Of a stretch of 64,000 nt of DNA, positions 1 through 64,000 are shown piece by piece. Within the stretch, counting starts at the first letter, position 1. The number at the start of each line of letters is the position of its first letter. The position numbers were made by a program, and so were the translations under genes. The notes beneath the pieces are model-generated. The model was not told the DNA's origin. It saw only the letters and a program-made list of their open reading frames with translations, and did not search any database. Source of the DNA: Candidatus Chloroploca sp. Khr17 (GTDB taxonomy: Bacteria; Chloroflexota; Chloroflexia; Chloroflexales; Chloroflexaceae); contig NZ_RYFF01000009.1 in assembly GCF_004138165.1 (NCBI RefSeq), positions 61,598-125,597 of the forward strand, given 5' to 3'.

Positions 1-488
1 TGGTGCTCAGTCCCGGTGAGACCGTGACCTGCGCCTTCGAAGCCACCCAACGCGCCAGCCTCACCGTACTCAAGCAGGCCACCGGGGGTGACGACACCTT
101 CACCTTCACCAGTCAGGTCTTCGGCAGCTTTGCCATCACCACCACCGGCGGCACGGGGCAGCAAGTCTTTGCTGACCTGATTCCCGGTGCCTACGACGTG
201 AGCGAAGTTGTGACGGGCACCTGGCAATTGACCAGTGCCACCTGTGACAACGGTGATACGCCAGCCACCATCAACCTGAGCGCGGGCAGCACGGTCACCT
301 GCACCTTCGCCAATACCCAAAGCCAGCGCACCTTCTCCATCTTCCTTCCCTTCACCGCCGAGCCGGACAATATCAAGTGTCCCTGGTGCCGATCGAACAA
401 CGCTGATGCGCCAACTTCGTTCACTTCACCGTTTTGCCCAACGAGCAGAAGGCTTATGCAGTCTACGTGCCCTTCATTTTCCCTGTAA
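1..488 (+). CDS. 3' end of a secreted repeat protein (SpaA/prealbumin-like repeats), partial
   Basis: The reading frame enters from the left edge and stops with TAA at 486-488, so only the last ~160 residues are visible. Two similar ~70-residue units, each closing on a VTC(A/T)F motif, follow each other; the visible one contains LTVLKQATGGDDTFTFTS and LIPGAYDVSE. This is the pattern of prealbumin-like/SpaA-type beta-sandwich repeats in bacterial surface proteins. The repeats end at SIFLPFT (about 335-355), which resembles the VYLPL tails of the secreted proteins downstream. The remaining ~45 residues are Cys/Ser/Pro-rich, look unnatural and may be out-of-frame sequence. A surface or extracellular structural role is inferred. 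No catalytic motif is visible. Confidence 0.7.
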   Translation, partial: VLSPGETVTCAFEATQRASLTVLKQATGGDDTFTFTSQVFGSFAITTTGGTGQQVFADLIPGAYDVSEVVTGTWQLTSATCDNGDTPATINLSAGSTVTCTFANTQSQRTFSIFLPFTAEPDNIKCPWCRSNNADAPTSFTSPFCPTSRRLMQSTCPSFSL

Positions 489-513
489 GCCTCAGGCAAT
501 CATGACCTGACCA

Positions 514-551
514 CCCCACGGGCCACTGGATCGTACCAGTGGCCCGTGGGG
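514..551 (+). terminator. Perfect 16-bp hairpin after the partial CDS
   Basis: A 16-bp perfect stem (514-529 with 536-551) with a 6-nt loop starts 26 nt after the stop codon. There is no T-run, so it may be a factor-dependent or bidirectional terminator. Confidence 0.6.
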
Positions 552-720
552 AGAACGCGCTGCCGGTGCTGCCGTTGAGCACAAACAGCGTATCCGAGGA
601 CGGTACGCTTTTTTATCGCACATCCCGCTGAGGCCGACATGCTTGCCCAGACGCCGCCGACGGTCTGGGTAGTTGACCGTGTTTGGCCACGCCTGCCAGG
701 GATACCTGGTGACACACAAA

Positions 721-752
721 AACGCGGTATGCTCGTTTGAGCATACCGCGTT
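721..752 (-). terminator. Terminator of the tRNA-Ile/tRNA-Ala operon
   Basis: A 14-bp perfect inverted repeat (721-734 with 739-752) with a 4-nt loop lies 7 nt past the tRNA-Ala CCA end. On the minus strand it is followed by a short T-rich run, as in an intrinsic terminator. Confidence 0.8.
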
Positions 753-758
753 CCAATC

Positions 759-834
759 TGGTGGAGCGGAGGGGATTCGAACCCCTGACCTCCTGCTTGC
801 AAAGCAGGCGCTCTCCCAACTAAGCTACCGCCCC
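759..834 (-). tRNA. tRNA-Ala (anticodon TGC)
   Basis: The minus strand reads as a 76-nt cloverleaf. The acceptor stem GGGGCGG pairs with CCGCTCC. The D-arm contains AGCTTAGTTGGGAGAGC. The anticodon loop is CTTTGCAAG with anticodon TGC between 5-bp stems, and the T-arm carries GGTTCGAATCC. The terminal CCA is encoded (759-761). It follows tRNA-Ile by 51 nt in the same transcript. The Ile-Ala order is that of many 16S-23S spacers, but no rRNA flanks it here. Confidence 0.97.
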
Positions 835-844
835 AGATCAATAG

Positions 845-880
845 AAAATGCAAAACGCACCTCAATGCGCTTTGCATTTT
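845..880 (-). other. Hairpin in the tRNA-Ile/tRNA-Ala spacer
   Basis: A 10-bp stem (845-854 with 871-880) extends inward by 4 bp (856-859 with 866-869) after one mismatch, around a 6-nt loop. It fills most of the spacer and could be a processing or attenuation structure. The role is inferred. Confidence 0.5.
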
Positions 881-885
881 TTTGT

Positions 886-962
<77 letters not shown>

Positions 963-976
963 GTACAACGCTGGCT

Positions 977-1005
977 ATTGTAACATGACCACTTACCCAT
1001 GTCAA
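977..1005 (-). promoter_or_regulatory. Sigma70-like promoter of the tRNA operon
   Basis: On the minus strand TTGACA (1000-1005) and TACAAT (977-982) are separated by exactly 17 nt. The -10 box ends 15 nt before the tRNA-Ile 5' end, so the start site would lie a few bases upstream of it. Confidence 0.8.
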
Positions 1006-1025
1006 ATCGGACTGGGTGGGTAGCT

Positions 1026-1198
1026 AGGGCGATTGCATCATACGAAACCGGATACAATGGGGCACCCGCAAGGGGTACCCGTACCGGGGTGGGGCACCCG
1101 CGAGGGGTGCCCCTACAGGGCCGGGGGCCGAACCCGGTGTAGGGGCACCCCTTGCGGGTGCCCTGGTGGGATGCATACACGGAAGATGCAATCGCCCT
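1026..1198. repeat. MITE-like element, copy 1 (14-bp TIR, ~10-bp direct repeats)
   Basis: The ends AGGGCGATTGCATC (1026-1039) and GATGCAATCGCCCT (1185-1198) are perfect 14-bp terminal inverted repeats. The interior folds on GGGCACCCGC/GCGGGTGCCC arms. A direct repeat GGTGGGTAGC at 1015-1024 and 1200-1209 brackets the element, as expected for a target duplication. Related copies are at 24473-24625 and 55664-55862. There is no ORF, so mobilization in trans is inferred. The rest of 963-1375 holds only a small GC-rich palindrome near 1215-1235. Confidence 0.8.
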
Positions 1199-1375
1199 TG
1201 GTGGGTAGCTCCCCTGGAAGCGCGGGCGGCTCGCCCGCATCCAGACCAGAGTGGGCGTCCCGCGTCTATCGTGCAGGGGGACATATGATCTGGCAGAAGT
1301 ACGGTCTGTTTGCCCGCGGCACCACGGTTACGTCGGCCTTGCTAGAGAGGTTGGCTCTGTCGGTTGATGCTGTGT

Positions 1376-1420
1376 TTGACGCAAACTGAGGCAACGTGCC
1401 GTTGCCTCAGTTTGCGTCAA
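1376..1420 (-). terminator. Perfect 20-bp hairpin downstream of the beta-helix gene
   Basis: Positions 1376-1395 pair with 1401-1420 (20 bp, no mismatch, 5-nt loop), 30 nt past the stop codon of the minus-strand gene. There is no T-run, but the position fits a transcription end. Confidence 0.7.
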
Positions 1421-1450
1421 GATCAGGTTTTGCGCCCTACAACCCGTTGC

Positions 1451-3040
1451 TTACCGCCTGATCAGCGGCAGGTAGACAGAGCGCGGGGTCGGGATCAAGC
1501 CAGGATCCGTCGCCACCGACTGCTCGCGGAAGGGTTGATAATTCACCAGGCCCAGGTCCGCATCGTCAAAGTTGTGGAAGATGCGCGTTTCAATGTCATA
1601 GGAAATGGTGGTACGCCAATAGTTGTTGGTTGCATCAATGTCGGAGGCTGTACTGTCATTTGCGTTGTAGAGATCATAGCTATTGGGGCTACCAGCATTG
1701 CCATAGATGTCATTATCGTTGATCACTGGCGCACATCCATTGCAGATGTAGATGCCACCGGTAGTGCGATTCGTCGCGGTATTGCTGATGATCTCGTTGA
1801 AGGTAATCAGCGGCTTTGAGTTAGAGTCAAGGTAAATAGCGGCACCAGTGTAAAGGCTATTGTTGTTGTCAATGGTATTGCCCTGGATGGTCGCATCGGC
1901 ACTAGAAAGGTAGAGCCCACCCCCAACAGAGGCACTGTTGTGCGTGATAAGATTGCCTTCGAGCACAACGTTCGTTGAATTAGAGAGATAGATGCCGCCG
2001 CCATCAGTGCTATTGTTGTGATCAATGATATTGTCCTGGATGGTCGCATCGGTACCAGAAAGGCGAAGCCCACCCCCATAAGAGGCACTGTTACTGTTGT
2101 GCGTGATAAGATTGTCTTCGAGCACAACGTTCGTTGAATCAGAGAGATAGATGCCGCCACTGTTGTTGCGGGTTACGGTATTGTTGTCAATCGTCACCCG
2201 CGAGCCTGCCCCACTGATATTCACGTACATCGCGCTGTTGTAAACATGATCACGAATGGTATTGTTGCTCACCACGCCCTGGCTATTTGCTCCTGAGTTG
2301 CGCAGTTCGAGGCCGCCATTATTCGTATGGATCAGGTTATCGCTGATGCGATAGGTGAGATTGGTTGCAGTGCCTTCAATCGCTATGCCGCGCCCGACAT
2401 TATTGCTGATCGTGCTATTGGTAATGCGGTAGGCGTAGTTCTGCCGACTGAGGTTAAAGATGCTGATGCCATGCCACCCGCTGTCGCGAACGGTCAGGTG
2501 GTCAAGGTACGGCACACCATTCTCGGCCCGCAACGCGCCGTTATTACTGTAGCCGGATCTGCCTCCAGCATGTTCGATGATCACGTGCTGCAAGATGCTG
2601 CCACCCGTATAGGCCCCATCGGCATCAAAACTGCCCGGCACGCTTGTCGCTGCAAAGTCGATGAAGGCCCAGTTGCCGCCCAGTTTCGTGAAAACGATCG
2701 GGCTACTGGCGGTACCCTGCGCAATCAGGGTGCCGCTCACGGTCAGCGCAAAGTTGGTCCCAAGGCGCAAGATCGTGCCTGGCTCGATCGTGAGGGTCAC
2801 CCCCTGAGCCACGCCGAAGCCCACGGTGGAGTTGTAGGTACTACAGCTTTCTGCGGTTACGCCCAGGGTACGATCACTGGCAATGATGCCGGAAATGTCG
2901 CACTGCTGCGCATACGCCGACCGCGTCAGCCCCGTCAGGTGCCATCCGGTTGCCACAACGACCGCAACAAGAAGCAGGCCGATCAGGATCGCTCGACGGA
3001 AGGTCTTCAGCAGCGTACGCTGGATGTTCGCTTTGAACAT
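1451..3040 (-). CDS. Secreted right-handed beta-helix protein (NosD-like) with VYLPL tail
   Basis: The 529-residue product starts at ATG 3040, preceded by GGGGAG; upstream in-frame codons lie in a palindromic repeat and were rejected. Residues ~18-45 form a signal peptide or anchor ending near SAYAQQ. From about residue 160 onward, 20-25-residue rungs recur with motifs such as GIYLSDSTNVVLEDNLITHN and TIQDNIIDHNN. This is the Asn/Ile ladder of the periplasmic copper-binding/NosD type parallel beta-helix. Such folds bind or cleave polysaccharides or act as surface adhesins. No active site is recognisable, so the function is open. The last residues SVYLPLIRR match the tails of the next two secreted proteins, suggesting a shared export or anchoring route. 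Near-duplicate rungs (~1900-2160) indicate internal repeat expansion. Confidence 0.85.
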   Translation of the reverse strand: MFKANIQRTLLKTFRRAILIGLLLVAVVVATGWHLTGLTRSAYAQQCDISGIIASDRTLGVTAESCSTYNSTVGFGVAQGVTLTIEPGTILRLGTNFALTVSGTLIAQGTASSPIVFTKLGGNWAFIDFAATSVPGSFDADGAYTGGSILQHVIIEHAGGRSGYSNNGALRAENGVPYLDHLTVRDSGWHGISIFNLSRQNYAYRITNSTISNNVGRGIAIEGTATNLTYRISDNLIHTNNGGLELRNSGANSQGVVSNNTIRDHVYNSAMYVNISGAGSRVTIDNNTVTRNNSGGIYLSDSTNVVLEDNLITHNSNSASYGGGLRLSGTDATIQDNIIDHNNSTDGGGIYLSNSTNVVLEGNLITHNSASVGGGLYLSSADATIQGNTIDNNNSLYTGAAIYLDSNSKPLITFNEIISNTATNRTTGGIYICNGCAPVINDNDIYGNAGSPNSYDLYNANDSTASDIDATNNYWRTTISYDIETRIFHNFDDADLGLVNYQPFREQSVATDPGLIPTPRSVYLPLIRR

Positions 3041-3133
3041 GATCACTATTCTCCCCAAACATGTGCTTGCAAAATGTGGCGCTACGCTGACCTGCCATCG
3101 GCGTGGCGCCTTCCAGATCCGATGTGGTGGTGG

Positions 3134-3260
3134 GTGAACGAGGTTTTCGCCCCCCTCCCAACCTCCCCCCGCTGGGGGGAGGAGTCCGGCTCCCTCCCCC
3201 AGCGGGGGAGGGCTGGGGAGGGGGACAACAGGCTCGCAAAACACCGAATACTTCGTTCAC
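3134..3260. repeat. Short palindromic element with GTGAACGA ends
   Basis: GTGAACGAGGT (3134-3144) and ACTTCGTTCAC (3250-3260) form an 11-bp inverted repeat with one mismatch. They flank a C- and G-run-rich interior that folds on itself around 3170-3215. ACTTCGTTCAC recurs at 3387-3397 and 414-424. The interior resembles widespread CCTCCCC/GGGGAGG palindromes. Flanking bases show no clear target duplication. The rest of 3041-3404 holds only a weak CCACGAAT/ATTCGTGG dyad (3311-3366). Confidence 0.5.
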
Positions 3261-3404
3261 ACCACACGCCTTACTAGTCTGTGAACTACATGTCCCGGTC
3301 GCGCCGCCGACCACGAATATGAGCGGTGCGGTGCGTTATTCGTTTATTCGTGACCCCCATTCGTGGACGGCTGAGGACGCCTGCAAACTTCGTTCACCCG
3401 TTGC

Positions 3405-6400
3405 TTACCGCTTGATCAACGGCAGGTAGACATTGCTGTTGGTTGCGTTGACGACTGGAGGTGGCACGCTGCCCGAGCGTTCGTCGGGCAGGCTGGTGAC
3501 AGGCGCAACTGGCTCGGTCGGCAGCGGTTTGCTCTCGGCTAGCCCGCCTCCCGTGCGCATTCGCAGCCGGGTTGAGGCTGGCGCAGCGAGCGCAACGCTG
3601 AGTCGGTAGCGCGCGGCGGTGAAGCCGTAGACTTCGACTTGGTAGACGCCAGGGACGATCTCGCTGACTGGGATGGTCACTTGCTCGTTGGCATCGCCTT
3701 CGAGGTTGCTCACCCGCGCCGATTGGTCGGCACGCGATGACCAGACGTAGAGGTCGGCGTCGCCACTCAAGACCTCCAGGTTGGCGGTGAGTTGCTGGCC
3801 GGCTTCGGCGAGATACCGGTAGACATGAGTCTGGCGTCGCCCGATCTGCTCGGTATCCGGTTGATAGTTGGCGAGCTGCTGCGAACGGCCAATCGAGATG
3901 TTGCCGGCCCGGTCAATGGCGCGCACCTGCAGATAGTGCATGCCCGGCACAGGCAGCAGCGTCCAGTTGAAGCCAGTGGGAGTCTCGCTATAGGGCATCC
4001 AACCCGATTGCACCACGGGCACCCACTGGCCGGCCCCGAGGTTGTAGACATACTCGATCACGTGCAGCGCTTGCACGCCACTCGCATCGGGCGGTGGATC
4101 GATCGCCTCGACCTCGACCCGCACGCGCGGCTCGCGCAGCGTGGCACCGTTGCCACCCTCGACGTCAATGCGTTGCACCACCGGCACCGTGCGATCCGGG
4201 CTTGGCGCGAGCACCGTCAAGGTGCGGCTGATCACATTGTTGGTTTCGGTGTCTTCGGCGATCAGATCGTCAGGATCAATGATCGCGTAGAGATCGAACG
4301 TCTCGGTCTGCGTGAAGGTCACGGCAAGGGGCGCGGTGCTCTCAACGCTATCGGGCGGATCAAGGAACGGCACCGTGCTGCGCCCCAGCACCGGGCCATC
4401 CACCGCATCGCGCCGGAACTCAACGGTCACATCGCGAAGCACGGCCTTGCCGCCGAGGCGATGCACCAGCAGGCCGATGTCGGCGGGCGATCCTGCGCGT
4501 GGACTAACCGGGTTGACCCACAACTCGTGACTGTAGCCAACCAGATCATTATTGCTGTCGGCATCGAGCACCGTGTAGGCATTGCGCAGCGTCGCCGTCT
4601 GAGCATTGTTGGGGTTGGCCGCCGTCAGATCATAGGTGCCTACCGGCATCTGGGACGGCACGACCGCCTGAAGCGTCGTGCCGTTGATCCGCCGGGTCAC
4701 CAGATCGGTTGTGCCAAGCGTCAGACTCACACCCTCGGCAAAATTGAGGCCGAGTACCGTCAGCTCGACATCCTGATCGTTGTAGCCAACCGACGGCAAG
4801 ACCTGGATGATCAAGGGGTTGCGTTCGAGCACCGTGAAGGCATTGGGCAACGTACTGGACTTGCCATCGACATTGGTGACGATCAGATCATAGATACCTG
4901 CCGGCAAGCCCGCCGGAACCGTCGCCGCAAACACGGTCGCACTGGCCCCGCTGACATCAGTGAGTGCAAAGGAGGCGTTGCCCCGCCGCAGCAACGCCGT
5001 CGGCGCACTGAAGCCACTACCACGCACGGTGACACTGGTGGCGCTGTCGTTGACACCCTCGCCTGGAGTGAGCGACTCGACCCTGAGGTCGATCGGAACC
5101 GGGGTATTGGTTGGCGTGGCGGTTGGTTCCGGCGTCTGCGTCGAAGTCGCCGTCGGTTCCGGCGTCTGCGTCGAAGTCGCCGTCGGTTCCGGCGTCTGCG
5201 TCGAAGTCGCCGTTGGTTCCGGCGTCTGCGTCGAAGTCGCCGTCGGTTCCGGCGTCTGCGTCGAAGTCGCCGTCGGCGTATTGGTTACGGTTGGCGTTTC
5301 AGTCGGCGTTGCGGTCTCGGTTGGGGTTGGCGTCGGCGTGGCCGGCTCGCGACACTCATCAGCACAGATCCGCAGGCTGTAGGTACCAGCGACATTGTTG
5401 CCATTGGGGCGCACCCTGAGGTGGTAGATGCCATCCTGTTCGGCAGTAAATTGAAATTGGTGATGGACATTGCCAAGGCCTGTCGGCCCAGTAGCCACAC
5501 AGTTTCCGACAAAGACCGTGCCATTGGGGCGATAGACCTGTACCGCTGTGCCCGAACGGGTATACCCATCACACGACGTGCCACTAGCACCGAGGGCTGT
5601 GGCGACATCAAAGAGTTGCACAACATAGGTTTGACTGGCGGCAACCTCAACGCGATACCAGTCCTGCTCGGTATAGAACGTACTGAACGAGGTGCCACGC
5701 CCTTCGATCTGGCTGCTGATCGCGTTGGTGAAACCTTCGTTCAGCAGGTAGCTATTCCAGATCGAATTGTTGGGTTCCAGGGTCGCACCATCCCAGGCGG
5801 CATCGGGTTCGCCATACTTTGGCAAGACACGCAGGCTATAATTGCCACTGGCGGTGCCATTATTCGGCTTGACCCGAATATAGTAGGTGCCATCGGCGGT
5901 CGCGGTTACATGCGCATATTGATGCACATTGCCTGCCGAGATACCAAGGTCGTTGGCGTTGCACTGGCCGGCGACACCTGTTCCCTGGGTATTGTAGATG
6001 AAGAGGCTGAGCCCAGTGCGACTGTTGCCATCACAAAAGTTGCCACTTCCTCCAAGGCCAGTGGCAACATCAAAGAGCTCGATCGCATAGGTGCGCCCAT
6101 TCACCGCTTCAAAGCGATACCAATCTTGATCTGGTTGGAAGGTGGCATACGCCGGATTACGTGCTTCAATCGTGCTGGTCAGAGCCTTGGTATAGCCTGG
6201 CTCAAGCGCATAGGCGTTCCGCCGGGCATTATTCGGCTCAAAGGTCGTGGCATCCCAGGCGGCATCCGGCTGACCATGCTGCGGCAAGAGGCGGATGCTG
6301 TAGCTGCCACTGGCATTGCCATTATTGGGCTGCACCTGAAGATAAAAGGTGCCTGTCGTCGTCGCATTGATCACAAGCACGTGATGGGCATTGCCAGACG

Positions 6401-7250
6401 AACTGTCTCTCGTATCAGGAATGCACGCACGGGTCACCAGTGTACGTTGCGGATCATAGGCAAGCAATCCGACTCCTGCACGGCTATTACCATCACAAAA
6501 GTTCCCACTCGCGGCAAGGCTGCTCGTGACATCGAAGAGTTCAACGACATAGGATCGCCCGCTCACTGCTTCAAAGCGATACCAATCGCTATCGGGCCGA
6601 TAGGTCGCATAGTCAGCATTGCGCACCTCGATGTCACTGGTCAGCGCATTCGCATAGCCAGCAGGCAGGGCATACGCATTGGCCCAGCTGTTGTTTGGCT
6701 CAAACGTTGTGTCATCCCACATTGCCCCGGGTTGACCATACCGGAGCAAGACCCGCAGGCCATAAAAGCCGGAAACCGTTGGGCTATTCGCAAGCACACG
6801 CACCGAGAAGAGCCCGGTCACACTGGCCGTAAAGGTCATCAGGTTGTGCGTATTGCCTGACGAGACATCGGCGGCATTGCACGAACGACCCAGTTGATTG
6901 CCTGAAGGATCGTAGAGATACATGCCAAGACCAGAACGCGAGTAGCCATCGCAGGCCGAGCCATTGACGCCCAAGACATTGGCGACATCAAAGACTTCAA
7001 TGGTGTACGTGCGGCCCGCAATCGCGGTAAAGGCAAAATAGTCCTGGTCGCCAGGCGCGTCAATCTGAGCATTGACAGGACTGGTGAGACCAAGGCTAGA
7101 GAGTTGCTGCGCCGTCGTACGGGTATCGTTCGGCTCGACTTCGTCAACCGGATTGGCGTACACCGGCCCCGGCAGCGCCATCGGCAGCACGGCCAACGCC
7201 ACGATGAGCGCCGTCCCCAGGGCGATCCAGATACGGAGGAATTTCTTCAT
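3405..7250 (-). CDS. Large secreted PPC/IPT/CARDB multidomain protein with VYLPL tail
   Basis: The product has 1281 residues; ATG 7250 is preceded by AGAGGAAAT. A signal peptide ends near residue 33 (PVYANPVDE). Four pre-peptidase C-terminal (PPC) type beta-sandwiches follow (~35-170, 180-325, 340-480, 490-635), each opening with (E)PN(N/D) and carrying DQDY/DWYRFEA and YxVELFDV motifs. A Thr/Pro-rich stalk (~640-730) includes five 10-residue repeats. After it come two IPT/TIG domains (~735-905), a CARDB-like domain (~910-1010), an Ig-like domain and a fifth PPC-like domain. The protein ends NVYLPLIKR. All domains are non-catalytic adhesion or binding modules, so a long cell-surface fibre or adhesin is the likely role. 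The C-terminal ~550 residues are paralogous to those of the gene at 7290-10187, which is transcribed ahead of it 39 bp away. Confidence 0.88.
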   Translation of the reverse strand: MKKFLRIWIALGTALIVALAVLPMALPGPVYANPVDEVEPNDTRTTAQQLSSLGLTSPVNAQIDAPGDQDYFAFTAIAGRTYTIEVFDVANVLGVNGSACDGYSRSGLGMYLYDPSGNQLGRSCNAADVSSGNTHNLMTFTASVTGLFSVRVLANSPTVSGFYGLRVLLRYGQPGAMWDDTTFEPNNSWANAYALPAGYANALTSDIEVRNADYATYRPDSDWYRFEAVSGRSYVVELFDVTSSLAASGNFCDGNSRAGVGLLAYDPQRTLVTRACIPDTRDSSSGNAHHVLVINATTTGTFYLQVQPNNGNASGSYSIRLLPQHGQPDAAWDATTFEPNNARRNAYALEPGYTKALTSTIEARNPAYATFQPDQDWYRFEAVNGRTYAIELFDVATGLGGSGNFCDGNSRTGLSLFIYNTQGTGVAGQCNANDLGISAGNVHQYAHVTATADGTYYIRVKPNNGTASGNYSLRVLPKYGEPDAAWDGATLEPNNSIWNSYLLNEGFTNAISSQIEGRGTSFSTFYTEQDWYRVEVAASQTYVVQLFDVATALGASGTSCDGYTRSGTAVQVYRPNGTVFVGNCVATGPTGLGNVHHQFQFTAEQDGIYHLRVRPNGNNVAGTYSLRICADECREPATPTPTPTETATPTETPTVTNTPTATSTQTPEPTATSTQTPEPTATSTQTPEPTATSTQTPEPTATSTQTPEPTATPTNTPVPIDLRVESLTPGEGVNDSATSVTVRGSGFSAPTALLRRGNASFALTDVSGASATVFAATVPAGLPAGIYDLIVTNVDGKSSTLPNAFTVLERNPLIIQVLPSVGYNDQDVELTVLGLNFAEGVSLTLGTTDLVTRRINGTTLQAVVPSQMPVGTYDLTAANPNNAQTATLRNAYTVLDADSNNDLVGYSHELWVNPVSPRAGSPADIGLLVHRLGGKAVLRDVTVEFRRDAVDGPVLGRSTVPFLDPPDSVESTAPLAVTFTQTETFDLYAIIDPDDLIAEDTETNNVISRTLTVLAPSPDRTVPVVQRIDVEGGNGATLREPRVRVEVEAIDPPPDASGVQALHVIEYVYNLGAGQWVPVVQSGWMPYSETPTGFNWTLLPVPGMHYLQVRAIDRAGNISIGRSQQLANYQPDTEQIGRRQTHVYRYLAEAGQQLTANLEVLSGDADLYVWSSRADQSARVSNLEGDANEQVTIPVSEIVPGVYQVEVYGFTAARYRLSVALAAPASTRLRMRTGGGLAESKPLPTEPVAPVTSLPDERSGSVPPPVVNATNSNVYLPLIKR
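5125..5274 (-). repeat. Five tandem 30-bp repeats coding a Thr/Pro stalk
   Basis: Five consecutive 30-bp units, differing at about one base, encode the 10-residue repeat STQTPEPTAT. Being a multiple of three, copy-number change would lengthen or shorten the stalk in frame. Confidence 0.9.
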
Positions 7251-7289
7251 ATCGGCTATTTCCTCTTTGCTATCTTCTAAATCCTTGTC

Positions 7290-10187
7290 TTACCGCGTGA
7301 GCAACGGCAGATAGACACGATGCGTGGCGGCGGTCAGCGTTGGCCCAGGGGTCAGGCCGGCACGCTCGTCGGGCAGGCTGTTGACGGGCACAATTGGCTC
7401 GAGCGGCTCGCTCTTGGTGGCCGAGAGGCCGCCGGCGGTCGTGGCTTGCAGGGCCGCCGTTGTGGGCGCCTCAATCACCACACTCAGCCGGTAACGGGCA
7501 GCGGTGAAGCCGTAGACTTCGACCTGGTAGACGCCGGGCACGATTTCGCTGGCCGGGATGATCACTTGCTCGTTGGCCCCGCCATCAAGGTTGCTCACCC
7601 GCGCCGATTGGTCGGCACGCGATGACCAGACGTAGAGATCGGCATCGCCACTCAAAACCTCCAGGTTGGCCGTCAGTTGCTGGCCGGCCTCGGCGGTGTA
7701 GCGATAGGTATGGGTCTGGCGGCGGCCAATCTCTTCAGCGGTTGGTTCGTAGTTGACGAGTTGCTGCGACCGACCAATCGAGATATTGCCCGCCTCGTCA
7801 AGCGCCCGCACCTGCAGATAGTGCATCCCGGAAACCGGTAGCATCGTCCAGTTCACGTCGCTCGGGGTCGCGCTGTAGGGCATCCACCCCGATTGCACCA
7901 CGGGCACCCACTGGCCGGCCCCGACGTTGTAGACATACTCGATCACATGGATCGAGCGGACGCCACTGGGGTTGGGCGAGGGATCGGTCGCCTCAACTGC
8001 GATCCGGGCCTGCGGGGTATTCACCGACGTGCTCGAACCATCACCGACCGTAATGCGTTGCACTACCGGCACCGTGCGATCAGGACTGGCGGCCAACACC
8101 GTCACCGTACGACTGACGACATTGTTAATTTCGGTATCTTCAGGCACGAGATCGTCGGGATCGATGAGCGCGTAGAGATCAAAGGTCTCGGTCTGCGTGA
8201 AGGTCACCGCAAGTGGCGTCGTGCTCTCGACACTATTGGGCGGATCGAGGAACGGCACCGTGCTGCGCCCGAGCACCGGGCCATCCACCGCATCGCGCCG
8301 GAACTCGACCACCACATCCTGCAACACCGCCTTGCCACCAAGGCGATGAACAAGCACCCCGATCTCCGTGGTCTCGCCGGCGCGTGGCGTGACCGGATTG
8401 AGCCAGATCTCGTGATCATAGCCAAGCAGATCGTTATTGCTGCTGGCATCAAGCACGGTATACGCATCGGGCAAGGTCGCCTGCTGTCCATCAGGATTGG
8501 TGACCGTCACCGCGTAGGTACCAACCGGCATCAGCGCCGGCACCACCGCCTGCAACGTCGTGCCATTGATCCGCTGCGTCACCAGTTCGGTCGTGCCGAG
8601 GGTCAGCGTGATGCCATCGGCAAAATTGAAGCCCGCAACCGTCACCTCGACATCCTGATCATTGTAGCCAAGCGAGGGCAACACACTGCTGAGCACTGGC
8701 GCACGGGCCAACACCGTAAAGGCATTGGAGAGCGTCAGACTGCTGCCATCACCAGGGAGCACGGTGAGATCATAGATGCCAACGGGCAAGCCCGCGGGCA
8801 CCACGGCCCGCAACAGCGTCGTGGTCAACGTCGCACTCTCGGTCACCACATTGGTCAGCGCGAAGGTACCGCCGCCATTACTCAACTGCACCGATGGTAT
8901 CGTCGCCGTGGAAAAGCCACCGCCGAGGATCGTCACATCGGTCGCCACATCGTTATAACCCTCCTCAGGCTCAATCGAACGAACCTCTGGCTGGAGCTGT
9001 GGAGGGATGGGAGGATCGGGGGGAGGAGGGATCGGTTCGCAGGAAACCCCAACGATCTGGGACAAAATCGTCGAGAGACTGGCAAAATTGCTGACGCTAA
9101 AGACCCGGTCGGGATCGGCGGTGAGCGCATTCAGTTGCGGCAAATTAGGGCCACTGCCAACGGCGATCGCAAAGAGATGCATCCCGGCATCACGCACCAA
9201 CTGCGCCTCTTCGACCGGATCGCCGCCCTGGTTGTGCGCCCCATCGGTCAGCAGAATCATCACCTGGGGCACCCCGGCACGCCCATTGGCGGCCAGTTCT
9301 TCCCGCCCGAGCTGGAGGCCTTCTTGAATATCGGTGTACCCATCCAGTTGCGTCATCGCATTGACGCGAGCCAGGACCACGCTCGGATCATCAGCAAGGC
9401 GCAACTCGTAGCGGCCCCGGCCCTGCGTGCCAAATTGCGCAATGCCAACCCTGGCATCATCGGGGCTAACCGTATAGCTATTGACCAGATTGCGCACAAA
9501 ATCGCGCATCTGCCGGAAATTCGTCGAAGAGATGCTGCCTGAGCCATCAAGCACCAGCATCAGATCGAGTGGTTCGGTGCATTTGCCGGTATCGAACGTA
9601 ACCTCAACGCGAAACGCATTGCTCTGCGTTTGCTGCCAACGCAGCGTCGCATTGTCGTGGCTATCAGGCGCCACATCGGCGCTGACATAGGTAAGCGTCG
9701 TCGGATAGATCAGCTCGACCAGGCGCGTCGCGGCCACCAGATCACCGCTAGAATTGAGCACATGCACAAAGCCGCTGCTTGTCGCAGCCACATCAAAGCG
9801 ATACGCCGTCACGACCTCGAGCCTCGTCGTGTCCGCCGAACAACTCAGTTCGGTCTCAGACACTTTAGTACAGGCCGAAGGGGGAACGCTCGCAAATTGC
9901 AGACTCGTGGACGCCGAAAACCGAAACGTCATGCTATCTTGCAAACTCAGATCTTCATACACATACGTCGCCGTCCCAAAAACCTGTGGGGCCTCATACC
10001 CCTGGATCGTCGAGGCAACCGTGATCGATCCAGCGGTTGACGCAAGCTCGCCACCACCCGCAGTTGATGTGAAATCACCGTCACCCGTGGCAGCCAGCGC
10101 TGGGCGCTGCGAAGCGAGGCCCACACTGAGCAGACTCGCCAGCAACACCAGCACCAATAACGTCCGACTCTTCCATCGTCGCAGCAT
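7290..10187 (-). CDS. Secreted vWA/IPT/CARDB protein with VYLPL tail
   Basis: The 965-residue product starts at ATG 10187, 10 nt after AAAGGA; a longer in-frame extension lacks an RBS and coding character. A signal peptide ends near ALAATG. After a ~160-residue beta-rich region comes a von Willebrand factor A domain with an intact MIDAS: LDGSGS, a downstream Thr, and LLTDGAHNQGG. A Pro-rich hinge (PPPPDPPIPPQLQ) follows, then two IPT/TIG domains, CARDB, an Ig-like unit and a PPC-like domain, ending RVYLPLLTR. MIDAS-type vWA domains bind ligands through a divalent metal, so adhesion or surface assembly is likely. From the first IPT onward it closely matches the neighbouring gene at protein and DNA level, so the pair arose by duplication with exchange of the N-terminal head. 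Confidence 0.88.
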   Translation of the reverse strand: MLRRWKSRTLLVLVLLASLLSVGLASQRPALAATGDGDFTSTAGGGELASTAGSITVASTIQGYEAPQVFGTATYVYEDLSLQDSMTFRFSASTSLQFASVPPSACTKVSETELSCSADTTRLEVVTAYRFDVAATSSGFVHVLNSSGDLVAATRLVELIYPTTLTYVSADVAPDSHDNATLRWQQTQSNAFRVEVTFDTGKCTEPLDLMLVLDGSGSISSTNFRQMRDFVRNLVNSYTVSPDDARVGIAQFGTQGRGRYELRLADDPSVVLARVNAMTQLDGYTDIQEGLQLGREELAANGRAGVPQVMILLTDGAHNQGGDPVEEAQLVRDAGMHLFAIAVGSGPNLPQLNALTADPDRVFSVSNFASLSTILSQIVGVSCEPIPPPPDPPIPPQLQPEVRSIEPEEGYNDVATDVTILGGGFSTATIPSVQLSNGGGTFALTNVVTESATLTTTLLRAVVPAGLPVGIYDLTVLPGDGSSLTLSNAFTVLARAPVLSSVLPSLGYNDQDVEVTVAGFNFADGITLTLGTTELVTQRINGTTLQAVVPALMPVGTYAVTVTNPDGQQATLPDAYTVLDASSNNDLLGYDHEIWLNPVTPRAGETTEIGVLVHRLGGKAVLQDVVVEFRRDAVDGPVLGRSTVPFLDPPNSVESTTPLAVTFTQTETFDLYALIDPDDLVPEDTEINNVVSRTVTVLAASPDRTVPVVQRITVGDGSSTSVNTPQARIAVEATDPSPNPSGVRSIHVIEYVYNVGAGQWVPVVQSGWMPYSATPSDVNWTMLPVSGMHYLQVRALDEAGNISIGRSQQLVNYEPTAEEIGRRQTHTYRYTAEAGQQLTANLEVLSGDADLYVWSSRADQSARVSNLDGGANEQVIIPASEIVPGVYQVEVYGFTAARYRLSVVIEAPTTAALQATTAGGLSATKSEPLEPIVPVNSLPDERAGLTPGPTLTAATHRVYLPLLTR

Positions 10188-10304
10188 AACAGCACTGTCC
10201 TTTCGCCTAGATAGCCCGCATTGCACACCGCTCCGTTCTAGCTCAGCATACCGTGCTGTTGCAGTGATGTTGCATAAAAGACAACCTGTTGCACTGGCAA
10301 CACA

Positions 10305-10347
10305 TTGGTGCGCGAAAAAGCCAACGACGCTGGCTTGCGCGCACCAA
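10305..10347. other. Long imperfect hairpin in the vWA/STAND intergenic region
   Basis: TTGGTGCGCG (10305-10314) pairs with 10338-10347, with an inner AAGCCA/TGGCTT arm. It lies between divergent genes, so it is not an obvious terminator. The 10188-10732 gap also contains many TGTTGCA words near 10250-10300 and 10560-10620, and no gene. Confidence 0.5.
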
Positions 10348-10371
10348 CGTGCTGTCCTTGAAGTCCGTAAA

Positions 10372-10403
10372 CCCCAATGGACGGCGGACGCCTTCCATTG
10401 GGG
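10372..10403. other. Second hairpin in the intergenic region
   Basis: CCCCAATGGA (10372-10381) pairs perfectly with TCCATTGGGG (10394-10403) around a 12-nt loop. It follows the previous hairpin by 24 nt. Its role is unknown. Confidence 0.45.
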
Positions 10404-10654
10404 TAAAGAAGATCGCACAGAAGATAAAAAAATGCAACGCAAGAAACCCCAAATATATATCTTCACCAGCAGGATCGTCTGCTATCATAGGCAGGAGAGT
10501 ACGCTAGAACGAGGAGAAGAAGGCCGCAAGCGATGCATCGCGGCAACAGAGCAACCTTTGAGTATACATCAGTGTTGCAGAGATGTTGCACTGCTGTTGC
10601 GGAAACGTTGCTGTTGCTGAGCATCGTGATGAAATACCTAAACCAAAGCTTGAA

Positions 10655-10668
10655 AACTCCCGGGAGTT
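10655..10668. promoter_or_regulatory. 14-bp perfect palindrome, candidate operator
   Basis: AACTCCCGGGAGTT is perfectly self-complementary and lies 65 bp before the STAND gene start. That gene encodes its own HTH domain, so autoregulation is a reasonable inference. Confidence 0.45.
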
Positions 10669-10673
10669 AACCA

Positions 10674-10717
10674 TTTCACGCGTGTAGGCCAGGTTACACG
10701 GACCTACAAGCGTGAAA
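10674..10717 (+). promoter_or_regulatory. Leader hairpin/dyad before the STAND gene
   Basis: TTTCACGC and GTAGGCC (10674-10690) pair with GGACCTAC and GCGTGAAA (10700-10717). The dyad ends just before the AGGAAG ribosome-binding site and swallows the alternative GTG start at 10712, which favours the TTG start at 10733. Confidence 0.5.
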
Positions 10718-10732
10718 GCCAGGAAGACCACC

Positions 10733-13700
10733 TTGAGCGATTTCCAAAAGCTTCCCGCGTTACAGATAACCCTGGTCGAACATCCTCTTGCCATTTTCGC
10801 CGCCGATCTCCGCACATGGATCTTTAGTTCACAGGCTCGGGCAGCCCAGCATTTCGGGGTTGACCGCAGCACCATCTGGCGTTACGAGGAAGGTCGCCAT
10901 CCGCCGCCGCTCGCATATCTGGCAGCCCTCACCAGTCTCGTGGTCGCCAGGCTTGGCGACCACGATGAACCCATCGAGCAGCACAAGGCTCGCCTGCTTC
11001 ACGAGATCAATCAGGCGATTGTCATTTACTATCCCGATGCAGAACCATTTGCAGCCTGGGAGGAACTCGAAGAGGCGGGGGCGGCATTTCAGCCAGCACG
11101 ACGACGGATGCCAGCACGACAACAGACCGATCAGGCCAGAGCCTCCCCGCCCCCCACACCGGCGCTTCACACTGCATCATCTGTCCAAATTGATTGGGGT
11201 GACGCCCCTGATGTAGCGACCTTTTATGGCCGACAGGCTGAACTAGCATTCTTGCAGCAGATGTTCACCAGGGGCACTTGTCGCCTGCTCGGTGTTTTTG
11301 GCATGGGTGGGGCCGGCAAAACGATCCTGACGGTGCGCCTGGTCGAGACCGTTGCCGACCAATTTACCCATGTTTTCTGGCGTTCCTTGATCAATGCGCC
11401 ACCACCCGACCAGATCTTGCGCGAGTTCTGGCTTGCGGTGGCACGTCCAGAGCTTATCCCGCCAACGAGTCCCCTTCAGGTTCACGAGTTGTTGCCGTTG
11501 TTGCAACACCAGCGTTGCCTGCTGATCCTCGACAATTTCGAGACGATCCTCAACGCTGGTGAACAACCCGACGAATATCGTGAAGGCTATGCGCAGTACG
11601 GGCAACTGCTGCGTCTTTTTGGTGAAGCACGCCATCAGAGTTGCCTGATCCTGACGAGCCGCGAAAAGCCACGCGACCTGCATATGCTTGAGCATGCCCG
11701 CAAAACGGCCTCCCGCGTCTATGCCTACCAGATCCCTGGGCTGAAGGCCGCCGATGCGTTTGAGTTTCTACGGGACCTTGACCTTGACCTCGATGAGCCA
11801 GCGCTAGCAACGCTCTTGCAACGCTCTTCCGGCAATCCAAAGATCCTCGAGTTGGTCGGCGCAACGATTCGCGATCTCTTTGATGGTTCAGTGGCAAGCT
11901 TTCTTGCCCATGAAACGATCCTTTTTGATGATGTGCAGGCAATGCTGCACACGCAATTCGAGCACCTCTCAGAGGCCGAGCAAGAGGTGCTGTTCTGGCT
12001 GGCAGTGCTGCGTGAACCAGTCACGATCGCCCAATTGCGCGAACACGTCGTCGTTCCCAAACGAGCCAGGGAGCTCTTGCCTACGATCCGCACCTTGCAA
12101 CGCCGCTCGCTGATCGAGACCGGGGCCAAGACAGTCTATCTCCAGCATGCGGTCGCCGAATTTGTGACTGACATGCTCGTCAAGCAATTGCAGGCTGAAC
12201 TGGTGCGTGGTTCCTTTGATCTGGTGCAGCGCGTGGCGCTCTTGCAGGCACATGCAAAAGACTACGTACGCACGAGTCAGGTACGTGTTGTGCTTGAACC
12301 GCTCGTTGAACACTTGAAAAGCACAATGAGCCAGAGCGCACTCATTGCGCATCTTGACGCTCTGCGCGCAACCTTGCAAACGGACTATCGTGGCCGCCCA
12401 GGGTATGCAGGCGGGAATCTGCTCAATCTGCTGATCCATCTGGGGGCCGATCTGACCGGCAAAGATTTCGCGCATCTCGCTGTCTGGCAGGCCTATTGCC
12501 AGGGGGTAGAACTCAAGCAGGTCAACTTTGCCGACGCAGACCTGAGCAGGTCGGCCTTTAATGAAACCTTCGGCAGCATTCGCACCGTTGCCTTCAGTCC
12601 CAATGGAGCATGGCTCGCTGCGGGTTCAAGCAACGGCGAGATCCATGTCTGGGCGCTTCCCAGCCACAAACACATCTATACCCTCGACGGAAAAGCCTGG
12701 GTCGAAGCACTGACCTTTAGTCCCGACAGCCGGATGCTCGCGAGTGGGGGCCACGAGCCAGCGTTGCTGATCTGGGATCTTGCAACGGGCACCTGCCTTG
12801 ATCAACTGGCGGGGCATACCACAACCGTCCGGTGCCTCAGTTTTAGCCGTGACGGAACCCTGCTCGCCAGTGGGAGCGATGATGCAACGGTACGCCTCTG
12901 GCCGATGCCATGGGAGCCTCGCGCAGATCAAGAGCAGGACATCACCGTACTAGCCGCCCATCAGGGCACCGTCTGGAGCATCGCGCTGCATCCGACGGCA
13001 CCCTACCTGATCAGCGCAGGTTCAGATGGCCTGATCTGGTGGGATCTCACGACAGGCACAGCTACGCGACAGATCCAGGAACATGCCGCAGCCGTCATGA
13101 CGGTTGCCATGCACCCGACCGGCAGCCTAGTTGCCAGCGGAAGCTACGACGGCAAGGCAAAGCTCTGGTCTTTCACCGAGGCAACCTGCCGGGACACGAT
13201 CACCAGTCATCAGGGGCCAGTCCGCGCCGTCGCCTTCAGTCCTGACGGCAGCCTGCTAGCAACTGGCAGTGAAGACGAGCACATTCGGCTCTGGCATAGC
13301 CACGACGGCAGCCTACACAGCAGCTTCTATGCTCCGGCCAACCGGGTACGTGCGCTCGCCTTTAGCCCTGACGGGCATTTGCTGGCAAGCGGCAGCCACG
13401 ACCAGAACGTACGCCTCTGGCATGTCAAGAGCAGGCAGTGCATCATGCGCTGGCAAGGTTATGTCAACCAGTTGCGTGCCCTCGCACAGAGCCCCGACGG
13501 GCAACGGCTTGCCTTTGGCGTAGCCGAATGCATTTACGTGGTTGACCAGAGCCAGGGCGAGATGATCCACCAATTGTGTGGACATAGCGAGTGGGTACAG
13601 TCGCTTGCCTTTAGCCCACAGGGCAACCTGCTCGCCAGCAGCAGCGACGACCATACGATCCGCCTCTGGAATCTAGCGACCTTCACTGAGCACAACACCC

Positions 13701-14437
13701 TCTACGGCCACGATGCGTGGGTTCAAACGTCCGCCTTTACACCTGATGGACGCCTCCTTGCCACAGGCAGCATTGACCGAACGATTCGGCTCTGGGAGGT
13801 CGCCACGGGCGCGTGCCTCCAGATCCTCACCGGGCACCAGCACTATATCTGGGCAGTGGCGATCAGCCCGGATGGGCGCTGGCTGGCGAGTGGTGGGGTT
13901 GACGAGGCCATCCGGATCTGGGACATCGCCTCGGGGCAGTGGGTGCAAACCTTCACCGGGCACCGTGGGGGAGTCTGGTCGCTTGCCTTTGCTGGCGACT
14001 CAAACCGCCTCGTCAGCAGCGGCCAGGATCAGTGCATCAGGGTCTGGGCGCTCGATCAAGCCCGGTTATGCGCCACCCTCAGCGGCCACGACAACCGCGT
14101 CGTGGCCGTTGCCGTCTGCCCGCAGGATCGCCTGATCGCCAGCGGCAGCGACGACCGCACCGTACGCATCTGGGATCTCGCGACAGGCAGCTGTCGTCAC
14201 ACGCTCAGCGGGCACACCCGGTCGGTCATTGGGGTCGCCTTTCACCCTGATGGTGAGCGGCTCATCAGCGGCAGCGAAGACGGCACCGTGCTCATCTGGC
14301 AAACCAACACCGGCACCTGTCTCAAGCGACTGGCAACACCGCGGCCATACGACGGGCTCAACCTCACCGGAGCCACCGGCCTGACCACAGCCCAGCGTGC
14401 GTCATTGATCGCGCTCGGCGCACGCGACGAGGCATAG
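10733..14437 (+). CDS. STAND protein: HTH, NB-ARC ATPase and 14 WD40 repeats
   Basis: TTG 10733 is chosen because AGGAAG lies 6 nt upstream; a GTG at 10712 has no RBS and sits in a hairpin. The product has 1234 residues. Residues ~30-75 resemble an Xre-type HTH (HFGVDRSTIWRYEEGR). The NB-ARC NTPase has Walker A GMGGAGKT (~190), Walker B LLILDNFE (~262) and an ILTSRE sensor motif. A pentapeptide-like linker (LKQVNFADADLSRSAF) leads into 14 WD40 repeats (~614-1215), enough for two seven-bladed propellers, with repeated GSDD/LWDLATG blade ends. STAND NTPases are signal-dependent switches: ligand binding to the sensor repeats releases ADP and triggers oligomerization. Here the effector would be a DNA-binding domain, implying a transcriptional role. 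An immune-type sensor is possible but unproven. Confidence 0.9.
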   Translation: MSDFQKLPALQITLVEHPLAIFAADLRTWIFSSQARAAQHFGVDRSTIWRYEEGRHPPPLAYLAALTSLVVARLGDHDEPIEQHKARLLHEINQAIVIYYPDAEPFAAWEELEEAGAAFQPARRRMPARQQTDQARASPPPTPALHTASSVQIDWGDAPDVATFYGRQAELAFLQQMFTRGTCRLLGVFGMGGAGKTILTVRLVETVADQFTHVFWRSLINAPPPDQILREFWLAVARPELIPPTSPLQVHELLPLLQHQRCLLILDNFETILNAGEQPDEYREGYAQYGQLLRLFGEARHQSCLILTSREKPRDLHMLEHARKTASRVYAYQIPGLKAADAFEFLRDLDLDLDEPALATLLQRSSGNPKILELVGATIRDLFDGSVASFLAHETILFDDVQAMLHTQFEHLSEAEQEVLFWLAVLREPVTIAQLREHVVVPKRARELLPTIRTLQRRSLIETGAKTVYLQHAVAEFVTDMLVKQLQAELVRGSFDLVQRVALLQAHAKDYVRTSQVRVVLEPLVEHLKSTMSQSALIAHLDALRATLQTDYRGRPGYAGGNLLNLLIHLGADLTGKDFAHLAVWQAYCQGVELKQVNFADADLSRSAFNETFGSIRTVAFSPNGAWLAAGSSNGEIHVWALPSHKHIYTLDGKAWVEALTFSPDSRMLASGGHEPALLIWDLATGTCLDQLAGHTTTVRCLSFSRDGTLLASGSDDATVRLWPMPWEPRADQEQDITVLAAHQGTVWSIALHPTAPYLISAGSDGLIWWDLTTGTATRQIQEHAAAVMTVAMHPTGSLVASGSYDGKAKLWSFTEATCRDTITSHQGPVRAVAFSPDGSLLATGSEDEHIRLWHSHDGSLHSSFYAPANRVRALAFSPDGHLLASGSHDQNVRLWHVKSRQCIMRWQGYVNQLRALAQSPDGQRLAFGVAECIYVVDQSQGEMIHQLCGHSEWVQSLAFSPQGNLLASSSDDHTIRLWNLATFTEHNTLYGHDAWVQTSAFTPDGRLLATGSIDRTIRLWEVATGACLQILTGHQHYIWAVAISPDGRWLASGGVDEAIRIWDIASGQWVQTFTGHRGGVWSLAFAGDSNRLVSSGQDQCIRVWALDQARLCATLSGHDNRVVAVAVCPQDRLIASGSDDRTVRIWDLATGSCRHTLSGHTRSVIGVAFHPDGERLISGSEDGTVLIWQTNTGTCLKRLATPRPYDGLNLTGATGLTTAQRASLIALGARDEA

Positions 14438-14448
14438 GGTTGAAGTGT

Positions 14449-14498
14449 CTGCCACTACGGGGGACACCATGCTCGCGTTGTGTCCCCCGTAGCGGCAG
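14449..14498. terminator. Bidirectional terminator hairpin
   Basis: A ~19-bp stem (14449-14467 with 14480-14498, one mismatch) lies between the convergent STAND and S41 peptidase genes, 11 nt and 15 nt from their stop codons. Confidence 0.7.
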
Positions 14499-14512
14499 GC
14501 CATGCTCGTGCG

Positions 14513-16000
14513 TTACGGCGCAGGGGCCGTACCCAGCAATAAGGCTTCAGCCGCCTCGCGGTCGCGATCGGGGCCGTTGCAATCACGCGCCTGCAGGATC
14601 ACCGGCAGATCCGGGGCAACACCAAGCCCTTCAAGCGGGCGGCCATCATTGCGACGAAAGTCAGCCGTCGAGAAGCGTACAAACGCCCCGCCAGTCAGAT
14701 CAAAGCGGATCGGGTTGCCTGATCCACCCCCGGTCGGACGACCGACGGTCGTGACGCGCCCTGCGTCAACCAGTGCCACCACAAATTGCTCGGTCGTGCT
14801 AAAACTTCGTTCATCAATGAGCAGGACAACTGGCCCACGATAGATCGGTGCCCGCGGCGTCAGGCGAAAGCTGATTCCAGGAAGCCAGCCGCGCTGTGGC
14901 ATGCGCCCGGCAAAATGGTCACGCCCATAGGTGAATGGCGCAGCGAGCAAACGCGCCGCCATCTGGTCGGCGAGCAACTGGTTGCCCCCGCCATTGCCCC
15001 GTACATCAATGATCAACCCAGGAGCATCAAAAAGCTCGTTCAGCGCTGCATCAAAGGCCGCGACCAGATCATCGTCACTCCAAAAAGCGTTGATCTTGAT
15101 CAGGCCAAAGCCTGAAGGCAAGCGCTCGGCCTGAATGGCAGGTGGGCGCTCACGTGAACTCGACGGGGCTGAGGCTGCCGTCTCGGGTTGATGGATCAGC
15201 ATGACCGTCTGCGGTTGACCGTTGGCATCAAGCATGGTCACCTCCATCTGCGGTGCCGTGCTGCTCAACAGATTGAACGCCGCCAGCGCACGACGGTTGT
15301 GCGGGGTACCACTGGCGGTCAGCATAGCCGGCACTGCGTCCAGCGCCTCTTCAAGCGGGCGGCCATCAACGGCCACCAGCACGGCGCACGGCGCCAGACC
15401 AGCTTGCCGGGCCGCCTGGCTCACCTGATCAACCACAACCTCTGCGCCCATCACCCGAGCCGTACCAAAAAAGATCCGCCCCTGCTGGCGCGCTGGCGAT
15501 TGCAGATTCGTATGACCGTCTTGCAACTCGGCCAGCATGGCAGCCACCAATTTCCAATAGGCTGCGTCATCAGAAGCAGCCGCAACCTGCGGCGCATAAC
15601 GCTGATAGACTTCGTCCCAGGCGACGCCTTTCAGGCCAAAATAGGGGTAGTACACATCCATCGCTCGCCAGAGCCGGTCAAAATTGGCCTGACGATCACG
15701 CGTGGCGGGGAGCACGATATTCAGCCGATAGAGGGGGAGCAGCACAGCGGCCACCCATCCAAGCACCAACAACCCGTGCAGCAGCCACAAGACCCACCGT
15801 TGCCGCCGACGAGCCTCAGGTGGCTTCGCTTGTTGCCGCCAGCGCAACCAGCCGAAGATCAGTCCGACCACCACCCCAACCAGCACCGCTAGCGGCCAAC
15901 GAGCAGCAAACGGGCCCCAGACCAGCAACCCGCTCCCGAGCCCTGCACATAGAGGATGAGCGACCAAAGCAATCCGTTCGAACGATCGTAGCTCTTTCAT
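14513..16000 (-). CDS. Membrane-anchored S41 family (tail-specific/tricorn-like) peptidase
   Basis: The product has 495 residues. Three hydrophobic segments (~10-35, 35-52, 68-92) anchor the N-terminus. An N-terminal helical region (NFDRLWRAMDVYYPYFGLKG) and a PDZ-like segment (~200-230, VLVAVDGRPLEEAL) precede the S41 core. The core contains LIIDVRGNGGGNQ and DERSFSTTEQF; the Ser of the latter is the likely nucleophile, and GRPTGGGSGNP follows. The family cleaves unfolded or C-terminal peptides outside the cytoplasm. The start ATG overlaps the stop of the upstream ABC permease (ATGA), so it is translationally coupled as the last gene of an ABC exporter operon. Processing or clearance of the exported substrate is an attractive inference. 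Confidence 0.85.
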   Translation of the reverse strand: MKELRSFERIALVAHPLCAGLGSGLLVWGPFAARWPLAVLVGVVVGLIFGWLRWRQQAKPPEARRRQRWVLWLLHGLLVLGWVAAVLLPLYRLNIVLPATRDRQANFDRLWRAMDVYYPYFGLKGVAWDEVYQRYAPQVAAASDDAAYWKLVAAMLAELQDGHTNLQSPARQQGRIFFGTARVMGAEVVVDQVSQAARQAGLAPCAVLVAVDGRPLEEALDAVPAMLTASGTPHNRRALAAFNLLSSTAPQMEVTMLDANGQPQTVMLIHQPETAASAPSSSRERPPAIQAERLPSGFGLIKINAFWSDDDLVAAFDAALNELFDAPGLIIDVRGNGGGNQLLADQMAARLLAAPFTYGRDHFAGRMPQRGWLPGISFRLTPRAPIYRGPVVLLIDERSFSTTEQFVVALVDAGRVTTVGRPTGGGSGNPIRFDLTGGAFVRFSTADFRRNDGRPLEGLGVAPDLPVILQARDCNGPDRDREAAEALLLGTAPAP

Positions 16001-17205
16001 CCTAGACTCTTAATAATCGCCCGTGCATCAAGTCGCTGGCCCGCGAGCAGAGTCCCGGCACGAAACAATCTTGCCGCTATCCAAAGACACGCCATGGCCG
16101 AAACGACCAGAACACCGACACTGAGCATAATTTCCCACAGCGGGATCGTCGTCAAGGGTACGCGGATCATCATGGTAACTGGTGCAGTCATGGGGAAGAA
16201 ACTCAGCCCTCTTGCCAGCACGCTATCAGGCTGATCAATAATGGTCGTCATAAACCAGAGTGGCACAATGCACGGGATGATCAAGATTGCGACCAGTTGG
16301 GAACCTTCACGCATGTGGGTTACCGTAGCCCCAACACCAGCCAACAAACTGCCGTACACCAGATAGCCAAGCAGATAATAGACCAACGCTAGAACGACTG
16401 CTGTCCACGACACAGCCAATCCCGCTTGCTCAAGTGCGTCCGTACTGGTCTTGAGCAAGAGCATACCAGCCGCAAGCCAGATGCTCACCTGTACGAAGCC
16501 AAGCAACCCGAGCCCCAGCACTTTGCCGGTCAACAATGCAAGAGGGCGAACGGTCGTGAGCACAAGCTCGATGGTGCGATTTTCCTTCTCTTCGGTCACA
16601 CTCTGGAGTAAAAAACTTGCCGCTGAAAAGATCGTAATATAGAGCACCATTGCAAAAGCATACGGTAGCACAAAGGTCAGCATACCACGCTCAGCAGCCA
16701 TTGCCGTGGCAGGTTCAACCTGATCGTCTTCGGTCGGAAGTTGCAGCGCCAATGGACGCCCAAGTTGAGTAACGAGTTCCGGATGATCGGCAAGCAGGCT
16801 GGCCCGAAGGAGCATAACAATCAAAGCCTGACCCTGTGGGCCAGTCATGTCTTCACTCACCCAGGCAACCGTGCCTCCGCGCAAATAATCTTCTGGGAAG
16901 TGGTAGAAACCCTGCAACGCCCCCGTCTGGATGGCCTCAACACCACTCGCCACATCAGGCAAAGCCTGTACCTGAGCCGCGAGCGCTTCAGGCACCGGCA
17001 ACGTGAAGACTCCCGCCTCATCCACATAGCCAAACGGCTTGCCAGTCAAAGCCGCGAGGTCATCGGGAGACGCGGTCGCATTCGCACGCATAAAGAGCAT
17101 CACGACCCCAAGCACAAGAGGGAAGAGCAGGGTCGTGATCAAAAAACTGGGCCGCAAGACATGACGCCGAAACTCGTGTCTTGCCACCAGAAAAGTTCGT
17201 TGCAT
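15997..17205 (-). CDS. ABC-2 type transporter permease (NatB-like), second copy
   Basis: The 402-residue product starts at ATG 17205 with GGAGGA 6 nt upstream; longer in-frame starts overlap the previous gene and were rejected. The topology is typical of ABC2_membrane_3: one N-terminal TM helix (~22-42), an extracytoplasmic domain of ~130 residues and about five C-terminal TM helices (~180-390). The cytoplasmic segment SVTEEKENRTIELVLTTVRP before TM2 is the characteristic NatB coupling motif. It lies 29 nt after the paralogous permease and pairs with the ATPase at 18443-19372 as a heteromeric exporter. The substrate is unknown; NatAB systems move Na+ or drugs. Confidence 0.88.
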   Translation of the reverse strand: MQRTFLVARHEFRRHVLRPSFLITTLLFPLVLGVVMLFMRANATASPDDLAALTGKPFGYVDEAGVFTLPVPEALAAQVQALPDVASGVEAIQTGALQGFYHFPEDYLRGGTVAWVSEDMTGPQGQALIVMLLRASLLADHPELVTQLGRPLALQLPTEDDQVEPATAMAAERGMLTFVLPYAFAMVLYITIFSAASFLLQSVTEEKENRTIELVLTTVRPLALLTGKVLGLGLLGFVQVSIWLAAGMLLLKTSTDALEQAGLAVSWTAVVLALVYYLLGYLVYGSLLAGVGATVTHMREGSQLVAILIIPCIVPLWFMTTIIDQPDSVLARGLSFFPMTAPVTMMIRVPLTTIPLWEIMLSVGVLVVSAMACLWIAARLFRAGTLLAGQRLDARAIIKSLG

Positions 17206-17234
17206 AGGATCCTCCTCAAGCAAGATCGCGCGGA

Positions 17235-18446
17235 TCAACCGACGCGTAGAGCGCGCACGATCTCCCGGACTCGCAAGCGTTGACCATAGCGTAGCATTCC
17301 CACCCGAAAGATCCGCGTTGCCATCCCAATGGCGAGCCATGCCGAGACAACCAGGAGGCTGAAGCTCAGCCCAATCTGCCATCCAGGCACATTGCCCAGC
17401 ACAAGGCGAAGCAACATCCCTATGGGCGCTGAAAGGGGAAAGAGGCTAAGGGTAACGGCAATCAGGCCATCGGGGTTGGTAAAAAAGATCACGCTGAGCA
17501 TCAAGGGCAAAACCGCCACAACGGTCATCAAGCCAGCAAACTGCTGCGCCTCTTGCGCTGTTGGCACAATCGCACTGATGGCCACCATCAGCCCGGCAAA
17601 GAGCAAGTAGCCCGGAATGAAAAAGAGCAGAACCGGCACAAAGGCGCCCAGGCTGAGGCGTACCTCGCGCAATGGATCCACAAAAACCGCCCCGATGCCC
17701 CAGGCAAGCGCCACGCCGCTCAACCAGACCAGCGCAATCGTAAAGCCAAGCAAGCCCAATCCTAGAACCTTGCCGCCAATCAATTGTCCAGGGCTGATTG
17801 AAGTCGTGACAATCTCAATCGTGCGGTTCTCCTTCTCCTCCACGAGTGCCTGCAGCAAATAACTCGCCGAAGAAAAGATCGTCACCATAAAGAGCAGGCT
17901 ACCGAGCATTGCGGCAAGGATGCGCTGACCCAGCGCAGAGGGATCAAGGGATGTCCCATCAACCTGGCGCGACTCAAGCTTAGCCAGGGGATCTAGAGCC
18001 ACCATAGCCACGTCGGCAGCAAGGTCAGCACGAGCCAGCAAACCCTGATTGAGAGCGCCCCGCAAACTACGTTGTCCAGGTGGCGAAAGCCGCTCAGCCC
18101 CATACAGCACAAGCGCACCAGTCGCCGCATAGTCAGGCGCGATCACCACATAGCTCTCAATAGCACCTGTGGCAAGAGCCGCCCTGGCTGCCTCGGGATC
18201 GGCAAAGCGAACCAGTTGCATCGCCGGCTCATCATGATCCGATAGAGCAGTCAAGGCCGCTCCGCTGAAAAGACCAGACTGATCGACATACCCGATCGCC
18301 GTTTCCGGACGAACAAGATTGACGATCACAATCAACGCCATCCCAACGAGCACAAGAAGCGGCAATCCCAAGGTTGCCAACACAAAACCTCGCCGGCGCA
18401 CATGGAGCAAATATTCGTGATGCGCAACGTGCAGCAACCTGTTCAT
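17235..18446 (-). CDS. ABC-2 type transporter permease (NatB-like), first copy
   Basis: The 403-residue product has one N-terminal TM helix (~20-40), an external domain and about six C-terminal TM helices (~180-385). It carries the family motif VEEKENRTIEIVTTSISP. Its start overlaps the ATPase stop (ATGA at 18443-18446). It is a clear paralog of the next permease, so the exporter probably uses a permease heterodimer. Confidence 0.9.
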   Translation of the reverse strand: MNRLLHVAHHEYLLHVRRRGFVLATLGLPLLVLVGMALIVIVNLVRPETAIGYVDQSGLFSGAALTALSDHDEPAMQLVRFADPEAARAALATGAIESYVVIAPDYAATGALVLYGAERLSPPGQRSLRGALNQGLLARADLAADVAMVALDPLAKLESRQVDGTSLDPSALGQRILAAMLGSLLFMVTIFSSASYLLQALVEEKENRTIEIVTTSISPGQLIGGKVLGLGLLGFTIALVWLSGVALAWGIGAVFVDPLREVRLSLGAFVPVLLFFIPGYLLFAGLMVAISAIVPTAQEAQQFAGLMTVVAVLPLMLSVIFFTNPDGLIAVTLSLFPLSAPIGMLLRLVLGNVPGWQIGLSFSLLVVSAWLAIGMATRIFRVGMLRYGQRLRVREIVRALRVG

Positions 18447-19372
18447 GCCATCACCTCCTCGGCAGGATGCGTGCCCTCTACCACGCGCACAAAGATCTCA
18501 TCAAGAGACGGCAACGCTACCGCAAAACGGTCTACTGTATACGCAGGCTGCGCCGCCAGAGCCTGAAAAATCTCACGGGGCGTCGTGGTTTCATCCAGGT
18601 GCAACTGAAGCCTGCCAGTATCACCAAGTGGTTCTACCGCGATCACACCAGGGAGATCAGCCAGGGTGCCGTGACCATCAAGCAACACGGCATTGGCGGC
18701 AAATTGGCGACGTACCTCGTCAACTGTGCCATAGAGAACCACCTCACCGCGGTTGATCATCACCATGCGCTCGGCCAATTCTTCTACCAGGTGCATCTGA
18801 TGGGTTGACATGATCACTGTACGCCCCTGGGCAGCAAATTCACGCAAAACTTCTTTGATAAGGCGCGTATTGACCGGATCAAGGGCGGCAAACGGCTCAT
18901 CAACGATTAATAAGTCCGGTTCGTGGATCAGTGCCGCAATAAACTGCGCCTTTTGCTGCATGCCACGACTCAAATCATTGATCTTCTTCTGCGTATGGGT
19001 CGCAAGATCAAAACGCTCGAGCCAGAACATCAACCGACGACGCGCTTCGCTTGTACGCACGCCCTTGAGCCCGGCCAGATAGATCAGACAATCCAGCAGA
19101 TTCAGATTACGATAGAGGCCTCGTTCCTCGGGGAGATACCCGATGCGATCAAGGGTATCGAGACTAGGAGCCTGCCCAAAAAGCGCAATCGTGCCACGAT
19201 CAGGCTTAAAAATATCTAGCGCCATACGGATCGTCGTCGTCTTGCCAGCCCCATTCGGGCCAAGCAGCGCAAAGATTTCGCCAGGGCCAACGCGAAAACT
19301 CACTTCACGCACCGCAACCTGCGTAGCAAACGACTTCGCAATCTTGTCAATGACAAGTGGATCCATAATCAT
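18443..19372 (-). CDS. ABC transporter ATP-binding protein (NatA-like)
   Basis: The product has 310 residues. ATG 19372 follows GGAAAGAG; a longer frame upstream crosses a regulatory dyad and was rejected. It has Walker A GPNGAGKTTT (~38-47), a Q-loop region GYLPEERGLYRNL, signature LSRGMQQK, Walker B LLIVDEPFAALDP and switch His STHQ. A C-terminal ~80-residue DUF4162-like domain follows. It is the first gene of a four-gene operon with two permeases and an S41 peptidase, and energises export. Confidence 0.93.
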   Translation of the reverse strand: MIMDPLVIDKIAKSFATQVAVREVSFRVGPGEIFALLGPNGAGKTTTIRMALDIFKPDRGTIALFGQAPSLDTLDRIGYLPEERGLYRNLNLLDCLIYLAGLKGVRTSEARRRLMFWLERFDLATHTQKKINDLSRGMQQKAQFIAALIHEPDLLIVDEPFAALDPVNTRLIKEVLREFAAQGRTVIMSTHQMHLVEELAERMVMINRGEVVLYGTVDEVRRQFAANAVLLDGHGTLADLPGVIAVEPLGDTGRLQLHLDETTTPREIFQALAAQPAYTVDRFAVALPSLDEIFVRVVEGTHPAEEVMA

Positions 19373-19383
19373 TGCTCTTTCCT

Positions 19384-19416
19384 CATGCAATCCACCTCCA
19401 AGACCTAGATTGCATG
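19384..19416 (-). promoter_or_regulatory. Inverted repeat in the leader of the ABC/S41 operon
   Basis: CATGCAATC (19384-19392) and GATTGCATG (19408-19416) form a perfect 9-bp dyad with a 15-nt spacer. It lies directly before the ribosome-binding site of the ATPase gene. A TACAAT -10-like box lies 60 bp further upstream (19476-19481, minus). A repressor site or leader hairpin is inferred. Confidence 0.4.
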
Positions 19417-19745
19417 CGTACCTTGCCGAACCTCCTTGGCAATGCAGCAAGCGCAGCTTGTAAGCATGTAGCCACATTGTAGTCTAGCTATCGGCAGAAT
19501 GCATCGGCCAGGTGAAGGATGCCGTCTAGGTCAAAAGATCAGTCATCTGGCTAGGACTGGCGGCGGCTAGACCCAATCCCTTGCCCCAAGGCCCAGACAT
19601 ATGCTATCCTGGCGCATATCAATGCTTAGACATGTTTCAGGTTACTTTACCGCTCAGAGGCCTCTATCGGGTACTGATGCGCTCGGCTATTTCCTATTTT
19701 CTAGCTCCTAAATTCTTGTCTTACCGTTGAACCAGAGGCCAAGTG

Positions 19746-20444
19746 ATGCCGACGATGTATGAGATCTATGCCCAGTACGCCCCCGAGTACGATGCGCTGG
19801 TGACGCATGAAGATTATCAAGGCCAGTTGGCCCAGACGTTACAGCGCCTCTATGATGTGACGAACAAAGATGTGGCTGAGTTTGGCGTTGGCACTGGCAG
19901 GGTGACGGCTATGCTGGTCGAACAAGCCAGGCACATTACCTGTTTTGATCGTTCGCCCCATATGCTGGCCTATGCCCAGCAGAAGTTGCAGGCCTATGCC
20001 GACAAACTCGCGTTTGTGCAACGCGATAACCTGGAACTGAACCAGGTTGAATGCCAGGTTGATTGCGTGATCGAGGGGTGGAGCTTTGGGCATACGGTGC
20101 TTGATCATCCTGAGACGATGGACGACGTGATTGATCACCTCGTGGCGGGGTGCATATCGCTTGCGCGCCCAGGTGGTGCGGTTATCCTGATCGAAACAAT
20201 GGGTACCATGGTCGACGCCCCGGCCCCCCCGCTCGCCGAACTCGCCCACTTCTATGCCAGGCTCCGTGACCAGCACGGCTTTGCCGAACACGTGATCCGC
20301 ACCGATTATGCCTTTGCTGATGCTGAAGAGGCCGCCAAGATCATGGGCTTCTTTTTTGGCGAAGCGATGGGCGAACACATCCGCACCACCCGCCAAGCCA
20401 TCATCAAAGAGTACACCGGCATATGGATCAAAACGATCACCTGA
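19746..20444 (+). CDS. Class I SAM-dependent methyltransferase
   Basis: The 232-residue product starts at ATG 19746, 7 nt after AGAGG; GTG 19743 is less likely. Motif I AEFGVGTGRVT (~41-51) and the acidic strand-2 end ITCFDRSPHML identify a Rossmann-fold SAM methyltransferase of the methyltransf_25 type. The C-terminal ~100 residues (GAVILIETMGT onward) complete the sheet. The substrate cannot be read. It is followed by the SCP2 gene, which has its own promoter inside the last codons and gap. Confidence 0.85.
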   Translation: MPTMYEIYAQYAPEYDALVTHEDYQGQLAQTLQRLYDVTNKDVAEFGVGTGRVTAMLVEQARHITCFDRSPHMLAYAQQKLQAYADKLAFVQRDNLELNQVECQVDCVIEGWSFGHTVLDHPETMDDVIDHLVAGCISLARPGGAVILIETMGTMVDAPAPPLAELAHFYARLRDQHGFAEHVIRTDYAFADAEEAAKIMGFFFGEAMGEHIRTTRQAIIKEYTGIWIKTIT

Positions 20445-20461
20445 CTGACGCAACGCGTTAC

Positions 20462-20490
20462 TTGCGTAAGCGCCGATTTCCTGCTATGAT
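20462..20490 (+). promoter_or_regulatory. Sigma70-like promoter for the SCP2-domain gene
   Basis: TTGCGT (20462-20467) and TATGAT (20485-20490) are spaced by 17 nt, 34 bp before the proposed start codon. Confidence 0.5.
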
Positions 20491-20524
20491 TCAGCCTATC
20501 TATCTTTACCCCATGGAGAGGCTG

Positions 20525-20956
20525 ATGACATACTTCAAAGACGAAGCCGAGTTGCAGCAGATTCTCGGCCAACTGTACGATCTGGTCAAGACCGATGCCC
20601 GCGTTGCGCCACGAATCTGCGAAGGAAAAATCGTTATTCAGTTCCGCTATGAAGAACCGTTTGGCATAGCGACGATTGATGCAGCCCATCCGCCAACCCA
20701 ACCAGGGGCCTACTGTGATGTTCACTGGGGCGAGGTTGATCTCAAGCCTGATGTGACGATGTCGATGAAAGCGGATATTGCCCACCAGTTCTGGCACGGC
20801 AAGATCAATTTGATGGCCGCCCTCACCCGCAAGCAGATCATTGCCAAAGGGCCGATTCCCAAGATTCTGAAGTTGCTCCCAGCAGTTGAACCCGTCTACA
20901 AGATGTATCCCAAGATGCTGCGCGAGATCGGCCGTGAGGATATCGCGCTCAAGTAG
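20525..20956 (+). CDS. SCP2 sterol-binding domain protein
   Basis: The 143-residue product is proposed to start at ATG 20525 behind GGAGAGG; earlier in-frame ATGs (20486, 20513) overlap the promoter or lack an RBS. The sequence GKIVIQFRYE, DVTMSMKADIAHQFWHGKIN and a terminal amphipathic region match the SCP2 lipid-binding fold, which forms a hydrophobic pocket for acyl or sterol-like ligands. No enzyme motif is present. Single-domain SCP2 proteins are thought to carry or sense lipids. It is transcribed in the same direction as the SAM methyltransferase, with which it may act. Confidence 0.75.
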   Translation: MTYFKDEAELQQILGQLYDLVKTDARVAPRICEGKIVIQFRYEEPFGIATIDAAHPPTQPGAYCDVHWGEVDLKPDVTMSMKADIAHQFWHGKINLMAALTRKQIIAKGPIPKILKLLPAVEPVYKMYPKMLREIGREDIALK

Positions 20957-21025
20957 GCGAGCGTCAATCCTTCTTTACGTCCCGGGGCTGACACATCGGT
21001 GCAGTGCGGGCGACCTTTCGGGCAT

Positions 21026-21634
21026 ATGCCGAGCAATAGCGAGATGTATGAACGCGGCGCCCGCGACGCCGAGTTTGATGAACTAGATCTCTTTTATTAC
21101 CAACACTACTACTACTATCGCCAGGGGTATAACCAGGCCCGCAAGCAGAGTACGACGCGGGGCACTGTTCCCCCTGCGATGGTAGTAGTGTTTGTTGTGG
21201 TGCTCACGCTTAGTCTCGTGGCTGGCGGTGTCTGGTGGTTTGCAGAACGCAGCGCTCGCCCTGGTCAGGCTGCCGTTGAAGCAACCCTCATTCCTCCCAC
21301 AACAGTTGTTGAACGTCCTACCAGCCGCCCCATCCTCCAACCAACGGCCATCCCTCCTGCTGCACCAGTCCTCGAACCTGAACTGGTGCTGGCCGTCGGA
21401 CGTACGGCACGCATCGTCAATCTCAATGGCACGGTTTTGCGCGCACGCGCCAGCCCCGGGTTGACCGAAGTGGTCGCACGACTCCCTGATGCAAGCGAAG
21501 TTACGCTGGTCGAAGGCCCGGTTGAGGCTGATGGGTATGTCTGGTGGCGCGTGGAAGCCGCCGCCGGCACCGGATGGGTCGCCCAGGGTTCGCCGGAAGG
21601 AACCGTCTTCCTCGAGCCCTTGCCGCTCAATTGA
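21026..21634 (+). CDS. Membrane-anchored SH3-domain protein
   Basis: The product has ~202 residues; no strong RBS decides between ATG 21026 and 21044. A Tyr-rich cytoplasmic head (FYYQHYYYYRQGYNQ) precedes one TM helix (~52-75, VVVFVVVLTLSLVAGGVWWF). A Pro/Thr-rich linker (~80-125) follows, then a bacterial SH3 domain (~130-200) with NGTVLRARASPG, DASEVTLVEGP and WWRVEAAAGTGWVA. SH3b domains usually bind cell-wall or peptide ligands outside the cell. The aromatic head may mediate clustering; that is speculation. Confidence 0.75.
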   Translation: MPSNSEMYERGARDAEFDELDLFYYQHYYYYRQGYNQARKQSTTRGTVPPAMVVVFVVVLTLSLVAGGVWWFAERSARPGQAAVEATLIPPTTVVERPTSRPILQPTAIPPAAPVLEPELVLAVGRTARIVNLNGTVLRARASPGLTEVVARLPDASEVTLVEGPVEADGYVWWRVEAAAGTGWVAQGSPEGTVFLEPLPLN

Positions 21635-21648
21635 TCACGAGTGGGTCT

Positions 21649-22695
21649 ATGAAGTTGATTGTGCAAATTCCTGCGCTGAATGAGCGTGAGACCATCGCCG
21701 CAGTCATTGCCGATGTGCCGCGTACAATCCCCGGGATCAGTGCGGTCGAGGTGCTCGTCATTGATGATGGCTGTACTGATGATACGGTCACGGTGGCGCT
21801 GCGCGCCGGGGCCGACCATGTGGTGCGCCATACGGCCAATAAGGGGCTTGCCAATGCCTATCAGACGGGCATTGATACGGCCCTCCGCCTCGGGGCTGAT
21901 CTTATTGTCAATACGGATGCCGATCATCAATACCCGGGCCGCGAGATCGCCACCCTTGTGCAACCGATTATTCAAGGGAAAGCTGATATTGTCGTCGGCG
22001 ACCGCCAGGTGCAGCATATCGAACATTTTTCGCCACTCAAGAAGACCTTGCAGCACCTCGGTAGTTCGGTGGTGCGTTGGGCCTCGGAGACGGATGTGCC
22101 CGATACGGTTAGTGGTTTCCGGGCGCTGACCCGTGAGGCCGCCCTGCGGACGTTTGTCACGACTGACTTCTCTTACACCATCGAAGCGCTGATTCAGGCG
22201 GGCAAACGCCGTCTGACGATTGTCGCCGTGCCGATCACGACCAATTATGTCGAGCGCCCCTCGCGTTTGCATCGCGGCAATTGGAATTTCATCAAGCGCC
22301 AGGCCGCGATCATTGCCCGTACCTATGCCACGCACGAGCCGCTCAAGGTCTTTAGTTACCTGGCCGCTTTTCTCTTTACCCCCGGTGCCCTGCTGCTGAT
22401 CTGGGCCTTCTATATCTTCCTTGGCCGCCGGATGGAGTGGTTCGTCCAGTCGCGCTCCAACGACCAGTCGCTGCTCGTTGGCAGCATTCTCATCTTAATG
22501 GCGCTCTTTGTTTTCCTGATTGGCCTGCTGGCCGATCTCGTTGGGGGCGTCCGCCGGATTCAGCAAGAGGTGCTCTATCGTGTGCGTACGATTCAGGTGG
22601 ATGATGAAGCATGGCGGCGGAACGCCAGTGCCCGCCTGGATGCCCTCGAAACGGCACTGACCGAAGAGAGCGCCCCGACCACGCCAAAAACATAA
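21649..22695 (+). CDS. Family 2 glycosyltransferase with C-terminal membrane helices (DPM1/GtrB-like)
   Basis: The 348-residue product starts at ATG 21649, 14 nt after the SH3 gene. The GT-A core is seen in VQIPALNERETI (~5-15), VIDDGCTDDT (~38-48), the metal-binding NTDADHQYPG (~90-100) and VSGFRALTREA. Two TM helices (~240-265, 280-305) are followed by a coiled-coil-like tail. This is the organisation of polyprenyl-phosphate glycosyltransferases that charge a membrane lipid with one sugar. The sugar and acceptor cannot be determined. Confidence 0.88.
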   Translation: MKLIVQIPALNERETIAAVIADVPRTIPGISAVEVLVIDDGCTDDTVTVALRAGADHVVRHTANKGLANAYQTGIDTALRLGADLIVNTDADHQYPGREIATLVQPIIQGKADIVVGDRQVQHIEHFSPLKKTLQHLGSSVVRWASETDVPDTVSGFRALTREAALRTFVTTDFSYTIEALIQAGKRRLTIVAVPITTNYVERPSRLHRGNWNFIKRQAAIIARTYATHEPLKVFSYLAAFLFTPGALLLIWAFYIFLGRRMEWFVQSRSNDQSLLVGSILILMALFVFLIGLLADLVGGVRRIQQEVLYRVRTIQVDDEAWRRNASARLDALETALTEESAPTTPKT

Positions 22696-22721
22696 TGACC
22701 GGCGTGTGTACGCCGGTCATT
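22694..22721 (+). terminator. Terminator hairpin after the glycosyltransferase gene
   Basis: AATGACCGGCGT (22694-22705) pairs perfectly with 22710-22721 around GTGT, immediately at the stop codon. The T-tract is weak. Confidence 0.65.
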
Positions 22722-22741
22722 CCCGCTCAATTACCGCTTTA

Positions 22742-22951
22742 TTACCGATCAACCTGTTGCAACATTGATGGATGGGTGGTTGACTGGCGTGCCTGATGGG
22801 GTGTCGAGGACCAGATGATCCGTAGATGCTGAAGAGCGCCCCCGGTACGCCGATCGAGCAACATGACAAAGCGCGTCGCCTCTGCCAACCCGAGTCGCTC
22901 AACCAGTGCGTCCCAGCCCTCTTCTACCAACCGCTGTTCGCCATGGGTCAT
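22742..22951 (-). CDS. Small conserved-looking protein (69 aa), function unknown
   Basis: ATG 22951 follows GGAG by 9 nt. The N-terminal half (EEGWDALVERLGLAEATRF) looks like a compact helical module. From memory it resembles a small protein family that recurs next to toxin-antitoxin genes in Chloroflexota and cyanobacteria. The C-terminus is Gln/Ser/His-rich and uncharacterised. A long leader with an AACCAC/GTGGTT hairpin (22988-23007) and an extended -10 promoter at 23049-23057 supports a real gene. No function is claimed. Confidence 0.5.
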   Translation of the reverse strand: MTHGEQRLVEEGWDALVERLGLAEATRFVMLLDRRTGGALQHLRIIWSSTPHQARQSTTHPSMLQQVDR

Positions 22952-23048
22952 ACGTAGAGACTCCTTCAAACACAAAACAACCTGCACAACCACACAGCGT
23001 AGTGGTTTCACAGGCAACAATGCTAAAGCATGCAAACTAACACCGACG

Positions 23049-23057
23049 ATTGTACCA
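23049..23057 (-). promoter_or_regulatory. Extended -10 promoter (TGGTACAAT)
   Basis: The minus strand reads TGG-TACAAT about 100 bp before the small-protein start. No good -35 is visible, as is usual for extended -10 promoters. Confidence 0.4.
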
Positions 23058-23114
23058 CAAAAGCTGCCATACTATGCCAGCAAGGTGGGACAGATCAGCT
23101 TGCCAAGACATTGC

Positions 23115-23161
23115 TTTTGTCAAACAAAAGACCAGTTTCACTGGTCTTTTGTTTGACAAAA
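23115..23161 (-). terminator. Terminator of sucC (22-bp stem)
   Basis: Positions 23115-23136 pair perfectly with 23140-23161 around a 3-nt loop, starting 5 nt after the sucC stop. T-rich bases at both ends make it a strong, possibly bidirectional terminator. Confidence 0.8.
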
Positions 23162-23165
23162 CGAT

Positions 23166-24308
23166 CTACGCGGTAGCCTGTGCAGCGGCAACGGCTTTCT
23201 GGGCTGCTTCGGCAAGCGACGTGGCCGGGATCAACTGCGACTCGGCCAAGAGGCGAAGCCCCTCTTTTTCGTTGGTACCAGTCAGGCGGGCAATCAGCGG
23301 AATCGAGGTAGGAACTTCTTCGAGGGCGGCAATAATGCCCCGGGCCACTTCGTCAACACGGGTAATGCCACCAAAGATATTGAACATCACCGCCTTGACA
23401 TTGGGATCGGCAAGAATGATCTCGAGCGCCGTGCGGACTTTGTTTTTATCGGCACCACCACCGATATCAAGAAAATTCGCCGGTTCACCACCATAGAGCT
23501 TGACCACATCCATCGTCGCCATCGCGAGACCAGCCCCATTGACCATGCACCCGATCGAACCATCAAGCTTGATAAAGGTAATGTCGGCAGCCCGGGCTCG
23601 CTGTTCGGCTTCCGGCTCATCAGAGGTATCACGCATCGCTTCAAGCTCAGGATGCCGAAAGAGCGCGCTATCGTCAACCAACACTTTTGAGTCAAGCGCG
23701 AGCAGACTACCATCATCACGAATCACCAGAGGGTTGATCTCGACCAGCGACGCATCACTCTTGATAAACGTCTGATAGAGCGCGGTCGCGATCTGGGCAA
23801 ACTGACGCGCCTGCTTGCCATCAGTCAGGCCAATCGCAAACGCCAATTCACGCGCCTGATACTCTTGCAAGCCAAGCATGGGATGCGCCGGAAGCTTGAT
23901 AATCGCCTCAGGGTTCGTACGGGCGACTTCCTCGATCTCTACCCCACCCTCAGCCGAGGCAATCATCACCACCCGCTTGGTGGCACGATCAAGGATCGCA
24001 CTAAGATAGATCTCTTTCTGATAACTAATCGCCTCAGCGACCAGCACCTTCTCGACGGTCAAACCTTTAATATCCATACCAAGAATCTGGCTGGCAACCT
24101 GTTCGGCCTCGGCAGGCGTATCAGCGAGCTTCACGCCCCCGGCCTTGCCACGGCCACCCACAAAGACCTGGGCCTTGATCACCACGCGACGACCCAGTTC
24201 TTCGGCGATCGTACGCGCCTCAGCCGCCGTCGTCGCGACACCACCTCCGGTAACGGGAATGCCATGCTGCGCCAGCAGGGCTCGGGCCTGGTACTCGTGC
24301 AATTTCAT
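23166..24308 (-). CDS. sucC: Succinate-CoA ligase (ADP-forming) beta subunit
   Basis: The 380-residue product has the usual family length; ATG 24308 follows GGAG. It converts succinyl-CoA plus ADP/GDP and phosphate to succinate, CoA and ATP/GTP in the TCA cycle, with SucD as partner. The N-terminus [19 protein letters not shown] and [20 protein letters not shown] form the ATP-grasp domain. EINPLV and the C-terminal phosphohistidine-loop region [14 protein letters not shown] and FNIFGGITR are intact. sucD is not adjacent, because the gene ends at a strong terminator, so the alpha subunit must lie elsewhere. A TTGACA promoter and a 12-bp palindrome lie upstream. Confidence 0.96.
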
Positions 24309-24342
24309 ACGAATTCTCCACGACACTGAGCGAGACCATCGG

Positions 24343-24354
24343 AAGCACGTGCTT
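24343..24354. promoter_or_regulatory. 12-bp palindrome in the sucC leader
   Basis: AAGCACGTGCTT is perfectly palindromic, centred 40 bp before the sucC start and downstream of its promoter. A regulator site is inferred. Confidence 0.35.
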
Positions 24355-24422
24355 GCGGTTAGCGTATAGATAGATACCGCTTATTTATGATATGCATTCC
24401 AGATTGACCGCTTGCACCTGCT

Positions 24423-24452
24423 ATCGTAGCATATACCACAAAGCGATGTCAA
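24423..24452 (-). promoter_or_regulatory. Promoter of sucC
   Basis: On the minus strand TTGACA (24447-24452) and TACGAT (24423-24428) are 18 nt apart, 115 bp before the start codon. Confidence 0.5.
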
Positions 24453-24472
24453 TCTTTTGCCGGTGTGTACAT

Positions 24473-24625
24473 AGGGCGATTGCATCTTCCGTGGATGCAC
24501 CAGGCCAGGGCACCCGCAAGGGGTGCCCCTCCACCGGATCCGGCCCCCGGCCGGTAGGGGCACCCCTTGCGGGTGCCCTGATCGCGCGTCTTGTTGTCTC
24601 CGGTTTCGTATGATGCAATCGCCCT
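24473..24625. repeat. MITE-like element, copy 2
   Basis: It carries the same 14-bp ends as copy 1 (24473-24486 and 24612-24625). The direct repeat GGTGTGTACA is at 24462-24471 and 24627-24636. The 153-bp element is non-coding, and the inner arms are the GGGCACCCGCAAGGGG palindrome. Confidence 0.8.
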
Positions 24626-24640
24626 AGGTGTGTACACACC

Positions 24641-24725
24641 TAGGGCCAGGGCACCCGCAAGGGGTGCCCCTCCACCGGATCCGGCCCCCGGCCGGTAGGG
24701 GCACCCCTTGCGGGTGCCCTGATCG
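24641..24725. repeat. Duplicated palindromic core next to MITE copy 2
   Basis: The inner ~78 bp of copy 2 (24505-24583) recur almost exactly at 24647-24725 without the terminal repeats. The palindromic core can therefore exist independently of the 14-bp ends. Confidence 0.75.
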
Positions 24726-24780
24726 CTGGCGTCAACCCCCATCAAGGGCTAAAAGCAATCCTTTTCAAATAAGCTCACCT

Positions 24781-24843
24781 ACGCAAAAACCTTTGCGCCT
24801 TTGCGCCTTTGCGTCAAAAGAGCCGCCTTCTTTGCAAGGTATT
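24781..24843 (-). repeat. TTTGCGCC-type dispersed repeat, copy 1
   Basis: The minus strand reads CCTTGCAAAGAAGGC, then TTTTGACGCAAAGGCGCAAA and GGTTTTTGCG. This matches the repeats at 52219-52360 and 54432-54573. It ends against the purA 3' end. Confidence 0.7.
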
Positions 24844-24847
24844 GGCG

Positions 24848-26140
24848 CTAAAAGACCTCGGCGGCAATGATCGTCTGTTCGCGGTCGGGGCCAACCGACA
24901 CAATCCCAAGACGGGCACCAATCAACTGGCAGAGCCGGGACACATAGGCTTGTGCGGCATCGGGGAGGTCGTGGAAGTGACGTACGTGCGTCGTCGGCGT
25001 CATCCAACCCGGCATCTCTTCATAGATCGGCTCGACCTGGCCCAACACGGCCACGGTCGCCGGTGGATAATCGAGTTGCGTCTCGTGCAATTGATAGCCC
25101 GTACAGATTTTGATGGTCGGTGCGGTATCGAGCACATCAAGCTTGGTAATCGCGACCGTATCAATGCCATTGATCTGGGTGGCATAGCGCGCCAGCACCG
25201 CATCAAACCAACCGACGCGACGCAACCGACCGGTGGTGACGCCAACTTCAGCCCAGGGCGTGCCAATCTGACGCAGCATATCGGCGTCAGGGCCATCAAT
25301 TTCGGTTGGGAAGGGGCCCTCGCCAACCCGTGTCGTATAGGCCTTAAAGACTCCGATCACCGAGTCGAGTTGGGTTGGGCCAATACCAGCGCCCTGGCAG
25401 GCCCCGGCAGCCCCTGGGGGCGAAGAGGTGACATAGGGATAGGTGCCGTGATCAATATCGAGCAAAGTTCCCTGCGCACCTTCAAGCAAGACCGGCAGAT
25501 CTTTTTCGAGCGCACGGTGGATAATCGGATGCACGTCGGTAATATGCTCGGCGAGTTGACGACCAAACTCGAGGTAGCGCAGATAGGTATCGTGCAGCGA
25601 GATGGGCTTGGCATTGTAGAGCCGGGTCAAGATCCGGTTCTTCTCTTCAAGCACCACCGTCAAACGGTTGAGCAGCGTCTCTTCGTGCAACAGATCACCG
25701 ATGCGGATCCCGGTACGACTCATTTTATCAGCATAGGCCGGGCCAATTCCACGCCCGGTTGTCCCAATCTTGCCGATACCACGAGCATCTTCCTGCAACT
25801 GATCAAGCAACATATGGTACGGCATCACCACATGGGCGCGCTCGCTCACAAAAAGCTTGGTGGTACTCACCCCCGATGCCTCCAGACCGGCGATCTCTTT
25901 GATCAACGCTTCGGGGTCAATGACAACCCCCGAGGCAATGACATTGACAATGCCATGATCAAAGATACCCGAAGGCACGAGATGGAGCTTGAAGGTACCC
26001 AGATGATTGACGACCGTATGGCCGGCGTTATTTCCTCCACCATAACGGATCACCAGGCGCGCTTTGTTGGCCAGGAGATCGACCAGGTGGCCTTTACCTT
26101 CATCGCCCCACTGGGCACCAATGAGCGCTACAACGGGCAT
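24848..26140 (-). CDS. purA: Adenylosuccinate synthetase
   Basis: The 430-residue product has the standard length; ATG 26140 follows AAGGGA. It catalyses GTP-dependent ligation of IMP and aspartate, the first committed step to AMP. The GTP loop GAQWGDEGKG (8-17) has the catalytic Asp at 13, and GGNNAGHTV puts the catalytic His at 41. TTGRGIGPAYADK and the C-terminal VSVGPDREQTI region are intact. It is likely transcribed from an extended -10 promoter at 26177-26185. Confidence 0.97.
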   Translation of the reverse strand: MPVVALIGAQWGDEGKGHLVDLLANKARLVIRYGGGNNAGHTVVNHLGTFKLHLVPSGIFDHGIVNVIASGVVIDPEALIKEIAGLEASGVSTTKLFVSERAHVVMPYHMLLDQLQEDARGIGKIGTTGRGIGPAYADKMSRTGIRIGDLLHEETLLNRLTVVLEEKNRILTRLYNAKPISLHDTYLRYLEFGRQLAEHITDVHPIIHRALEKDLPVLLEGAQGTLLDIDHGTYPYVTSSPPGAAGACQGAGIGPTQLDSVIGVFKAYTTRVGEGPFPTEIDGPDADMLRQIGTPWAEVGVTTGRLRRVGWFDAVLARYATQINGIDTVAITKLDVLDTAPTIKICTGYQLHETQLDYPPATVAVLGQVEPIYEEMPGWMTPTTHVRHFHDLPDAAQAYVSRLCQLIGARLGIVSVGPDREQTIIAAEVF

Positions 26141-26176
26141 ATGCGTTCCCTTTCAAGCTGAGCTAGCGTTGGGTAG

Positions 26177-26185
26177 ATTGTACCA
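26177..26185 (-). promoter_or_regulatory. Extended -10 promoter of purA (TGGTACAAT)
   Basis: The minus strand reads TGG-TACAAT, 37 bp before the purA start, in the short argD-purA gap. Confidence 0.5.
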
Positions 26186-26202
26186 TATGGTGCTTTACCG
26201 GC

Positions 26203-27402
26203 TTACACGAGCGCACGTCGCAGGATGGTCAGGGCCTCGTCAATATGGCCTGTTTCGGTAATTAACGGGGGTACGAGACGGAGAATGTCGTCGCCCGCTG
26301 TGGCAACGAGCAAACCCTGTTGCTGGGCTATTTCCCGTACCGGCGCAGCAGGAACATTGAGTGCGACACCGCGCATCAGGCCACGTCCACGCAGTTCACG
26401 TATCCGGCCAGGCAGATCGGCCGCGAGATCCTGCAGCGACTCGTCAAGGTAGCTTGACACCTCGCGGACATGGCTCAGAAAGGCGGGATCGTTAATGCGC
26501 TTGAAGACGACACTGCCAACAGCAGTCGCCAGAGGATTGCCGCCGAAGGTGGTGCCATGATCGCCAACATGGATCGTATCAGCGACATGCTGCCCAAGCA
26601 AGATAGCCCCGATCGGCAAGCCACCGGCAAGCGGCTTGGCAAGCGTCATCAGATCAGGTCGTACGCCCGAAGGTTCATGCGCCCAGAGCGTCCCGGTACG
26701 ACCCATGCCACACTGGATCTCGTCAAAGATCAGGAGGGCTTGATAACGGTCACAGAGTTCGCGTACCCCCTGGAGAAACGCAGGATCGGCAACCCGCAGG
26801 CCGCCTTCGCCCTGGACCGGCTCGAGGATCACGGCACAGACATCGTCGCCCATCACCGCTTCAACCGAGGCAAGGTCATTGTAGGTGGCAAAGCGCGCCC
26901 CGGGCATCACTGGCATAAAGGGTTCACGATACTTCTCGCGGGCTGTCACCGCAAGCGCACCCATCGTACGTCCATGAAACGAGCCATCAAAGGCAACAAT
27001 CGCTGTTTTACCTTCGCCATAATGCTCACGCGCATAACGACGGGCAAATTTGAGCGAACCCTCGATCACCTCGGCCCCACTATTGCCAAAAAAGACCCGG
27101 TCAAGACCCGGGCTATGCTCCACCAGCAACCGGGCCAACTCGCCTGCCGGGGCGGTATGATAGAGATTCGAGACATGGATCAACTTGGTCGCCTGATCGG
27201 CGATCGCACGGGTTACCTCGGGATCACCATAGCCGAGCGCATTGACGGCAATGCCGGCTACAAAATCAAGATAGCGCCGCCCTGCGGTATCAAAAAGATA
27301 GACCCCTTCACCACGCTCGAGGACAAAATCAGGCTTCACATAGGTCTGCAAGATGTACTCATGATCGGCCTGAATGACCCCCGCTGTCCCATCAGTTGAC
27401 AT
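26203..27402 (-). CDS. argD: Acetylornithine/class III aminotransferase
   Basis: The product has 399 residues; ATG 27402 follows GAGGAG. This is a fold-type I, PLP-dependent enzyme transferring the amino group between N-acetylornithine and 2-oxoglutarate in arginine synthesis. Visible motifs are FGNSGAEVIEGSLKFAR, FDGSFHGRTMGAL, the PLP-binding DEIQCGMGRTG and LAKPLAGGLPIG with the Schiff-base Lys. Length and motifs favour ArgD, but related ornithine or 4-aminobutyrate aminotransferases cannot be excluded, since no other arg gene is nearby. Confidence 0.85.
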   Translation of the reverse strand: MSTDGTAGVIQADHEYILQTYVKPDFVLERGEGVYLFDTAGRRYLDFVAGIAVNALGYGDPEVTRAIADQATKLIHVSNLYHTAPAGELARLLVEHSPGLDRVFFGNSGAEVIEGSLKFARRYAREHYGEGKTAIVAFDGSFHGRTMGALAVTAREKYREPFMPVMPGARFATYNDLASVEAVMGDDVCAVILEPVQGEGGLRVADPAFLQGVRELCDRYQALLIFDEIQCGMGRTGTLWAHEPSGVRPDLMTLAKPLAGGLPIGAILLGQHVADTIHVGDHGTTFGGNPLATAVGSVVFKRINDPAFLSHVREVSSYLDESLQDLAADLPGRIRELRGRGLMRGVALNVPAAPVREIAQQQGLLVATAGDDILRLVPPLITETGHIDEALTILRRALV

Positions 27403-27460
27403 ACGCTACTCCTCGCAATAAGGCAGGATAATGTATGACGACGATTATAGCACTCTGTCA

Positions 27461-27469
27461 TGGTATAAT
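27461..27469 (+). promoter_or_regulatory. Extended -10 promoter of the complex-I-like operon (TGGTATAAT)
   Basis: TGG-TATAAT lies 57 bp before the TTG start of the first gene, in the gap divergent from argD. A minus-strand TATAAT (27444-27449) may serve argD. Confidence 0.5.
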
Positions 27470-27525
27470 GCGCCAGCAATATGTACCATGTGCCGTCCCG
27501 CACCGACGGGCGCAGGAGGCTCTGC

Positions 27526-28605
27526 TTGACCTATGTGCTGACGCTCAAACCGCAAGCCCCGGGCTTGACCCGTCCTCAGCGCATCTTGCTCAAAATCGAT
27601 GGCGAGCGGATTGTGGATGTCGAATATCGTCCCGATACCGCGACCGAAACAGCGCTGACCCATGCTGCCCAGTTTGCCCCGGCCCAACTCATTGCGGCTG
27701 CGGCCCAATCAGCCCCGGGCTGTGGGGTCGCCCATGGGCTGGCGCTCTGTCAGGCGATCGAACTGCTGGCGGGCATTGAAGTCCCCCCACGGGCGGCCTT
27801 TTTACGGGTTGCCGCAGCAGAACTTGAACGGGCTAGTTCGCATGGAGCCGCCGTCGCCGCGATCCTGACGACGCTGGGCCTCGCTAATTTCGCCGAACCC
27901 TTCACCACCACGGCAGCACGCCTCCAGGCAACTTTGATCACGCTGACAGCAACTGAACCAGGTGACTGGCTCATCCCCGGTGGCGTGGGCTATGATAGCG
28001 ATGCCTCGGTGCGCGAAGTGATCGAGCAGACCTCGGCTGAGCTCATTGCGACCCTCTTCCCTCTCGTTGAGCGTGTGCTGAACCAGCGTTCGTTGCTCGC
28101 CCGTACGGTGGATGTCGGGATCATTACCACCCACGCCGCAACGCAGTTTCGGCTCGAAGGCCCCCTCGGGCGGGCCTCGGGGCTCACCAACGATCGCCGG
28201 ATCGACAAGCCCTATGCAGCGTATCCGAGCCTGCCACCAGAACTTGTGACCCAGCCAAGTGGCGATGTGTATGCGCGGCTAGTCGTGTTGGTGCTTGAGT
28301 TGCTCGAGAGCCTCAAGTTGGTTGGACGCGCTTCGCGTGAACTGCCCGGCGGCGAGATCTGTGGGGAATTGCCCGAACGCTTGCCGGCAAGTACCACCAA
28401 TGCAACCGTCGAAGGTGCCCGTGGCCCCATTACATATCATGTCGAGAGTGATGGCCGCCGTTTGACGAGTGTCAGCTATAAACTCGCTCCACAGGTTGAA
28501 CGGTTGTTGACCCGTAGTCTCTTGGTGAATGCACGAATTGATGATGCTGCGCTGGTCTTTGTTTCAACCGATCCATGTGATACCTGTCTGGAGACAGGCT
28601 ACTGA
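27526..28605 (+). CDS. [NiFe]-hydrogenase/NuoD-like large-subunit homolog, degenerate metal site
   Basis: The start is set at TTG 27526 because a perfect AGGAGG lies 6 nt upstream; ATG 27481 has no RBS. The 359-residue product begins with LKPQAPGLTRPQRILLKIDG and VVDVEYR-like strands, as in NuoD and Ech/Hyf large subunits. The N-terminal metal motif, normally CxxCxxxH, reads SAPGCGVAHG. Aligned on the AH, the first Cys is Ala and only the second (residue ~66) remains. The C-terminal DPCDTC pair is present. NiFe catalysis is therefore doubtful. It may be a quinone-site-like or structural subunit, as in hydrogenase-related (Ehr-type) complexes. It overlaps the next gene by one base. No small subunit gene precedes it. 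Confidence 0.8.
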   Translation: MTYVLTLKPQAPGLTRPQRILLKIDGERIVDVEYRPDTATETALTHAAQFAPAQLIAAAAQSAPGCGVAHGLALCQAIELLAGIEVPPRAAFLRVAAAELERASSHGAAVAAILTTLGLANFAEPFTTTAARLQATLITLTATEPGDWLIPGGVGYDSDASVREVIEQTSAELIATLFPLVERVLNQRSLLARTVDVGIITTHAATQFRLEGPLGRASGLTNDRRIDKPYAAYPSLPPELVTQPSGDVYARLVVLVLELLESLKLVGRASRELPGGEICGELPERLPASTTNATVEGARGPITYHVESDGRRLTSVSYKLAPQVERLLTRSLLVNARIDDAALVFVSTDPCDTCLETGY

Positions 28606-30344
28606 TGTTTTTCCTTGTACCAACTATTCTGCTGCTTGCCGCAGCACTCAGCTTTGGGCTTGGACAGCTTGTGCCTGCACGACAGATCGGGTTTGGCACG
28701 GCGCTCACGATGCTGATCACCCTTGGTATCCTTGTGATAGCACCGTTGGCAACCCCTGAGGAACCACCTATCGTGCTGTTGCTGCTGGGTACCGTGCAGG
28801 CAAGCCTCACGCCCGGGTTGCTAGCAAATGAACGTGCGCTTGCACTGACCCTCCTGGGGGGCGGGGGGCTGACGATCCTCACGCTCGCCGCTGCCATCGC
28901 CCCAGGGGTGCGTGGGTTTGGGGCAATTTTTGGGTGGGCGCTGATCTGTTTGACGGCAGCCGTGACGAGCCTGGCCGCCCCCCCGTTTTCGCTTGTCCAT
29001 CCGTTCGCCTGGACCGTGGTGACGCTCAGTGGCTATGCGATGCTTCAGGCCAGTGGGGTCACCACTGGCACGGCGGCTGCACCCGAGGCTCCTGTCTTGT
29101 TGCCTCACGGCTTGATCACAGGTCTGCTGGCGAGTCTGCTGGTAGCCGCCGCCATCCTTGCCCCTGGTACGCTGATTGAAGATGGAACCCTCTCGATGTG
29201 GCCGGCCCTCGTTTTGCTGCTTGTCGCGGCGTTTGCCTTTGCCGGAAGCCCCCCCCTGGCGGGTGGACGCAACGAGGCCTTTGCCTTTCCTGCGCCCCTC
29301 GCAACCCTGGTCTATGGGCTCGCTATGCCGGTGGCGGGCCTCAACTGGTTTATGCAGGTCATCAGTGCTTTGCCGATTTTACCCAATCGCTGGGCGATGG
29401 CAATTGCGTTGCTCGGCACATTCGGCATGCTCGGATGTGCCGCAGCAGCACTTGCCACCCCGCGTCTGCGTCCCTTGCTTGCGTTGATGCTGACGTTTCA
29501 GGTGGCCGCGGTTGTGGTTAGTATCGGCCTGGCCGGGCCGCTCGCCGCCCTGGCGGTGCCAGGGCAACTGGTCAGCCTGATGTTGAGTGGGGTCATCGGG
29601 GCGGCAGCCGTGGCGAGCTTTGAACGCATGACGGGAAGCGACGACGTTACGGTGCCAGGCCTCGCGTTGCCCCGGCTCGTCGGGGTGATGTGGCTCGTTA
29701 CAGGTGCCCTCACCCTCGGCTTGCCGCCGCTGTGGGGGTTCTGGCCACGTCTGTGGCTTTTCCAAGCGATCCAAGAGCAGTACCCCTGGCTCCTTACCCT
29801 GGTGCTTGCAAGCATGGTGCTGATAGTCCTGGCCCTCATTCTGCCGCTCGCCCGACTCTGGGGGCAGGGCAAGGAACGCACCGGGTTGAGGATGAGTTGG
29901 GTTGAGCAGATGCTGCTTGCGGTGGCGGGTGCGCCATTGGTACTGCTCGGGTTGGTCCCTACCCTCGTGTGGGAACCCTGGCTCGCCACGCTTACCTTTG
30001 CCCCCGTGGACTTTCCAGTCAGCTTCGGGGCACAGCTTGCGACAGGGATCGCCGGGGGCGTCTTGGTCGTGCTGATGCTTATGATCGCTCGTCGCCCCGT
30101 TGTACGAACACTTGAACGCGATCCTGATGAAGAACCCGTCTTCTTGACTGCCGAAGGGCTAGGAACGTTATTGCAACCTCTGGCACATCTGACTAACCCG
30201 ACCCAGGGCTGGCAGGCTATCTGGCAAGGGTTGCAAAGAATCAGTCAGGGACTACGCTTTTTGCTTGGATTCTTTGAACAGCGTTACTATCTGCTGGGTG
30301 TGCTGGCAGCGCTGCTTACGATTATGTTGTTGATGGCACAATGA
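28605..30344 (+). CDS. NuoL/NuoN-like proton-translocating membrane subunit
   Basis: The 579-residue product is very hydrophobic, with about 14 predicted TM helices. The second half has LTLGLPPLWGFWPRLWLF, the family GLPPLxGF loop of complex I/Mrp antiporter-like subunits, where the usual Lys after GF is replaced by an Arg two positions on. The start overlaps the preceding stop (TGATG). In the family this subunit forms a proton or Na+ channel driven by the peripheral arm. A C-terminal amphipathic extension (~500-550) could be a short lateral helix. Confidence 0.78.
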   Translation: MFFLVPTILLLAAALSFGLGQLVPARQIGFGTALTMLITLGILVIAPLATPEEPPIVLLLLGTVQASLTPGLLANERALALTLLGGGGLTILTLAAAIAPGVRGFGAIFGWALICLTAAVTSLAAPPFSLVHPFAWTVVTLSGYAMLQASGVTTGTAAAPEAPVLLPHGLITGLLASLLVAAAILAPGTLIEDGTLSMWPALVLLLVAAFAFAGSPPLAGGRNEAFAFPAPLATLVYGLAMPVAGLNWFMQVISALPILPNRWAMAIALLGTFGMLGCAAAALATPRLRPLLALMLTFQVAAVVVSIGLAGPLAALAVPGQLVSLMLSGVIGAAAVASFERMTGSDDVTVPGLALPRLVGVMWLVTGALTLGLPPLWGFWPRLWLFQAIQEQYPWLLTLVLASMVLIVLALILPLARLWGQGKERTGLRMSWVEQMLLAVAGAPLVLLGLVPTLVWEPWLATLTFAPVDFPVSFGAQLATGIAGGVLVVLMLMIARRPVVRTLERDPDEEPVFLTAEGLGTLLQPLAHLTNPTQGWQAIWQGLQRISQGLRFLLGFFEQRYYLLGVLAALLTIMLLMAQ

Positions 30345-31066
30345 GTATCAACTGGCTTCTGCTTGGAATTGGGATTACAGCGGCAATCATCCTGCTCTTT
30401 CGGGATTGGCGCATTACCGTCACTGCCCTGTTGCTCAACTATGTGGCCCAGGCCTTCTTCCTCGTCGAGCAGCAGTTTATCAGCGGGGATCTGCCGATCT
30501 TTGGGTTCGCGGTGAGTACCCTGCTCGTGATCAAGCTTATTACCGGGATCAGTGTCGCGCTGATCTTGGGCATTACGGCACTCACCTTCTCACGTGAGTA
30601 TGGCCTCGAGAATCTCGATGAGTTTGGGATGGCCGAGTTGCGCCGGGCCGCTCGCGCCGCTCAACGCCAGCGCGCCAATCAACCGTTTCAGTTCGGTGAG
30701 TATGTGTTGCCCTTCTGGGCTGGCGTCCTGGCCCTGCTGGCCAGCCTGATCCTGCCACGAGTCTATGCGATTGCACCGACGGTAGCTAGTGATTTTGTCT
30801 GGTACTGGCTGGTGCTGACCGGCATTCTGACGATCGCTACGGCGGTCGATGTGCTGAAGATCGGCCTCGGGTTGCTGCTCTGTGTGAGTGCGGTTGACCT
30901 GCTCTATATGGCGGTCGTTAGTACACCTGATGCGAGTGGGCTGAATGTGATTCCACTTGCGCTCTTGAGCCTGTTCCATCTGCTGCTGGCCCTGGCCGTA
31001 GCGTATTTGAGCGGGCTCCTCTATGGACGACTCAAGACTCTCGATCTGAGTGAGCTCTATCGGTAG
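30341..31066 (+). CDS. HyfE/NuoK-like small membrane subunit
   Basis: The 241-residue product overlaps the previous gene by 4 nt. About seven TM helices fall in two blocks (~5-90 and ~125-225), separated by a charged loop with LENLDEFGMAELRRAARAAQ. The last block (KIGLGLLLCVSAVDLLYMAV) resembles HyfE/NuoK-type subunits. Assignment rests on this motif, size and gene order. Confidence 0.65.
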   Translation: MSINWLLLGIGITAAIILLFRDWRITVTALLLNYVAQAFFLVEQQFISGDLPIFGFAVSTLLVIKLITGISVALILGITALTFSREYGLENLDEFGMAELRRAARAAQRQRANQPFQFGEYVLPFWAGVLALLASLILPRVYAIAPTVASDFVWYWLVLTGILTIATAVDVLKIGLGLLLCVSAVDLLYMAVVSTPDASGLNVIPLALLSLFHLLLALAVAYLSGLLYGRLKTLDLSELYR

Positions 31067-31069
31067 GCC

Positions 31070-32521
31070 ATGCTCTATTTGCTTTTGATCTTTTTTCCGA
31101 TCACGATGGCGATCAGTACGTTTATCCTGCGACGGAGAAGCGAACTGGTTATTTTTGCGGCGCTCGGCACAGTCCTGACGCAGGTCTGGATCGCGCTGCA
31201 ATTGCCGATTGACCAGCCAACCCGCTTTCTCGGGGTGACGCTGACGCTCAGTACACTGGGGCAGGTCTTTTTGCTGATCTTTCTCGGGATCGGGGTGTTT
31301 GCCTTTGTGGCGGCCCGCCATTTGCCGCATGGCGAGAATTTTGTACCGATTACGCTGCTGACGCTCGCCCAGATTAGTGGCGTGCTCTTGTTGCAAGATC
31401 CCTTTATTACCACGCTTTTGCTTGCCTCCACCAGCTTGACAACCGTCCTGACGGTCGTTGATCTGCCTGTAGGCGCGAGTGCGCTCGTCAGTACACGGGT
31501 CATTGCCGCAGCGCTCAAGTATCTCGTCTTGATGGTCGTGGCTATGGTCTTGATGTATATTGCGTTTGTCCTGACTGATGTCTTTCGACCTGGGGAACTA
31601 CCCGGGCGAATTTCACTTGCCCGTTTCATCCTGGCCCTGCTTGCGACGAGTTTCGCCCTGCGCCTGGCGCTGATCCCGTTTCATACGTGGCTCACCGATC
31701 TCGTTGATTACGCCGAGACGCTTGTTTCCGCAGTGACGATTACGCTGCTCAATACGACGAGTTTGCTCGTGCTGATTCTTGTGTTTCAAAGCTATCCGAT
31801 GCTGCTCGTCGAGAGTGCCGAAGTCCTCTTTGTGATGCGCCTCGGGGCGCTGGTCAGCGTGATCGTCGCGGGCGTCCTTGCCCTGGCACCGACATCGTTG
31901 CGCCGGGCAAGCGCGTACCTGATCCTCTACCATTGCGGGATCGTCTTCTACGGCTTGGCCGCCGTCTCGCAACTCGGGCTCGCCGGGGCGATCTTTGGGG
32001 CTTTTAATCAGACTCTGGCGGTGATGCTGCTCTTTGTGAGCCTCGGGTTGCTCGAACGCCCCGATGGCCGCACACCAGGGGTGCTCAGACGGGATCTCTT
32101 GCGGCGCTGGCCGGTCGCGGCGACCGGCTTGATCGTCAGTGGGCTCTCGCTGCTTGGGCTACCGCCGCTCGGTGGGGCGATGAGCCATCTGTTGATCTAT
32201 CAGGCGGCGGCCGAAAAGGGTTGGCTGGAACTGTCGGTTTTGTTGCTCGGCACACTGCTCGCCGGGCTTGGCTTGGCCCGGATTGCGGCGGAACGGTTGC
32301 TTGGCCCCGGCGAAGAGACGCTCGTGGTCGAACCGCTGATGCTCGGTGAAACCGAACTCGACCGCCCGCCCCAGCGTCGCCTCGAACCCGAACCGCCGAG
32401 TGCCGCTGTGTTGACGTTGCTCTTGATGCTCATCACGCTCGGCGTGGGCCTCTATCCCCAACCATTGCTCGCGGTGATTGATGAGGCGATCCGTGGGCTC
32501 GCCTTTATCCAGGCTTTGTAG
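31070..32521 (+). CDS. NuoN/HyfF-like antiporter-type membrane subunit
   Basis: The product has 483 residues and ~14 TM helices, 3 nt after the previous gene. The proton-antiporter core is plain: ALIPFHTWLTDLVDYAETLV and SLLGLPPLGG. The conserved TM8 region reads TSLRRASAYLILYHCGIVFY. With the subunit at 28605 this gives two channel-like subunits, as in Hyf, Mbh or Nuo complexes. Confidence 0.85.
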   Translation: MLYLLLIFFPITMAISTFILRRRSELVIFAALGTVLTQVWIALQLPIDQPTRFLGVTLTLSTLGQVFLLIFLGIGVFAFVAARHLPHGENFVPITLLTLAQISGVLLLQDPFITTLLLASTSLTTVLTVVDLPVGASALVSTRVIAAALKYLVLMVVAMVLMYIAFVLTDVFRPGELPGRISLARFILALLATSFALRLALIPFHTWLTDLVDYAETLVSAVTITLLNTTSLLVLILVFQSYPMLLVESAEVLFVMRLGALVSVIVAGVLALAPTSLRRASAYLILYHCGIVFYGLAAVSQLGLAGAIFGAFNQTLAVMLLFVSLGLLERPDGRTPGVLRRDLLRRWPVAATGLIVSGLSLLGLPPLGGAMSHLLIYQAAAEKGWLELSVLLLGTLLAGLGLARIAAERLLGPGEETLVVEPLMLGETELDRPPQRRLEPEPPSAAVLTLLLMLITLGVGLYPQPLLAVIDEAIRGLAFIQAL

Positions 32522-32525
32522 ACGT

Positions 32526-33338
32526 ATGAATGATCTTCTATTAATCATTGGCTCGGCGCTACTGTATCCCGGGGTGTTGACCGCCCTTGTCGCGGGGATG
32601 CTCTACCGTGTGGTACGCCGGGGCAAGCCTGGTGTCGAGGGCATGGCAGCACTCCAAAGCCAGGAGGGACGGGCACATCTGGCTGGACTGGTGCTGGCGA
32701 GCCTGGGGTTGGCGTTGTTGCCTTGGCCGCTGCATCCGAGTGGGCCTATGGCAAGCTGGCTCTGGGCATGGATCGTCTTTGAACTAGCCTTTCTGGTGCC
32801 CCTTGTGCCAGCTTTGCTCACCGGAAGACCGGCGCTCGGGCGGGCGGCAATCCGCGAAGCCCAGCTTGGTACTTTTGCGCGGGCCTTGTTGTGGTGTTCC
32901 CTCGCGGTGGCCTTGACCTTGCATCAACGCTGGGATACAATCGCTCTACTTGCCCATCTGCTCGCCCTGCTCGGGGCTCTGATCGCCTTCCCAATCGCGA
33001 TCGGGTGGGGGCCCTTTGGCCCTGAAGAGTTTATCACCCCAGGGGGGGTGGCGGCCGGGCTCGCTGCCGATGGACAGGCTTTGGACAAACTAGCCCGTGA
33101 TCTGCGGGCCGGAATGTTGCTCGCAGCAGTGCTCGTGGCCGTGTTACCAGTCGGCCTGGTTCCAGCCTTCATCAGCTTGCCGCTGATCGTTGGTGGGATC
33201 GTGATCGGGGCACTGCTCTTGCGTAACTTTGATGGTCGCCAGGCCCGCCTGACCCTGCCCGATGCCCTGCGCTTCTGTTTGATTTGGCCCCTACCGTTGA
33301 CCCTAGTCGCAACGGTAGTCCTAAGTGTGGTACGCTAA
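32526..33338 (+). CDS. NuoH/HyfC-like membrane-anchor subunit
   Basis: The 270-residue product is set to start at ATG 32526, 4 nt after the previous stop; an upstream in-frame start overlaps that gene. About seven TM helices are visible. The N-terminus LLYPGVLTALVAGMLYR and PGVEGMAALQSQ resemble the PG(P/V)xG loop of NuoH/HyfC, which contacts the quinone or hydrogenase module. The cytoplasmic acidic loops of true NuoH are short here. Overall similarity is weak, so the call leans on gene order. Confidence 0.65.
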   Translation: MNDLLLIIGSALLYPGVLTALVAGMLYRVVRRGKPGVEGMAALQSQEGRAHLAGLVLASLGLALLPWPLHPSGPMASWLWAWIVFELAFLVPLVPALLTGRPALGRAAIREAQLGTFARALLWCSLAVALTLHQRWDTIALLAHLLALLGALIAFPIAIGWGPFGPEEFITPGGVAAGLAADGQALDKLARDLRAGMLLAAVLVAVLPVGLVPAFISLPLIVGGIVIGALLLRNFDGRQARLTLPDALRFCLIWPLPLTLVATVVLSVVR

Positions 33339-34418
33339 ATGCTTGGAGCTTCAGTGACAGCCGTTATTGAAATCGCTAATCTGTACAAGGCCTATGGCGA
33401 TGTGTCAGTGTTGCAAGGGCTCAATCTGCGGGTCGGAACAGGCGAGTCCTTCGGCTTGCTGGGACCCAACGGGGCAGGCAAATCGACGTTGATCCATCTG
33501 ATGCTGGGCTTTTTGCGACCTGACCGAGGGCGGATCGCACTGCTCGGCACCACCAGGCTTGAGCAGATCCGGCTACGGGTGGGTTATCTGCCCGAACGGC
33601 AGCGTTACCATATGGCCTACAGTGCCCGTGAGTACCTGCGCTTTCTCGGAAGTTTCAGCGGGTTGACCGGGGCAGTTATGCACGAGCGGGTTGACCGTGA
33701 ATTAGCCCTGGTGGGCCTCACCGAGGTAGCCGACCGCCGCCTGGCAACCTTCTCGAAGGGCATGCTGCAACGCCTTGGCATTGCCCAGGCGTTGCTGATG
33801 GATCCCGATCTCTTGGTGATTGATGAGCCTACCAGTGGCCTCGATCCTGCGGGACAGCGTGAGGTGATCGACCTGCTCAACGAGGTGCGCCAGCGCAACC
33901 ACACGCTCTTTCTGTGTACGCATTATATGCACGAGATTGATCAACTCTGTGATCGCGTCGGGATTATGGCGAACGGGCGCATTGCGGTCGAACGAAAGGT
34001 CGCTGACCTGCAGGGCATCGTGAGTAGCGTACGGATCAAGGTGCAAGGGATGACCGCACATGTCCATGAAGCACTGCACGCCCTTGGGCCAGGCATCCAT
34101 TGCGAAGGGCAGAGTGTGCGCATCAGCCAGAATTCACCACGCTTGCAAGCGGCGGTTTTGCGAACCCTGCTAGATGCGAATGTGGTCATCCTGATGCTCG
34201 AGCCGCTGGAAAACCCCATTGAACGCCTCTACCTTGAAACCATTCAAGCCACCAAGCTACCGAGCGGCCTGCACACGTCCTTGGGCATATTCAATGACTC
34301 ACAGCGCCCCATCCTCACCCGCACGCCTCACGAGCAGGTGGCGTCACCCGAGCGCCAGGGTGAGCGCGATCCTCTTTTGCATGAACTGTTGCAAACCGGA
34401 AAGACCGAAGACAAATAA
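33339..34418 (+). CDS. ABC transporter ATP-binding protein
   Basis: The 359-residue product starts directly after the NuoH-like stop; GTG 33354, preceded by GGAG, is an alternative start. It shows Walker A GPNGAGKST, signature FSKGMLQRLGIAQ, Walker B LLVIDEPTSGLDP and switch His CTHYM. The C-terminal ~130 residues contain a DUF4162-like segment and an unusual charged tail (HEQVASPERQGERDP). It forms an export system with the permease 33 nt downstream. Its continuous placement after the complex-I-like genes suggests cotranscription. Confidence 0.92.
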   Translation: MLGASVTAVIEIANLYKAYGDVSVLQGLNLRVGTGESFGLLGPNGAGKSTLIHLMLGFLRPDRGRIALLGTTRLEQIRLRVGYLPERQRYHMAYSAREYLRFLGSFSGLTGAVMHERVDRELALVGLTEVADRRLATFSKGMLQRLGIAQALLMDPDLLVIDEPTSGLDPAGQREVIDLLNEVRQRNHTLFLCTHYMHEIDQLCDRVGIMANGRIAVERKVADLQGIVSSVRIKVQGMTAHVHEALHALGPGIHCEGQSVRISQNSPRLQAAVLRTLLDANVVILMLEPLENPIERLYLETIQATKLPSGLHTSLGIFNDSQRPILTRTPHEQVASPERQGERDPLLHELLQTGKTEDK

Positions 34419-34451
34419 GGCACCGTTGAGCCACAGGAGACGAACAGAGCT

Positions 34452-35198
34452 ATGCGGCTGCTACGATTTATCGGCTTTTCACTACTCGAATATCTACGCT
34501 CGGGAAGGGTTGCCATCGAGATCATTGCCGCCCTGCTGATCTATGCGATCTTTTTGCGTCGCCCAATGGACGCGACCTACTTTTTCAATGTCGTCGGCAT
34601 CTTTACGCCGCTGCTGACGCTCTATACGATGGCAATCGTGATCAGCCTCGGCGATCGCCCCCAGGGTTATGTCGTCGTCTCACGGGGCATCGGACGAGCC
34701 ACGTTTCTCCTCGGGCTCTTTTTTACGGCGTGGACGCTTGTTTTTGGGACATATGGGCTTGTCTCACTCATCGTCGCCTTGCTCAATCCTCCCGCCGAGC
34801 TTGATCTGCTCAACTGGCTGCTCGGCACCCTGCCGTTGCTCCTTAATATTGGCCTGCTCGCCGCCTTGATGCTTTTGCTTTCACCGCTGGTCTTGCCAAC
34901 CGGCTGGCGACTCTTTATTTTGAGCCTGATCGCACTCGCTTTTTCAGGGAATTTCATCGGGGGGCAACTGCTCAATGCGCTTCCCGAAGCAATGCGGTCG
35001 CTGCTCCGCGCCCTGCAGGCGCTGCTCGGGGGCCCCCTGGTGCCCGCATTTTATGGCTTTCAACTCGCGGTCACCCGCGATTATAGTTCCGCCACAGCCC
35101 TGGCGAATCTCTTCGCCCAAACGTCACTCCTCGTTTCACTGCTCGGGCTTGCGATCTATGCGTTTGCCCGACGTGATCTGATCTTTAGTACCCAATAA
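34452..35198 (+). CDS. ABC-2 type permease
   Basis: The 248-residue product has six predicted TM helices and an internal DRPQGYVVVSRGIGRATFL segment typical of the coupling loop of ABC-2/NosY-like permeases. AGGAGA precedes the ATG. It is the membrane partner of the ATPase at 33339-34418. Related NosY-type exporters assist cofactor or metal-site maturation, which might link it to the adjacent complex, but this is inference. Confidence 0.82.
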   Translation: MRLLRFIGFSLLEYLRSGRVAIEIIAALLIYAIFLRRPMDATYFFNVVGIFTPLLTLYTMAIVISLGDRPQGYVVVSRGIGRATFLLGLFFTAWTLVFGTYGLVSLIVALLNPPAELDLLNWLLGTLPLLLNIGLLAALMLLLSPLVLPTGWRLFILSLIALAFSGNFIGGQLLNALPEAMRSLLRALQALLGGPLVPAFYGFQLAVTRDYSSATALANLFAQTSLLVSLLGLAIYAFARRDLIFSTQ

Positions 35199-35212
35199 GC
35201 GTAGGTGCGACC

Positions 35213-36454
35213 ATGAACGAGGTGATCATTATTGGCGCAGGAGCCGCTGGGCTCGCCGCAGGTCAGCGCCTCCACCAGGCCGGTTGGAAGGTGGTGCTGC
35301 TCGAAGCACGTGAACGCATCGGGGGCAGGATCTGGACGGATCACCGCTATGGGCCGGTTGAACTCGGGGCCGAGTTTATTCATGGTGCGCAGGCGGCAAC
35401 CTGGCAGTATGTGCAGGCTGCCGGGCTACGGACCCAAGCCTGGGGAAGTGATCGCCGTTTTGCCCGCCGGGGAACCCTGCTTGCCACCGACGATCCGTGC
35501 ATCGCCCTGACGTATCAATTCTACGAGGCCATCACCACCTATGCTGGCCCCGAGCGAAGTGTGGCCGACGTGATTGCCAACCTCGCTGACCCTGACGAGC
35601 CAGCGGCCCAGATGACCCTGCGCTGGCTGGCAAACCTCGAAGGGGCTGACCCTGCACGCTTGAGCGCGACCGCCCTGGCCCACGAACGGCGCACCAGCAC
35701 CAACGGGCAGGGCAATTTCCACCTGCTCGATGGCTACGCGACCCTGGTAGCAGCTATGGCCGCTGGGTTGACCATCAAGACCGGCGCTCCGGTCACCAAG
35801 ATCGCCTGGCAACCCGGCGAAGCCGTCGTGACCCTGATGGATGGCACTCAGCACACCGCCCCCCACGTGCTCATCACCGTGCCATTGGGGGTGCTTCAGG
35901 CGGGAGCAATCACCTTTAGCCCTGAGCTGCCCGCCACCAAACAGGCCGCCCTCGAGCGCATCGCCATGGGCCACGTGACCAAGCTTGTGCTCTGGTTCGA
36001 CCGGCAGTACTGGGACCCCTTCACCATCATGAGCACCGATGGCAACATCGTCACCTGGTGGCCGGTGGTGAGCACCACCACGCCAGCGCTCATGGGCTAT
36101 CAGGGTGGGGCGGCGGCGCTCGCGCTCGCGCATATGAGTGAAGATCAAGCCCTCACCCTAGCCCTGAATGAACTGACGATCCTTTTTGGCTCCGAAGTAC
36201 GCCAGGCATGGCGAGGAGGCCGGATGAGCGCATGGTCCCACGATCCGTGGAGCAACGGGGCCTATAGTTACAGTCCGGTTGGCATGGGTTCGGCCCGCGC
36301 CATGCTCGCCGCACCGGTTGGCGAGGTGCTCTACTTTGCGGGCGAGGCGTGCGCGACGAACGGCCATCTGGCAACCGTGCATGGGGCCATCGAGAGTGGA
36401 CATCAGGCAGCGCAGGCGATCTTATCAAACCATGGCACCGAACTGATCGCGTAG
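35213..36454 (+). CDS. FAD-dependent amine oxidase
   Basis: The 413-residue product opens with the dinucleotide-binding IIIGAGAAGLAAG (~5-17) and the FAD motif LLEARERIGGRIWT. It closes with the flavin-binding YFAGEACATNGHLATVHGAI. This is the flavin monoamine/polyamine oxidase superfamily, oxidising amines with O2 to give imine and H2O2. The substrate is not evident; relatives also act as carotenoid desaturases, but the motif order fits amine oxidases. It is 14 nt after the permease, and its last 30 bp overlap the convergent arsR-type gene. Confidence 0.88.
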   Translation: MNEVIIIGAGAAGLAAGQRLHQAGWKVVLLEARERIGGRIWTDHRYGPVELGAEFIHGAQAATWQYVQAAGLRTQAWGSDRRFARRGTLLATDDPCIALTYQFYEAITTYAGPERSVADVIANLADPDEPAAQMTLRWLANLEGADPARLSATALAHERRTSTNGQGNFHLLDGYATLVAAMAAGLTIKTGAPVTKIAWQPGEAVVTLMDGTQHTAPHVLITVPLGVLQAGAITFSPELPATKQAALERIAMGHVTKLVLWFDRQYWDPFTIMSTDGNIVTWWPVVSTTTPALMGYQGGAAALALAHMSEDQALTLALNELTILFGSEVRQAWRGGRMSAWSHDPWSNGAYSYSPVGMGSARAMLAAPVGEVLYFAGEACATNGHLATVHGAIESGHQAAQAILSNHGTELIA

Positions 36455-36739
36455 CCAGGCGATCTGGCTTGCATTGACCCGGTAGCAGACGGCGGGGCCA
36501 TCTGAATAGGCTTCGAGCAACTCGGCATCACGCAAGACCCGCAGATGCTGTGACAACGTTGACTGTGCGTGAGGGCCACCATCGGGGAGATGAAGCAGGA
36601 TCTCGTTCCCAATGCAATCGGGATGCCGCAACACATACCGCAAGATCGCCAGACGAACCGGATTGCCAATGGCCTTGCACGTCTGTGAGAGCCGCAGATC
36701 CGGGCCGTGCAACGGATCGGAGCCATTACTGTTCCCCAT
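36425..36739 (-). CDS. ArsR-family winged-helix transcriptional regulator
   Basis: The 104-residue product starts at ATG 36739, preceded by GAGGAGG. The HTH lies at KAIGNPVRLAILRYVL and STLSQHLRVLRDAELLEA, followed by a wing. Cys occurs at CK, DCIGNE and AVCYR but no classic CxC alpha3N site is seen, so a metal is not certain. It is divergent from dusB and convergent with the amine oxidase, with 30-bp coding overlap. Autoregulation or control of one of these neighbours is plausible. Confidence 0.88.
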   Translation of the reverse strand: MGNSNGSDPLHGPDLRLSQTCKAIGNPVRLAILRYVLRHPDCIGNEILLHLPDGGPHAQSTLSQHLRVLRDAELLEAYSDGPAVCYRVNASQIAWLRDQFGAMV

Positions 36740-36808
36740 ACCCTACCTCCTCGCTGAGGTTGCATGGTGTAATGCTACGCCGTGCAACGCACGCTGTCAA
36801 GACGATTC

Positions 36809-36838
36809 TTTACAATTCCGTTCAGGCTGCGCTATAAT
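36809..36838 (+). promoter_or_regulatory. Promoter of dusB (likely leaderless transcript)
   Basis: TTTACA (36809-36814) and TATAAT (36833-36838) are 18 nt apart. The ATG follows the -10 box by 6 nt, so transcription would begin at or next to the start codon. No Shine-Dalgarno sequence is present. Confidence 0.65.
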
Positions 36839-36844
36839 CTAGCT

Positions 36845-37885
36845 ATGCTCACGTCAACCATCATCGAGGCACTGCCCTCGAGTTACGCTATTCGCGACAT
36901 CAAGATTGCCCCAAATATCACCCTTGCCCCAATGGCAGGGGTGACTGATAGCATCTTTCGCCGGATGATCCTGCGCCTCGGTGGGTGCGGCCTGGTCAGC
37001 ACCGAGATGACCAATGCAGCTAGTGTCACGCCCAAGGCCTTGAAACGCCATAAACTGCTCGATTTTTACCCCGAAGAGCGCCCACTGACGATGCAGATTT
37101 CGGGCAATGATCCTGATTTGATTGCCGAAGCGGCCCGTACCGTCGCAGGGTTGGGGGCCGATATTCTCGATATCAACTGCGGCTGTCCCTCGCCCAAGGT
37201 CACCGGTGGCGGTCACGGGGCCTCGTTGCTGCGCGACCTGCCCAAGATGGAACGGGTCTTGCGGGCGGTGACGGCAGCCGTCACGATCCCGGTGACGCTC
37301 AAATTTCGCGCCGGGTGGGACGAGCACAATCTCAATTTTCTTGAGACAGCCCGGCTTGCCGAGGCTGCGGGCATTGCCGCACTCGCTTTGCACCCACGGA
37401 CCCGCGAGCAAGGCTACAAAGGGAGTGCCGATTGGAGTCGGATCGCCGCCGTCAAGCAGGTCGTGACCATTCCGGTCATTGGCAGTGGCGACGTAAAAAC
37501 CGCTGAAGACGCGCTGGTTCGTCTCTATGAGAGTGGCGCAGACGGGGTGATGATCGGGCGCGGTGCCATGGAAAACCCCTGGATCTTTGTGCAAATCGGG
37601 CAGTTGCGCCGGGGCGAAGCGGTCTTCGAGCCAGGGCCGAACGATAAACTCGATTTTCTGTTGCGCTATATGGGGATGTGTGAAGAAGAGATGCCCGACC
37701 GCCTGGCGCTCAACAAAATCAAGCAATTGATCGGCCAGTTTGCCCTGGGCATGCCCAACAGCAGCCACCTGCGCGTCGCCGTGCATCACGCAAGCACCCT
37801 CGACGAAGCGCGCAACCATATCCAGACTTTCTTTCAGCACGTAACCACCCCAGAGCACTGGGTTGACCAGGTAAGCATAAGGTAA
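36845..37885 (+). CDS. dusB: tRNA-dihydrouridine synthase (DusB type)
   Basis: The 346-residue product starts at ATG 36845. It is an FMN TIM-barrel enzyme reducing uridine in the tRNA D-loop with NAD(P)H. LAPMAGVTDSIFRRM starts the barrel. DINCGCPSPKV carries the catalytic Cys, LKFRAGWDEHN and ALHPRTREQGYKG bind RNA and FMN, and PVIGSGDVKTAED and GVMIGRGAMENPWIF bind the phosphate. The C-terminal helical tRNA-binding domain is complete. Two further genes follow closely. Confidence 0.95.
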   Translation: MLTSTIIEALPSSYAIRDIKIAPNITLAPMAGVTDSIFRRMILRLGGCGLVSTEMTNAASVTPKALKRHKLLDFYPEERPLTMQISGNDPDLIAEAARTVAGLGADILDINCGCPSPKVTGGGHGASLLRDLPKMERVLRAVTAAVTIPVTLKFRAGWDEHNLNFLETARLAEAAGIAALALHPRTREQGYKGSADWSRIAAVKQVVTIPVIGSGDVKTAEDALVRLYESGADGVMIGRGAMENPWIFVQIGQLRRGEAVFEPGPNDKLDFLLRYMGMCEEEMPDRLALNKIKQLIGQFALGMPNSSHLRVAVHHASTLDEARNHIQTFFQHVTTPEHWVDQVSIR

Positions 37886-37889
37886 GGGC

Positions 37890-38405
37890 ATGCACGACGG
37901 CTACATCTTTACCCTCGGCATCTGTGGCAGCACAATGGCAAGTGGCCCGGCCCCCGCCAGCCTCGATCTGATGCTTGCGGCCCTTGCCCCCGTCAAACGG
38001 GCGGCCTATTTCGGTGAAGTCCTGATCAGCACTGACCTGCCTTCGCTCGACGACCCGCTGACTACGCCGGTGGTCAACGACATCGCCGACGCCGATGTCT
38101 TGCTCATTACAACGCCCTTGCCGGGAGGAAAATTGCCAGCACGCCTACATTCGCTCGTGCGGCTGATCGAGCATGCCGCCCCGGTCCAGCGACGGCGTTT
38201 TGCAGTGATCATCGCTTTCACCGACGGCACGACAGAAGGGCTGTGGCCGCTGCGCCATGCCTTGGATGCGGCGGCAATCGAGGTGCTCAGCGAGCTCTAT
38301 GCGCCCGCCGAGGCCGACCTCGACGAGCTAGCCCCTGAGCTCATCAGCCTGGCGCACATGGTCTATGGACGTGCGCACGCCTTGCACCCCGAGGCTCTGA
38401 CGTGA
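37890..38405 (+). CDS. NADPH-dependent FMN reductase-like flavodoxin-fold protein
   Basis: The 171-residue product starts 4 nt after dusB. LGICGSTMASGPAPASLDLML fits an FMN-phosphate loop, and DADVLLITTPLPGGKLPARLH fits the second flavin loop of the NADPH-dependent FMN reductase (SsuE/ArsH-like) fold. Loop identity is moderate, so cofactor binding is inferred. It overlaps the acyltransferase start by 4 nt. Confidence 0.65.
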   Translation: MHDGYIFTLGICGSTMASGPAPASLDLMLAALAPVKRAAYFGEVLISTDLPSLDDPLTTPVVNDIADADVLLITTPLPGGKLPARLHSLVRLIEHAAPVQRRRFAVIIAFTDGTTEGLWPLRHALDAAAIEVLSELYAPAEADLDELAPELISLAHMVYGRAHALHPEALT

Positions 38406-39181
38406 GCGATGCGCCCCGCCCCAGGTTTCCAGCCGCCAAAAACTGGCTCGGCGACGAACTGCTCTACTGGTTCTTTGCGCGCTGGTCGCTCTGGAGCAGT
38501 TTTGACCGGGTCTGGCTGCAGAGTCACGGCCCTCTTCCCGACCCTGACGACGGGCCGCTTATCCTCTATCTCAACCACAGTGCCTGGTGGGATGGCTATC
38601 TGATGTATGCCATCCACCGCGTCGTCTTGCGGGGACGTTTCGACGCGCACCTGTTGATGGAAGAGAAGCAACTGCGTGCATACCGCTTTTTCACCTGGTC
38701 AGGAGCCTTCGGGCTTGACCGAAGCAACCCCGAAGCGACCGAGCGTGCGCTGGCCTACACGGTCAAGCTATTGCGCGAACGCAAGGGATCGCAAGCGCGA
38801 TCAGTCTTTATCTTCCCGCAGGGGCGGATCGTACCGCAGGATCAGCGCCCCCTCGTGACATATCCGGGGATTGCGCGCATCATTACGCAACTCAACGGTG
38901 ACGTGAACCTGTGCCCGGTCGCCTTGCGCTATGAATTTTTAGGCGAACAGCGCCCACACGCCTTTATCCGCATCGGGCCAGTGCATCGCGTCACTGAGCC
39001 AGACTCGGCCCGCGCAACGATGCGCGACCTCAACAAGCGCCTAACGCAGGCGTGTGACGCCTTGCGCGACGACGTTGTGGGTGAGCAGCGCGACCGCTTT
39101 GCCGTCATCTTGCGTGGGCAACGCGGCATTGACCAGCAATTCGACAGGTTTCTCCGCCTCTTCCGACGCACCCGAGGGTGA
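38402..39181 (+). CDS. Lysophospholipid acyltransferase family protein (PlsC-like)
   Basis: The 259-residue product has the HX4D catalytic motif NHSAWWDG (~58-65), substrate motif FGLDRS, and FIFPQGRIV corresponding to the EGTR block with Gln-Gly. It lacks obvious long TM helices and is probably peripheral. It would transfer acyl groups to a lysolipid or related acceptor. It is coupled to the flavodoxin-like gene by ATGA-type overlap. Some family members acylate carotenoid glucosides (CruD-like), interesting beside cruF, but this is unproven. Confidence 0.85.
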   Translation: MSDAPRPRFPAAKNWLGDELLYWFFARWSLWSSFDRVWLQSHGPLPDPDDGPLILYLNHSAWWDGYLMYAIHRVVLRGRFDAHLLMEEKQLRAYRFFTWSGAFGLDRSNPEATERALAYTVKLLRERKGSQARSVFIFPQGRIVPQDQRPLVTYPGIARIITQLNGDVNLCPVALRYEFLGEQRPHAFIRIGPVHRVTEPDSARATMRDLNKRLTQACDALRDDVVGEQRDRFAVILRGQRGIDQQFDRFLRLFRRTRG

Positions 39182-39198
39182 GGGATCGGCGCGCAGAT

Positions 39199-39257
39199 CT
39201 CACAGGTCTTGAAGACCTGTGAGGTCTTATAAGGCCCCCAAGCCCCAGCCGGGGGCT
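39199..39257. terminator. Double hairpin between convergent genes
   Basis: CTCACAGGTC (39199-39208) pairs with GACCTGTGAG (39214-39223), followed by TCTTAT. A second AAGCCCC/GGGGCTT hairpin lies at 39238-39255. They separate the acyltransferase from cruF and probably terminate both. Confidence 0.65.
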
Positions 39258-40145
39258 TTACGCCCCCGACTCCTGCTCGGCATCACGCATACGGCGGGCC
39301 AACCGTGGCAAGCCCCAATGAAAAGCAAGTGCCAGCATGATCAAGCCACCGATCAACGCCGCGACCTCTTGCCCACGCGACAGATTAACGAGCACAAACA
39401 TCGTCAAATTGGTCAAATAGAGGGTCACCGGCAACCAGGGCCAGAAGAACTGCGCCGCATCGCGTTGCACATCAGCGAGCGCATAGGCCGCCTCACGTTG
39501 GCGGGCGGCCTGGGCACGATAGCGCAACAAGACCCAACTCAGCAGCAGACTAGTCACAAACCAGGCCACAAAATTCGAAAGCGGAATGCCATAATAGATG
39601 TCATCTGGCGTCCCACTCCAGACCCAGTACCCATTGATATTCACCGCAAACGGCTCGATCGTCACATCGAGCAAAAGGGCAAAGACCGCCGCCATCAAGA
39701 CCTTGGTACTGCTCACCTGCTGATCCTCGGCCATCGGGCGATTTTCACGACCCAGGATCAATTCACCGACACCCATTGCGGTCGTCACCACCAGCAACCA
39801 CGCAAAGGGAATCGCGAGCGGCACCACGCCGAAAATCTGGGGCTGCAGCACCTCGGTATACGAAAATGCCCCAAAGGGAAAGCCCGTTGTAGCCCCGGTA
39901 TGTTCAACCAGCCACGAAAGAAAGAGGATCCAGAGCGAAGCGAACGCACCCCACCGCCCAAAATTGACAATGAGCCAGAGCCCCACCAACGAACCCTGCA
40001 GCAAGAGCAGCACCCCACCCATCCATGTGCCCCAGACAGGCACCCGATCAAGCGCGATAAGGGCAATCGACCAGGGATAGATAAAAAGGTACGAGGCGAA
40101 AAGCGCGGCTACTCCCTTACGGAGGCGCGTGGTCTGGTGTAACAT
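39258..40145 (-). CDS. cruF: Carotenoid biosynthesis membrane protein (CruF-like hydratase)
   Basis: The 295-residue product starts at ATG 40145, 9 nt after AGGAAG; an in-frame ATG at 40184 lacks a site. About eight TM helices carry the DUF422 signature HTGATTGFPFGAFSYTE, then LQPQIFGVVPLAIPFAW and LDVTIEPFAV. The family contains CruF (gamma-carotene 1',2'-hydratase) and bisanhydrobacterioruberin hydratases, which add water to a psi end group at the membrane. In phototrophic Chloroflexales this step leads to OH-gamma-carotene glucosides. A perfect sigma70 consensus promoter lies upstream. Confidence 0.85.
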   Translation of the reverse strand: MLHQTTRLRKGVAALFASYLFIYPWSIALIALDRVPVWGTWMGGVLLLLQGSLVGLWLIVNFGRWGAFASLWILFLSWLVEHTGATTGFPFGAFSYTEVLQPQIFGVVPLAIPFAWLLVVTTAMGVGELILGRENRPMAEDQQVSSTKVLMAAVFALLLDVTIEPFAVNINGYWVWSGTPDDIYYGIPLSNFVAWFVTSLLLSWVLLRYRAQAARQREAAYALADVQRDAAQFFWPWLPVTLYLTNLTMFVLVNLSRGQEVAALIGGLIMLALAFHWGLPRLARRMRDAEQESGA

Positions 40146-40195
40146 ACGTGATAACTTCCTATCGACAGAATGAAAACATCGCAAGCACCTGAATT

Positions 40196-40224
40196 ATTAT
40201 AAATTCGTGTTTTTTGCTTGTCAA
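40196..40224 (-). promoter_or_regulatory. Consensus sigma70 promoter of cruF
   Basis: On the minus strand TTGACA (40219-40224) and TATAAT (40196-40201) are separated by exactly 17 nt. Both boxes are perfect. Confidence 0.85.
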
Positions 40225-40307
40225 AGCCCCATAATTCTATTCCTGTTTTGTGATTTTATTGAGTCTTTACTACGTTTAGAGTTAACCCCCTAAAGCCCAT
40301 CCTTGGG

Positions 40308-40402
40308 CTATAGCAGTCCTGTTTGGATTGTAAACAGGAGTGCCGGCTTTAGCCGGCTAAAGCCGGCACTCCGTAGACACAAACCTGTTAGGACTGCTAT
40401 AG
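40308..40402. repeat. TA-type MITE (CTATAGCAGTCCT ends)
   Basis: CTATAGCAGTCCT (40308-40320) and AGGACTGCTATAG (40390-40402) are perfect 13-bp inverted repeats. They enclose a second perfect palindrome (GGAGTGCCGGCTTTAGCC and its complement). TATA at both ends fits TA-target elements of the IS630/Tc1-mariner type. There is no ORF. Confidence 0.65.
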
Positions 40403-40435
40403 CGGAAACGACCAGCTGTGCTGGTCGTTTCCGCT
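40401..40435 (-). terminator. Terminator of the nfeD-SPFH operon
   Basis: A 16-bp perfect stem (40401-40416 with 40420-40435) with a 3-nt loop lies 67 nt after the SPFH gene stop. Confidence 0.7.
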
Positions 40436-40501
40436 AGCCCAAGCGAACTTACTGACGTACCCACCTTGCGCTAGCGACGGGCGACCAGAGATCGCCCGTT
40501 G

Positions 40502-41281
40502 CTACCGCAGCTTTTCCTCGGTAGGCATAAACTGCTTGATCGTCTCGATCGGCAACGGGAAGATAATCGTACTATTCTTCTCGACGGCGATCTCAGTGAG
40601 CGTCTGGAGATAACGCAACTGGAGGGTAACCGGCTCACTGGCAATGATGGCGGCAGCATCGGCGAGAGCCCGACTCGCCTGCAATTCACCCTCGGCGTGG
40701 ATCAGCTTGGCGCGCTTCTCACGCTCAGCCTCAGCCTGCTTGGCCATCGCCCGTTGCATATTCTGAGGCAACTCGACATCCTTGACCTCAACGATCGTCA
40801 CTTTGATGCCCCAGGGTTCAGTCTGTTCATCAATGATCTGCTGGAGCTTCTGATTGATCACTTCACGCTTGGCCAGCAACTCGTCAAGCTCACCCTGACC
40901 AACAACCGAGCGCAGGGTTGTCTGGGCAATCTGCATCGTCGCACGAATATAGTCCATCACTTTGGTGACCGCCCAGTTGGGATTGATCACCTGAAAATAG
41001 AGCACCGCATTGACCTTGATGGTGACGTTATCCAGGGTAATAACTTCTTGCGCTGGCACGTCCATCGTAATGACACGGGTATCCACGCGCACCATACGCT
41101 CGAAGACCGGAACCACAAAAAAGAGGCCTGGACCACGGGCACCAACCAGGCGTCCAAGGCGAAAGATCACCCCGCGCTCATATTCAGGCACAATCTTGAT
41201 CGACGAAAGCAAGACCATCAGGGCCACAAAGCCTAGGACGCCCAGACAGGCAAGCAAAAAAAGACCACTTCCACCAGTCAT
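40502..41281 (-). CDS. SPFH/stomatin-like protein (slipin)
   Basis: The 259-residue product has an N-terminal TM hairpin (~7-30) and the SPFH domain: [17 protein letters not shown] and [14 protein letters not shown]. It ends in a coiled-coil ([17 protein letters not shown]). [17 protein letters not shown] is typical of slipins and HflC relatives. These proteins form membrane cages that organise lipid microdomains and regulate proteases. It follows the NfeD protein by 22 nt, the classic NfeD-stomatin pairing. Confidence 0.93.
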
Positions 41282-41303
41282 TATCGCACTCCTTCAGACT
41301 AAA

Positions 41304-42701
41304 CTACTTGGTTGGGTTTGGTTCGTGCGGGCGCTCACCCGTGGTCGCCGTCGGCGCAAGACGTTTCACCATCAAGCGCAGGTCATAAACCCCGGTAACC
41401 CTCACCCACTCACCAATTTCAATCTCACCATCTTCGCTGAGCGCACGCCAAAGCGCCCCCTCAACAAACACCATTCCCTCGGGTTCGAGGCGTTTACGGA
41501 CTTCAGCCAGGCGTCCGACCAGGCCCTCCTGGCCAGTTGTCACCGGTGCATTGCGTGCCCGCACGGCCAGCAACACACCCACCGTCGCAAACGCGGCAAT
41601 CAAGACCGCCACCAGCACAATCGCCCAGAACGCTACCGCCACACCCGGAGCCTGCGCATTGTCAAACATCATCATGGCGCTCACCACCAGTAAGACCAAG
41701 CCAAGCACCGTAACAGTGCCCTGGGAAGGCAAAAAGAGATCAGCGGCAACGAGCCCGAACGCAAGAAAGAGGCCCATCACGGCCAACCAGCGTACGGGCA
41801 AGGCAAAAAGGCCAACCAGAGCCATCATGAGCAAGATCAAGGCCAACCCGGCCAGCACACCGAGCGTCGGTGTCACGAGTTCGGCATAGGCGGCAAAGCC
41901 TGCCATGATCAGCAACAGAAAGGCCACGGTAGGATTGGCGAGCAGCATCAAGAGCATTTCCCACAGCGTCGGCTCAAGGGGCTTTGTAGGTTGCCCAAGC
42001 GTACGCAACGTACGGGTCTCGCCATCAGCAAGCACAACAACCTGCCCTTCCAGCAGGGTCAACAACTCTTCGCGGTCGCGTGCAACCAAATTGATTGCCG
42101 GTGGCGTAAGTTCAATGGCCTGAGCATTGCTAAGCACAATGCCCTCACGGACAGCCGGTTCAACCCAGCCATCGTTCCGTCCCCGGTCGCGGCTCCAGGA
42201 GCCAAGCTGGAGGATCGCCTCGTTGAGCAACAACTCACGCGCCTGCTCGCCGAGGTTGGCATTGGCTTCGATCAGAGGCACCGGAACCCCAAAGGAGGTA
42301 TTCGGGGCCATGGCAGCAACATGCGAGGCCGCTAACAACCACGAACCTGCGGCGCCGCTCGCGATCCCGGGCGGAACAAAAACCACGACGGGCACACTGG
42401 CATTCGCAAGATCGGCGGCAACCAGACGTACATCACGTAACACCGCACCCGTCACACCCAACTCAATAAGCAAGAGCTCAGCGTCATTCGCTTCGGCTTC
42501 ACGCAACGTGCGCCGGAGATAATCAACCGTGTGGGTACTGACGACACCACTCAACTCGACCGTAAAGAGTGGCCCACGAGCCTGTGCGGCGACAGGCTGT
42601 ACAAGGGTACTAACAAAATGGAGGAGGAGGAGACCAAAAAAACAGAGGCGCCCAAGACGCCCAAGCCTCCCTTGACGAAGAATACGTTTCATACGAATCA
42701 T
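41304..42701 (-). CDS. NfeD family protein with degenerate ClpP-like protease domain
   Basis: The ~465-residue product starts at ATG 42701 (42692 also possible). A signal peptide ends near VAAQA. A ClpP-like domain (~40-230) with VVVFVPPGIASGAAGSWLL and ASHVAAMAPNTSFG follows. Four to five TM helices (~240-375) and a C-terminal OB-fold NfeD domain (~400-460, VGRLAEVRKRLEPEGMVFVE) complete the long-form NfeD architecture. Aligned on the ASHxxAMAP block, the catalytic Ser of the usual ASAGTY motif is Ala (GAAGSW), so proteolysis is probably lost. It likely works with the SPFH protein encoded next. Confidence 0.9.
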   Translation of the reverse strand: MIRMKRILRQGRLGRLGRLCFFGLLLLHFVSTLVQPVAAQARGPLFTVELSGVVSTHTVDYLRRTLREAEANDAELLLIELGVTGAVLRDVRLVAADLANASVPVVVFVPPGIASGAAGSWLLAASHVAAMAPNTSFGVPVPLIEANANLGEQARELLLNEAILQLGSWSRDRGRNDGWVEPAVREGIVLSNAQAIELTPPAINLVARDREELLTLLEGQVVVLADGETRTLRTLGQPTKPLEPTLWEMLLMLLANPTVAFLLLIMAGFAAYAELVTPTLGVLAGLALILLMMALVGLFALPVRWLAVMGLFLAFGLVAADLFLPSQGTVTVLGLVLLVVSAMMMFDNAQAPGVAVAFWAIVLVAVLIAAFATVGVLLAVRARNAPVTTGQEGLVGRLAEVRKRLEPEGMVFVEGALWRALSEDGEIEIGEWVRVTGVYDLRLMVKRLAPTATTGERPHEPNPTK

Positions 42702-42738
42702 TGATGCTGTTGCCTCAAATGTACAGACCAACTTCAGT

Positions 42739-42767
42739 ATAATACGTTTTTGGACAAAAAATATCAA
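42739..42767 (-). promoter_or_regulatory. Promoter of the nfeD-SPFH operon
   Basis: On the minus strand TTGATA (42762-42767) and TATTAT (42739-42744) are separated by 17 nt, 38 bp before the start codon. Confidence 0.65.
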
Positions 42768-42863
42768 ATCTGCGTAATCTGCGTAATCTGCGGACGATCA
42801 GCATGACGTTGCATCAGCCCTAGAGGGTGCGGCAAGAGCGGTGCTTTGCGCGTACGAATGTGA

Positions 42864-42869
42864 TATAAT
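42864..42869 (+). promoter_or_regulatory. -10 box (TATAAT) for the dys operon
   Basis: A perfect TATAAT lies 107 bp before the deoxyhypusine synthase start. No good -35 is visible. A short AGCC/GGCT stem followed by seven T (~42929-42945) might attenuate transcription. Confidence 0.4.
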
Positions 42870-42975
42870 ATGTATATCAGCCACGTTGGGAATTGATGGC
42901 GGGCGCGCAGGCGTACCGTAGATTCCTTAGCCGGGGCTTTTTTTATCGCCTTGAGATACCAGAAGGAGGGTTGTG

Positions 42976-44037
42976 ATGGCAAAAGAAGAACTGCTGCATA
43001 CGATGGTCGAGCATCTTGATATCAAGCGGGTGAATGTGGTTCCGCTGATCGAGATGATGGGGCAAACGGCATTTCAGGCGCGCAATCTGGCGCGTGCGGC
43101 GCAGATTGCCGATGCAATGGTTGCCGATCCGCAGGCGACCGTGATCTTGACCCTCGCCGGGAGCCTGATTTCAGCCGGGCAAAAGGGTGTGATCCTCGAT
43201 CTGTTGCGCTGCAATGCGGTTGATGCAATTGTTTCGACCGGCGCAAATATTGTTGACCAAGATTTCTTCGAGGCGCTCGGCTTCCGGCATTACCAGGGCA
43301 ACCCCTTCGCCGATGATAATGCGCTGCGCGAGCAGATGATTGACCGCATCTACGATACCTATATTGATGAAGAAGAACTGCGTGTTTGCGATGAGACGAT
43401 CCGTGTGATCGCGGAAACGCTGGAACCGCGTGCCTATTCGAGCCGCGAGTTCATTCAGGCCATGGGCGCGTACCTCGCCGAGCACCATCCCGACGCCGAG
43501 AGCATTGTGCTCGAAGCGTATCGCCGCGACGTGCCGATCTTTGTACCGGCGTTCTCGGATTGCTCGGCTGGCTTCGGGCTCGTTGCCCACCAGGTTGCCC
43601 ATCCCGACCGCCATGTCAGCATTGATAGTGTCAAGGATTTCCGCGAACTCACGGCGATCAAGGTCTGGGCTGGGACCACCGGGTTGCTGATGATCGGCGG
43701 CGGTGTGCCCAAGAATTTTGTCCAGGATATTGTCGTGTCCGCCGAGTTCCTTGGCTATGAGGCCGCAATGCACCAGTATGCGGTACAATTGACCGTGGCC
43801 GATGAACGTGATGGGGCGCTCTCGGGGTCAACCCTCAAAGAGGCCAACTCGTGGGGCAAGGTGAGCCTTGCGCAAGAGCAGATGGTCTTTGGTGAGGCGA
43901 CGGTGACCTTCCCGTTGCTCGCCGGGTATGTGTACCACAAGGGCAATTGGCGCGAGCGCCAGCCTCGTTCATGGGCACGGGCACTCGCTAGCGGGCAGCT
44001 GCTGGACTATGCTGCGGCGGCACACGCTCAGAAGTAA
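42976..44037 (+). CDS. Deoxyhypusine synthase family protein
   Basis: The 353-residue product starts at ATG 42976, 5-6 nt after AAGGAGGG. Family features are GTGANIVDQDF-like VSTGANIVDQDFFEALG, FVPAFSDCSAGFGL, TGLLMIGGGVPKNF and the SGSTLKEANSWGK block. The last contains the Lys that forms the enzyme-butylamine intermediate in eukaryotic DHS. In bacteria lacking eIF5A, relatives use spermidine to make homospermidine or have unknown targets, so the physiological product is uncertain. It heads an operon with purN and a DHOD-like gene. Confidence 0.9.
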   Translation: MAKEELLHTMVEHLDIKRVNVVPLIEMMGQTAFQARNLARAAQIADAMVADPQATVILTLAGSLISAGQKGVILDLLRCNAVDAIVSTGANIVDQDFFEALGFRHYQGNPFADDNALREQMIDRIYDTYIDEEELRVCDETIRVIAETLEPRAYSSREFIQAMGAYLAEHHPDAESIVLEAYRRDVPIFVPAFSDCSAGFGLVAHQVAHPDRHVSIDSVKDFRELTAIKVWAGTTGLLMIGGGVPKNFVQDIVVSAEFLGYEAAMHQYAVQLTVADERDGALSGSTLKEANSWGKVSLAQEQMVFGEATVTFPLLAGYVYHKGNWRERQPRSWARALASGQLLDYAAAAHAQK

Positions 44038-44043
44038 TTCTTT

Positions 44044-44679
44044 ATGTATCAGGTTGCGGTCTTGCTGAGTGGCACAGGCTCGAATCTTCAGGCACTCTTC
44101 GAGGCCGAGGATGCCGGGCAACTGGGGGCGCAGGTGAGCCTGGTCGTAAGTGACCAGGCTACCGCATATGGGCTGCAACGTGCGCTGCAGCGCGGGGTGG
44201 CAACGGCCCACGTGCCGTTGCCCGCTGCGCCGCGTGGCCCGCAACGGGCGCTGGTGCGCGCCGCGTGGGAACAACGCCTCGCTGCGGTGACGGCGGCCTT
44301 TACCCCCGACTTGGTGGTGCTCGCGGGTTTTATGCGGATTCTTTCGCCCGCTTTTTTGAACTGGTTCCCCCAGCGGGTGATCAATCAGCATCCTGCGCTC
44401 TTGCCTGATGATGGCAGCGATACCGTGACCACAAGCACGGGCTTGGTCATACCCGCCCTGCGTGGCGCCCACGTGGTTGATGAGGCGGTGCAACGTGGGT
44501 TGCCGGTCAGTGGCTGTACGATTCATCGGGTGACGCCCCGGGTGGACGATGGGCCGGTGCTCGCCCGCGCCGAAGTGCCCCTGCATCCTGATGATACACC
44601 GACAACGCTGCACGAACGGATCAAGGTTGAAGAGCGCCGCCTGATTGTCGAGGTGGTGCGAAGTCTGGCTCAACGCTGA
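44044..44679 (+). CDS. purN: Phosphoribosylglycinamide formyltransferase
   Basis: The 211-residue product is of family length. It uses 10-formyl-THF to formylate GAR in purine synthesis. VAVLLSGTGSNLQAL binds phosphate. LVVLAGFMRILSPAFL and INQHPALLPD carry the catalytic Asn-x-His, and GCTIHRVTPRVDDGPVLAR includes the catalytic Asp region. The GAHVVDEAV segment fits too, but the short insert DDGSDTVTTSTGLV replaces the usual P-F-G-x-G loop and is unusual. Confidence 0.88.
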   Translation: MYQVAVLLSGTGSNLQALFEAEDAGQLGAQVSLVVSDQATAYGLQRALQRGVATAHVPLPAAPRGPQRALVRAAWEQRLAAVTAAFTPDLVVLAGFMRILSPAFLNWFPQRVINQHPALLPDDGSDTVTTSTGLVIPALRGAHVVDEAVQRGLPVSGCTIHRVTPRVDDGPVLARAEVPLHPDDTPTTLHERIKVEERRLIVEVVRSLAQR

Positions 44680-45500
44680 TGTATGATCTTGCGCCCCACA
44701 ATCCGTATACCCTCAGCCTGGCAACGCCGCTCGTCGCGGGGGCAGGCAGCGTCGGCTATGGCGTTGAAGTCGCCCGCCAACTCGGGTTGACCAGTCAACC
44801 ACCGACCCACGGACTCGGCGCGCTGTTCACCCGCACCACGACGCTGCGCCCAATCCGTACACGCCCGCAGATCCACGAAACCCCGGCGGGTCTGGTGGTT
44901 TGTGATCATCAGGCCAACCCCGGGATCCGTACGGTGCGTGAGCGTTTTGCCCCAGTGTGGCGGAACTGGAATCTGCCCGTCATCGTGAGTGTCGCCGCCA
45001 CGCATCCGCCTGACCTTGAACGCCTGCTCACCGAACTCGAGACAAGTGACGCGGTTCGTGGGATCGAAATCGCGCTCGCTGACTCTGATGCCGTCACGCC
45101 CCACGCAGCCCAACACCTGGTGAAAGCAGCGCGCGCCACAACACCGTTGCCATTGATCGCCAGATTGTCGGGCGCTATGCCAACGATGCTTGCCGTCGCC
45201 GAGGCCGTCGTTGCGGCCGGGGCGGACTGCCTGGCCCTGACTGACGGTCTGCCCGCTGCCGTCGCCAGCGCCACAGGCTATCGCGAAGGCTTGCTCTACG
45301 GGCCAGCGCTGCACCCCATCGTCCTACGCCAGCTCACCGCGCTCGCCGCAGCCGTAACAGTGCCCATCATTGCCGGCGGCGGCGTCACAAGCCTTGCCGC
45401 CGCACGCGCCCTGCTCGAGGCCGGGGCCACCGCCGTCAGCCTCGACACCGTGCTGCTTACCGATTTACGGGCGCCGGAGCAGTGGGGGGCCTGTGGGTAA
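44679..45500 (+). CDS. Dihydroorotate dehydrogenase-like FMN barrel protein
   Basis: The 273-residue product overlaps purN by one base (TGATG). LATPLVAGAGSVGYG, TRTTTLRPIRTRPQIHETPAG and VPIIAGGGVTSLAAARALLEAGATAV match the TIM-barrel and phosphate-binding loop of DHOD-type proteins. The barrel region that normally carries the NxSCPN motif reads IEIALADSD, and the catalytic Cys/Ser loop is not recognisable. It is therefore a divergent or non-canonical DHOD rather than a confident PyrD. Confidence 0.7.
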   Translation: MYDLAPHNPYTLSLATPLVAGAGSVGYGVEVARQLGLTSQPPTHGLGALFTRTTTLRPIRTRPQIHETPAGLVVCDHQANPGIRTVRERFAPVWRNWNLPVIVSVAATHPPDLERLLTELETSDAVRGIEIALADSDAVTPHAAQHLVKAARATTPLPLIARLSGAMPTMLAVAEAVVAAGADCLALTDGLPAAVASATGYREGLLYGPALHPIVLRQLTALAAAVTVPIIAGGGVTSLAAARALLEAGATAVSLDTVLLTDLRAPEQWGACG

Positions 45501-45737
45501 GGGCAATTTTCGTTACCCACTCCCAGCTTGTTGAGCAGTGAACGATACTAAGCGTTGCAAGGTATTCACGTAACACCTGGCGGCTAATCCAAAGCGGTGT
45601 TCCCGCCTGCTCATAGGCGCTAATCATTGTTCTGGCGAGGTCATAGAATGGTGAGGAGTCTACTTAGCGGCTGATTCAGCGAAATGGTCGAAAGCCATTT
45701 GTGATTACCTTGCTGATAGTAATGTGCGCCGTTTTTG

Positions 45738-48700
45738 CTACAACACCCCACCAGAAATATCGAAGAAGCGCTCAAAGAAGTGCGTCAATGTGTCCAAAAC
45801 ACGCTCGCGTTTTTTGGAACGCTCGCCTCCAGGCGAAAAGCGTGATACGGGAGGCAATACGTTGGAGAGAGCGGTGCCTGTTGTTGCGATCGTGCCGTTA
45901 CGAAAGGCGTTGCGCACAAATTTATAGGTTTCGTCGTGATTAAGATTTTCGAGTTTGATAATCTCTTCCAGTTCCTCGATTCTTTTCTTTTCCACGTACT
46001 TTCGCCAGTCTTCTTCCACGACCGAATGGATATCCAGCGAGGTGATAAACTGGTTGATGAGCTCTCTTTTGTTGCGGAGTTCAACGCTTGAGTCAATGGC
46101 TTTGTTAATGTCGAGAAGCAGTTCGCGATCTTTGATGTGACCTTCATGGTACTTTTTGACAAGCTCTAAAATATAATCAATGTTGATTTCGATCTGTTTG
46201 ATAAGTTCCATTTCAAACACGAGATCATCGTTGATGTTTTCTTTCTCGCCTTCATCTGTTTTGCGGAACTCGTTATAGAGATCAATGTAGGCGCTGTGAT
46301 AATCTTGGAGGTCTCGCTCGGTTAGCAGTTCGTTGCCGCTGAAGTCGTCAAACGTGACCAGGATATTTCTCAGGCGCAAGATCGCACTGTAGAGCCGGAT
46401 GAAATCCTTTTGATGTTGCTCCCCGATCATTGGCTCGCCAAGCGGGAATGTTGCCAAAAGCTCTTCAATCAGGCTGGCATAGCCACGGACTTCCTTGTCG
46501 CCGTCTTTATAGCCGTTGTAGTACTCGTTATACGCTTTTAACAGCACGAGCCCGCTGGCTTCTTTGTCGCCAAAGAGGGCAATGGCTTCATTGGTTGCTT
46601 TTTCCAGATTGCGGAAGCAGACAATCGTGCCGAATGTCTTGACGCTGTTCAAGATGCGGTTGGTGCGCGAAAAGGCCTGCAATAGACCATGCAAGCGCAG
46701 GTTTTTATCTACCCACAGGGTATTGAGCGTCGTCGCGTCAAAACCGGTTAAAAACATATTGACCACGAGCAGCATATCCACTTCACGGTTTTTGACCCGT
46801 TCGCTGACATCTTTGTAGTAATTCTGAAATTTATCGGAAGAGGTGTCAAAGGATGTCCCGAACATGGCGTTGTAATCTTTGATGGCGTTCTCTAGAAAAT
46901 CCCGTGAGCTTGTATCAAGCCCGCTGGTGTCTTCAGAGTTCTCGTCCATCACACCGTCGAGGTCTTGCTCGTTGACGCCAAAGCTGTAAATAAGGGCTAT
47001 TTTGAGTTTTTGATCGCTCGGCACGCCTGCTAGCTGTTTTTGGAATTCAGCGTAGTATTTTTTGGCTGCATCAATGGAAGAAACGGCAAAGATGGAGTTA
47101 AACCCCGCCAGTCTGCGGTCTTTGAGTTGGTAAAAGCTGTTTCGTTTGGTTTTCTGATCAAAATGCTCGCGGATATACTGGACGATATTCGCCAACCGTT
47201 CCGGTGCGGCCAGCGCTGCCTCGCGGTCAATGTCGCGCACTTTTTTGTCTTCGATGATGTCGGCTTCGCGCACGGTAGAGATATAATCAACCTTAAATGG
47301 CAAGACATTTTTATCGGCAATAGCGTCCACAATAGTGTAGGTGTGCAGCTTATCGCCAAACGCCTGCGCGGTGGTCTTCAAATTGGGCCGACCGCCGGAA
47401 GAAGCATTCACGGCAAAGATCGGCGTGCCGGTAAAGCCGAAGAGATGGTATTTTTTGAACGCCTTGGTAATGGCGGTATGCATTTCGCCAAACTGTGAGC
47501 GGTGGCATTCATCAAAGATCAGCACAATATGGCGGTCAAAAACAGGATGCCCTTTGTTACGGCTGATGAACCGGTCGAGTTTTTGAATCGTGGTGATAAT
47601 GATGCGCGCATTGGGATCTTCAAGCTGGCGCTTTAAGATGGCCGTACTGGTATTGCTGTTGGCCGCGCCTTTTTCAAACTTGTCGTATTCGCGCATGGTC
47701 TGGTAATCAAGGTCTTTGCGGTCAACTACAAAAAGCACTTTATCAACAGAGGGTAATTTGCTCGCCAGTTGGGCCGTCTTGAAGCTGGTCAGGGTTTTCC
47801 CCGAGCCGGTGGTGTGCCAGATGTACCCGCCCGCCTCTAGGGAGCCGAGTTTTTTATAGTTGGTGCTGATCTCGATTTTACGTAAGATCTTCTCGGTCGC
47901 TGCGATCTGATAAGGCCGCAGCACCAAAAGCTGTTGGTCGGTGGTAAAGACGCAGTAGCGGGTGAGGATATTGAGCAGCGTATGTTTGGCAAAAAAGGTT
48001 TTGGTGAAATCCACCAGGTCGGTAATGGACTTGTTCTTTGCGTCTGCCCACCAACTGGTAAACTCAAAGCTGTTGCTGGTGCGCTTGCCTTTTTTGACAG
48101 CGCCTTCGCTTGATTCCTTGATATGCTGCGAGCGCGTGGTGTTGCTGTAGTATTTGGTGTATGTGCCGTTGGAGATGACAAAAATCTGCACATACTCAAA
48201 AAGCCCCGAGCCTGCCCAGAAACTCTCGCGCTGGTAGCGGTTGATCTGATTAAAGGCTTCCTGAATCGCTACCCCGCGCCGTTTTAGCTCGATATGCACC
48301 AGCGGCAGGCCGTTGACCAGCACGGTGACATCGTAGCGGTTGGCTCTTTGGCCGGCTACGGTGGCATATTGGTTGATCACCTGCACACTGTTTTCGTGAA
48401 TCTTGTCTTTGCGGAGCAGATAGACATTTTTGACGGTTCCATCATCTCTTTTGAGATTTTTGATGTGGTCTTCCTGAATGGTCAAGGTTTTTTCGGCAAT
48501 GCTCTGGTTGGGGTTGGCAATCTCGCCGGTAAAAAACCGCTCCCATTCGGCATCGGAAAAGGTGAAGTCATTGAGCTTTTCAAGCTGTTTACGCAGATTG
48601 AGCTTCAGATCGGCCTCAGACGTAATCGGCAGAACCTCATACGCCTGTGCCTCCAACTGCTCAAGAAAGACGTGCTCCAGTTCCGCCTCGCTCTGGTACG

Positions 48701-48791
48701 AGGTGGCGGTACGGTACACGGCTTGGTATTCTGCCACCACCGTGCTCTGCGGGTTTTCGGCGACCAGATTGTAGTGGCTAGTGGTTGGCAT
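45738..48791 (-). CDS. hsdR: Type I restriction enzyme R subunit
   Basis: The 1017-residue product starts at ATG 48791 behind GGAAAAAG (48812 is also in frame). The N-terminal nuclease has a PD-(D/E)xK core with GLPLVHIELKRRG, followed by the QxxxY-type helix QINRYQRESF. The SF2 translocase motor shows Walker A HTTGSGKT, motif II DECHRSQFG (DECH), motif III FTGTPIF and motif VI QAFSRTNR. A C-terminal helical domain contacts the methylase. With HsdM and HsdS it cuts DNA lacking the cognate methylation after ATP-driven translocation. All motifs are intact. The gene is AT-richer than its neighbours, consistent with transfer. Confidence 0.95.
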   Translation of the reverse strand: MPTTSHYNLVAENPQSTVVAEYQAVYRTATSYQSEAELEHVFLEQLEAQAYEVLPITSEADLKLNLRKQLEKLNDFTFSDAEWERFFTGEIANPNQSIAEKTLTIQEDHIKNLKRDDGTVKNVYLLRKDKIHENSVQVINQYATVAGQRANRYDVTVLVNGLPLVHIELKRRGVAIQEAFNQINRYQRESFWAGSGLFEYVQIFVISNGTYTKYYSNTTRSQHIKESSEGAVKKGKRTSNSFEFTSWWADAKNKSITDLVDFTKTFFAKHTLLNILTRYCVFTTDQQLLVLRPYQIAATEKILRKIEISTNYKKLGSLEAGGYIWHTTGSGKTLTSFKTAQLASKLPSVDKVLFVVDRKDLDYQTMREYDKFEKGAANSNTSTAILKRQLEDPNARIIITTIQKLDRFISRNKGHPVFDRHIVLIFDECHRSQFGEMHTAITKAFKKYHLFGFTGTPIFAVNASSGGRPNLKTTAQAFGDKLHTYTIVDAIADKNVLPFKVDYISTVREADIIEDKKVRDIDREAALAAPERLANIVQYIREHFDQKTKRNSFYQLKDRRLAGFNSIFAVSSIDAAKKYYAEFQKQLAGVPSDQKLKIALIYSFGVNEQDLDGVMDENSEDTSGLDTSSRDFLENAIKDYNAMFGTSFDTSSDKFQNYYKDVSERVKNREVDMLLVVNMFLTGFDATTLNTLWVDKNLRLHGLLQAFSRTNRILNSVKTFGTIVCFRNLEKATNEAIALFGDKEASGLVLLKAYNEYYNGYKDGDKEVRGYASLIEELLATFPLGEPMIGEQHQKDFIRLYSAILRLRNILVTFDDFSGNELLTERDLQDYHSAYIDLYNEFRKTDEGEKENINDDLVFEMELIKQIEINIDYILELVKKYHEGHIKDRELLLDINKAIDSSVELRNKRELINQFITSLDIHSVVEEDWRKYVEKKRIEELEEIIKLENLNHDETYKFVRNAFRNGTIATTGTALSNVLPPVSRFSPGGERSKKRERVLDTLTHFFERFFDISGGVL

Positions 48792-50007
48792 GGTCTTTTT
48801 CCAATGGCTCAAACGTCAGCAGCTGGTTCCGGTAGTATTCATATTGCTTGCGCCGGGCGTTGAGTTCCGCCGGCAAGCCGACCGAAATATCGTTCACCAG
48901 CGCGTCGAATTTGTTGAGAATGGCGACGATGCGTTCTTGTTCGGCGAGGGGTGGGATGGGGATTGGTATTTTGTTAAGATTGTCCTGTGTCAATTTTGGC
49001 TGTGCCGCAGTAGATATAAAACGGCTCAAGTTAATCATGTTTAGGTAATACTCAATAAATTTTCTTTCTATATATGTTTCAAACTCCAAAACATGTGCAT
49101 GATTATTTACCCATATTTTCCCAGATGCCGAAAAAGCAATGGGGGTTACCCTTGCCAAAAGATTTGCACCGTCTTCAGAAACCAGCAAATAATCACCATC
49201 GAAGATATAATCACTCACATAGTCAACGATTCCAGAGGCTCCATAATACGGGTATTCACCTTCTTGGCGATCACTTTTTGTGACAGGCTTACGTTTTGAA
49301 TCAAGATTTGTAGCCACCTCCCCCAGCGTCTTCCACGCCACATCCTCCCCAAAGGTCAGCAGTTCATCCCGATAATACGCATACTGCTTCTTGCGCGCCT
49401 CCAGTTCCGCCTCCAGTTCCGCCTCCAGTTCTGCCTCCAGCGTAGTAAAGGCATCTAGAATTTTCACGATCTCTTGTTGGATGGCGAGGGGTGGGATGGG
49501 AATTTTGATTTTTGCAAAACGCTTTTTTGAGACATTAAATCGTGTTACTCCGCTGGCAGTTTTTGCAATTTGTTTCCTCATCTGTTCATCTCTAAACAGA
49601 TATTTTGAAAATTCCGGCATAATTAAATTAATTTTATGAAAACGGAAACCAAAACAAAAACTATTTAGATACAATGGTTCATCTATCTGCGTTGTTAAAA
49701 CAGAGGACATTCCACATTCATCTGGTGTTTCCGATGAGCCGGTAAACAATACATCTCCGTATTCAATTCTGTTTTGTTTTTCGTCTTTACTTACTTTTAC
49801 AAAAACATCAATATCAGTATTGATCTTGATGTTAGAATAAATATTTATGTAGGTGACGAATTTTGCATTACCATTATTGAAATCCTCTTTGCTTTTTCCA
49901 GACAGCCCGCCATAAAACGCACCGAGTTCCCCCAACTCCTTAAACTCCACCCCCTCAGGGCAAAGCTCGGCGATCAGTTTTTCTATCGTATTCATTTTCT
50001 GAACCAT
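48778..50007 (-). CDS. hsdS: Type I restriction specificity subunit
   Basis: The 409-residue product starts at ATG 50007, 1 nt after the hsdM stop, and overlaps hsdR by 14 nt. Two target-recognition domains (~15-190 and ~220-380) each end with the conserved IPIPPLA(I/E)Q motif and a coiled-coil with RKKQY(A/E)YYR(D/N)(E/Q)LLTF. The first coiled-coil contains (EAEL)n repeats from a 12-bp tandem repeat that sets the distance between domains. It determines the bipartite recognition sequence. Confidence 0.95.
   Translation of the reverse strand: MVQKMNTIEKLIAELCPEGVEFKELGELGAFYGGLSGKSKEDFNNGNAKFVTYINIYSNIKINTDIDVFVKVSKDEKQNRIEYGDVLFTGSSETPDECGMSSVLTTQIDEPLYLNSFCFGFRFHKINLIMPEFSKYLFRDEQMRKQIAKTASGVTRFNVSKKRFAKIKIPIPPLAIQQEIVKILDAFTTLEAELEAELEAELEARKKQYAYYRDELLTFGEDVAWKTLGEVATNLDSKRKPVTKSDRQEGEYPYYGASGIVDYVSDYIFDGDYLLVSEDGANLLARVTPIAFSASGKIWVNNHAHVLEFETYIERKFIEYYLNMINLSRFISTAAQPKLTQDNLNKIPIPIPPLAEQERIVAILNKFDALVNDISVGLPAELNARRKQYEYYRNQLLTFEPLEKDHANH
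49397..49440 (-). repeat. 12-bp tandem repeats in the hsdS central spacer
   Basis: Nearly identical 12-bp units (49397-49408, 49409-49420, 49421-49432, partial 49433-49440) encode Leu-Glu-Ala-Glu repeats between the two recognition domains, like the TAEL repeats of EcoR124-type HsdS. Confidence 0.85.
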
Positions 50008-50008
50008 C

Positions 50009-51568
50009 TTACTGTCCACCTTCAATATCAGCCACGATGGCATCAATCGCCGCACGCAGTTCGTTTTGCCGGGCAACAATGCCCGCTATCTCGGTGTTCA
50101 GGGTTGCAATATCAATGACCTCGCGGGTATCTTTTTGCCCCACATAGGAGGATACCGCGATGTTGTAGTCGTTTTCTGCAAGGCTTTTATTATCTACCAG
50201 CCTGGCAAAATGCTCAATGTCGGCGCGTTTGATAAACGCCTTCAGTATTTTGGTGCGGTTTTCATCGCTCAACTTGTTTTTGTTGCCTCCGCGCACAAAC
50301 TCGGCAGAGGCGTCGATAAAGAGGGTTTTGTTGTCCTTCTTGCTCTTTTTTAGCACGATAATGCAGGTCGCGATGGTTGTGCCAAAGAATAGATCGGGCG
50401 GCAGTTGGATCACGGTATCGATGTAATTGTTATCGACCAGATATTTGCGGATCTTCTGCTCGGCGCCGCCGCGATAGAGCACACCGGGGAATTCAACAAT
50501 CGCCGCCGTGCCGATGGTGGAAAGCCAGGCGAGCATGTGCATGGTAAAGGCCAGGTCGGCCTTGCTCTTGGGGGCCAGGACGCCCGCCGGTGAAAAGCGC
50601 GGGTCGTTGATCAGCAGCGGATTGCTGTCGCCCTCCCAATTGATGGAATAGGGCGGATTGGAAACGATCGCATCAAAGGGCTCATCATCCCAGTGCTTGG
50701 GATCCGTCAGCGTGTCGCCGTGCGCAATATCAAAGTGATTGTAGTTGATATCGTGCAAAAACATATTGATCCGACAGAGGTTATAGATAGTCAGGTTGAT
50801 TTCCTGCCCAAAGAACCCTTGGCGGACATTTTCTTTTCCGAGAACCTTGACGAATTTGAGCAGCAAAGAGCCGGAACCGCAGGCCGGATCATAGACCTTG
50901 TTCACCTCTTTTTTGCCGACGGTAGTAATCTCAGCAAGCAACTCACTGACTTCCTGCGGGGTAAAAAATTCACCCCCAGACTTGCCAGCATTTGCCGCAT
51001 ACATGGTCATCAGAAACTCATAGGCATCGCCGAAGGCATCGATCGTATTGTCGGCATAGTTGCCCAGCCGCAGGTCGCCGATCGCCTCCAACAGCTTCAC
51101 CAGCTTTTGGTTTCGTTTTTCTACCGTATTGCCGAGCTTGCTGGCATTCACATCGAGATCATCAAACAAGCCTTTGAGGTCATCTTCGCTATCCGCCCCT
51201 TTGGCCGAACTTTCAATATTGCGGAAGACGGCGGCCAGCGTTTCATTGAGATTAGCATCATGGCGTGCTTTGGCACGGACATTGACAAAAAGCTCGCTCG
51301 GTAAAATATAAAACCCCTTTTCCCTGACGGTATCAGCCCGTCCAAACTCCGCCTGGGCATCCGTAAGGGCAGCATAGTCAAAATCCGCATTGCCACTGCG
51401 CCGCTCATCTTCATTGATATAACTGGTAAGATTCTCGCTGATGAAGCGGTAAAAAAGTATCCCCAGAACATACTGTTTGAAGTCCCAGCCGTCCACGCTC
51501 CCGCGCAAGTCGTTGGCGATCTGCCAAATGGCGCGGTGCAACTCGGTGCGTTCTTGTTCTTTGAGCAT
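50009..51568 (-). CDS. hsdM: Type I restriction-modification N-6 adenine methyltransferase
   Basis: The 519-residue product starts at ATG 51568 after GAGG. An N-terminal HsdM helical domain (~5-150) precedes the catalytic domain. This has SAM motif [11 protein letters not shown] (~235) and motif [10 protein letters not shown] (~310), followed by [19 protein letters not shown]. It methylates adenine in the HsdS-defined site and acts both as a stand-alone methylase with HsdS and in the restriction complex. It is the first gene of a complete hsdM-hsdS-hsdR operon. Confidence 0.96.
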
Positions 51569-52097
51569 GGATGTATCCTCTGTATCGTTTCTTTTGCTTC
51601 TTCAATACGCGCTACGAGCGGTGAGGTTGTTATAAAATTTGCTCCGTCTTCTCAGAAGAAACGCCTTATACTAGCACATATTTATTCACCTTGGCAAGCC
51701 GCTTGCTACCGCGCACCGCTGGTCTTCACCGATGCCGATGGCAGGCGTCGAGAGCGAGGCAAGTATCTGCATGCGACGCCCCTAGCAAACTGCGCATATT
51801 CGCCGTTGGGCGGCGGAATGATCGCGTAGAAGGCGACGCCGCCGCCAGTCGGCGGGAAAGCCGCGAGAACGGCGCAGTTTGCGGCTCGCAGTTGTACCCA
51901 GGTTAGCGGGCGCGCCAGTGGTGTCCGTGTGCAGAGCGATGTTTGGCGGCAAACTTAGGAATACCGTAATTTTGAAATTTAAAATTACTTGTGTTCGTAT
52001 ATTGTAAAATCACTAAACAATGTCTCTTTCCCAGGAATACTGTCTTTACCCAACACACCTGTTGCAAGGCATATATTACCAGCAGTCATACGCTCTC
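51569..52097. other. Gene-poor stretch with a palindromic element
   Basis: I find no credible gene here. GCAAACTGCGC (51785-51795) and GCGCAGTTTGC (51872-51882) are perfect 11-bp inverted repeats around a GGCGGCG/CGCCGCC-rich interior, a 98-bp MITE-like structure. An AT-rich segment follows (51960-52097). A minus-strand promoter for hsdM should lie around 51600-51690 but no consensus stands out. Confidence 0.45.
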
Positions 52098-52535
52098 CTA
52101 TATTAAGTGTAGTTGCAAACTGATCATTAATATATATATCTTTGCTTCGCTATTTATTGCTTCAATGCGTATTTTATGGATGTGCCGCCCAATATGAAGG
52201 AGACGTCGCTCCCGCCGTCTCGCTCCCATACCTTGCCAAAAAGCTGGTTGTTTTGACGCAAAGGCGCAAAGGCGCAAGGTTTTGCGTGGCGGTGCGCTCA
52301 CCCTTCGTGGCTTGGCGGGAGCTTCTTGGCATGGGATTGCGGCATCGCCTCGCGCTGCCTCGCTCTCCCTTTCAGATGCCAGCATCGTTGCACGTGCGTC
52401 GCTATCGGCATCGAGCAGGATCTTCGCCAGATCGCGCTCCAGGACATACGAGACAACATCATCGACGACAATCAACGTGTTGGGTGGAAGGTGCCGCACG
52501 CGCTCGTCAATGTCGGCAATCGTCACCGATGGCAT
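52098..52535 (-). pseudogene. Truncated DUF2281-like antitoxin, interrupted by a repeat
   Basis: ATG 52535 follows AGGAG. The first ~55 residues (VTIADIDERVRHLPPNTLIV, then DDVVSYVLERDLAKIL) look like the small antitoxins of the DUF2281 type. From about residue 60 the frame runs into the dispersed repeat (52219-52360) and then into AT-rich sequence, giving an unrelated tail. The native C-terminus is therefore lost. No toxin partner is adjacent. Family assignment is from memory of similar Chloroflexota proteins. Confidence 0.5.
52219..52360 (+). repeat. TTTGCGCC-type dispersed repeat, copy 2
   Basis: This stretch contains CCTTGCCAAAAAGCTGG, then TTTTGACGCAAAGGCGCAAA and CTCACCCTTCGTGGCTTGGC. 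It matches 54432-54573 over ~140 bp in the same orientation. Together they bracket the three-gene cassette at 52606-54294. Confidence 0.75.
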
Positions 52536-52605
52536 GGCAAGCGCTCCTGTGTCGCTTCTCTCCCGGTGCAGCATTCTACCGCATGATACCATTTGAAAAA
52601 TCAGT

Positions 52606-53136
52606 TCAGGAAAACGAGGGAATATCTACAGGTAAACCCACGCGCATAAAGTAACGAGCAAACGCTTGTGAAAGGTGTTCTCTATATGGGGGAAGAAGTC
52701 TGACTCGGGGCGGATTTGTCTTGGTAAATTGCGTTAGAAAATTAAAGGGCAATCCGAAAATATTGCGAAAGTCAACTACACTGAACTCAAATTCCGCGCC
52801 CTCTAGATCGCATTTGTTCAATAAATTGTATCCGGGAACGTTGCCACGGCGTAAGGCTTCTTTTCCAGCCTTACTCTTGAAATATTGATTCGTGCCTTCA
52901 AAATCGCTAAACTTCCACAGCCCGCAGACGACCACTACGTCTAACTTTTGATTTTCTAAATCACAAGCCTGACTCATTATGATCACGTCATAACTACGGA
53001 CTTTGACGTCAATACTGTTATGCGCAAGATCTATAGTGTCTGGTGGTATAACCACCGGACAATTTCGTATGATCTCACCTTGAGTAATGCCTTCCTCGGG
53101 ATTTGCTGTTTCGTACCATGGGTATTCCCTAGCCAT
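52606..53136 (-). CDS. Uncharacterised protein, third gene of the TIGR04255 cassette
   Basis: The 176-residue product starts at ATG 53136, 5 nt after AGGAG, overlapping the previous gene by 8 nt. I do not recognise the family. The notable segment is VIIMSQACDLENQKLDVVVV, a hydrophobic strand followed by SQACDLE. This motif recurs, as I recall, in sporadic uncharacterised bacterial proteins with SQxCD near the N-terminus. The Cys-Asp could bind metal or act catalytically. No signal peptide or TM helix is seen. Function is unknown; the tight operon suggests a partner role with the TIGR04255 protein. Confidence 0.7.
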   Translation of the reverse strand: MAREYPWYETANPEEGITQGEIIRNCPVVIPPDTIDLAHNSIDVKVRSYDVIIMSQACDLENQKLDVVVVCGLWKFSDFEGTNQYFKSKAGKEALRRGNVPGYNLLNKCDLEGAEFEFSVVDFRNIFGLPFNFLTQFTKTNPPRVRLLPPYREHLSQAFARYFMRVGLPVDIPSFS

Positions 53137-53524
53137 ACCACTCCTGCTCATCAATTCGAGAAGGTCGGGCTCGTTCGATGTCTGTTATTCTAGCTGTTAT
53201 TTGCGCTTCATAGGTTGGTCGGAGGAGCGCAAAATGTTCATACTCAATATCCCATGCGCTGGCGTCAAACGCAGTTGCTGTTGAAGAAATAGTACTGTTA
53301 GTGCTAACTACTTCAACCCTTGGAAAGACAGAAGAAGTGTCAACAATAAAAGGATCAATAATAGTGCCGGGCGAAAGCTTCTGTGAGACAGCCTTTAAAT
53401 GGTGTTGAATAATGCGCCGTAAGATTATACTTATATCGATACGTTCCAAAGATGCATTTGGGCTGTATAAACCAAACGCTGGCAATATATCTTCGTTTGG
53501 ATTATTCCACGGTATAGTACGCAT
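53129..53524 (-). CDS. Uncharacterised protein, middle gene of the TIGR04255 cassette
   Basis: The 131-residue product starts at an ATG sharing one base with the preceding stop (TAATG), so it is translationally coupled. No motif is recognised. The sequence is mixed alpha/beta, Ile/Ser/Thr-rich in the middle (VVSTNSTISSTATAF), with an Arg-rich C-terminal helix (RITDIERARPSR). Because it is framed by two overlapping genes it is very probably real. A small subunit or adaptor role is only a guess. Confidence 0.65.
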   Translation of the reverse strand: MRTIPWNNPNEDILPAFGLYSPNASLERIDISIILRRIIQHHLKAVSQKLSPGTIIDPFIVDTSSVFPRVEVVSTNSTISSTATAFDASAWDIEYEHFALLRPTYEAQITARITDIERARPSRIDEQEWYG

Positions 53525-54294
53525 TACTCAAACCTCCGTAACAATTCTCCATCAATGATTTCGAAGAAGCAATTGCTTGTAATCTGATGGGCATTGTCAG
53601 CCCATGCGATAATACTCTTAATGTCTTTGGGTGCATCTTCTCCTGATGAACTGAAAACCGTTTCCCAAATCAAGGCGTCCTTTCCTTCTCGGTTGCCTTT
53701 GGCAAACCTTAATTGCAATGATCCGGCAGGTGTTTGCGAATGAAACGCAAACCTTAGATCTAGCACTTCTGGTCTTCTCGTAATTCCGGTTTTTTCAAAA
53801 ACGTTTTCCTGAATATCGACATTGACCTTCATTTTTGTCCTTAGAAAATCGAAAACGTTCTCTTTCTCAAAATCGACAATAATAGCATCTATATAGCGCA
53901 AAATTAGATTTTCGATTTGTAAATCTTCGGGTCGCGGGTATGCTTCAAATAGCTTCTGAATCAAGTCTGCAATACCTGGACGGAAACTCTTTTCCCAATC
54001 ATAACTGTCAGTATCATTTAAAGTGCATACACCAGGACCGAATTGCACTAAAGGCCAGCCTCCTTCTTTTGCCCGGAATCGTTGCTGAACGACTCTTCCG
54101 GCAATTTCTATAGGGATATTCGCTGTTGCTAACTGTTCATGAAATGGGTAATTATCCTGAACCCGATCAAACATTCGGCCAAGAAGGATTGTATAATGAG
54201 GATCTACTTTGAAATCACCTATTTGCTCTTTTAGTGCCCAGTGAGCTTCAAAAATGGCTTCTATTAGAGGTTTGTTTTTTAGTACCTTACGCAT
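53524..54294 (-). CDS. TIGR04255 family protein
   Basis: The 256-residue product starts MRKVLKNKPLIEAIFEAHWA, the typical opening of the sporadically distributed TIGR04255 family, and its length fits. The family has no known function and is found patchily, often near mobile or defence genes. No catalytic motif, TM helix or nucleotide-binding loop can be seen; the C-terminus has WADNAHQITSNCFFEIIDG. It is the first of three overlapping genes, preceded by an extended -10 promoter at 54352-54360, with only a weak RBS (AAAGAG). Codon use and base composition are AT-richer than the core genes. Confidence 0.8.
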   Translation of the reverse strand: MRKVLKNKPLIEAIFEAHWALKEQIGDFKVDPHYTILLGRMFDRVQDNYPFHEQLATANIPIEIAGRVVQQRFRAKEGGWPLVQFGPGVCTLNDTDSYDWEKSFRPGIADLIQKLFEAYPRPEDLQIENLILRYIDAIIVDFEKENVFDFLRTKMKVNVDIQENVFEKTGITRRPEVLDLRFAFHSQTPAGSLQLRFAKGNREGKDALIWETVFSSSGEDAPKDIKSIIAWADNAHQITSNCFFEIIDGELLRRFE

Positions 54295-54351
54295 CTCTTT
54301 TATTCCCTGTTCTGCTTACTCACCTGTCTTCCGGTAGATTGACACTTGCGT

Positions 54352-54360
54352 ACTATACCA
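54352..54360 (-). promoter_or_regulatory. Extended -10 promoter of the TIGR04255 cassette (TGGTATAGT)
   Basis: The minus strand reads TGG-TATAGT, 57 bp before the cassette start. No -35 is apparent. Confidence 0.4.
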
Positions 54361-54431
54361 TGCTTTCGCCTTCCTACAAATGAGAGTTGAAATAGAGCGG
54401 ATGTTGCGATTGTTGTCATAATCATACACTG

Positions 54432-54573
54432 CCTCGCTCCAATCCCTTGCCAAAAAGCCGGTTTTTTTGACGCAAAGGCGCAAAGGCGCAAGGTTTTGCG
54501 CGGAGGTTCGCTCACCCTTCGTGGCTTGGCGGGAGCTTCGTTGTATGGGATAGCGTCTCGCCCTGCGCTGCAC
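54432..54573 (+). repeat. TTTGCGCC-type dispersed repeat, copy 3
   Basis: It has the same orientation and extent as copy 2 at 52219-52360, including TTTTTTGACGCAAAGGCGCA and CTCACCCTTCGTGGCTTGGC. Confidence 0.75.
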
Positions 54574-54646
54574 GATGCGCCGCAGTGGTTGCGCCGCCTG
54601 CCCTGGCGTTGCGTGGGTTCCGCCGCTTGTCGCGCCCTCGTGCTGC

Positions 54647-55012
54647 CTACGTTGAGTGCGCAGGATACGGTGGGTCAACGCGAACCTGCGCAGTTAAGGG
54701 TTTCGATGGAAGGCGTTGGTGGTATGACGGTTTTTTCCAGATGACGTGACCGTTTGGCAAGCCGCTCGCAGCCGCCGAACCGGCCTGGGGATCGGCCACT
54801 GCTTGGCCCGTGATCTGGCCCAGGATGACGTCGTTCCCGGTGAGGGTTGCCACCACCAGGGCTAGGCGCTTCTTCGCCGCGCTCATGCTGCCTGAAAACG
54901 GAAGCGAGGCGCCCACCAGGTTGATGGCGTTACCAAGCGGTACGAACAGGATAGGCTGCGAAAATGGGATCGGCACTGATTCCCAAGCTGGTACTTGATG
55001 TGCATTTCCCAC
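54647..55012 (-). pseudogene. PemK/MazF-like toxin remnant
   Basis: Within this frame LVGASLPFSGSMSAAKKRLA and LVVATLTGNDVILGQITGQA read like the beta-barrel core of PemK/MazF toxins, where related proteins have KRRPALVVA and DVILCQIT. The N-terminus is replaced by out-of-frame vapC sequence, the Arg-Pro of the core is Leu, and the end lacks the usual C-terminal helix. It is a decayed fragment. Confidence 0.5.
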
Positions 55013-55137
55013 ACGCTTGTCACGCCGAGGATGAGGTCATTTGCGGGGTCGCTGCATAACGCCAACGCTGTGGCGGATAATTTGGCCGGATCGCTGTCCC
55101 ACCAGATAAACGTATGCGTATCGAGCAACAGCTTCAC
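54883..55137 (-). pseudogene. Truncated PIN-domain toxin (VapC-like)
   Basis: GTG 55137 overlaps the antitoxin stop (GTGA), as in intact vapBC pairs. The first ~52 residues are a normal PIN N-terminus: LLLDTHTFIWW with the first acidic residue and VTSVWEMHIKYQLGN with the conserved Glu. The sequence then leaves the family, and the later Asp residues of the catalytic site are missing because the frame has joined the PemK-like fragment. RNase activity is not expected. Confidence 0.65.
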
Positions 55138-55370
55138 GGCGTTCCGATCCAAACATCATCGGGCAAAGGTTGATCAAAATCGGGGTGCATGCGCATACTG
55201 CCCGCATGTAATCCTGGGACACGCTGCCCAGCCTGCGACGCGATGGGTACGAGACGCGCACGTGGGGTCTGCCCATCGAGTAAGATAATTTCGGTTCCCG
55301 TTGCGACCTGAGCGACCAATTCCGCGAGGTGTTGCTGGGCTTCGTGGATCGCAACTGATTTTGTCGTCAT
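55134..55370 (-). CDS. Phd/YefM-family (VapB-like) antitoxin
   Basis: The 78-residue product starts at ATG 55370 behind GGAGGAAG. The N-terminal MTTKSVAIHEAQQHLAELV is a Phd/YefM DNA-binding dimer module, followed by EIILLDGQTPRARLVP. The C-terminal PDFDQPLPDDVWIG is the toxin-wrapping tail common in Chloroflexota. It has its own consensus-like promoter. The partner toxin is truncated, so this is probably an orphan or solitary antitoxin. Confidence 0.85.
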   Translation of the reverse strand: MTTKSVAIHEAQQHLAELVAQVATGTEIILLDGQTPRARLVPIASQAGQRVPGLHAGSMRMHPDFDQPLPDDVWIGTP

Positions 55371-55394
55371 AGCTTCCTCCAACGATATGCACAA

Positions 55395-55423
55395 ATTGTA
55401 GCCCAGGATCAAGGTGCTGTAAA
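55395..55423 (-). promoter_or_regulatory. Promoter of the VapB-like antitoxin
   Basis: On the minus strand TTTACA (55418-55423) and TACAAT (55395-55400) are exactly 17 nt apart, 25 bp before the start codon. Confidence 0.65.
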
Positions 55424-55663
55424 GCCGGTCGGTCATCTACTGTAGGACGATTGCATCTTCCTGCCGTGGCCGTGAACGGCTCGGCTCCTGGGGAGCGAAG
55501 GCCGCCTGCGCGGCCTCATCCAGCCGGCGAAGGTAGATCTGCCTTCATCTTTATGCTCCTCTTGCGCAAGAACGTCCGGATCATTCACGCTTATCCACGA
55601 TAAGCCTTAACCTTCGTTATAGAACATCGCTATGTAAATTGCACCAGCCCAAACCGGTCAAGC

Positions 55664-55862
55664 CAGGGCGATTGCATCATACGAAACCGGATACAACAAG
55701 ACGCGCTATCAGGGCACCCGCAAGGGGTGCCCCTACAGGTCGGCCGGGCCGTCGTGGTGGTGTGCGCGGCCCCGGCGCACCCCGGCGGGGGCCGGGCCCG
55801 GTGTACGGGCACCCCTTGCGGGTGCCCTGGCGGGTGCATACACGGAAGATGCAATCGCCCTG
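55664..55862. repeat. MITE-like element, copy 3
   Basis: It has the same 14-bp ends (55665-55678 and 55848-55861), here with an outer C/G pair. Direct repeats CCGGTCAAG lie at 55654-55662 and 55863-55871. The 199-bp copy has a longer GC-rich loop than copies 1 and 2. The rest of 55437-55663 holds a possible left-end relic (GGACGATTGCATCTTCC at 55444-55460) and no gene. Confidence 0.8.
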
Positions 55863-55932
55863 CCGGTCAAGACTGGCTACGGCGTTACGGAAGATACAAT
55901 CGCCCAAACCGGTCAAGCCTGGCTACGGCGTT
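55863..55932. repeat. Duplicated flank plus relic MITE right end
   Basis: A 24-bp sequence (55863-55886) is repeated with one mismatch at 55909-55932. Between them lies ACGGAAGATACAATCGCCC, the MITE right end with one change. The second copy covers the stop codon of the glutaminase-like gene. Confidence 0.65.
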
Positions 55933-56972
55933 GACGAACGCGCTGACGCGGCAGATCCACGCATGCTGAGTGCTTCCTGGAGCTTGGTACGCTGCTCGGG
56001 CGGAGCGAGCATGTGGAGGCCGAAGTGATCCGCGAAGGCCTCGCAGACCCTGATCCCACGCAGGCTGTGGCCCTGGTCATTCAGTAGCGGCGAAAAGACC
56101 GCCAGGCCCAGTTGCCCCGGTACCACCAGCATAATCGCCCCGGTGCTACTGCTCTCGGCGGGCAAGCCCACCCGATAGGCCCACATACCGGCCATCGTAC
56201 GCATCCCGCAGGTATACATCACACTGAGGATATCACGCACATACCGCGGCTCGATCACCTCGTCATTGCTCACCGGATTGCGCCCATGATGAGCCAGCGT
56301 TGCCGCCATCATCGCCAGGTCACGGCAGTTCACCAGCAACGCCTGCTGCTGAAAGAAGAGATCAAGCGTCGGTTCAATGCCCTCAGAGAGCATGCCACGG
56401 TCGCACATCAAATGCGCCAGCGCACGGTGGCGATGGCCTGCGGCACGGGCTGCCGTAAACATCGTGGCATCAGACACCATCTCATGGTTGGCGAGGCGGC
56501 GAAAAAAGGCGAGATTCTTCTCGAGGCGCTCGGTCACACTGGTACCCCGTAACAGGGCCAGCAGGCCAAGTGCCCCCGAGGGAACTAATGGATTGGGCAA
56601 GGGGAAGACGGCATTATCGCTCAAGAGAAAACTCTCGTGGACTGGTTCGACGCCAACATGCGCCAGAATTCGCTCGGAACCCTCTTCCATCAACGCCAGA
56701 GCATACATAAACGGATGCGCCAGCGCCTGAATGGTAAACGCCTGCTGGCTATCACCAATTTCATACATCCGCCCTTTGGTATCAACCACGCAGATAGCAA
56801 ACCAGTTTGGATCGGCCCGCGCCAACTCGGGCAGCGTCGCGGCAAGATGGCCTTCAGACAACGGGGCCAGCGAGCGGTGCAGATCGGCAAGCAACGCCCG
56901 CATCGGGGACGTGACCGTCTTCATCCCACGAACGAGAGCCGTCAAATCATCAGAGTCGGTTTCGCTGCTCAT
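55923..56972 (-). CDS. Glutaminase-fold protein lacking the catalytic Ser-Lys pair
   Basis: The 349-residue product starts at ATG 56972 after GAGGAG and overlaps the PaaK-like gene by ATGA. Similarity to GlsA-type glutaminases runs the whole length: FTIQALAHPFMYALAL, VGVEPVHESF, VMYTCGMRTMAGMWAYRVG and VVPGQLGLAVFSPLL. In active GlsA the first motif is SxxK (QSISK); here it is QALAH, so Ser is Ala and Lys is His. The NAGA loop is PSGA, and the Lys of the K-S-G motif is Glu (PAESSSTG). Glutamine hydrolysis is therefore unlikely, and a binding or regulatory role is inferred. It is the last gene of the signalling operon. GlsA domains elsewhere are fused to STAS or cNMP-binding domains, which supports a regulatory link. 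Confidence 0.85.
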   Translation of the reverse strand: MSSETDSDDLTALVRGMKTVTSPMRALLADLHRSLAPLSEGHLAATLPELARADPNWFAICVVDTKGRMYEIGDSQQAFTIQALAHPFMYALALMEEGSERILAHVGVEPVHESFLLSDNAVFPLPNPLVPSGALGLLALLRGTSVTERLEKNLAFFRRLANHEMVSDATMFTAARAAGHRHRALAHLMCDRGMLSEGIEPTLDLFFQQQALLVNCRDLAMMAATLAHHGRNPVSNDEVIEPRYVRDILSVMYTCGMRTMAGMWAYRVGLPAESSSTGAIMLVVPGQLGLAVFSPLLNDQGHSLRGIRVCEAFADHFGLHMLAPPEQRTKLQEALSMRGSAASARSSTP

Positions 56973-58342
56973 GATGTGGTTTCTCCTCTGGTCATCGATC
57001 CTGCCGCCTCGCCTGGCGCAGAGGCAGCGCCCAGCAGCGACTGTATCGGGATATGTTTGCCCGAACGGGTCCGGGCAAGGGACGGCACACATTCCACGCG
57101 AACCTGAAAATGGTGGCCGAACGTCTGGCAAAAATGCTGAGCGACCAAGGCATGGTCACGCTCAGCCTGGTAGAGCGGGCCAGTGACGAGGCGCACCCTG
57201 ACCGTATGCAACGCTTCTTGCACAATCTGAAATTCGCGGATATCAAGCGCGAGTTTGAGCACCAGATCGTACGACCAGTCGAGAATGCGCCCCGACGGAA
57301 TATCGGGGGCATTGGCCTGCTTGAAGGCCGCATTTTTGCGTCCCGACAATTCAGCCAACACCGGAGCCGTCTTGCCACACGAACAGGCGTCATGGTCAGC
57401 CGCGATCGCCATATCGCCCTGACGATAGCGAATGATCGGCATCGCCGCATTGATCAAACAGGTACCCACAATCTCGCCGAGGTGACCAGGGGCGACCGGG
57501 CCATCGCAATCAGGATGCAGCAACTCAATATAGGAACAATCCTGGACAAGATGATAGCGTTTGTGAACACACTGCTGGGCAATGCTGGCGAGCTCTTCCG
57601 ACGAATACTCATCGAAGACCGGGCAGCCAAAGACCGCGGCAAAATAATCGCGTTCCTCTTGCGTCGCATGTTCCGAGTTGGTGACAATGGCCTTGAGGCC
57701 CAAGGTCGCACACTGCGCCCCATAGAGCATAACGAGCTCGCGCAGGATCGACGGATAGATCGCCAGGATCGCCGGGCGCAGGCGACGCATCGCGGCGAAG
57801 ATCTCGGCGGCTGGGCGCAGATTATGGATATAATGCACCCGGTACAAGCCGGCCAGCGAGCGCACCGGATAGGGCGAGGTATAGACAAGCAGCTCGCGAT
57901 CGGTTGGGTGATAGGCAGGATAAAACTCTTTGAGCATACGCATAACCTGCAACGCTTGCGTAATAAAATTCTGGCTATCGAGATAAACCGTCACAAACTT
58001 GCCCGACGATCCCGAGCTTCGCGAGACGATCAGCCGGTCACGCCGAATACGCCGGTCAATCATCGCCTCGCCATGGGCAATCAACTCGTCCTTGGTCACC
58101 GTCGGCAACGCCTTGAAATCCTCAAAGCTCTGGATATCCGAAGGATGCATACCTGCGGCTGCATACTTCTGATGATAAAACCATGTATGATCATAAGCAA
58201 GCGTAACCAATTTTTGAAGTCGTTTCAATTGATATGCTTTCACTATCTCTTGATCAAGAAAAGGAAAGCGTGCCACACTCGGAGCGAACAGGGCAAACTG
58301 AACAAGCAAAGCAAGGTGTTCACGCCATGAAAGTGCGCGCAT
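56969..58342 (-). CDS. Phenylacetate-CoA ligase-like adenylate-forming protein
   Basis: The 457-residue product resembles PaaK/CapK-type adenylating enzymes. It has the P-loop RSSGSSGKFVTVYLD (~108-122), AIVTNSEHATQEE, FDEYSSEELASIAQQC and the motif PIIRYRQGDMA. A metal-type Cys pair (DACSCGK) follows. The C-terminal Lys-bearing loop reads RTRSGKHIPI. These enzymes activate a carboxylate with ATP, sometimes loading CoA or a carrier. The substrate is unknown. Its place between an NTT/MFS carrier and a glutaminase-fold protein is unusual for a catabolic ligase. Confidence 0.85.
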   Translation of the reverse strand: MRALSWREHLALLVQFALFAPSVARFPFLDQEIVKAYQLKRLQKLVTLAYDHTWFYHQKYAAAGMHPSDIQSFEDFKALPTVTKDELIAHGEAMIDRRIRRDRLIVSRSSGSSGKFVTVYLDSQNFITQALQVMRMLKEFYPAYHPTDRELLVYTSPYPVRSLAGLYRVHYIHNLRPAAEIFAAMRRLRPAILAIYPSILRELVMLYGAQCATLGLKAIVTNSEHATQEERDYFAAVFGCPVFDEYSSEELASIAQQCVHKRYHLVQDCSYIELLHPDCDGPVAPGHLGEIVGTCLINAAMPIIRYRQGDMAIAADHDACSCGKTAPVLAELSGRKNAAFKQANAPDIPSGRILDWSYDLVLKLALDIREFQIVQEALHTVRVRLVTGPLYQAERDHALVAQHFCQTFGHHFQVRVECVPSLARTRSGKHIPIQSLLGAASAPGEAAGSMTRGETTS

Positions 58343-58348
58343 AGGCGT

Positions 58349-59695
58349 TTAGAATTCCAGTTGATCGAGCACACTCCGCCGATGCTGGCGACGCTTGAGC
58401 CGCCAATTGAGCATACTCTGGTCATAACTGAGATAGAGCTGGCGCGCCAGCATCAGGGCAACCAGCGCACTGATCGTCGCAACCGCGAGATAGAGACTAC
58501 GCCCCACCAGGGGCGCAAGCCAACCCTGCTGCATCAGCAGCACCACCCCTCCGGTCACGAGACAACTCAGGATCGAACCTGCCGGATAGAGATAGCCCTC
58601 CATAAAGGTACTGACACGACCACGGCGCTGATCAGGGATCATGCCCTGGAAGGCCTGGCGCGCCGGCTGATCAATGCCCGTCAGCACGAGACGGATGAGA
58701 TAGTTGCCAATGATTGCGCCGGTCAACATCAAGCCACCCACAGGCGCAAGCCAGAAGAGCATCAGCAGCAACGCCAGGAACATACTGCCGGGCATCACAG
58801 CAAAAATCCCTTTGAACCCGGGCTGCTTGAGCAACCAGGGCGTCAGGAAGGCCTGGATCACCAGCAAAACCGGCACGCTGGCGATTTTGAAAAGCCCATA
58901 AAAGGTCTGCAACTGGCCTGGGCCGGTAAAGTGCGCCGCAAGGTCAACCAGAAATTGATACTGGATCGTATTGAGCGCAAAACCCATCAAGATCATGATG
59001 AGCGCAAGAAAGCGATACGCCGGCACCTCGCGGACAAACTCGAAGCCCTCTTTGACCATATCGCGCAAGTGGTCACCGGCCTCAGCCGAGGGTAGGTTCA
59101 GCGTCACACGGAGGCGTATCACCGCGAGCGCCACTGCCCCGAGCAACAGAAGCACCCCATTGAGCACCAACAGCAGGTGCGTCGCCGCACCAAGCCACTG
59201 ACCAAGGGCAGCAACAAGCGCATTGCCAACCACGCCACCGATAAGCACCGACGCCGAGAGGAGCGGGAAGAGCCGCTTGGCAGCAGCGACGGAAAAGAGG
59301 TCATTCGCGAGCGTCCAGATCAGCAAGGGCAGCAGTGTCCACTGCTGTTCGGTAAAGATCGCCAGCAAGCCATAGGCAAAAAACGAAGGCGCACCAGCGA
59401 CAAAGAGCGCATACAACCCCAGATAGACCAGGCTGGCCCCGCAAAAGAGGGCGACACCGAGCCAGACACGGTCAATGCGATCAACCACGAGGGCATAGAG
59501 ACTCGACGTCACCATCGCCACGAGCATGACCGTTGCCCAAACGACCAGGATCTGATCAACGCCCACCTGGCTCACAAAGCCACTCGTTGCAATCACCTCG
59601 CTCGACTCGAGCACCAGCGTATTCGTAAAGAGCAAAAAAGCCAGCAAGCCCACCCGTCCGAATTCACCAGGGAGGAGCAGTTGTCGTTTCCACAT
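58349..59695 (-). CDS. MFS/NTP-NDP-exchanger-like membrane transporter
   Basis: The ~448-residue product starts at ATG 59695 without a strong RBS. About twelve TM helices are predicted with a central cytoplasmic loop (NLPSAEAGDHLRDMVKEGFE). The pattern FTEQQWTLLPLLIWTLANDLFS, with DLFSVAAAKRLFPLLSAS, is reminiscent of ATP/ADP-translocase-like (NTT) and related MFS carriers in multi-gene signalling clusters. A cytoplasmic basic tail follows. The transported molecule is unknown. It lies 6 nt before the PaaK-like gene. Confidence 0.75.
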   Translation of the reverse strand: MWKRQLLLPGEFGRVGLLAFLLFTNTLVLESSEVIATSGFVSQVGVDQILVVWATVMLVAMVTSSLYALVVDRIDRVWLGVALFCGASLVYLGLYALFVAGAPSFFAYGLLAIFTEQQWTLLPLLIWTLANDLFSVAAAKRLFPLLSASVLIGGVVGNALVAALGQWLGAATHLLLVLNGVLLLLGAVALAVIRLRVTLNLPSAEAGDHLRDMVKEGFEFVREVPAYRFLALIMILMGFALNTIQYQFLVDLAAHFTGPGQLQTFYGLFKIASVPVLLVIQAFLTPWLLKQPGFKGIFAVMPGSMFLALLLMLFWLAPVGGLMLTGAIIGNYLIRLVLTGIDQPARQAFQGMIPDQRRGRVSTFMEGYLYPAGSILSCLVTGGVVLLMQQGWLAPLVGRSLYLAVATISALVALMLARQLYLSYDQSMLNWRLKRRQHRRSVLDQLEF

Positions 59696-59726
59696 AGGCA
59701 CTTGGCTTTAGTTATGTCATGTTGCG

Positions 59727-60881
59727 CTATTCGTTGGTCGAGGCAGGCTGCGCCTTGCCACGTTCACGCATCTCGCGTGCCTTTTGCTTCAGATCACGAA
59801 AAAAGTCAGTCTCCACAATCTCCTTGACCTGATCGCTGCGTTTATGTTCATCAATCATGATCTGGAGATCCTGCACATGCTTGCGCAGATCCTGCTCGCG
59901 CTGGATCACTTCCTGGGCCATTGTGCCAAAGACCCGGCTTAACTGTGCGATCTCATCATCACCTGTGGCTGCTTTCAACGTCTCGGCCTGGGCCACCGTG
60001 AGCGTATTCTTTTCCATCGCACGGGCGGCCTCGCTCAAATCAATCAGCGGCCGCGTCATACTCTGCGCCATCAACGCCGCATTGGTAATAATAAAGACCG
60101 TCGTCATCAAAATCGTCACGGCCAGTTGAAAAAAGACCCCCCCAAAGGCACCTGCCCAACCTCCATTGAGGCGCGCATTTGCCTCGAGGAGAAAGAGGCT
60201 GAGCATAATGATCGGCACAGCCGCCGAGATCACGACGGTCAGCAAGACGCGCTGCATCAAACCAGCGCGAAACATTGCTGGCCCATAGAGGTGACGATAG
60301 GCATAGTTAAAGAGCAAGATCGGCACAATGACCGCCGCATAGATCCAGTTAATCAGCACCAGAGGAAGATTGTTACGCGCCACCGTCTGCCAGATCGTCG
60401 TCTGATCCTCATAGACAAAGACAAATGGATCGAGCACCGCCGCAAAGAGACCCGCCGCCACCACAGCAAGCGAAGTCAACCCGAGCGCTTTCAGCAAGCC
60501 TTCCCGCGTCTGATAACACCACTGACGCAGCACGGCAAAACCGGGGATGAGGCCCAGCAGCCCATTCGCGACTTGCCAGTTGATCTGCAAACTCGCCGCA
60601 AGCGCCTGGGGTGAGGAAGCATCAAGCGGAAAGTGGACAAACCCGGTGAGCATATCAGCCAGCAGATTGCCCCCAAAGCCCACCACAAACCCAACCAGCG
60701 GGCCAAAGGCAAACCCGAAGAAGATCGGGATCGCCACGCCGGGGCGCAGATTACCTGCAATCGCACTTGAACTGGTCGTCGCAAAGACAGTCACCCACGA
60801 GGTAGCAGCATAGAGGACGGCCCCCAGAAGGGCCATCCGCACCAGAAACCCCCATCCAGGTTGTGTTGCAGGGCGATCCAT
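59727..60881 (-). CDS. Membrane HAMP protein with ECF-S-like (vitamin transporter) input domain
   Basis: The 384-residue product starts at ATG 60881 after AAGGGGA. The first ~200 residues have six TM helices with RPGVAIPIFFGFAFGPLVGF and GFGGNLLADMLTGF, the hallmark of ECF-type substrate-binding (S) components. Two further TM helices precede a HAMP domain (~265-325, MTRPLIDLSEAARAMEKNTL). The protein ends in a coiled-coil (~325-370) and a basic tail, with no kinase, cyclase or methyl-accepting domain. It looks like a small-molecule sensor whose output must come from partner proteins in the operon. Confidence 0.8.
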   Translation of the reverse strand: MDRPATQPGWGFLVRMALLGAVLYAATSWVTVFATTSSSAIAGNLRPGVAIPIFFGFAFGPLVGFVVGFGGNLLADMLTGFVHFPLDASSPQALAASLQINWQVANGLLGLIPGFAVLRQWCYQTREGLLKALGLTSLAVVAAGLFAAVLDPFVFVYEDQTTIWQTVARNNLPLVLINWIYAAVIVPILLFNYAYRHLYGPAMFRAGLMQRVLLTVVISAAVPIIMLSLFLLEANARLNGGWAGAFGGVFFQLAVTILMTTVFIITNAALMAQSMTRPLIDLSEAARAMEKNTLTVAQAETLKAATGDDEIAQLSRVFGTMAQEVIQREQDLRKHVQDLQIMIDEHKRSDQVKEIVETDFFRDLKQKAREMRERGKAQPASTNE

Positions 60882-60906
60882 CACGTCACGTCCCCTTGAA
60901 CATTGT

Positions 60907-61671
60907 CTACGCGATGAGCAACGATGCCAGCCGGTCGAGCCGCGCCGTCATCGGGTGGTCGGGATATTTCAAGACAAAAATGCCTGAACTCGACAAGACC
61001 ATCATCTCGTCAGAGTGGGGCAGAATTGCGCCAACACGACAGTTATAGGTCTGCTCGATCTTCTGCTGCACATGGTCAAAGTCAAAGACCGGCGGCACCT
61101 TGTTGACCACCAAGAGCAAATTGGGTACCTCAAGCTTGCGGGCGACCTCGACTGTCACACTGGTGCCCTGATAATCCTGGTTATCGGGGCGCATAATGAT
61201 CGCCAGCGCATCCGAAATCGCAATCGAAAGCAACGTCTCTTCATTGAGACCAGGGTGGGTATCAATCATCAACACATCGAGCTGCAGGTCTTCGAGCAAT
61301 TGTTGAAACCCATCATTGAGCAACCCCACATCATAGCCCTCGCGGAGAATCTTGGCAATTTCACCTGCCTTGATACTCGACGGGATCAAGAAGACCTGCC
61401 CCGTGAGACCGGGCTTGAGCTGTTGCAAAATCGAGGTCACATCCATCGCCGCGTCTTTAATTTCGCACTTGCCCCAGAGATAATCGTTCAGCGAGCGGCT
61501 GATATGCTCTTCATCCAGACCAAAGAGCACATGGATGCCCGGCGACTGAATATCAGTATCGACCACCCCAACCCGGAGGCCACGCTGGGCCAAGAGTGCG
61601 GTGATATTCGCCGTTGTATTCGATTTACCGGTGCCACCACGAAACGAGTGGATCGAGATAATCTTTGACAT
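60907..61671 (-). CDS. MinD/ParA-like ATPase 1
   Basis: The 254-residue product has the deviant Walker A HSFRGGTGKSN (~8-18), in which the usual signature Lys (KGGxGKS) is Arg. It also has switch I VDTDIQSPG, a Walker B-like LMIDTHPGLNEE, and base-recognition VVNKVPP. There is no clear C-terminal membrane-targeting helix. MinD-like ATPases dimerise on ATP and position or switch partners. It is 27 nt after its paralog and 25 nt before the HAMP gene. Confidence 0.88.
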   Translation of the reverse strand: MSKIISIHSFRGGTGKSNTTANITALLAQRGLRVGVVDTDIQSPGIHVLFGLDEEHISRSLNDYLWGKCEIKDAAMDVTSILQQLKPGLTGQVFLIPSSIKAGEIAKILREGYDVGLLNDGFQQLLEDLQLDVLMIDTHPGLNEETLLSIAISDALAIIMRPDNQDYQGTSVTVEVARKLEVPNLLLVVNKVPPVFDFDHVQQKIEQTYNCRVGAILPHSDEMMVLSSSGIFVLKYPDHPMTARLDRLASLLIA

Positions 61672-61698
61672 AGGTTGCCCTTCTCTGTTTCACTACGA

Positions 61699-62523
61699 TC
61701 AACCGGGTGGTTGTTCGATGGCCGGGAACGGATCAAGGTGGCTCAGCAATGCCTCGGCCACATGCGCAAAGACACGGGTGATGGCATGCTCGGGATAGCG
61801 CAACACAAAGAGGTCGGCACTACCCAGCGCAGCAAGCTCGGGATGATAAGGAAGCAACGCCAACACAGGATGGCGGTAGGTCTGAGCTAACTCTTGGCTG
61901 ACCCGTACCGGATCAAAAAGCGTACTGATCTGATTGGCCACCTGCACAATCTGCGGCACCCGCAGCGTCTCGGCAATATCAACTGCCACCGCTGTCCCCG
62001 CATAATCAGGCTGATCGAGCTGAAGCACCAGTACCAGCGTCTGAGCGACGGCCAGCGAATGGATCGCCAGCATGCTCTCTTCTTGAATGCCGGCATGCGT
62101 ATCAATCAAGAGCGTATCAAGCTGCAACGCCTCTGCCATCGCGATCAGATCATCGGTAATGCGCTCGATCCGAAAGCCGTTCTGCAGCAAGGCCGCACGA
62201 TCACGCAACCGTGGACTGGCCGGCATCAGCCAGATGGATCCAGTCTGATGCATCATAACAGACCCAGGCGCAAGCTGCCAGTTGGGGGTGACATCATACC
62301 AGGCGTCCTTACCTTCACAGCGCTCAAGTAAGAAATCGTTGAGCGTGGCGCCAATTGCTGTCACCTCGAGGCCAAAAAAGGAGGTCAGTCCACCCTCTTG
62401 CACATTGGCATCAAGCAGGCCAACCCGTTGACCACGCCGAGCAAGCAGGGCGGCAGTATTGGCGGCGAGCGTCGATTTGCCGATGCCCGCACGGGCCGAA
62501 TGAAAGACGACACACTCAACCAT
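61699..62523 (-). CDS. MinD/ParA-like ATPase 2
   Basis: The 274-residue product is a paralog of the next gene. Walker A reads HSARAGIGKST, again with Arg in place of the signature Lys and Ala for the first Gly. LLDANVQEGGL and LLIDTHAGIQEES are the switch and Walker B regions, and VANQIS aligns with the NK(V/I) base motif but lacks the Lys. The two ATPases may form a heterodimer whose cycle is controlled by the phosphatase/RsbW-like pair. Confidence 0.87.
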   Translation of the reverse strand: MVECVVFHSARAGIGKSTLAANTAALLARRGQRVGLLDANVQEGGLTSFFGLEVTAIGATLNDFLLERCEGKDAWYDVTPNWQLAPGSVMMHQTGSIWLMPASPRLRDRAALLQNGFRIERITDDLIAMAEALQLDTLLIDTHAGIQEESMLAIHSLAVAQTLVLVLQLDQPDYAGTAVAVDIAETLRVPQIVQVANQISTLFDPVRVSQELAQTYRHPVLALLPYHPELAALGSADLFVLRYPEHAITRVFAHVAEALLSHLDPFPAIEQPPG

Positions 62524-62564
62524 CAGCGCACAGCCTCCCTTTGGAGATGGAACATCATCAAGGC

Positions 62565-63827
62565 TCAGGCGGCGATCCGTTGAATCGCCAGCATGGTAAT
62601 GTCATCGAACTGGTCAGCACTAGCAATATGGGCCTGGAGATTGCGTTCGAACCGATCGAGTACCTCGGTCGCCGACGCGGCTGGCTGGGCCAAGAGTTGG
62701 AGCAGGCGCTTTTCGCCAAAGAACTGGCGCTCGGGGTTACGCGCATCAGTGACCCCGTCACTATAACAGAAGAGGATCTCGCCCGGATCGATCTGGGCAT
62801 GGGCAATATTAAAATCGGCCCCAGGGATCAAGCCCACCGCCGGTCCAGTCATCGCGAGTTTTGTGCGGACACCATCAGGACCAACGATCAACGGCGGACA
62901 ATGGCCCCCATTTGCATAGATCAGCGCACCAGTCACCGGATCAAAGACGCCAAAAAAGAGCGTGACGAACATATTCATATCCAGATGGTTGTCGGTGATA
63001 TAGTTGTTCGTCAGCACCATCGCATTCTTGAGCGAGGCCGCCCCAATCGTCGGGAGAGCCTGCCGCCCCTTTTCGCGGCGCGCGACAGGGGTCAAGGCAT
63101 CCCCCGAACCGCCAAGCACGTTGGTCCAGTCACTCAAGCTATAGTGCTGCTGGGCAAAAGCCCGCACCAGGCTACGCGACAAAGACATAAAGAGGGCGGC
63201 CCCAACCCCCTTGTCACACACATCGGCAATCACAAAGCCAACGCGCCGATTCTGGGTCAGCATGAACGCATCATAAAAATCGCCCGCGACCTCACGCGCC
63301 GGATGAAACCGGGCGGCGATCTCCCAGCCAGGGAGTTGCGGCAACTGACTCGGCAGAAAGCCCAGTTGAATCTGGCGGGCAATCTGGACATCACGCTCGA
63401 TCTTCAACAAGGTCTCTTGCTGATCATCATTCTGTTGATGTTCAAGCAACGTGCGTTGCGCCAGCATGCCCTGCACCCGCGCCTTGACGACCGGGGGCAA
63501 ACACGAAGCCGGGATATAATCAACGGCCCCCATCTCGAAACAGCGGGCCAGGCCAGGGTCAAGATCGTCGGGCGCAATCATGAGCACCGGTGTCATCATG
63601 AGCGCACCAGTGGCACGCATCCGCTCCAGAACCTGGTAGCTATTGATTGCCCCCCATAAGCCAAGTTCAAGCAGGGCCAGATCAAAACGCTGGGTCTTTA
63701 ATAAATCAAGCGCTGCGCGTCCATTGTCGAGGGCCGTCACCACATAGCCGAGGGCTTCAAGCTGGTCGCGGAGCAGATTGCGTCGCTCGGCTTGTTCGTC
63801 GATAATCAGGATCGTCTGGGCCGCCAT
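62565..63827 (-). CDS. Pseudo-receiver/SpoIIE (PP2C) serine phosphatase
   Basis: The 420-residue product starts at ATG 63827 after GGTGGAG. Residues ~5-120 form a response-regulator fold with the acidic pair IDE, but the phospho-acceptor Asp is Glu54 (ALLELGL), the switch Thr is Ala (LMIAPDD) and the conserved Lys-Pro is absent (DYIPAS). A coiled linker (~122-150) leads to a PP2C/SpoIIE domain with metal-binding AGDFYD, ADVCDKGVGAALFM and CYSDGVTD intact. It should dephosphorylate a Ser/Thr on a partner (STAS-type) protein, as RsbU does. The Glu substitution suggests constitutive or non-phosphorylation control. Confidence 0.93.
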   Translation of the reverse strand: MAAQTILIIDEQAERRNLLRDQLEALGYVVTALDNGRAALDLLKTQRFDLALLELGLWGAINSYQVLERMRATGALMMTPVLMIAPDDLDPGLARCFEMGAVDYIPASCLPPVVKARVQGMLAQRTLLEHQQNDDQQETLLKIERDVQIARQIQLGFLPSQLPQLPGWEIAARFHPAREVAGDFYDAFMLTQNRRVGFVIADVCDKGVGAALFMSLSRSLVRAFAQQHYSLSDWTNVLGGSGDALTPVARREKGRQALPTIGAASLKNAMVLTNNYITDNHLDMNMFVTLFFGVFDPVTGALIYANGGHCPPLIVGPDGVRTKLAMTGPAVGLIPGADFNIAHAQIDPGEILFCYSDGVTDARNPERQFFGEKRLLQLLAQPAASATEVLDRFERNLQAHIASADQFDDITMLAIQRIAA

Positions 63828-63837
63828 AGCTCCACCC

Positions 63838-64000
63838 TTATGCTTGCAGAGGTCGATACATCACAAAAATATTGCGGTTCATCTGATCAACATATTCGTA
63901 GTTGAAATAATCAACCCCTTTGAGGGCCAGATAAACTCCAAGACCACCAATGTTGCGTTCTTCGAGGGGGCGATCGAGATCTTCGGGGTCGGGCCGTTCA
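63838..64000 (-). CDS. RsbW-like anti-sigma/serine kinase ATPase, C-terminal part (partial)
   Basis: The frame enters from the right edge and stops with TAA at 63838-63840, 10 nt before the phosphatase gene. The visible 53 residues contain LEERNIGGLGVYL and FVMYRPLQA, the G2-box and end of GHKL-type HATPase_c_2 domains found in RsbW/SpoIIAB serine kinases. This completes a kinase-phosphatase partner-switching pair. Confidence 0.8.
   Translation of the reverse strand, partial: ERPDPEDLDRPLEERNIGGLGVYLALKGVDYFNYEYVDQMNRNIFVMYRPLQA

Follow-up and report, generated by a model that had tools for sequence, protein, structure and literature searches.

Two modules, a STAS-RsbW switch with sugar enzymes and a MinD-sensor-carrier set, joined in one probable Chloroploca operon

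What might be controlled by a run of genes that puts a RsbW-type kinase and a SpoIIE phosphatase next to two MinD-like ATPases, a membrane sensor, a carrier, an adenylating enzyme and a glutaminase relative, and do these genes form a unit by themselves? They lie at the end of the window, that is, the whole 64,000-nucleotide stretch of DNA that was analysed; the host of the operon, Chloroploca, is a green filamentous bacterium. The earlier note on this DNA described eight same-strand genes spaced from a 4-bp overlap to 41-bp gaps, and the ORF coordinates confirm it. All eight minus-strand ORFs of the window are open, and in the 5' to 3' direction the gaps are 10 bp (RsbW-SpoIIE), 41 bp (SpoIIE-MinD1), 27 bp (MinD1-MinD2), 22 bp (MinD2-HAMP sensor), 25 bp (HAMP sensor-carrier) and 6 bp (carrier-PaaK), followed by a 4-bp overlap (ATGA) of the PaaK and glutaminase genes, given a glutaminase start at 56972. 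The domain labels also hold (receiver plus SpoIIE, two ParA/MinD-type ATPases, ECF-S plus HAMP, TLC/NTT carrier, glutaminase, PaaK-type enzyme), with the following features:

63838..64000, minus strand: RsbW-like anti-sigma kinase, 3' part (ORF; RsbW-type models)
62565..63827, minus strand: receiver-SpoIIE (PP2C) phosphatase (Pfam PF00072 and PF07228)
61699..62523, minus strand: MinD1, MinD/ParA-like ATPase with SARAGIGKST motif (Pfam, NCBI models, alignment)
60907..61671, minus strand: MinD2, MinD/ParA-like ATPase of the RGGTGKSN family (Pfam, NCBI models, alignment)
59727..60884, minus strand: membrane sensor, ECF-S-like plus HAMP plus C-terminal tail (PF07155, PF00672, alignment)
59757..59912, minus strand: conserved output tail of the sensor, about 50 residues (tail model A3; G000:C169:121354-121509)
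58349..59701, minus strand: NTT (ATP/ADP translocase)-like carrier, a many-helix membrane protein (PF03219, profile, predicted fold)
58352..58426, minus strand: carrier C-terminal motif YDxSxLNWRL...S...F (invariant columns, 7 sequences)
56969..58342, minus strand: PaaK-like adenylate-forming enzyme (profile models, PaaK structure)
55923..56972, minus strand: glutaminase-fold pseudoenzyme, 349 aa, ATG at 56972 (PF04960, 8e-84; fold match to glutaminases)
56715..56726, minus strand: lost Ser-Lys catalytic dyad, SxxK changed to ALAH (alignments)

The assignment to one operon is supported by spacing and conservation. The order of the eight genes is identical in the three Chloroploca genomes examined, a conservation well above chance, and no terminator-like site was found on the minus strand within their intergenic gaps, which gives no sign of a split into unrelated units. 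Over 54500-64000, the counts of promoters (7 vs 4.5 in shuffles) and of terminators (14 vs 9.9) are near chance. Judging by the spacing, a single transcript may cover all genes. A stand-alone eight-gene unit, as the earlier note had it, was rejected: the end of the window truncates the operon within RsbW, whose whole gene reaches about window position 64260-64299 (8436 to 8858 or 8897 of locus L009), and five further same-direction genes, encoding a STAS protein, GlgX, a second STAS protein, an AGE-family epimerase and a 96-aa ORF product, lie upstream of RsbW outside the window. Probably, then, the operon has 13 genes (the 96-aa ORF and 12 with names), of which the eight are the 3' part; it joins two modules, A and B, each with its own distribution. 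Several genes of the compared loci were placed by genome search or ORF coordinates, as antisense ORFs were longer there: the carrier (L085, L086), the glutaminase (L089), SpoIIE and STAS (L009).

We propose, with a probability of about 0.42, that this operon serves the sensory control of a pair of carbohydrate (glycogen-type) enzymes, in which module A would be the switch and module B the membrane-linked input. The RsbW kinase would phosphorylate, and the SpoIIE phosphatase dephosphorylate, both STAS proteins encoded on the two sides of GlgX; these would in turn act on the products of the neighbouring genes, GlgX and the AGE-family epimerase, instead of, or in addition to, releasing a sigma factor. 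At the membrane, the tail of the ECF-S/HAMP sensor would dock on MinD2 and probably stimulate its ATPase, MinD1 being the second ATPase of the tandem. The NTT-like carrier with its conserved end motif would belong to the same assembly as sensor and MinD2, the dead glutaminase may be a subunit of it that binds a putative ligand or serves as a scaffold, and SpoIIE, encoded immediately before the MinD pair, would receive the MinD state.

Module A, with the order AGE-STAS-GlgX-STAS-RsbW(-SpoIIE), is conserved across phyla. Its loci were chosen by AGE similarity and are the best 80 of at least 564, so that the counts describe close relatives: among them STAS follows AGE in 78/80 loci, GlgX is at its place in 78/79, the second STAS is present in 62/70 and RsbW in 65/71, SpoIIE lies near the cluster in 44/70, and MinD2 is within reach in 11 of the 66 loci with room. 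From the last two counts, module A usually functions without module B. Four of the seven plasmid AGE proteins tested are fused to STAS as a single protein, and RsbW and SpoIIE share one ORF in Deinococcus KNUC1210 and an Anaerolineae MAG. Among eight further plasmid AGE loci (L112-L119), the complete AGE-STAS-GlgX-STAS-RsbW order is found in Runella only; in the rest, GlgX precedes the epimerase or annotated switch genes are absent.

The partner-switching pair of the earlier note is borne out by RsbW-type models (3e-9 to 6e-8, below NCBI cut-offs) and PF07228. STAS, encoded upstream of RsbW, scores above the TIGR00377 cut-off, and the serine at the phosphorylation position is kept in all 158 STAS ORFs scoring at least 90 bits; in the fused Gemmobacter STAS it is replaced by Ala. 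Kinase, Ser-bearing STAS and PP2C phosphatase are encoded together, which places the system among partner switches. The receiver of the phosphatase is a pseudo-receiver, with Glu at the phospho-Asp position in an alignment with relatives (codon 54, 63666-63668), so the phosphatase would need another input; the Asp is kept in receivers of L137, L155 and L172. In excerpts of published accounts (PMC11418112, PMC12143880, PMC8256260), the RsbU-RsbV-RsbW and SpoIIE-SpoIIAA-SpoIIAB switches likewise have a kinase, a STAS protein with a phosphorylatable serine and a PP2C phosphatase in one operon. In contrast to them, the STAS genes here alternate with sugar-enzyme genes and are sometimes fused to them, there is no sigma gene nearby, a MinD pair follows the phosphatase, and the receiver of the latter is degenerate.

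The locus could also encode an ordinary transcriptional partner switch, in which a sigma factor from another locus is held by RsbW and freed by STAS, while GlgX, the epimerase and the other genes are simply members of the stress regulon within the same operon. We consider this quite possible, if on balance doubtful. Switches of this kind are run by the families that RsbW, STAS and SpoIIE match, and the STAS serine is kept; the wider cluster also holds DJ-1/PfpI, SnoaL, VOC and GMC oxidoreductase genes, which resemble a stress set; and the genome has 13 Sigma70_r2 places. However, the search for the STAS protein or sigma factor that the earlier note expected beyond 64000 found two STAS genes upstream and, by Sigma70_r2, no sigma factor closer than about 70 kb, the distance of the nearest place on the contig. 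Nor is a sigma factor listed in the feature tables for the plasmid stretches examined, which are marked incomplete by PLSDB, and interleaving of STAS with enzyme genes, together with fusion to the epimerase in four proteins, speaks against a purely transcriptional role. If our preferred reading, direct control of the enzymes, is right, the AGE-STAS-GlgX-STAS-RsbW cassette, present in many phyla, would be a test case for sigma-free STAS control of metabolic enzymes.

Module B comprises an Arg-variant MinD-like ATPase, an NTT-like carrier and sensors with a common C-terminal tail of about 50 residues; MinD and tailed sensor, with or without the carrier, are conserved across phyla separately from module A. 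Pfam and model matches agree with the earlier note in associating two MinD ATPases with a membrane sensor. MinD2 carries Arg at the position of the signature Lys of the deviant Walker A motif, as do all 11 aligned sequences; two relatives are degenerate, a second Deinococcus MinD copy, outside this alignment, having Met there and the Elainella MinD having Gln instead of the P-loop Lys. No C-terminal membrane helix was seen by reading the MinD2 sequence, which ends LASLLIA, and the protein scores 47.7 bits with TIGR01968, against an NCBI equivalog cut-off of 212.9. A basic stretch closes the tail, which is joined to HAMP, Cache, CHASE2, receiver and cNMP-binding proteins, in about seven architectures and several phyla.

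Tail and MinD2 occur together. Among 100 relatives (set 1), 37 genomes have both, 3 the tail only, none MinD2 only and 60 neither (p 3e-24), a set that is partly training data, since six of its genomes supplied the seven sequences behind tail model A3. In the 49 genomes of set 2, 23 have both, none the tail only, 1 MinD2 only and 25 neither (p 4e-13). Set 2 consists of AGE loci L122-L170 and L172 without L134, taken from the best 80 of at least 564; Chloroploca (L120, L121), L171 and L173-L199 are excluded, and two set 1 genomes are repeated (G125 has the places of G017, and G148 those of G046). Thresholds were E 1e-3 (set 1) and E 1e-6 (set 2) for the tail and 1e-30 in both sets for MinD2. 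Since kinship among the genomes of both sets makes the p values overstate independence, genera were counted as well: in set 1 (n=47), 20 have both, 1 the tail only, none MinD2 only and 26 neither. The 147 distinct genomes of both sets divide into 58, 3, 1 and 85, respectively. In 17/37 (set 1) and 4/23 (set 2) genomes, no tail gene lies within 5 kb of MinD2. Among seven plasmid MinD2 loci (L105-L111), the stretches, which alone were covered, contain the tail in three and lack it in four, Streptomyces included. The co-occurrence indicates dependence, and neither its direction nor binding.

A bolder extension, which we hold to be speculative and doubtful, is that the tail is a docking and ATPase-activating element of the Arg-variant MinD family, through which sensors would signal by a P-loop ATPase instead of a histidine kinase, CheA or cyclase, and that in Chloroploca this pathway would command a partner switch regulating glycogen enzymes directly. 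If so, the ATPase of a receptor could be predicted from one tail sequence in Cyanobacteriota, Chloroflexota and Deinococcota as well as in some Proteobacteria, and an output could be assigned to many orphan proteins of the HAMP, Cache, CHASE2 and cNMP kinds. Excerpts on PomZ/PomX, MinD/MinE and McdA/McdB (PMC7993993) describe a comparable deviant Walker ATPase with a short basic-ended element on unrelated domains; unlike these, MinD2 has Arg for the signature Lys, and the putative element lies at the C-terminal end of the HAMP, Cache, CHASE2, receiver and cNMP sensors. In the ParC and PpfA chemoreceptor-cluster systems, a ParA/MinD ATPase is linked to receptor proteins (PMC10241942, in excerpt), whereas here the link includes a tandem ATPase pair as well as an NTT-like carrier.

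Such systems suggest that module B may be for positioning, MinD2 placing tailed sensors (and the carrier) with no signal to SpoIIE, and module A lying alongside for co-regulation, a reading that we find unlikely. According to the same two sources, seen in part, ParA/MinD ATPases place chemotaxis clusters and the short basic activating peptides of their partners sit on diverse domains, as the basic-ended tail does on many sensor types; however, the published peptides are N-terminal and the tail is C-terminal, cNMP-binding and receiver proteins also carry tails, and the adjacency of SpoIIE and MinD recurs in several phyla. The position directly 5' of MinD is taken by a SpoIIE-type gene in Chloroploca, Deinococcus, Streptomyces, Elainella and L172; in G009 a receiver fragment of such a gene is found there. 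The same recurrence spans Chloroflexota, Elainella, Deinococcus and Streptomyces, and in Elainella and Deinococcus SpoIIE-MinD is accompanied by tail and NTT-like carrier too. This makes it improbable that two unrelated modules became co-transcribed in Chloroploca by accident, although either module is also found without the other.

The carrier belongs to the NTT/TLC family by profile and fold. It scores just over the PF03219 cut-off (22.7 against 21), the profile of its alignment (A6) matches AtNTT1 (9j3j) with E 3e-10, and Foldseek with the predicted model (pLDDT 84) places three NTT structures on top and other MFS carriers below. It resembles the ATP/ADP translocases AtNTT1 and Chlamydia NTT1 in its sequence profile and in the fold predicted for it; it differs from them in having about 14% identity over the fold alignment and a conserved C-terminal motif, probably on the cytoplasmic side. 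NTT-like carriers (E 1e-15) were found in 11 of the 100 genomes, every one with MinD2. A Runella MFS-HEAT protein was rejected as a relative: it gave no match with the window carrier and 12.8 bits with the Deinococcus carrier, and so no homology is claimed.

The PaaK-like enzyme scores under the cut-off of Pfam AMP-binding and, with DVU_1553 and PaaK models (1e-36 to 2e-23), under all NCBI curated cut-offs; it matches a PaaK structure at 2e-20. Alignments place it in the PaaK type by its SSGSSGK loop, YRQGD and CSCG stretches, the first two of which we take to be the phosphate-binding loop and the YRxxD-type motif. Used as a control in the 100 genomes, PaaK showed no association with MinD2 (17/37 vs 17.4 expected, p 1.0), and was rejected as a component of module B.

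The glutaminase was rightly called dead in the earlier note: its fold is that of a glutaminase, and the catalytic Ser and Lys are replaced by Ala and His. The best NCBIfam model is NF002134, and the protein shares fold and 30-34% identity with serine-dependent glutaminases (GlsA), differing in the lost dyad. Both copies in G025 have Ala, with Thr or Asn, and the dyad is intact in the relatives of G015, G030 and G083. A TTG start at 57131 was rejected, since relatives (L087, L088, L090) start at residue 54 of the long form, of which residues 1-73 have pLDDT under 50. A decayed pseudogene was also rejected, the gene being open from ATG 56972 in 3/3 Chloroploca genomes with dN/dS of 0.09-0.19; by these sequence measures, the protein is a maintained pseudoenzyme. 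Beyond the genus, its subfamily adjoins a tail gene or MinD2 in G025 (twice), G015, G030 and G083, and a C-terminal glutaminase fragment does so in G009.

That the carrier imports a compound which the PaaK-like enzyme adenylates, the glutaminase-fold protein binds and the sensor reports is very improbable: the adjacency of carrier, adenylating enzyme and glutaminase fold is conserved in 3/3 Chloroploca genomes, but this reading, hinted at in the earlier note, leans on PaaK and the pseudoglutaminase, which join module A in Chloroploca only among the loci examined, PaaK being found in no non-Chloroploca cluster locus examined and independent of MinD2, and carrier or glutaminase travelling with MinD2 or the tail in its absence. 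The statement that no pathway of such composition has been described agrees with the literature searched; titles and abstract beginnings of open-licence papers contained no description of the AGE-STAS-GlgX cluster or of the tail with MinD. As a minor observation, the C-terminal part of NF002134 also weakly matches STAS1.

In the window (positions 61598-125597 of contig C169; genome size, 6.4 Mb), the eight minus-strand genes at 55923-64000 that the earlier note had read as one signalling operon were confirmed to encode, in order, RsbW, receiver-SpoIIE, two MinD/ParA-like ATPases (MinD1 and MinD2), an ECF-S/HAMP sensor, an NTT-like carrier, a PaaK-like enzyme and a glutaminase. The gaps between these genes contain no terminator-like site, and gene order, that of the upstream genes below included, is identical in all three Chloroploca genomes examined. 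A STAS gene, sought beyond position 64000, is present upstream on the same strand (stretch L009), along with genes for GlgX, a second STAS protein, a 612-aa AGE-family (N-acylglucosamine 2-epimerase-like) protein, and a short ORF, matched in both other Chloroploca genomes by length and place:

L009 13775-14065, minus strand, 96-aa ORF at the head of the operon, no Pfam match

The start of the first upstream STAS gene overlaps the GlgX stop by 4 bp; co-transcription of the upstream genes with the 3' part is less certain, as upstream gaps reach roughly 55-126 bp, varying with the start codons chosen. Divergently oriented genes there encode a ThiJ/PfpI-like protein, a TPP enzyme, SnoaL-like proteins, and a metallo-beta-lactamase-fold protein. 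The operon is real and conserved. Its parts include known kinds, namely a partner switch, a MinD-like ATPase and an NTT-like carrier; the combination, for which the earlier note knew of no described pathway, had no match in the literature searched.

The upstream AGE, STAS and GlgX genes, with RsbW and often SpoIIE, form a module found in many phyla. AGE relatives were sought in named genomes, yielding at least 564 confirmed matches, of which the best 80 were used; denominators are loci having the gene or room for it. Among these best 80 of at least 564 AGE loci, the gene downstream of AGE encodes STAS in 78/80, GlgX is next in 78/79, and a second STAS (62/70), RsbW (65/71), SpoIIE on either strand (44/70) and a MinD2-family protein (11/66) were found, DJ-1/PfpI, VOC, SnoaL, TPP and GMC genes being frequent upstream. 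The matches listed include Cyanobacteria, Chloroflexi, Bacteroidetes, Geobacteraceae, Competibacteraceae, Accumulibacter, Nitrospirae, Acidobacteria, and Laterigemmans, a planctomycete. The serine at the phosphorylation position is kept in 158/158 STAS ORFs scoring at least 90 bits.

Streptomyces and Deinococcus plasmids carry this module together with SpoIIE and MinD, and a Nostoc plasmid carries AGE-STAS-GlgX-MinD. The order is less regular in eight further plasmid AGE loci (L112-L119): the Runella plasmid has the full order as far as RsbW; GlgX precedes the epimerase in the Nostoc C052, Nostoc edaphicum, Gloeothece verrucosa, Gloeocapsopsis and Gemmobacter loci; the STAS gene of Streptomyces SAT1 lies on the opposite strand; and neither GlgX nor STAS was found within the stretch read in Nostoc ATCC 53789. 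The epimerase and STAS domain form a single protein in four of the eight (Nostoc C052, Nostoc edaphicum, Gloeothece, Gemmobacter), with Ala (Gemmobacter) or Thr (Nostoc C052) at the phosphorylation position of the fused STAS. RsbW and SpoIIE share a single ORF in one Anaerolineae MAG and in Deinococcus KNUC1210, whose record has an annotation for the SpoIIE part only. In Runella, an nSTAND1-WD40 protein follows RsbW, where SpoIIE would stand; on this Runella rosea plasmid (L112), nSTAND1-WD40, TonB receptor, GNAT and MFS-HEAT genes replace SpoIIE-MinD, and nSTAND1-WD40 relatives also occur in other Bacteroidota loci among the best 80 of at least 564.

In the window sensor, HAMP continues into a C-terminal tail common to otherwise unrelated proteins. 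By Pfam or reading, tail-bearing architectures comprise ECF-S-HAMP (the window), Cache-HAMP, HAMP alone, CHASE2, receiver-HAMP with a HisKA match, and cNMP-binding with or without a scored HAMP; long tail-bearing HAMP proteins were read by eye as HAMP-GAF. Among 100 genomes of relatives, the tail was found in 40 and MinD2 in 37, MinD2 never without the tail; by genus, both occur in 20, the tail alone in one, MinD2 alone in none, and neither in 26. In a second set of 49 genomes from the AGE list, two of them repeats of the first set, the tail was found in 23, MinD2 in 24, and both in 23. As a control, the PaaK-like protein (47/100) showed no association, occurring with MinD2 in 17/37 genomes vs 17.4 expected (p 1.0). 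The distance between tail and MinD2 is at most 1 kb in 8/37 and 14/23 genomes of the two sets, and at most 5 kb in 20/37 and 19/23, contig breaks concealing some pairs; the co-occurrence is thus more than linkage alone. Rhizobium jaguaris has the tail at the end of a 145-aa ORF that shares 4 bp with the start of MinD2, and for plasmid MinD2 loci (L105-L111) the tail is within the stretch in 3/7 and absent from it in 4/7. On Nostoc and Pseudanabaena plasmids (L105, L110), MinD2-family genes are close to Nif11/NHLP-type peptide clusters; the one in L105 lies 2.6 kb from the gene for a Cache-HAMP-tail protein. In G083 (contig C2, L207 8311-9612), the gene for a tailed receiver-HAMP protein stands immediately ahead of MinD2, an adjacency that would allow two-component input to the ATPase. 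No description of a tail-ATPase link was found in the literature searched.

The MinD1 and MinD2 family has Arg at the ParA/MinD signature-Lys position in 11/11 aligned sequences; deviating relatives are the second Deinococcus copy, with Met at the Arg position, and the Elainella protein, with Gln replacing the P-loop Lys. As in the window, a diverged second copy directly adjoins MinD2 in G009, G011, G016, G025, G026, G038, G041, G044, G047, G050, G053 and G055, which suggests a heterodimer. The NTT-like carrier (E 1e-15) is encoded in 11/100 genomes of the first set, all 11 having MinD2, and adjoins MinD and the tail in G059, G044, G053, Elainella and Deinococcus; its C-terminal motif is invariant in 7/7 sequences.

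The gene directly after SpoIIE is MinD in Chloroploca, Deinococcus, Streptomyces, Elainella, and L172, and encodes a CHASE2-tail protein in L122; MinD1 of G009 is preceded by a receiver fragment (134 aa) of the SpoIIE gene. In the SpoIIE receiver, the phospho-Asp is replaced by Glu in 3/3 Chloroploca and by Ala in G009, and L106, L109 and L124 have still other residues there; Asp is kept in L137, L155 and L172, and the L128 SpoIIE has no receiver. With its phospho-Asp lost, the window SpoIIE probably receives input from elsewhere than its own receiver, MinD being its neighbour. The gene-level facts alone are established; the signal probably runs from sensor to tail, MinD, SpoIIE, STAS and GlgX/AGE. 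The sensor HAMP would relay a change to the tail, which would engage MinD2 and switch the state of the MinD pair; this state would alter the SpoIIE rate, shifting STAS phosphorylation balance against RsbW and thereby GlgX/AGE activity. The precedent nearest to the tail is a short, basic activating element that ParA/MinD ATPase partners of diverse kinds carry as a graft (PMC7993993); for the receptor link it is the ATPases placing chemotaxis clusters (PMC10241942).

The last gene product has a glutaminase fold (Pfam and fold match to glutaminases). The earlier note had called it dead, and alignments bear this out: the catalytic Ser and Lys are replaced by Ala and His in 3/3 Chloroploca, and changes have also affected NPMVNAG (second Asn), LDLYFQQ (Tyr) and the SGVGGG loop. 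The dN/dS values of 0.09, 0.19 and 0.15 across the three species mark it as a maintained pseudoenzyme. The dyad is missing from both G025 copies as well, which have Ala paired with Thr or Asn, and is intact in G015, G030 and G083. The subfamily is tied to the tail-MinD2-carrier module, not to the AGE-STAS one, because outside Chloroploca its members in G025 (two), G015, G030 and G083 adjoin a tail gene or MinD2; in G009 a C-terminal fragment adjoins the sensor gene. Five other glutaminase loci read (L091-L095) had no tail.

Beyond the glutaminase gene, window 54883-55436 (minus strand) holds the gene for a Phd/YefM-like antitoxin (24.7 bits, under Pfam's 29.8) and, after it, a short ORF resembling by eye the start of a PIN toxin, with no Pfam match. 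A 123-nt direct repeat (91% identity; 52219-52341 and 54433-54555) flanks genes without Pfam match. Three imperfect 40-nt repeats (60-75% identity to the first) occupy 55628-55922, the last touching the glutaminase stop codon.
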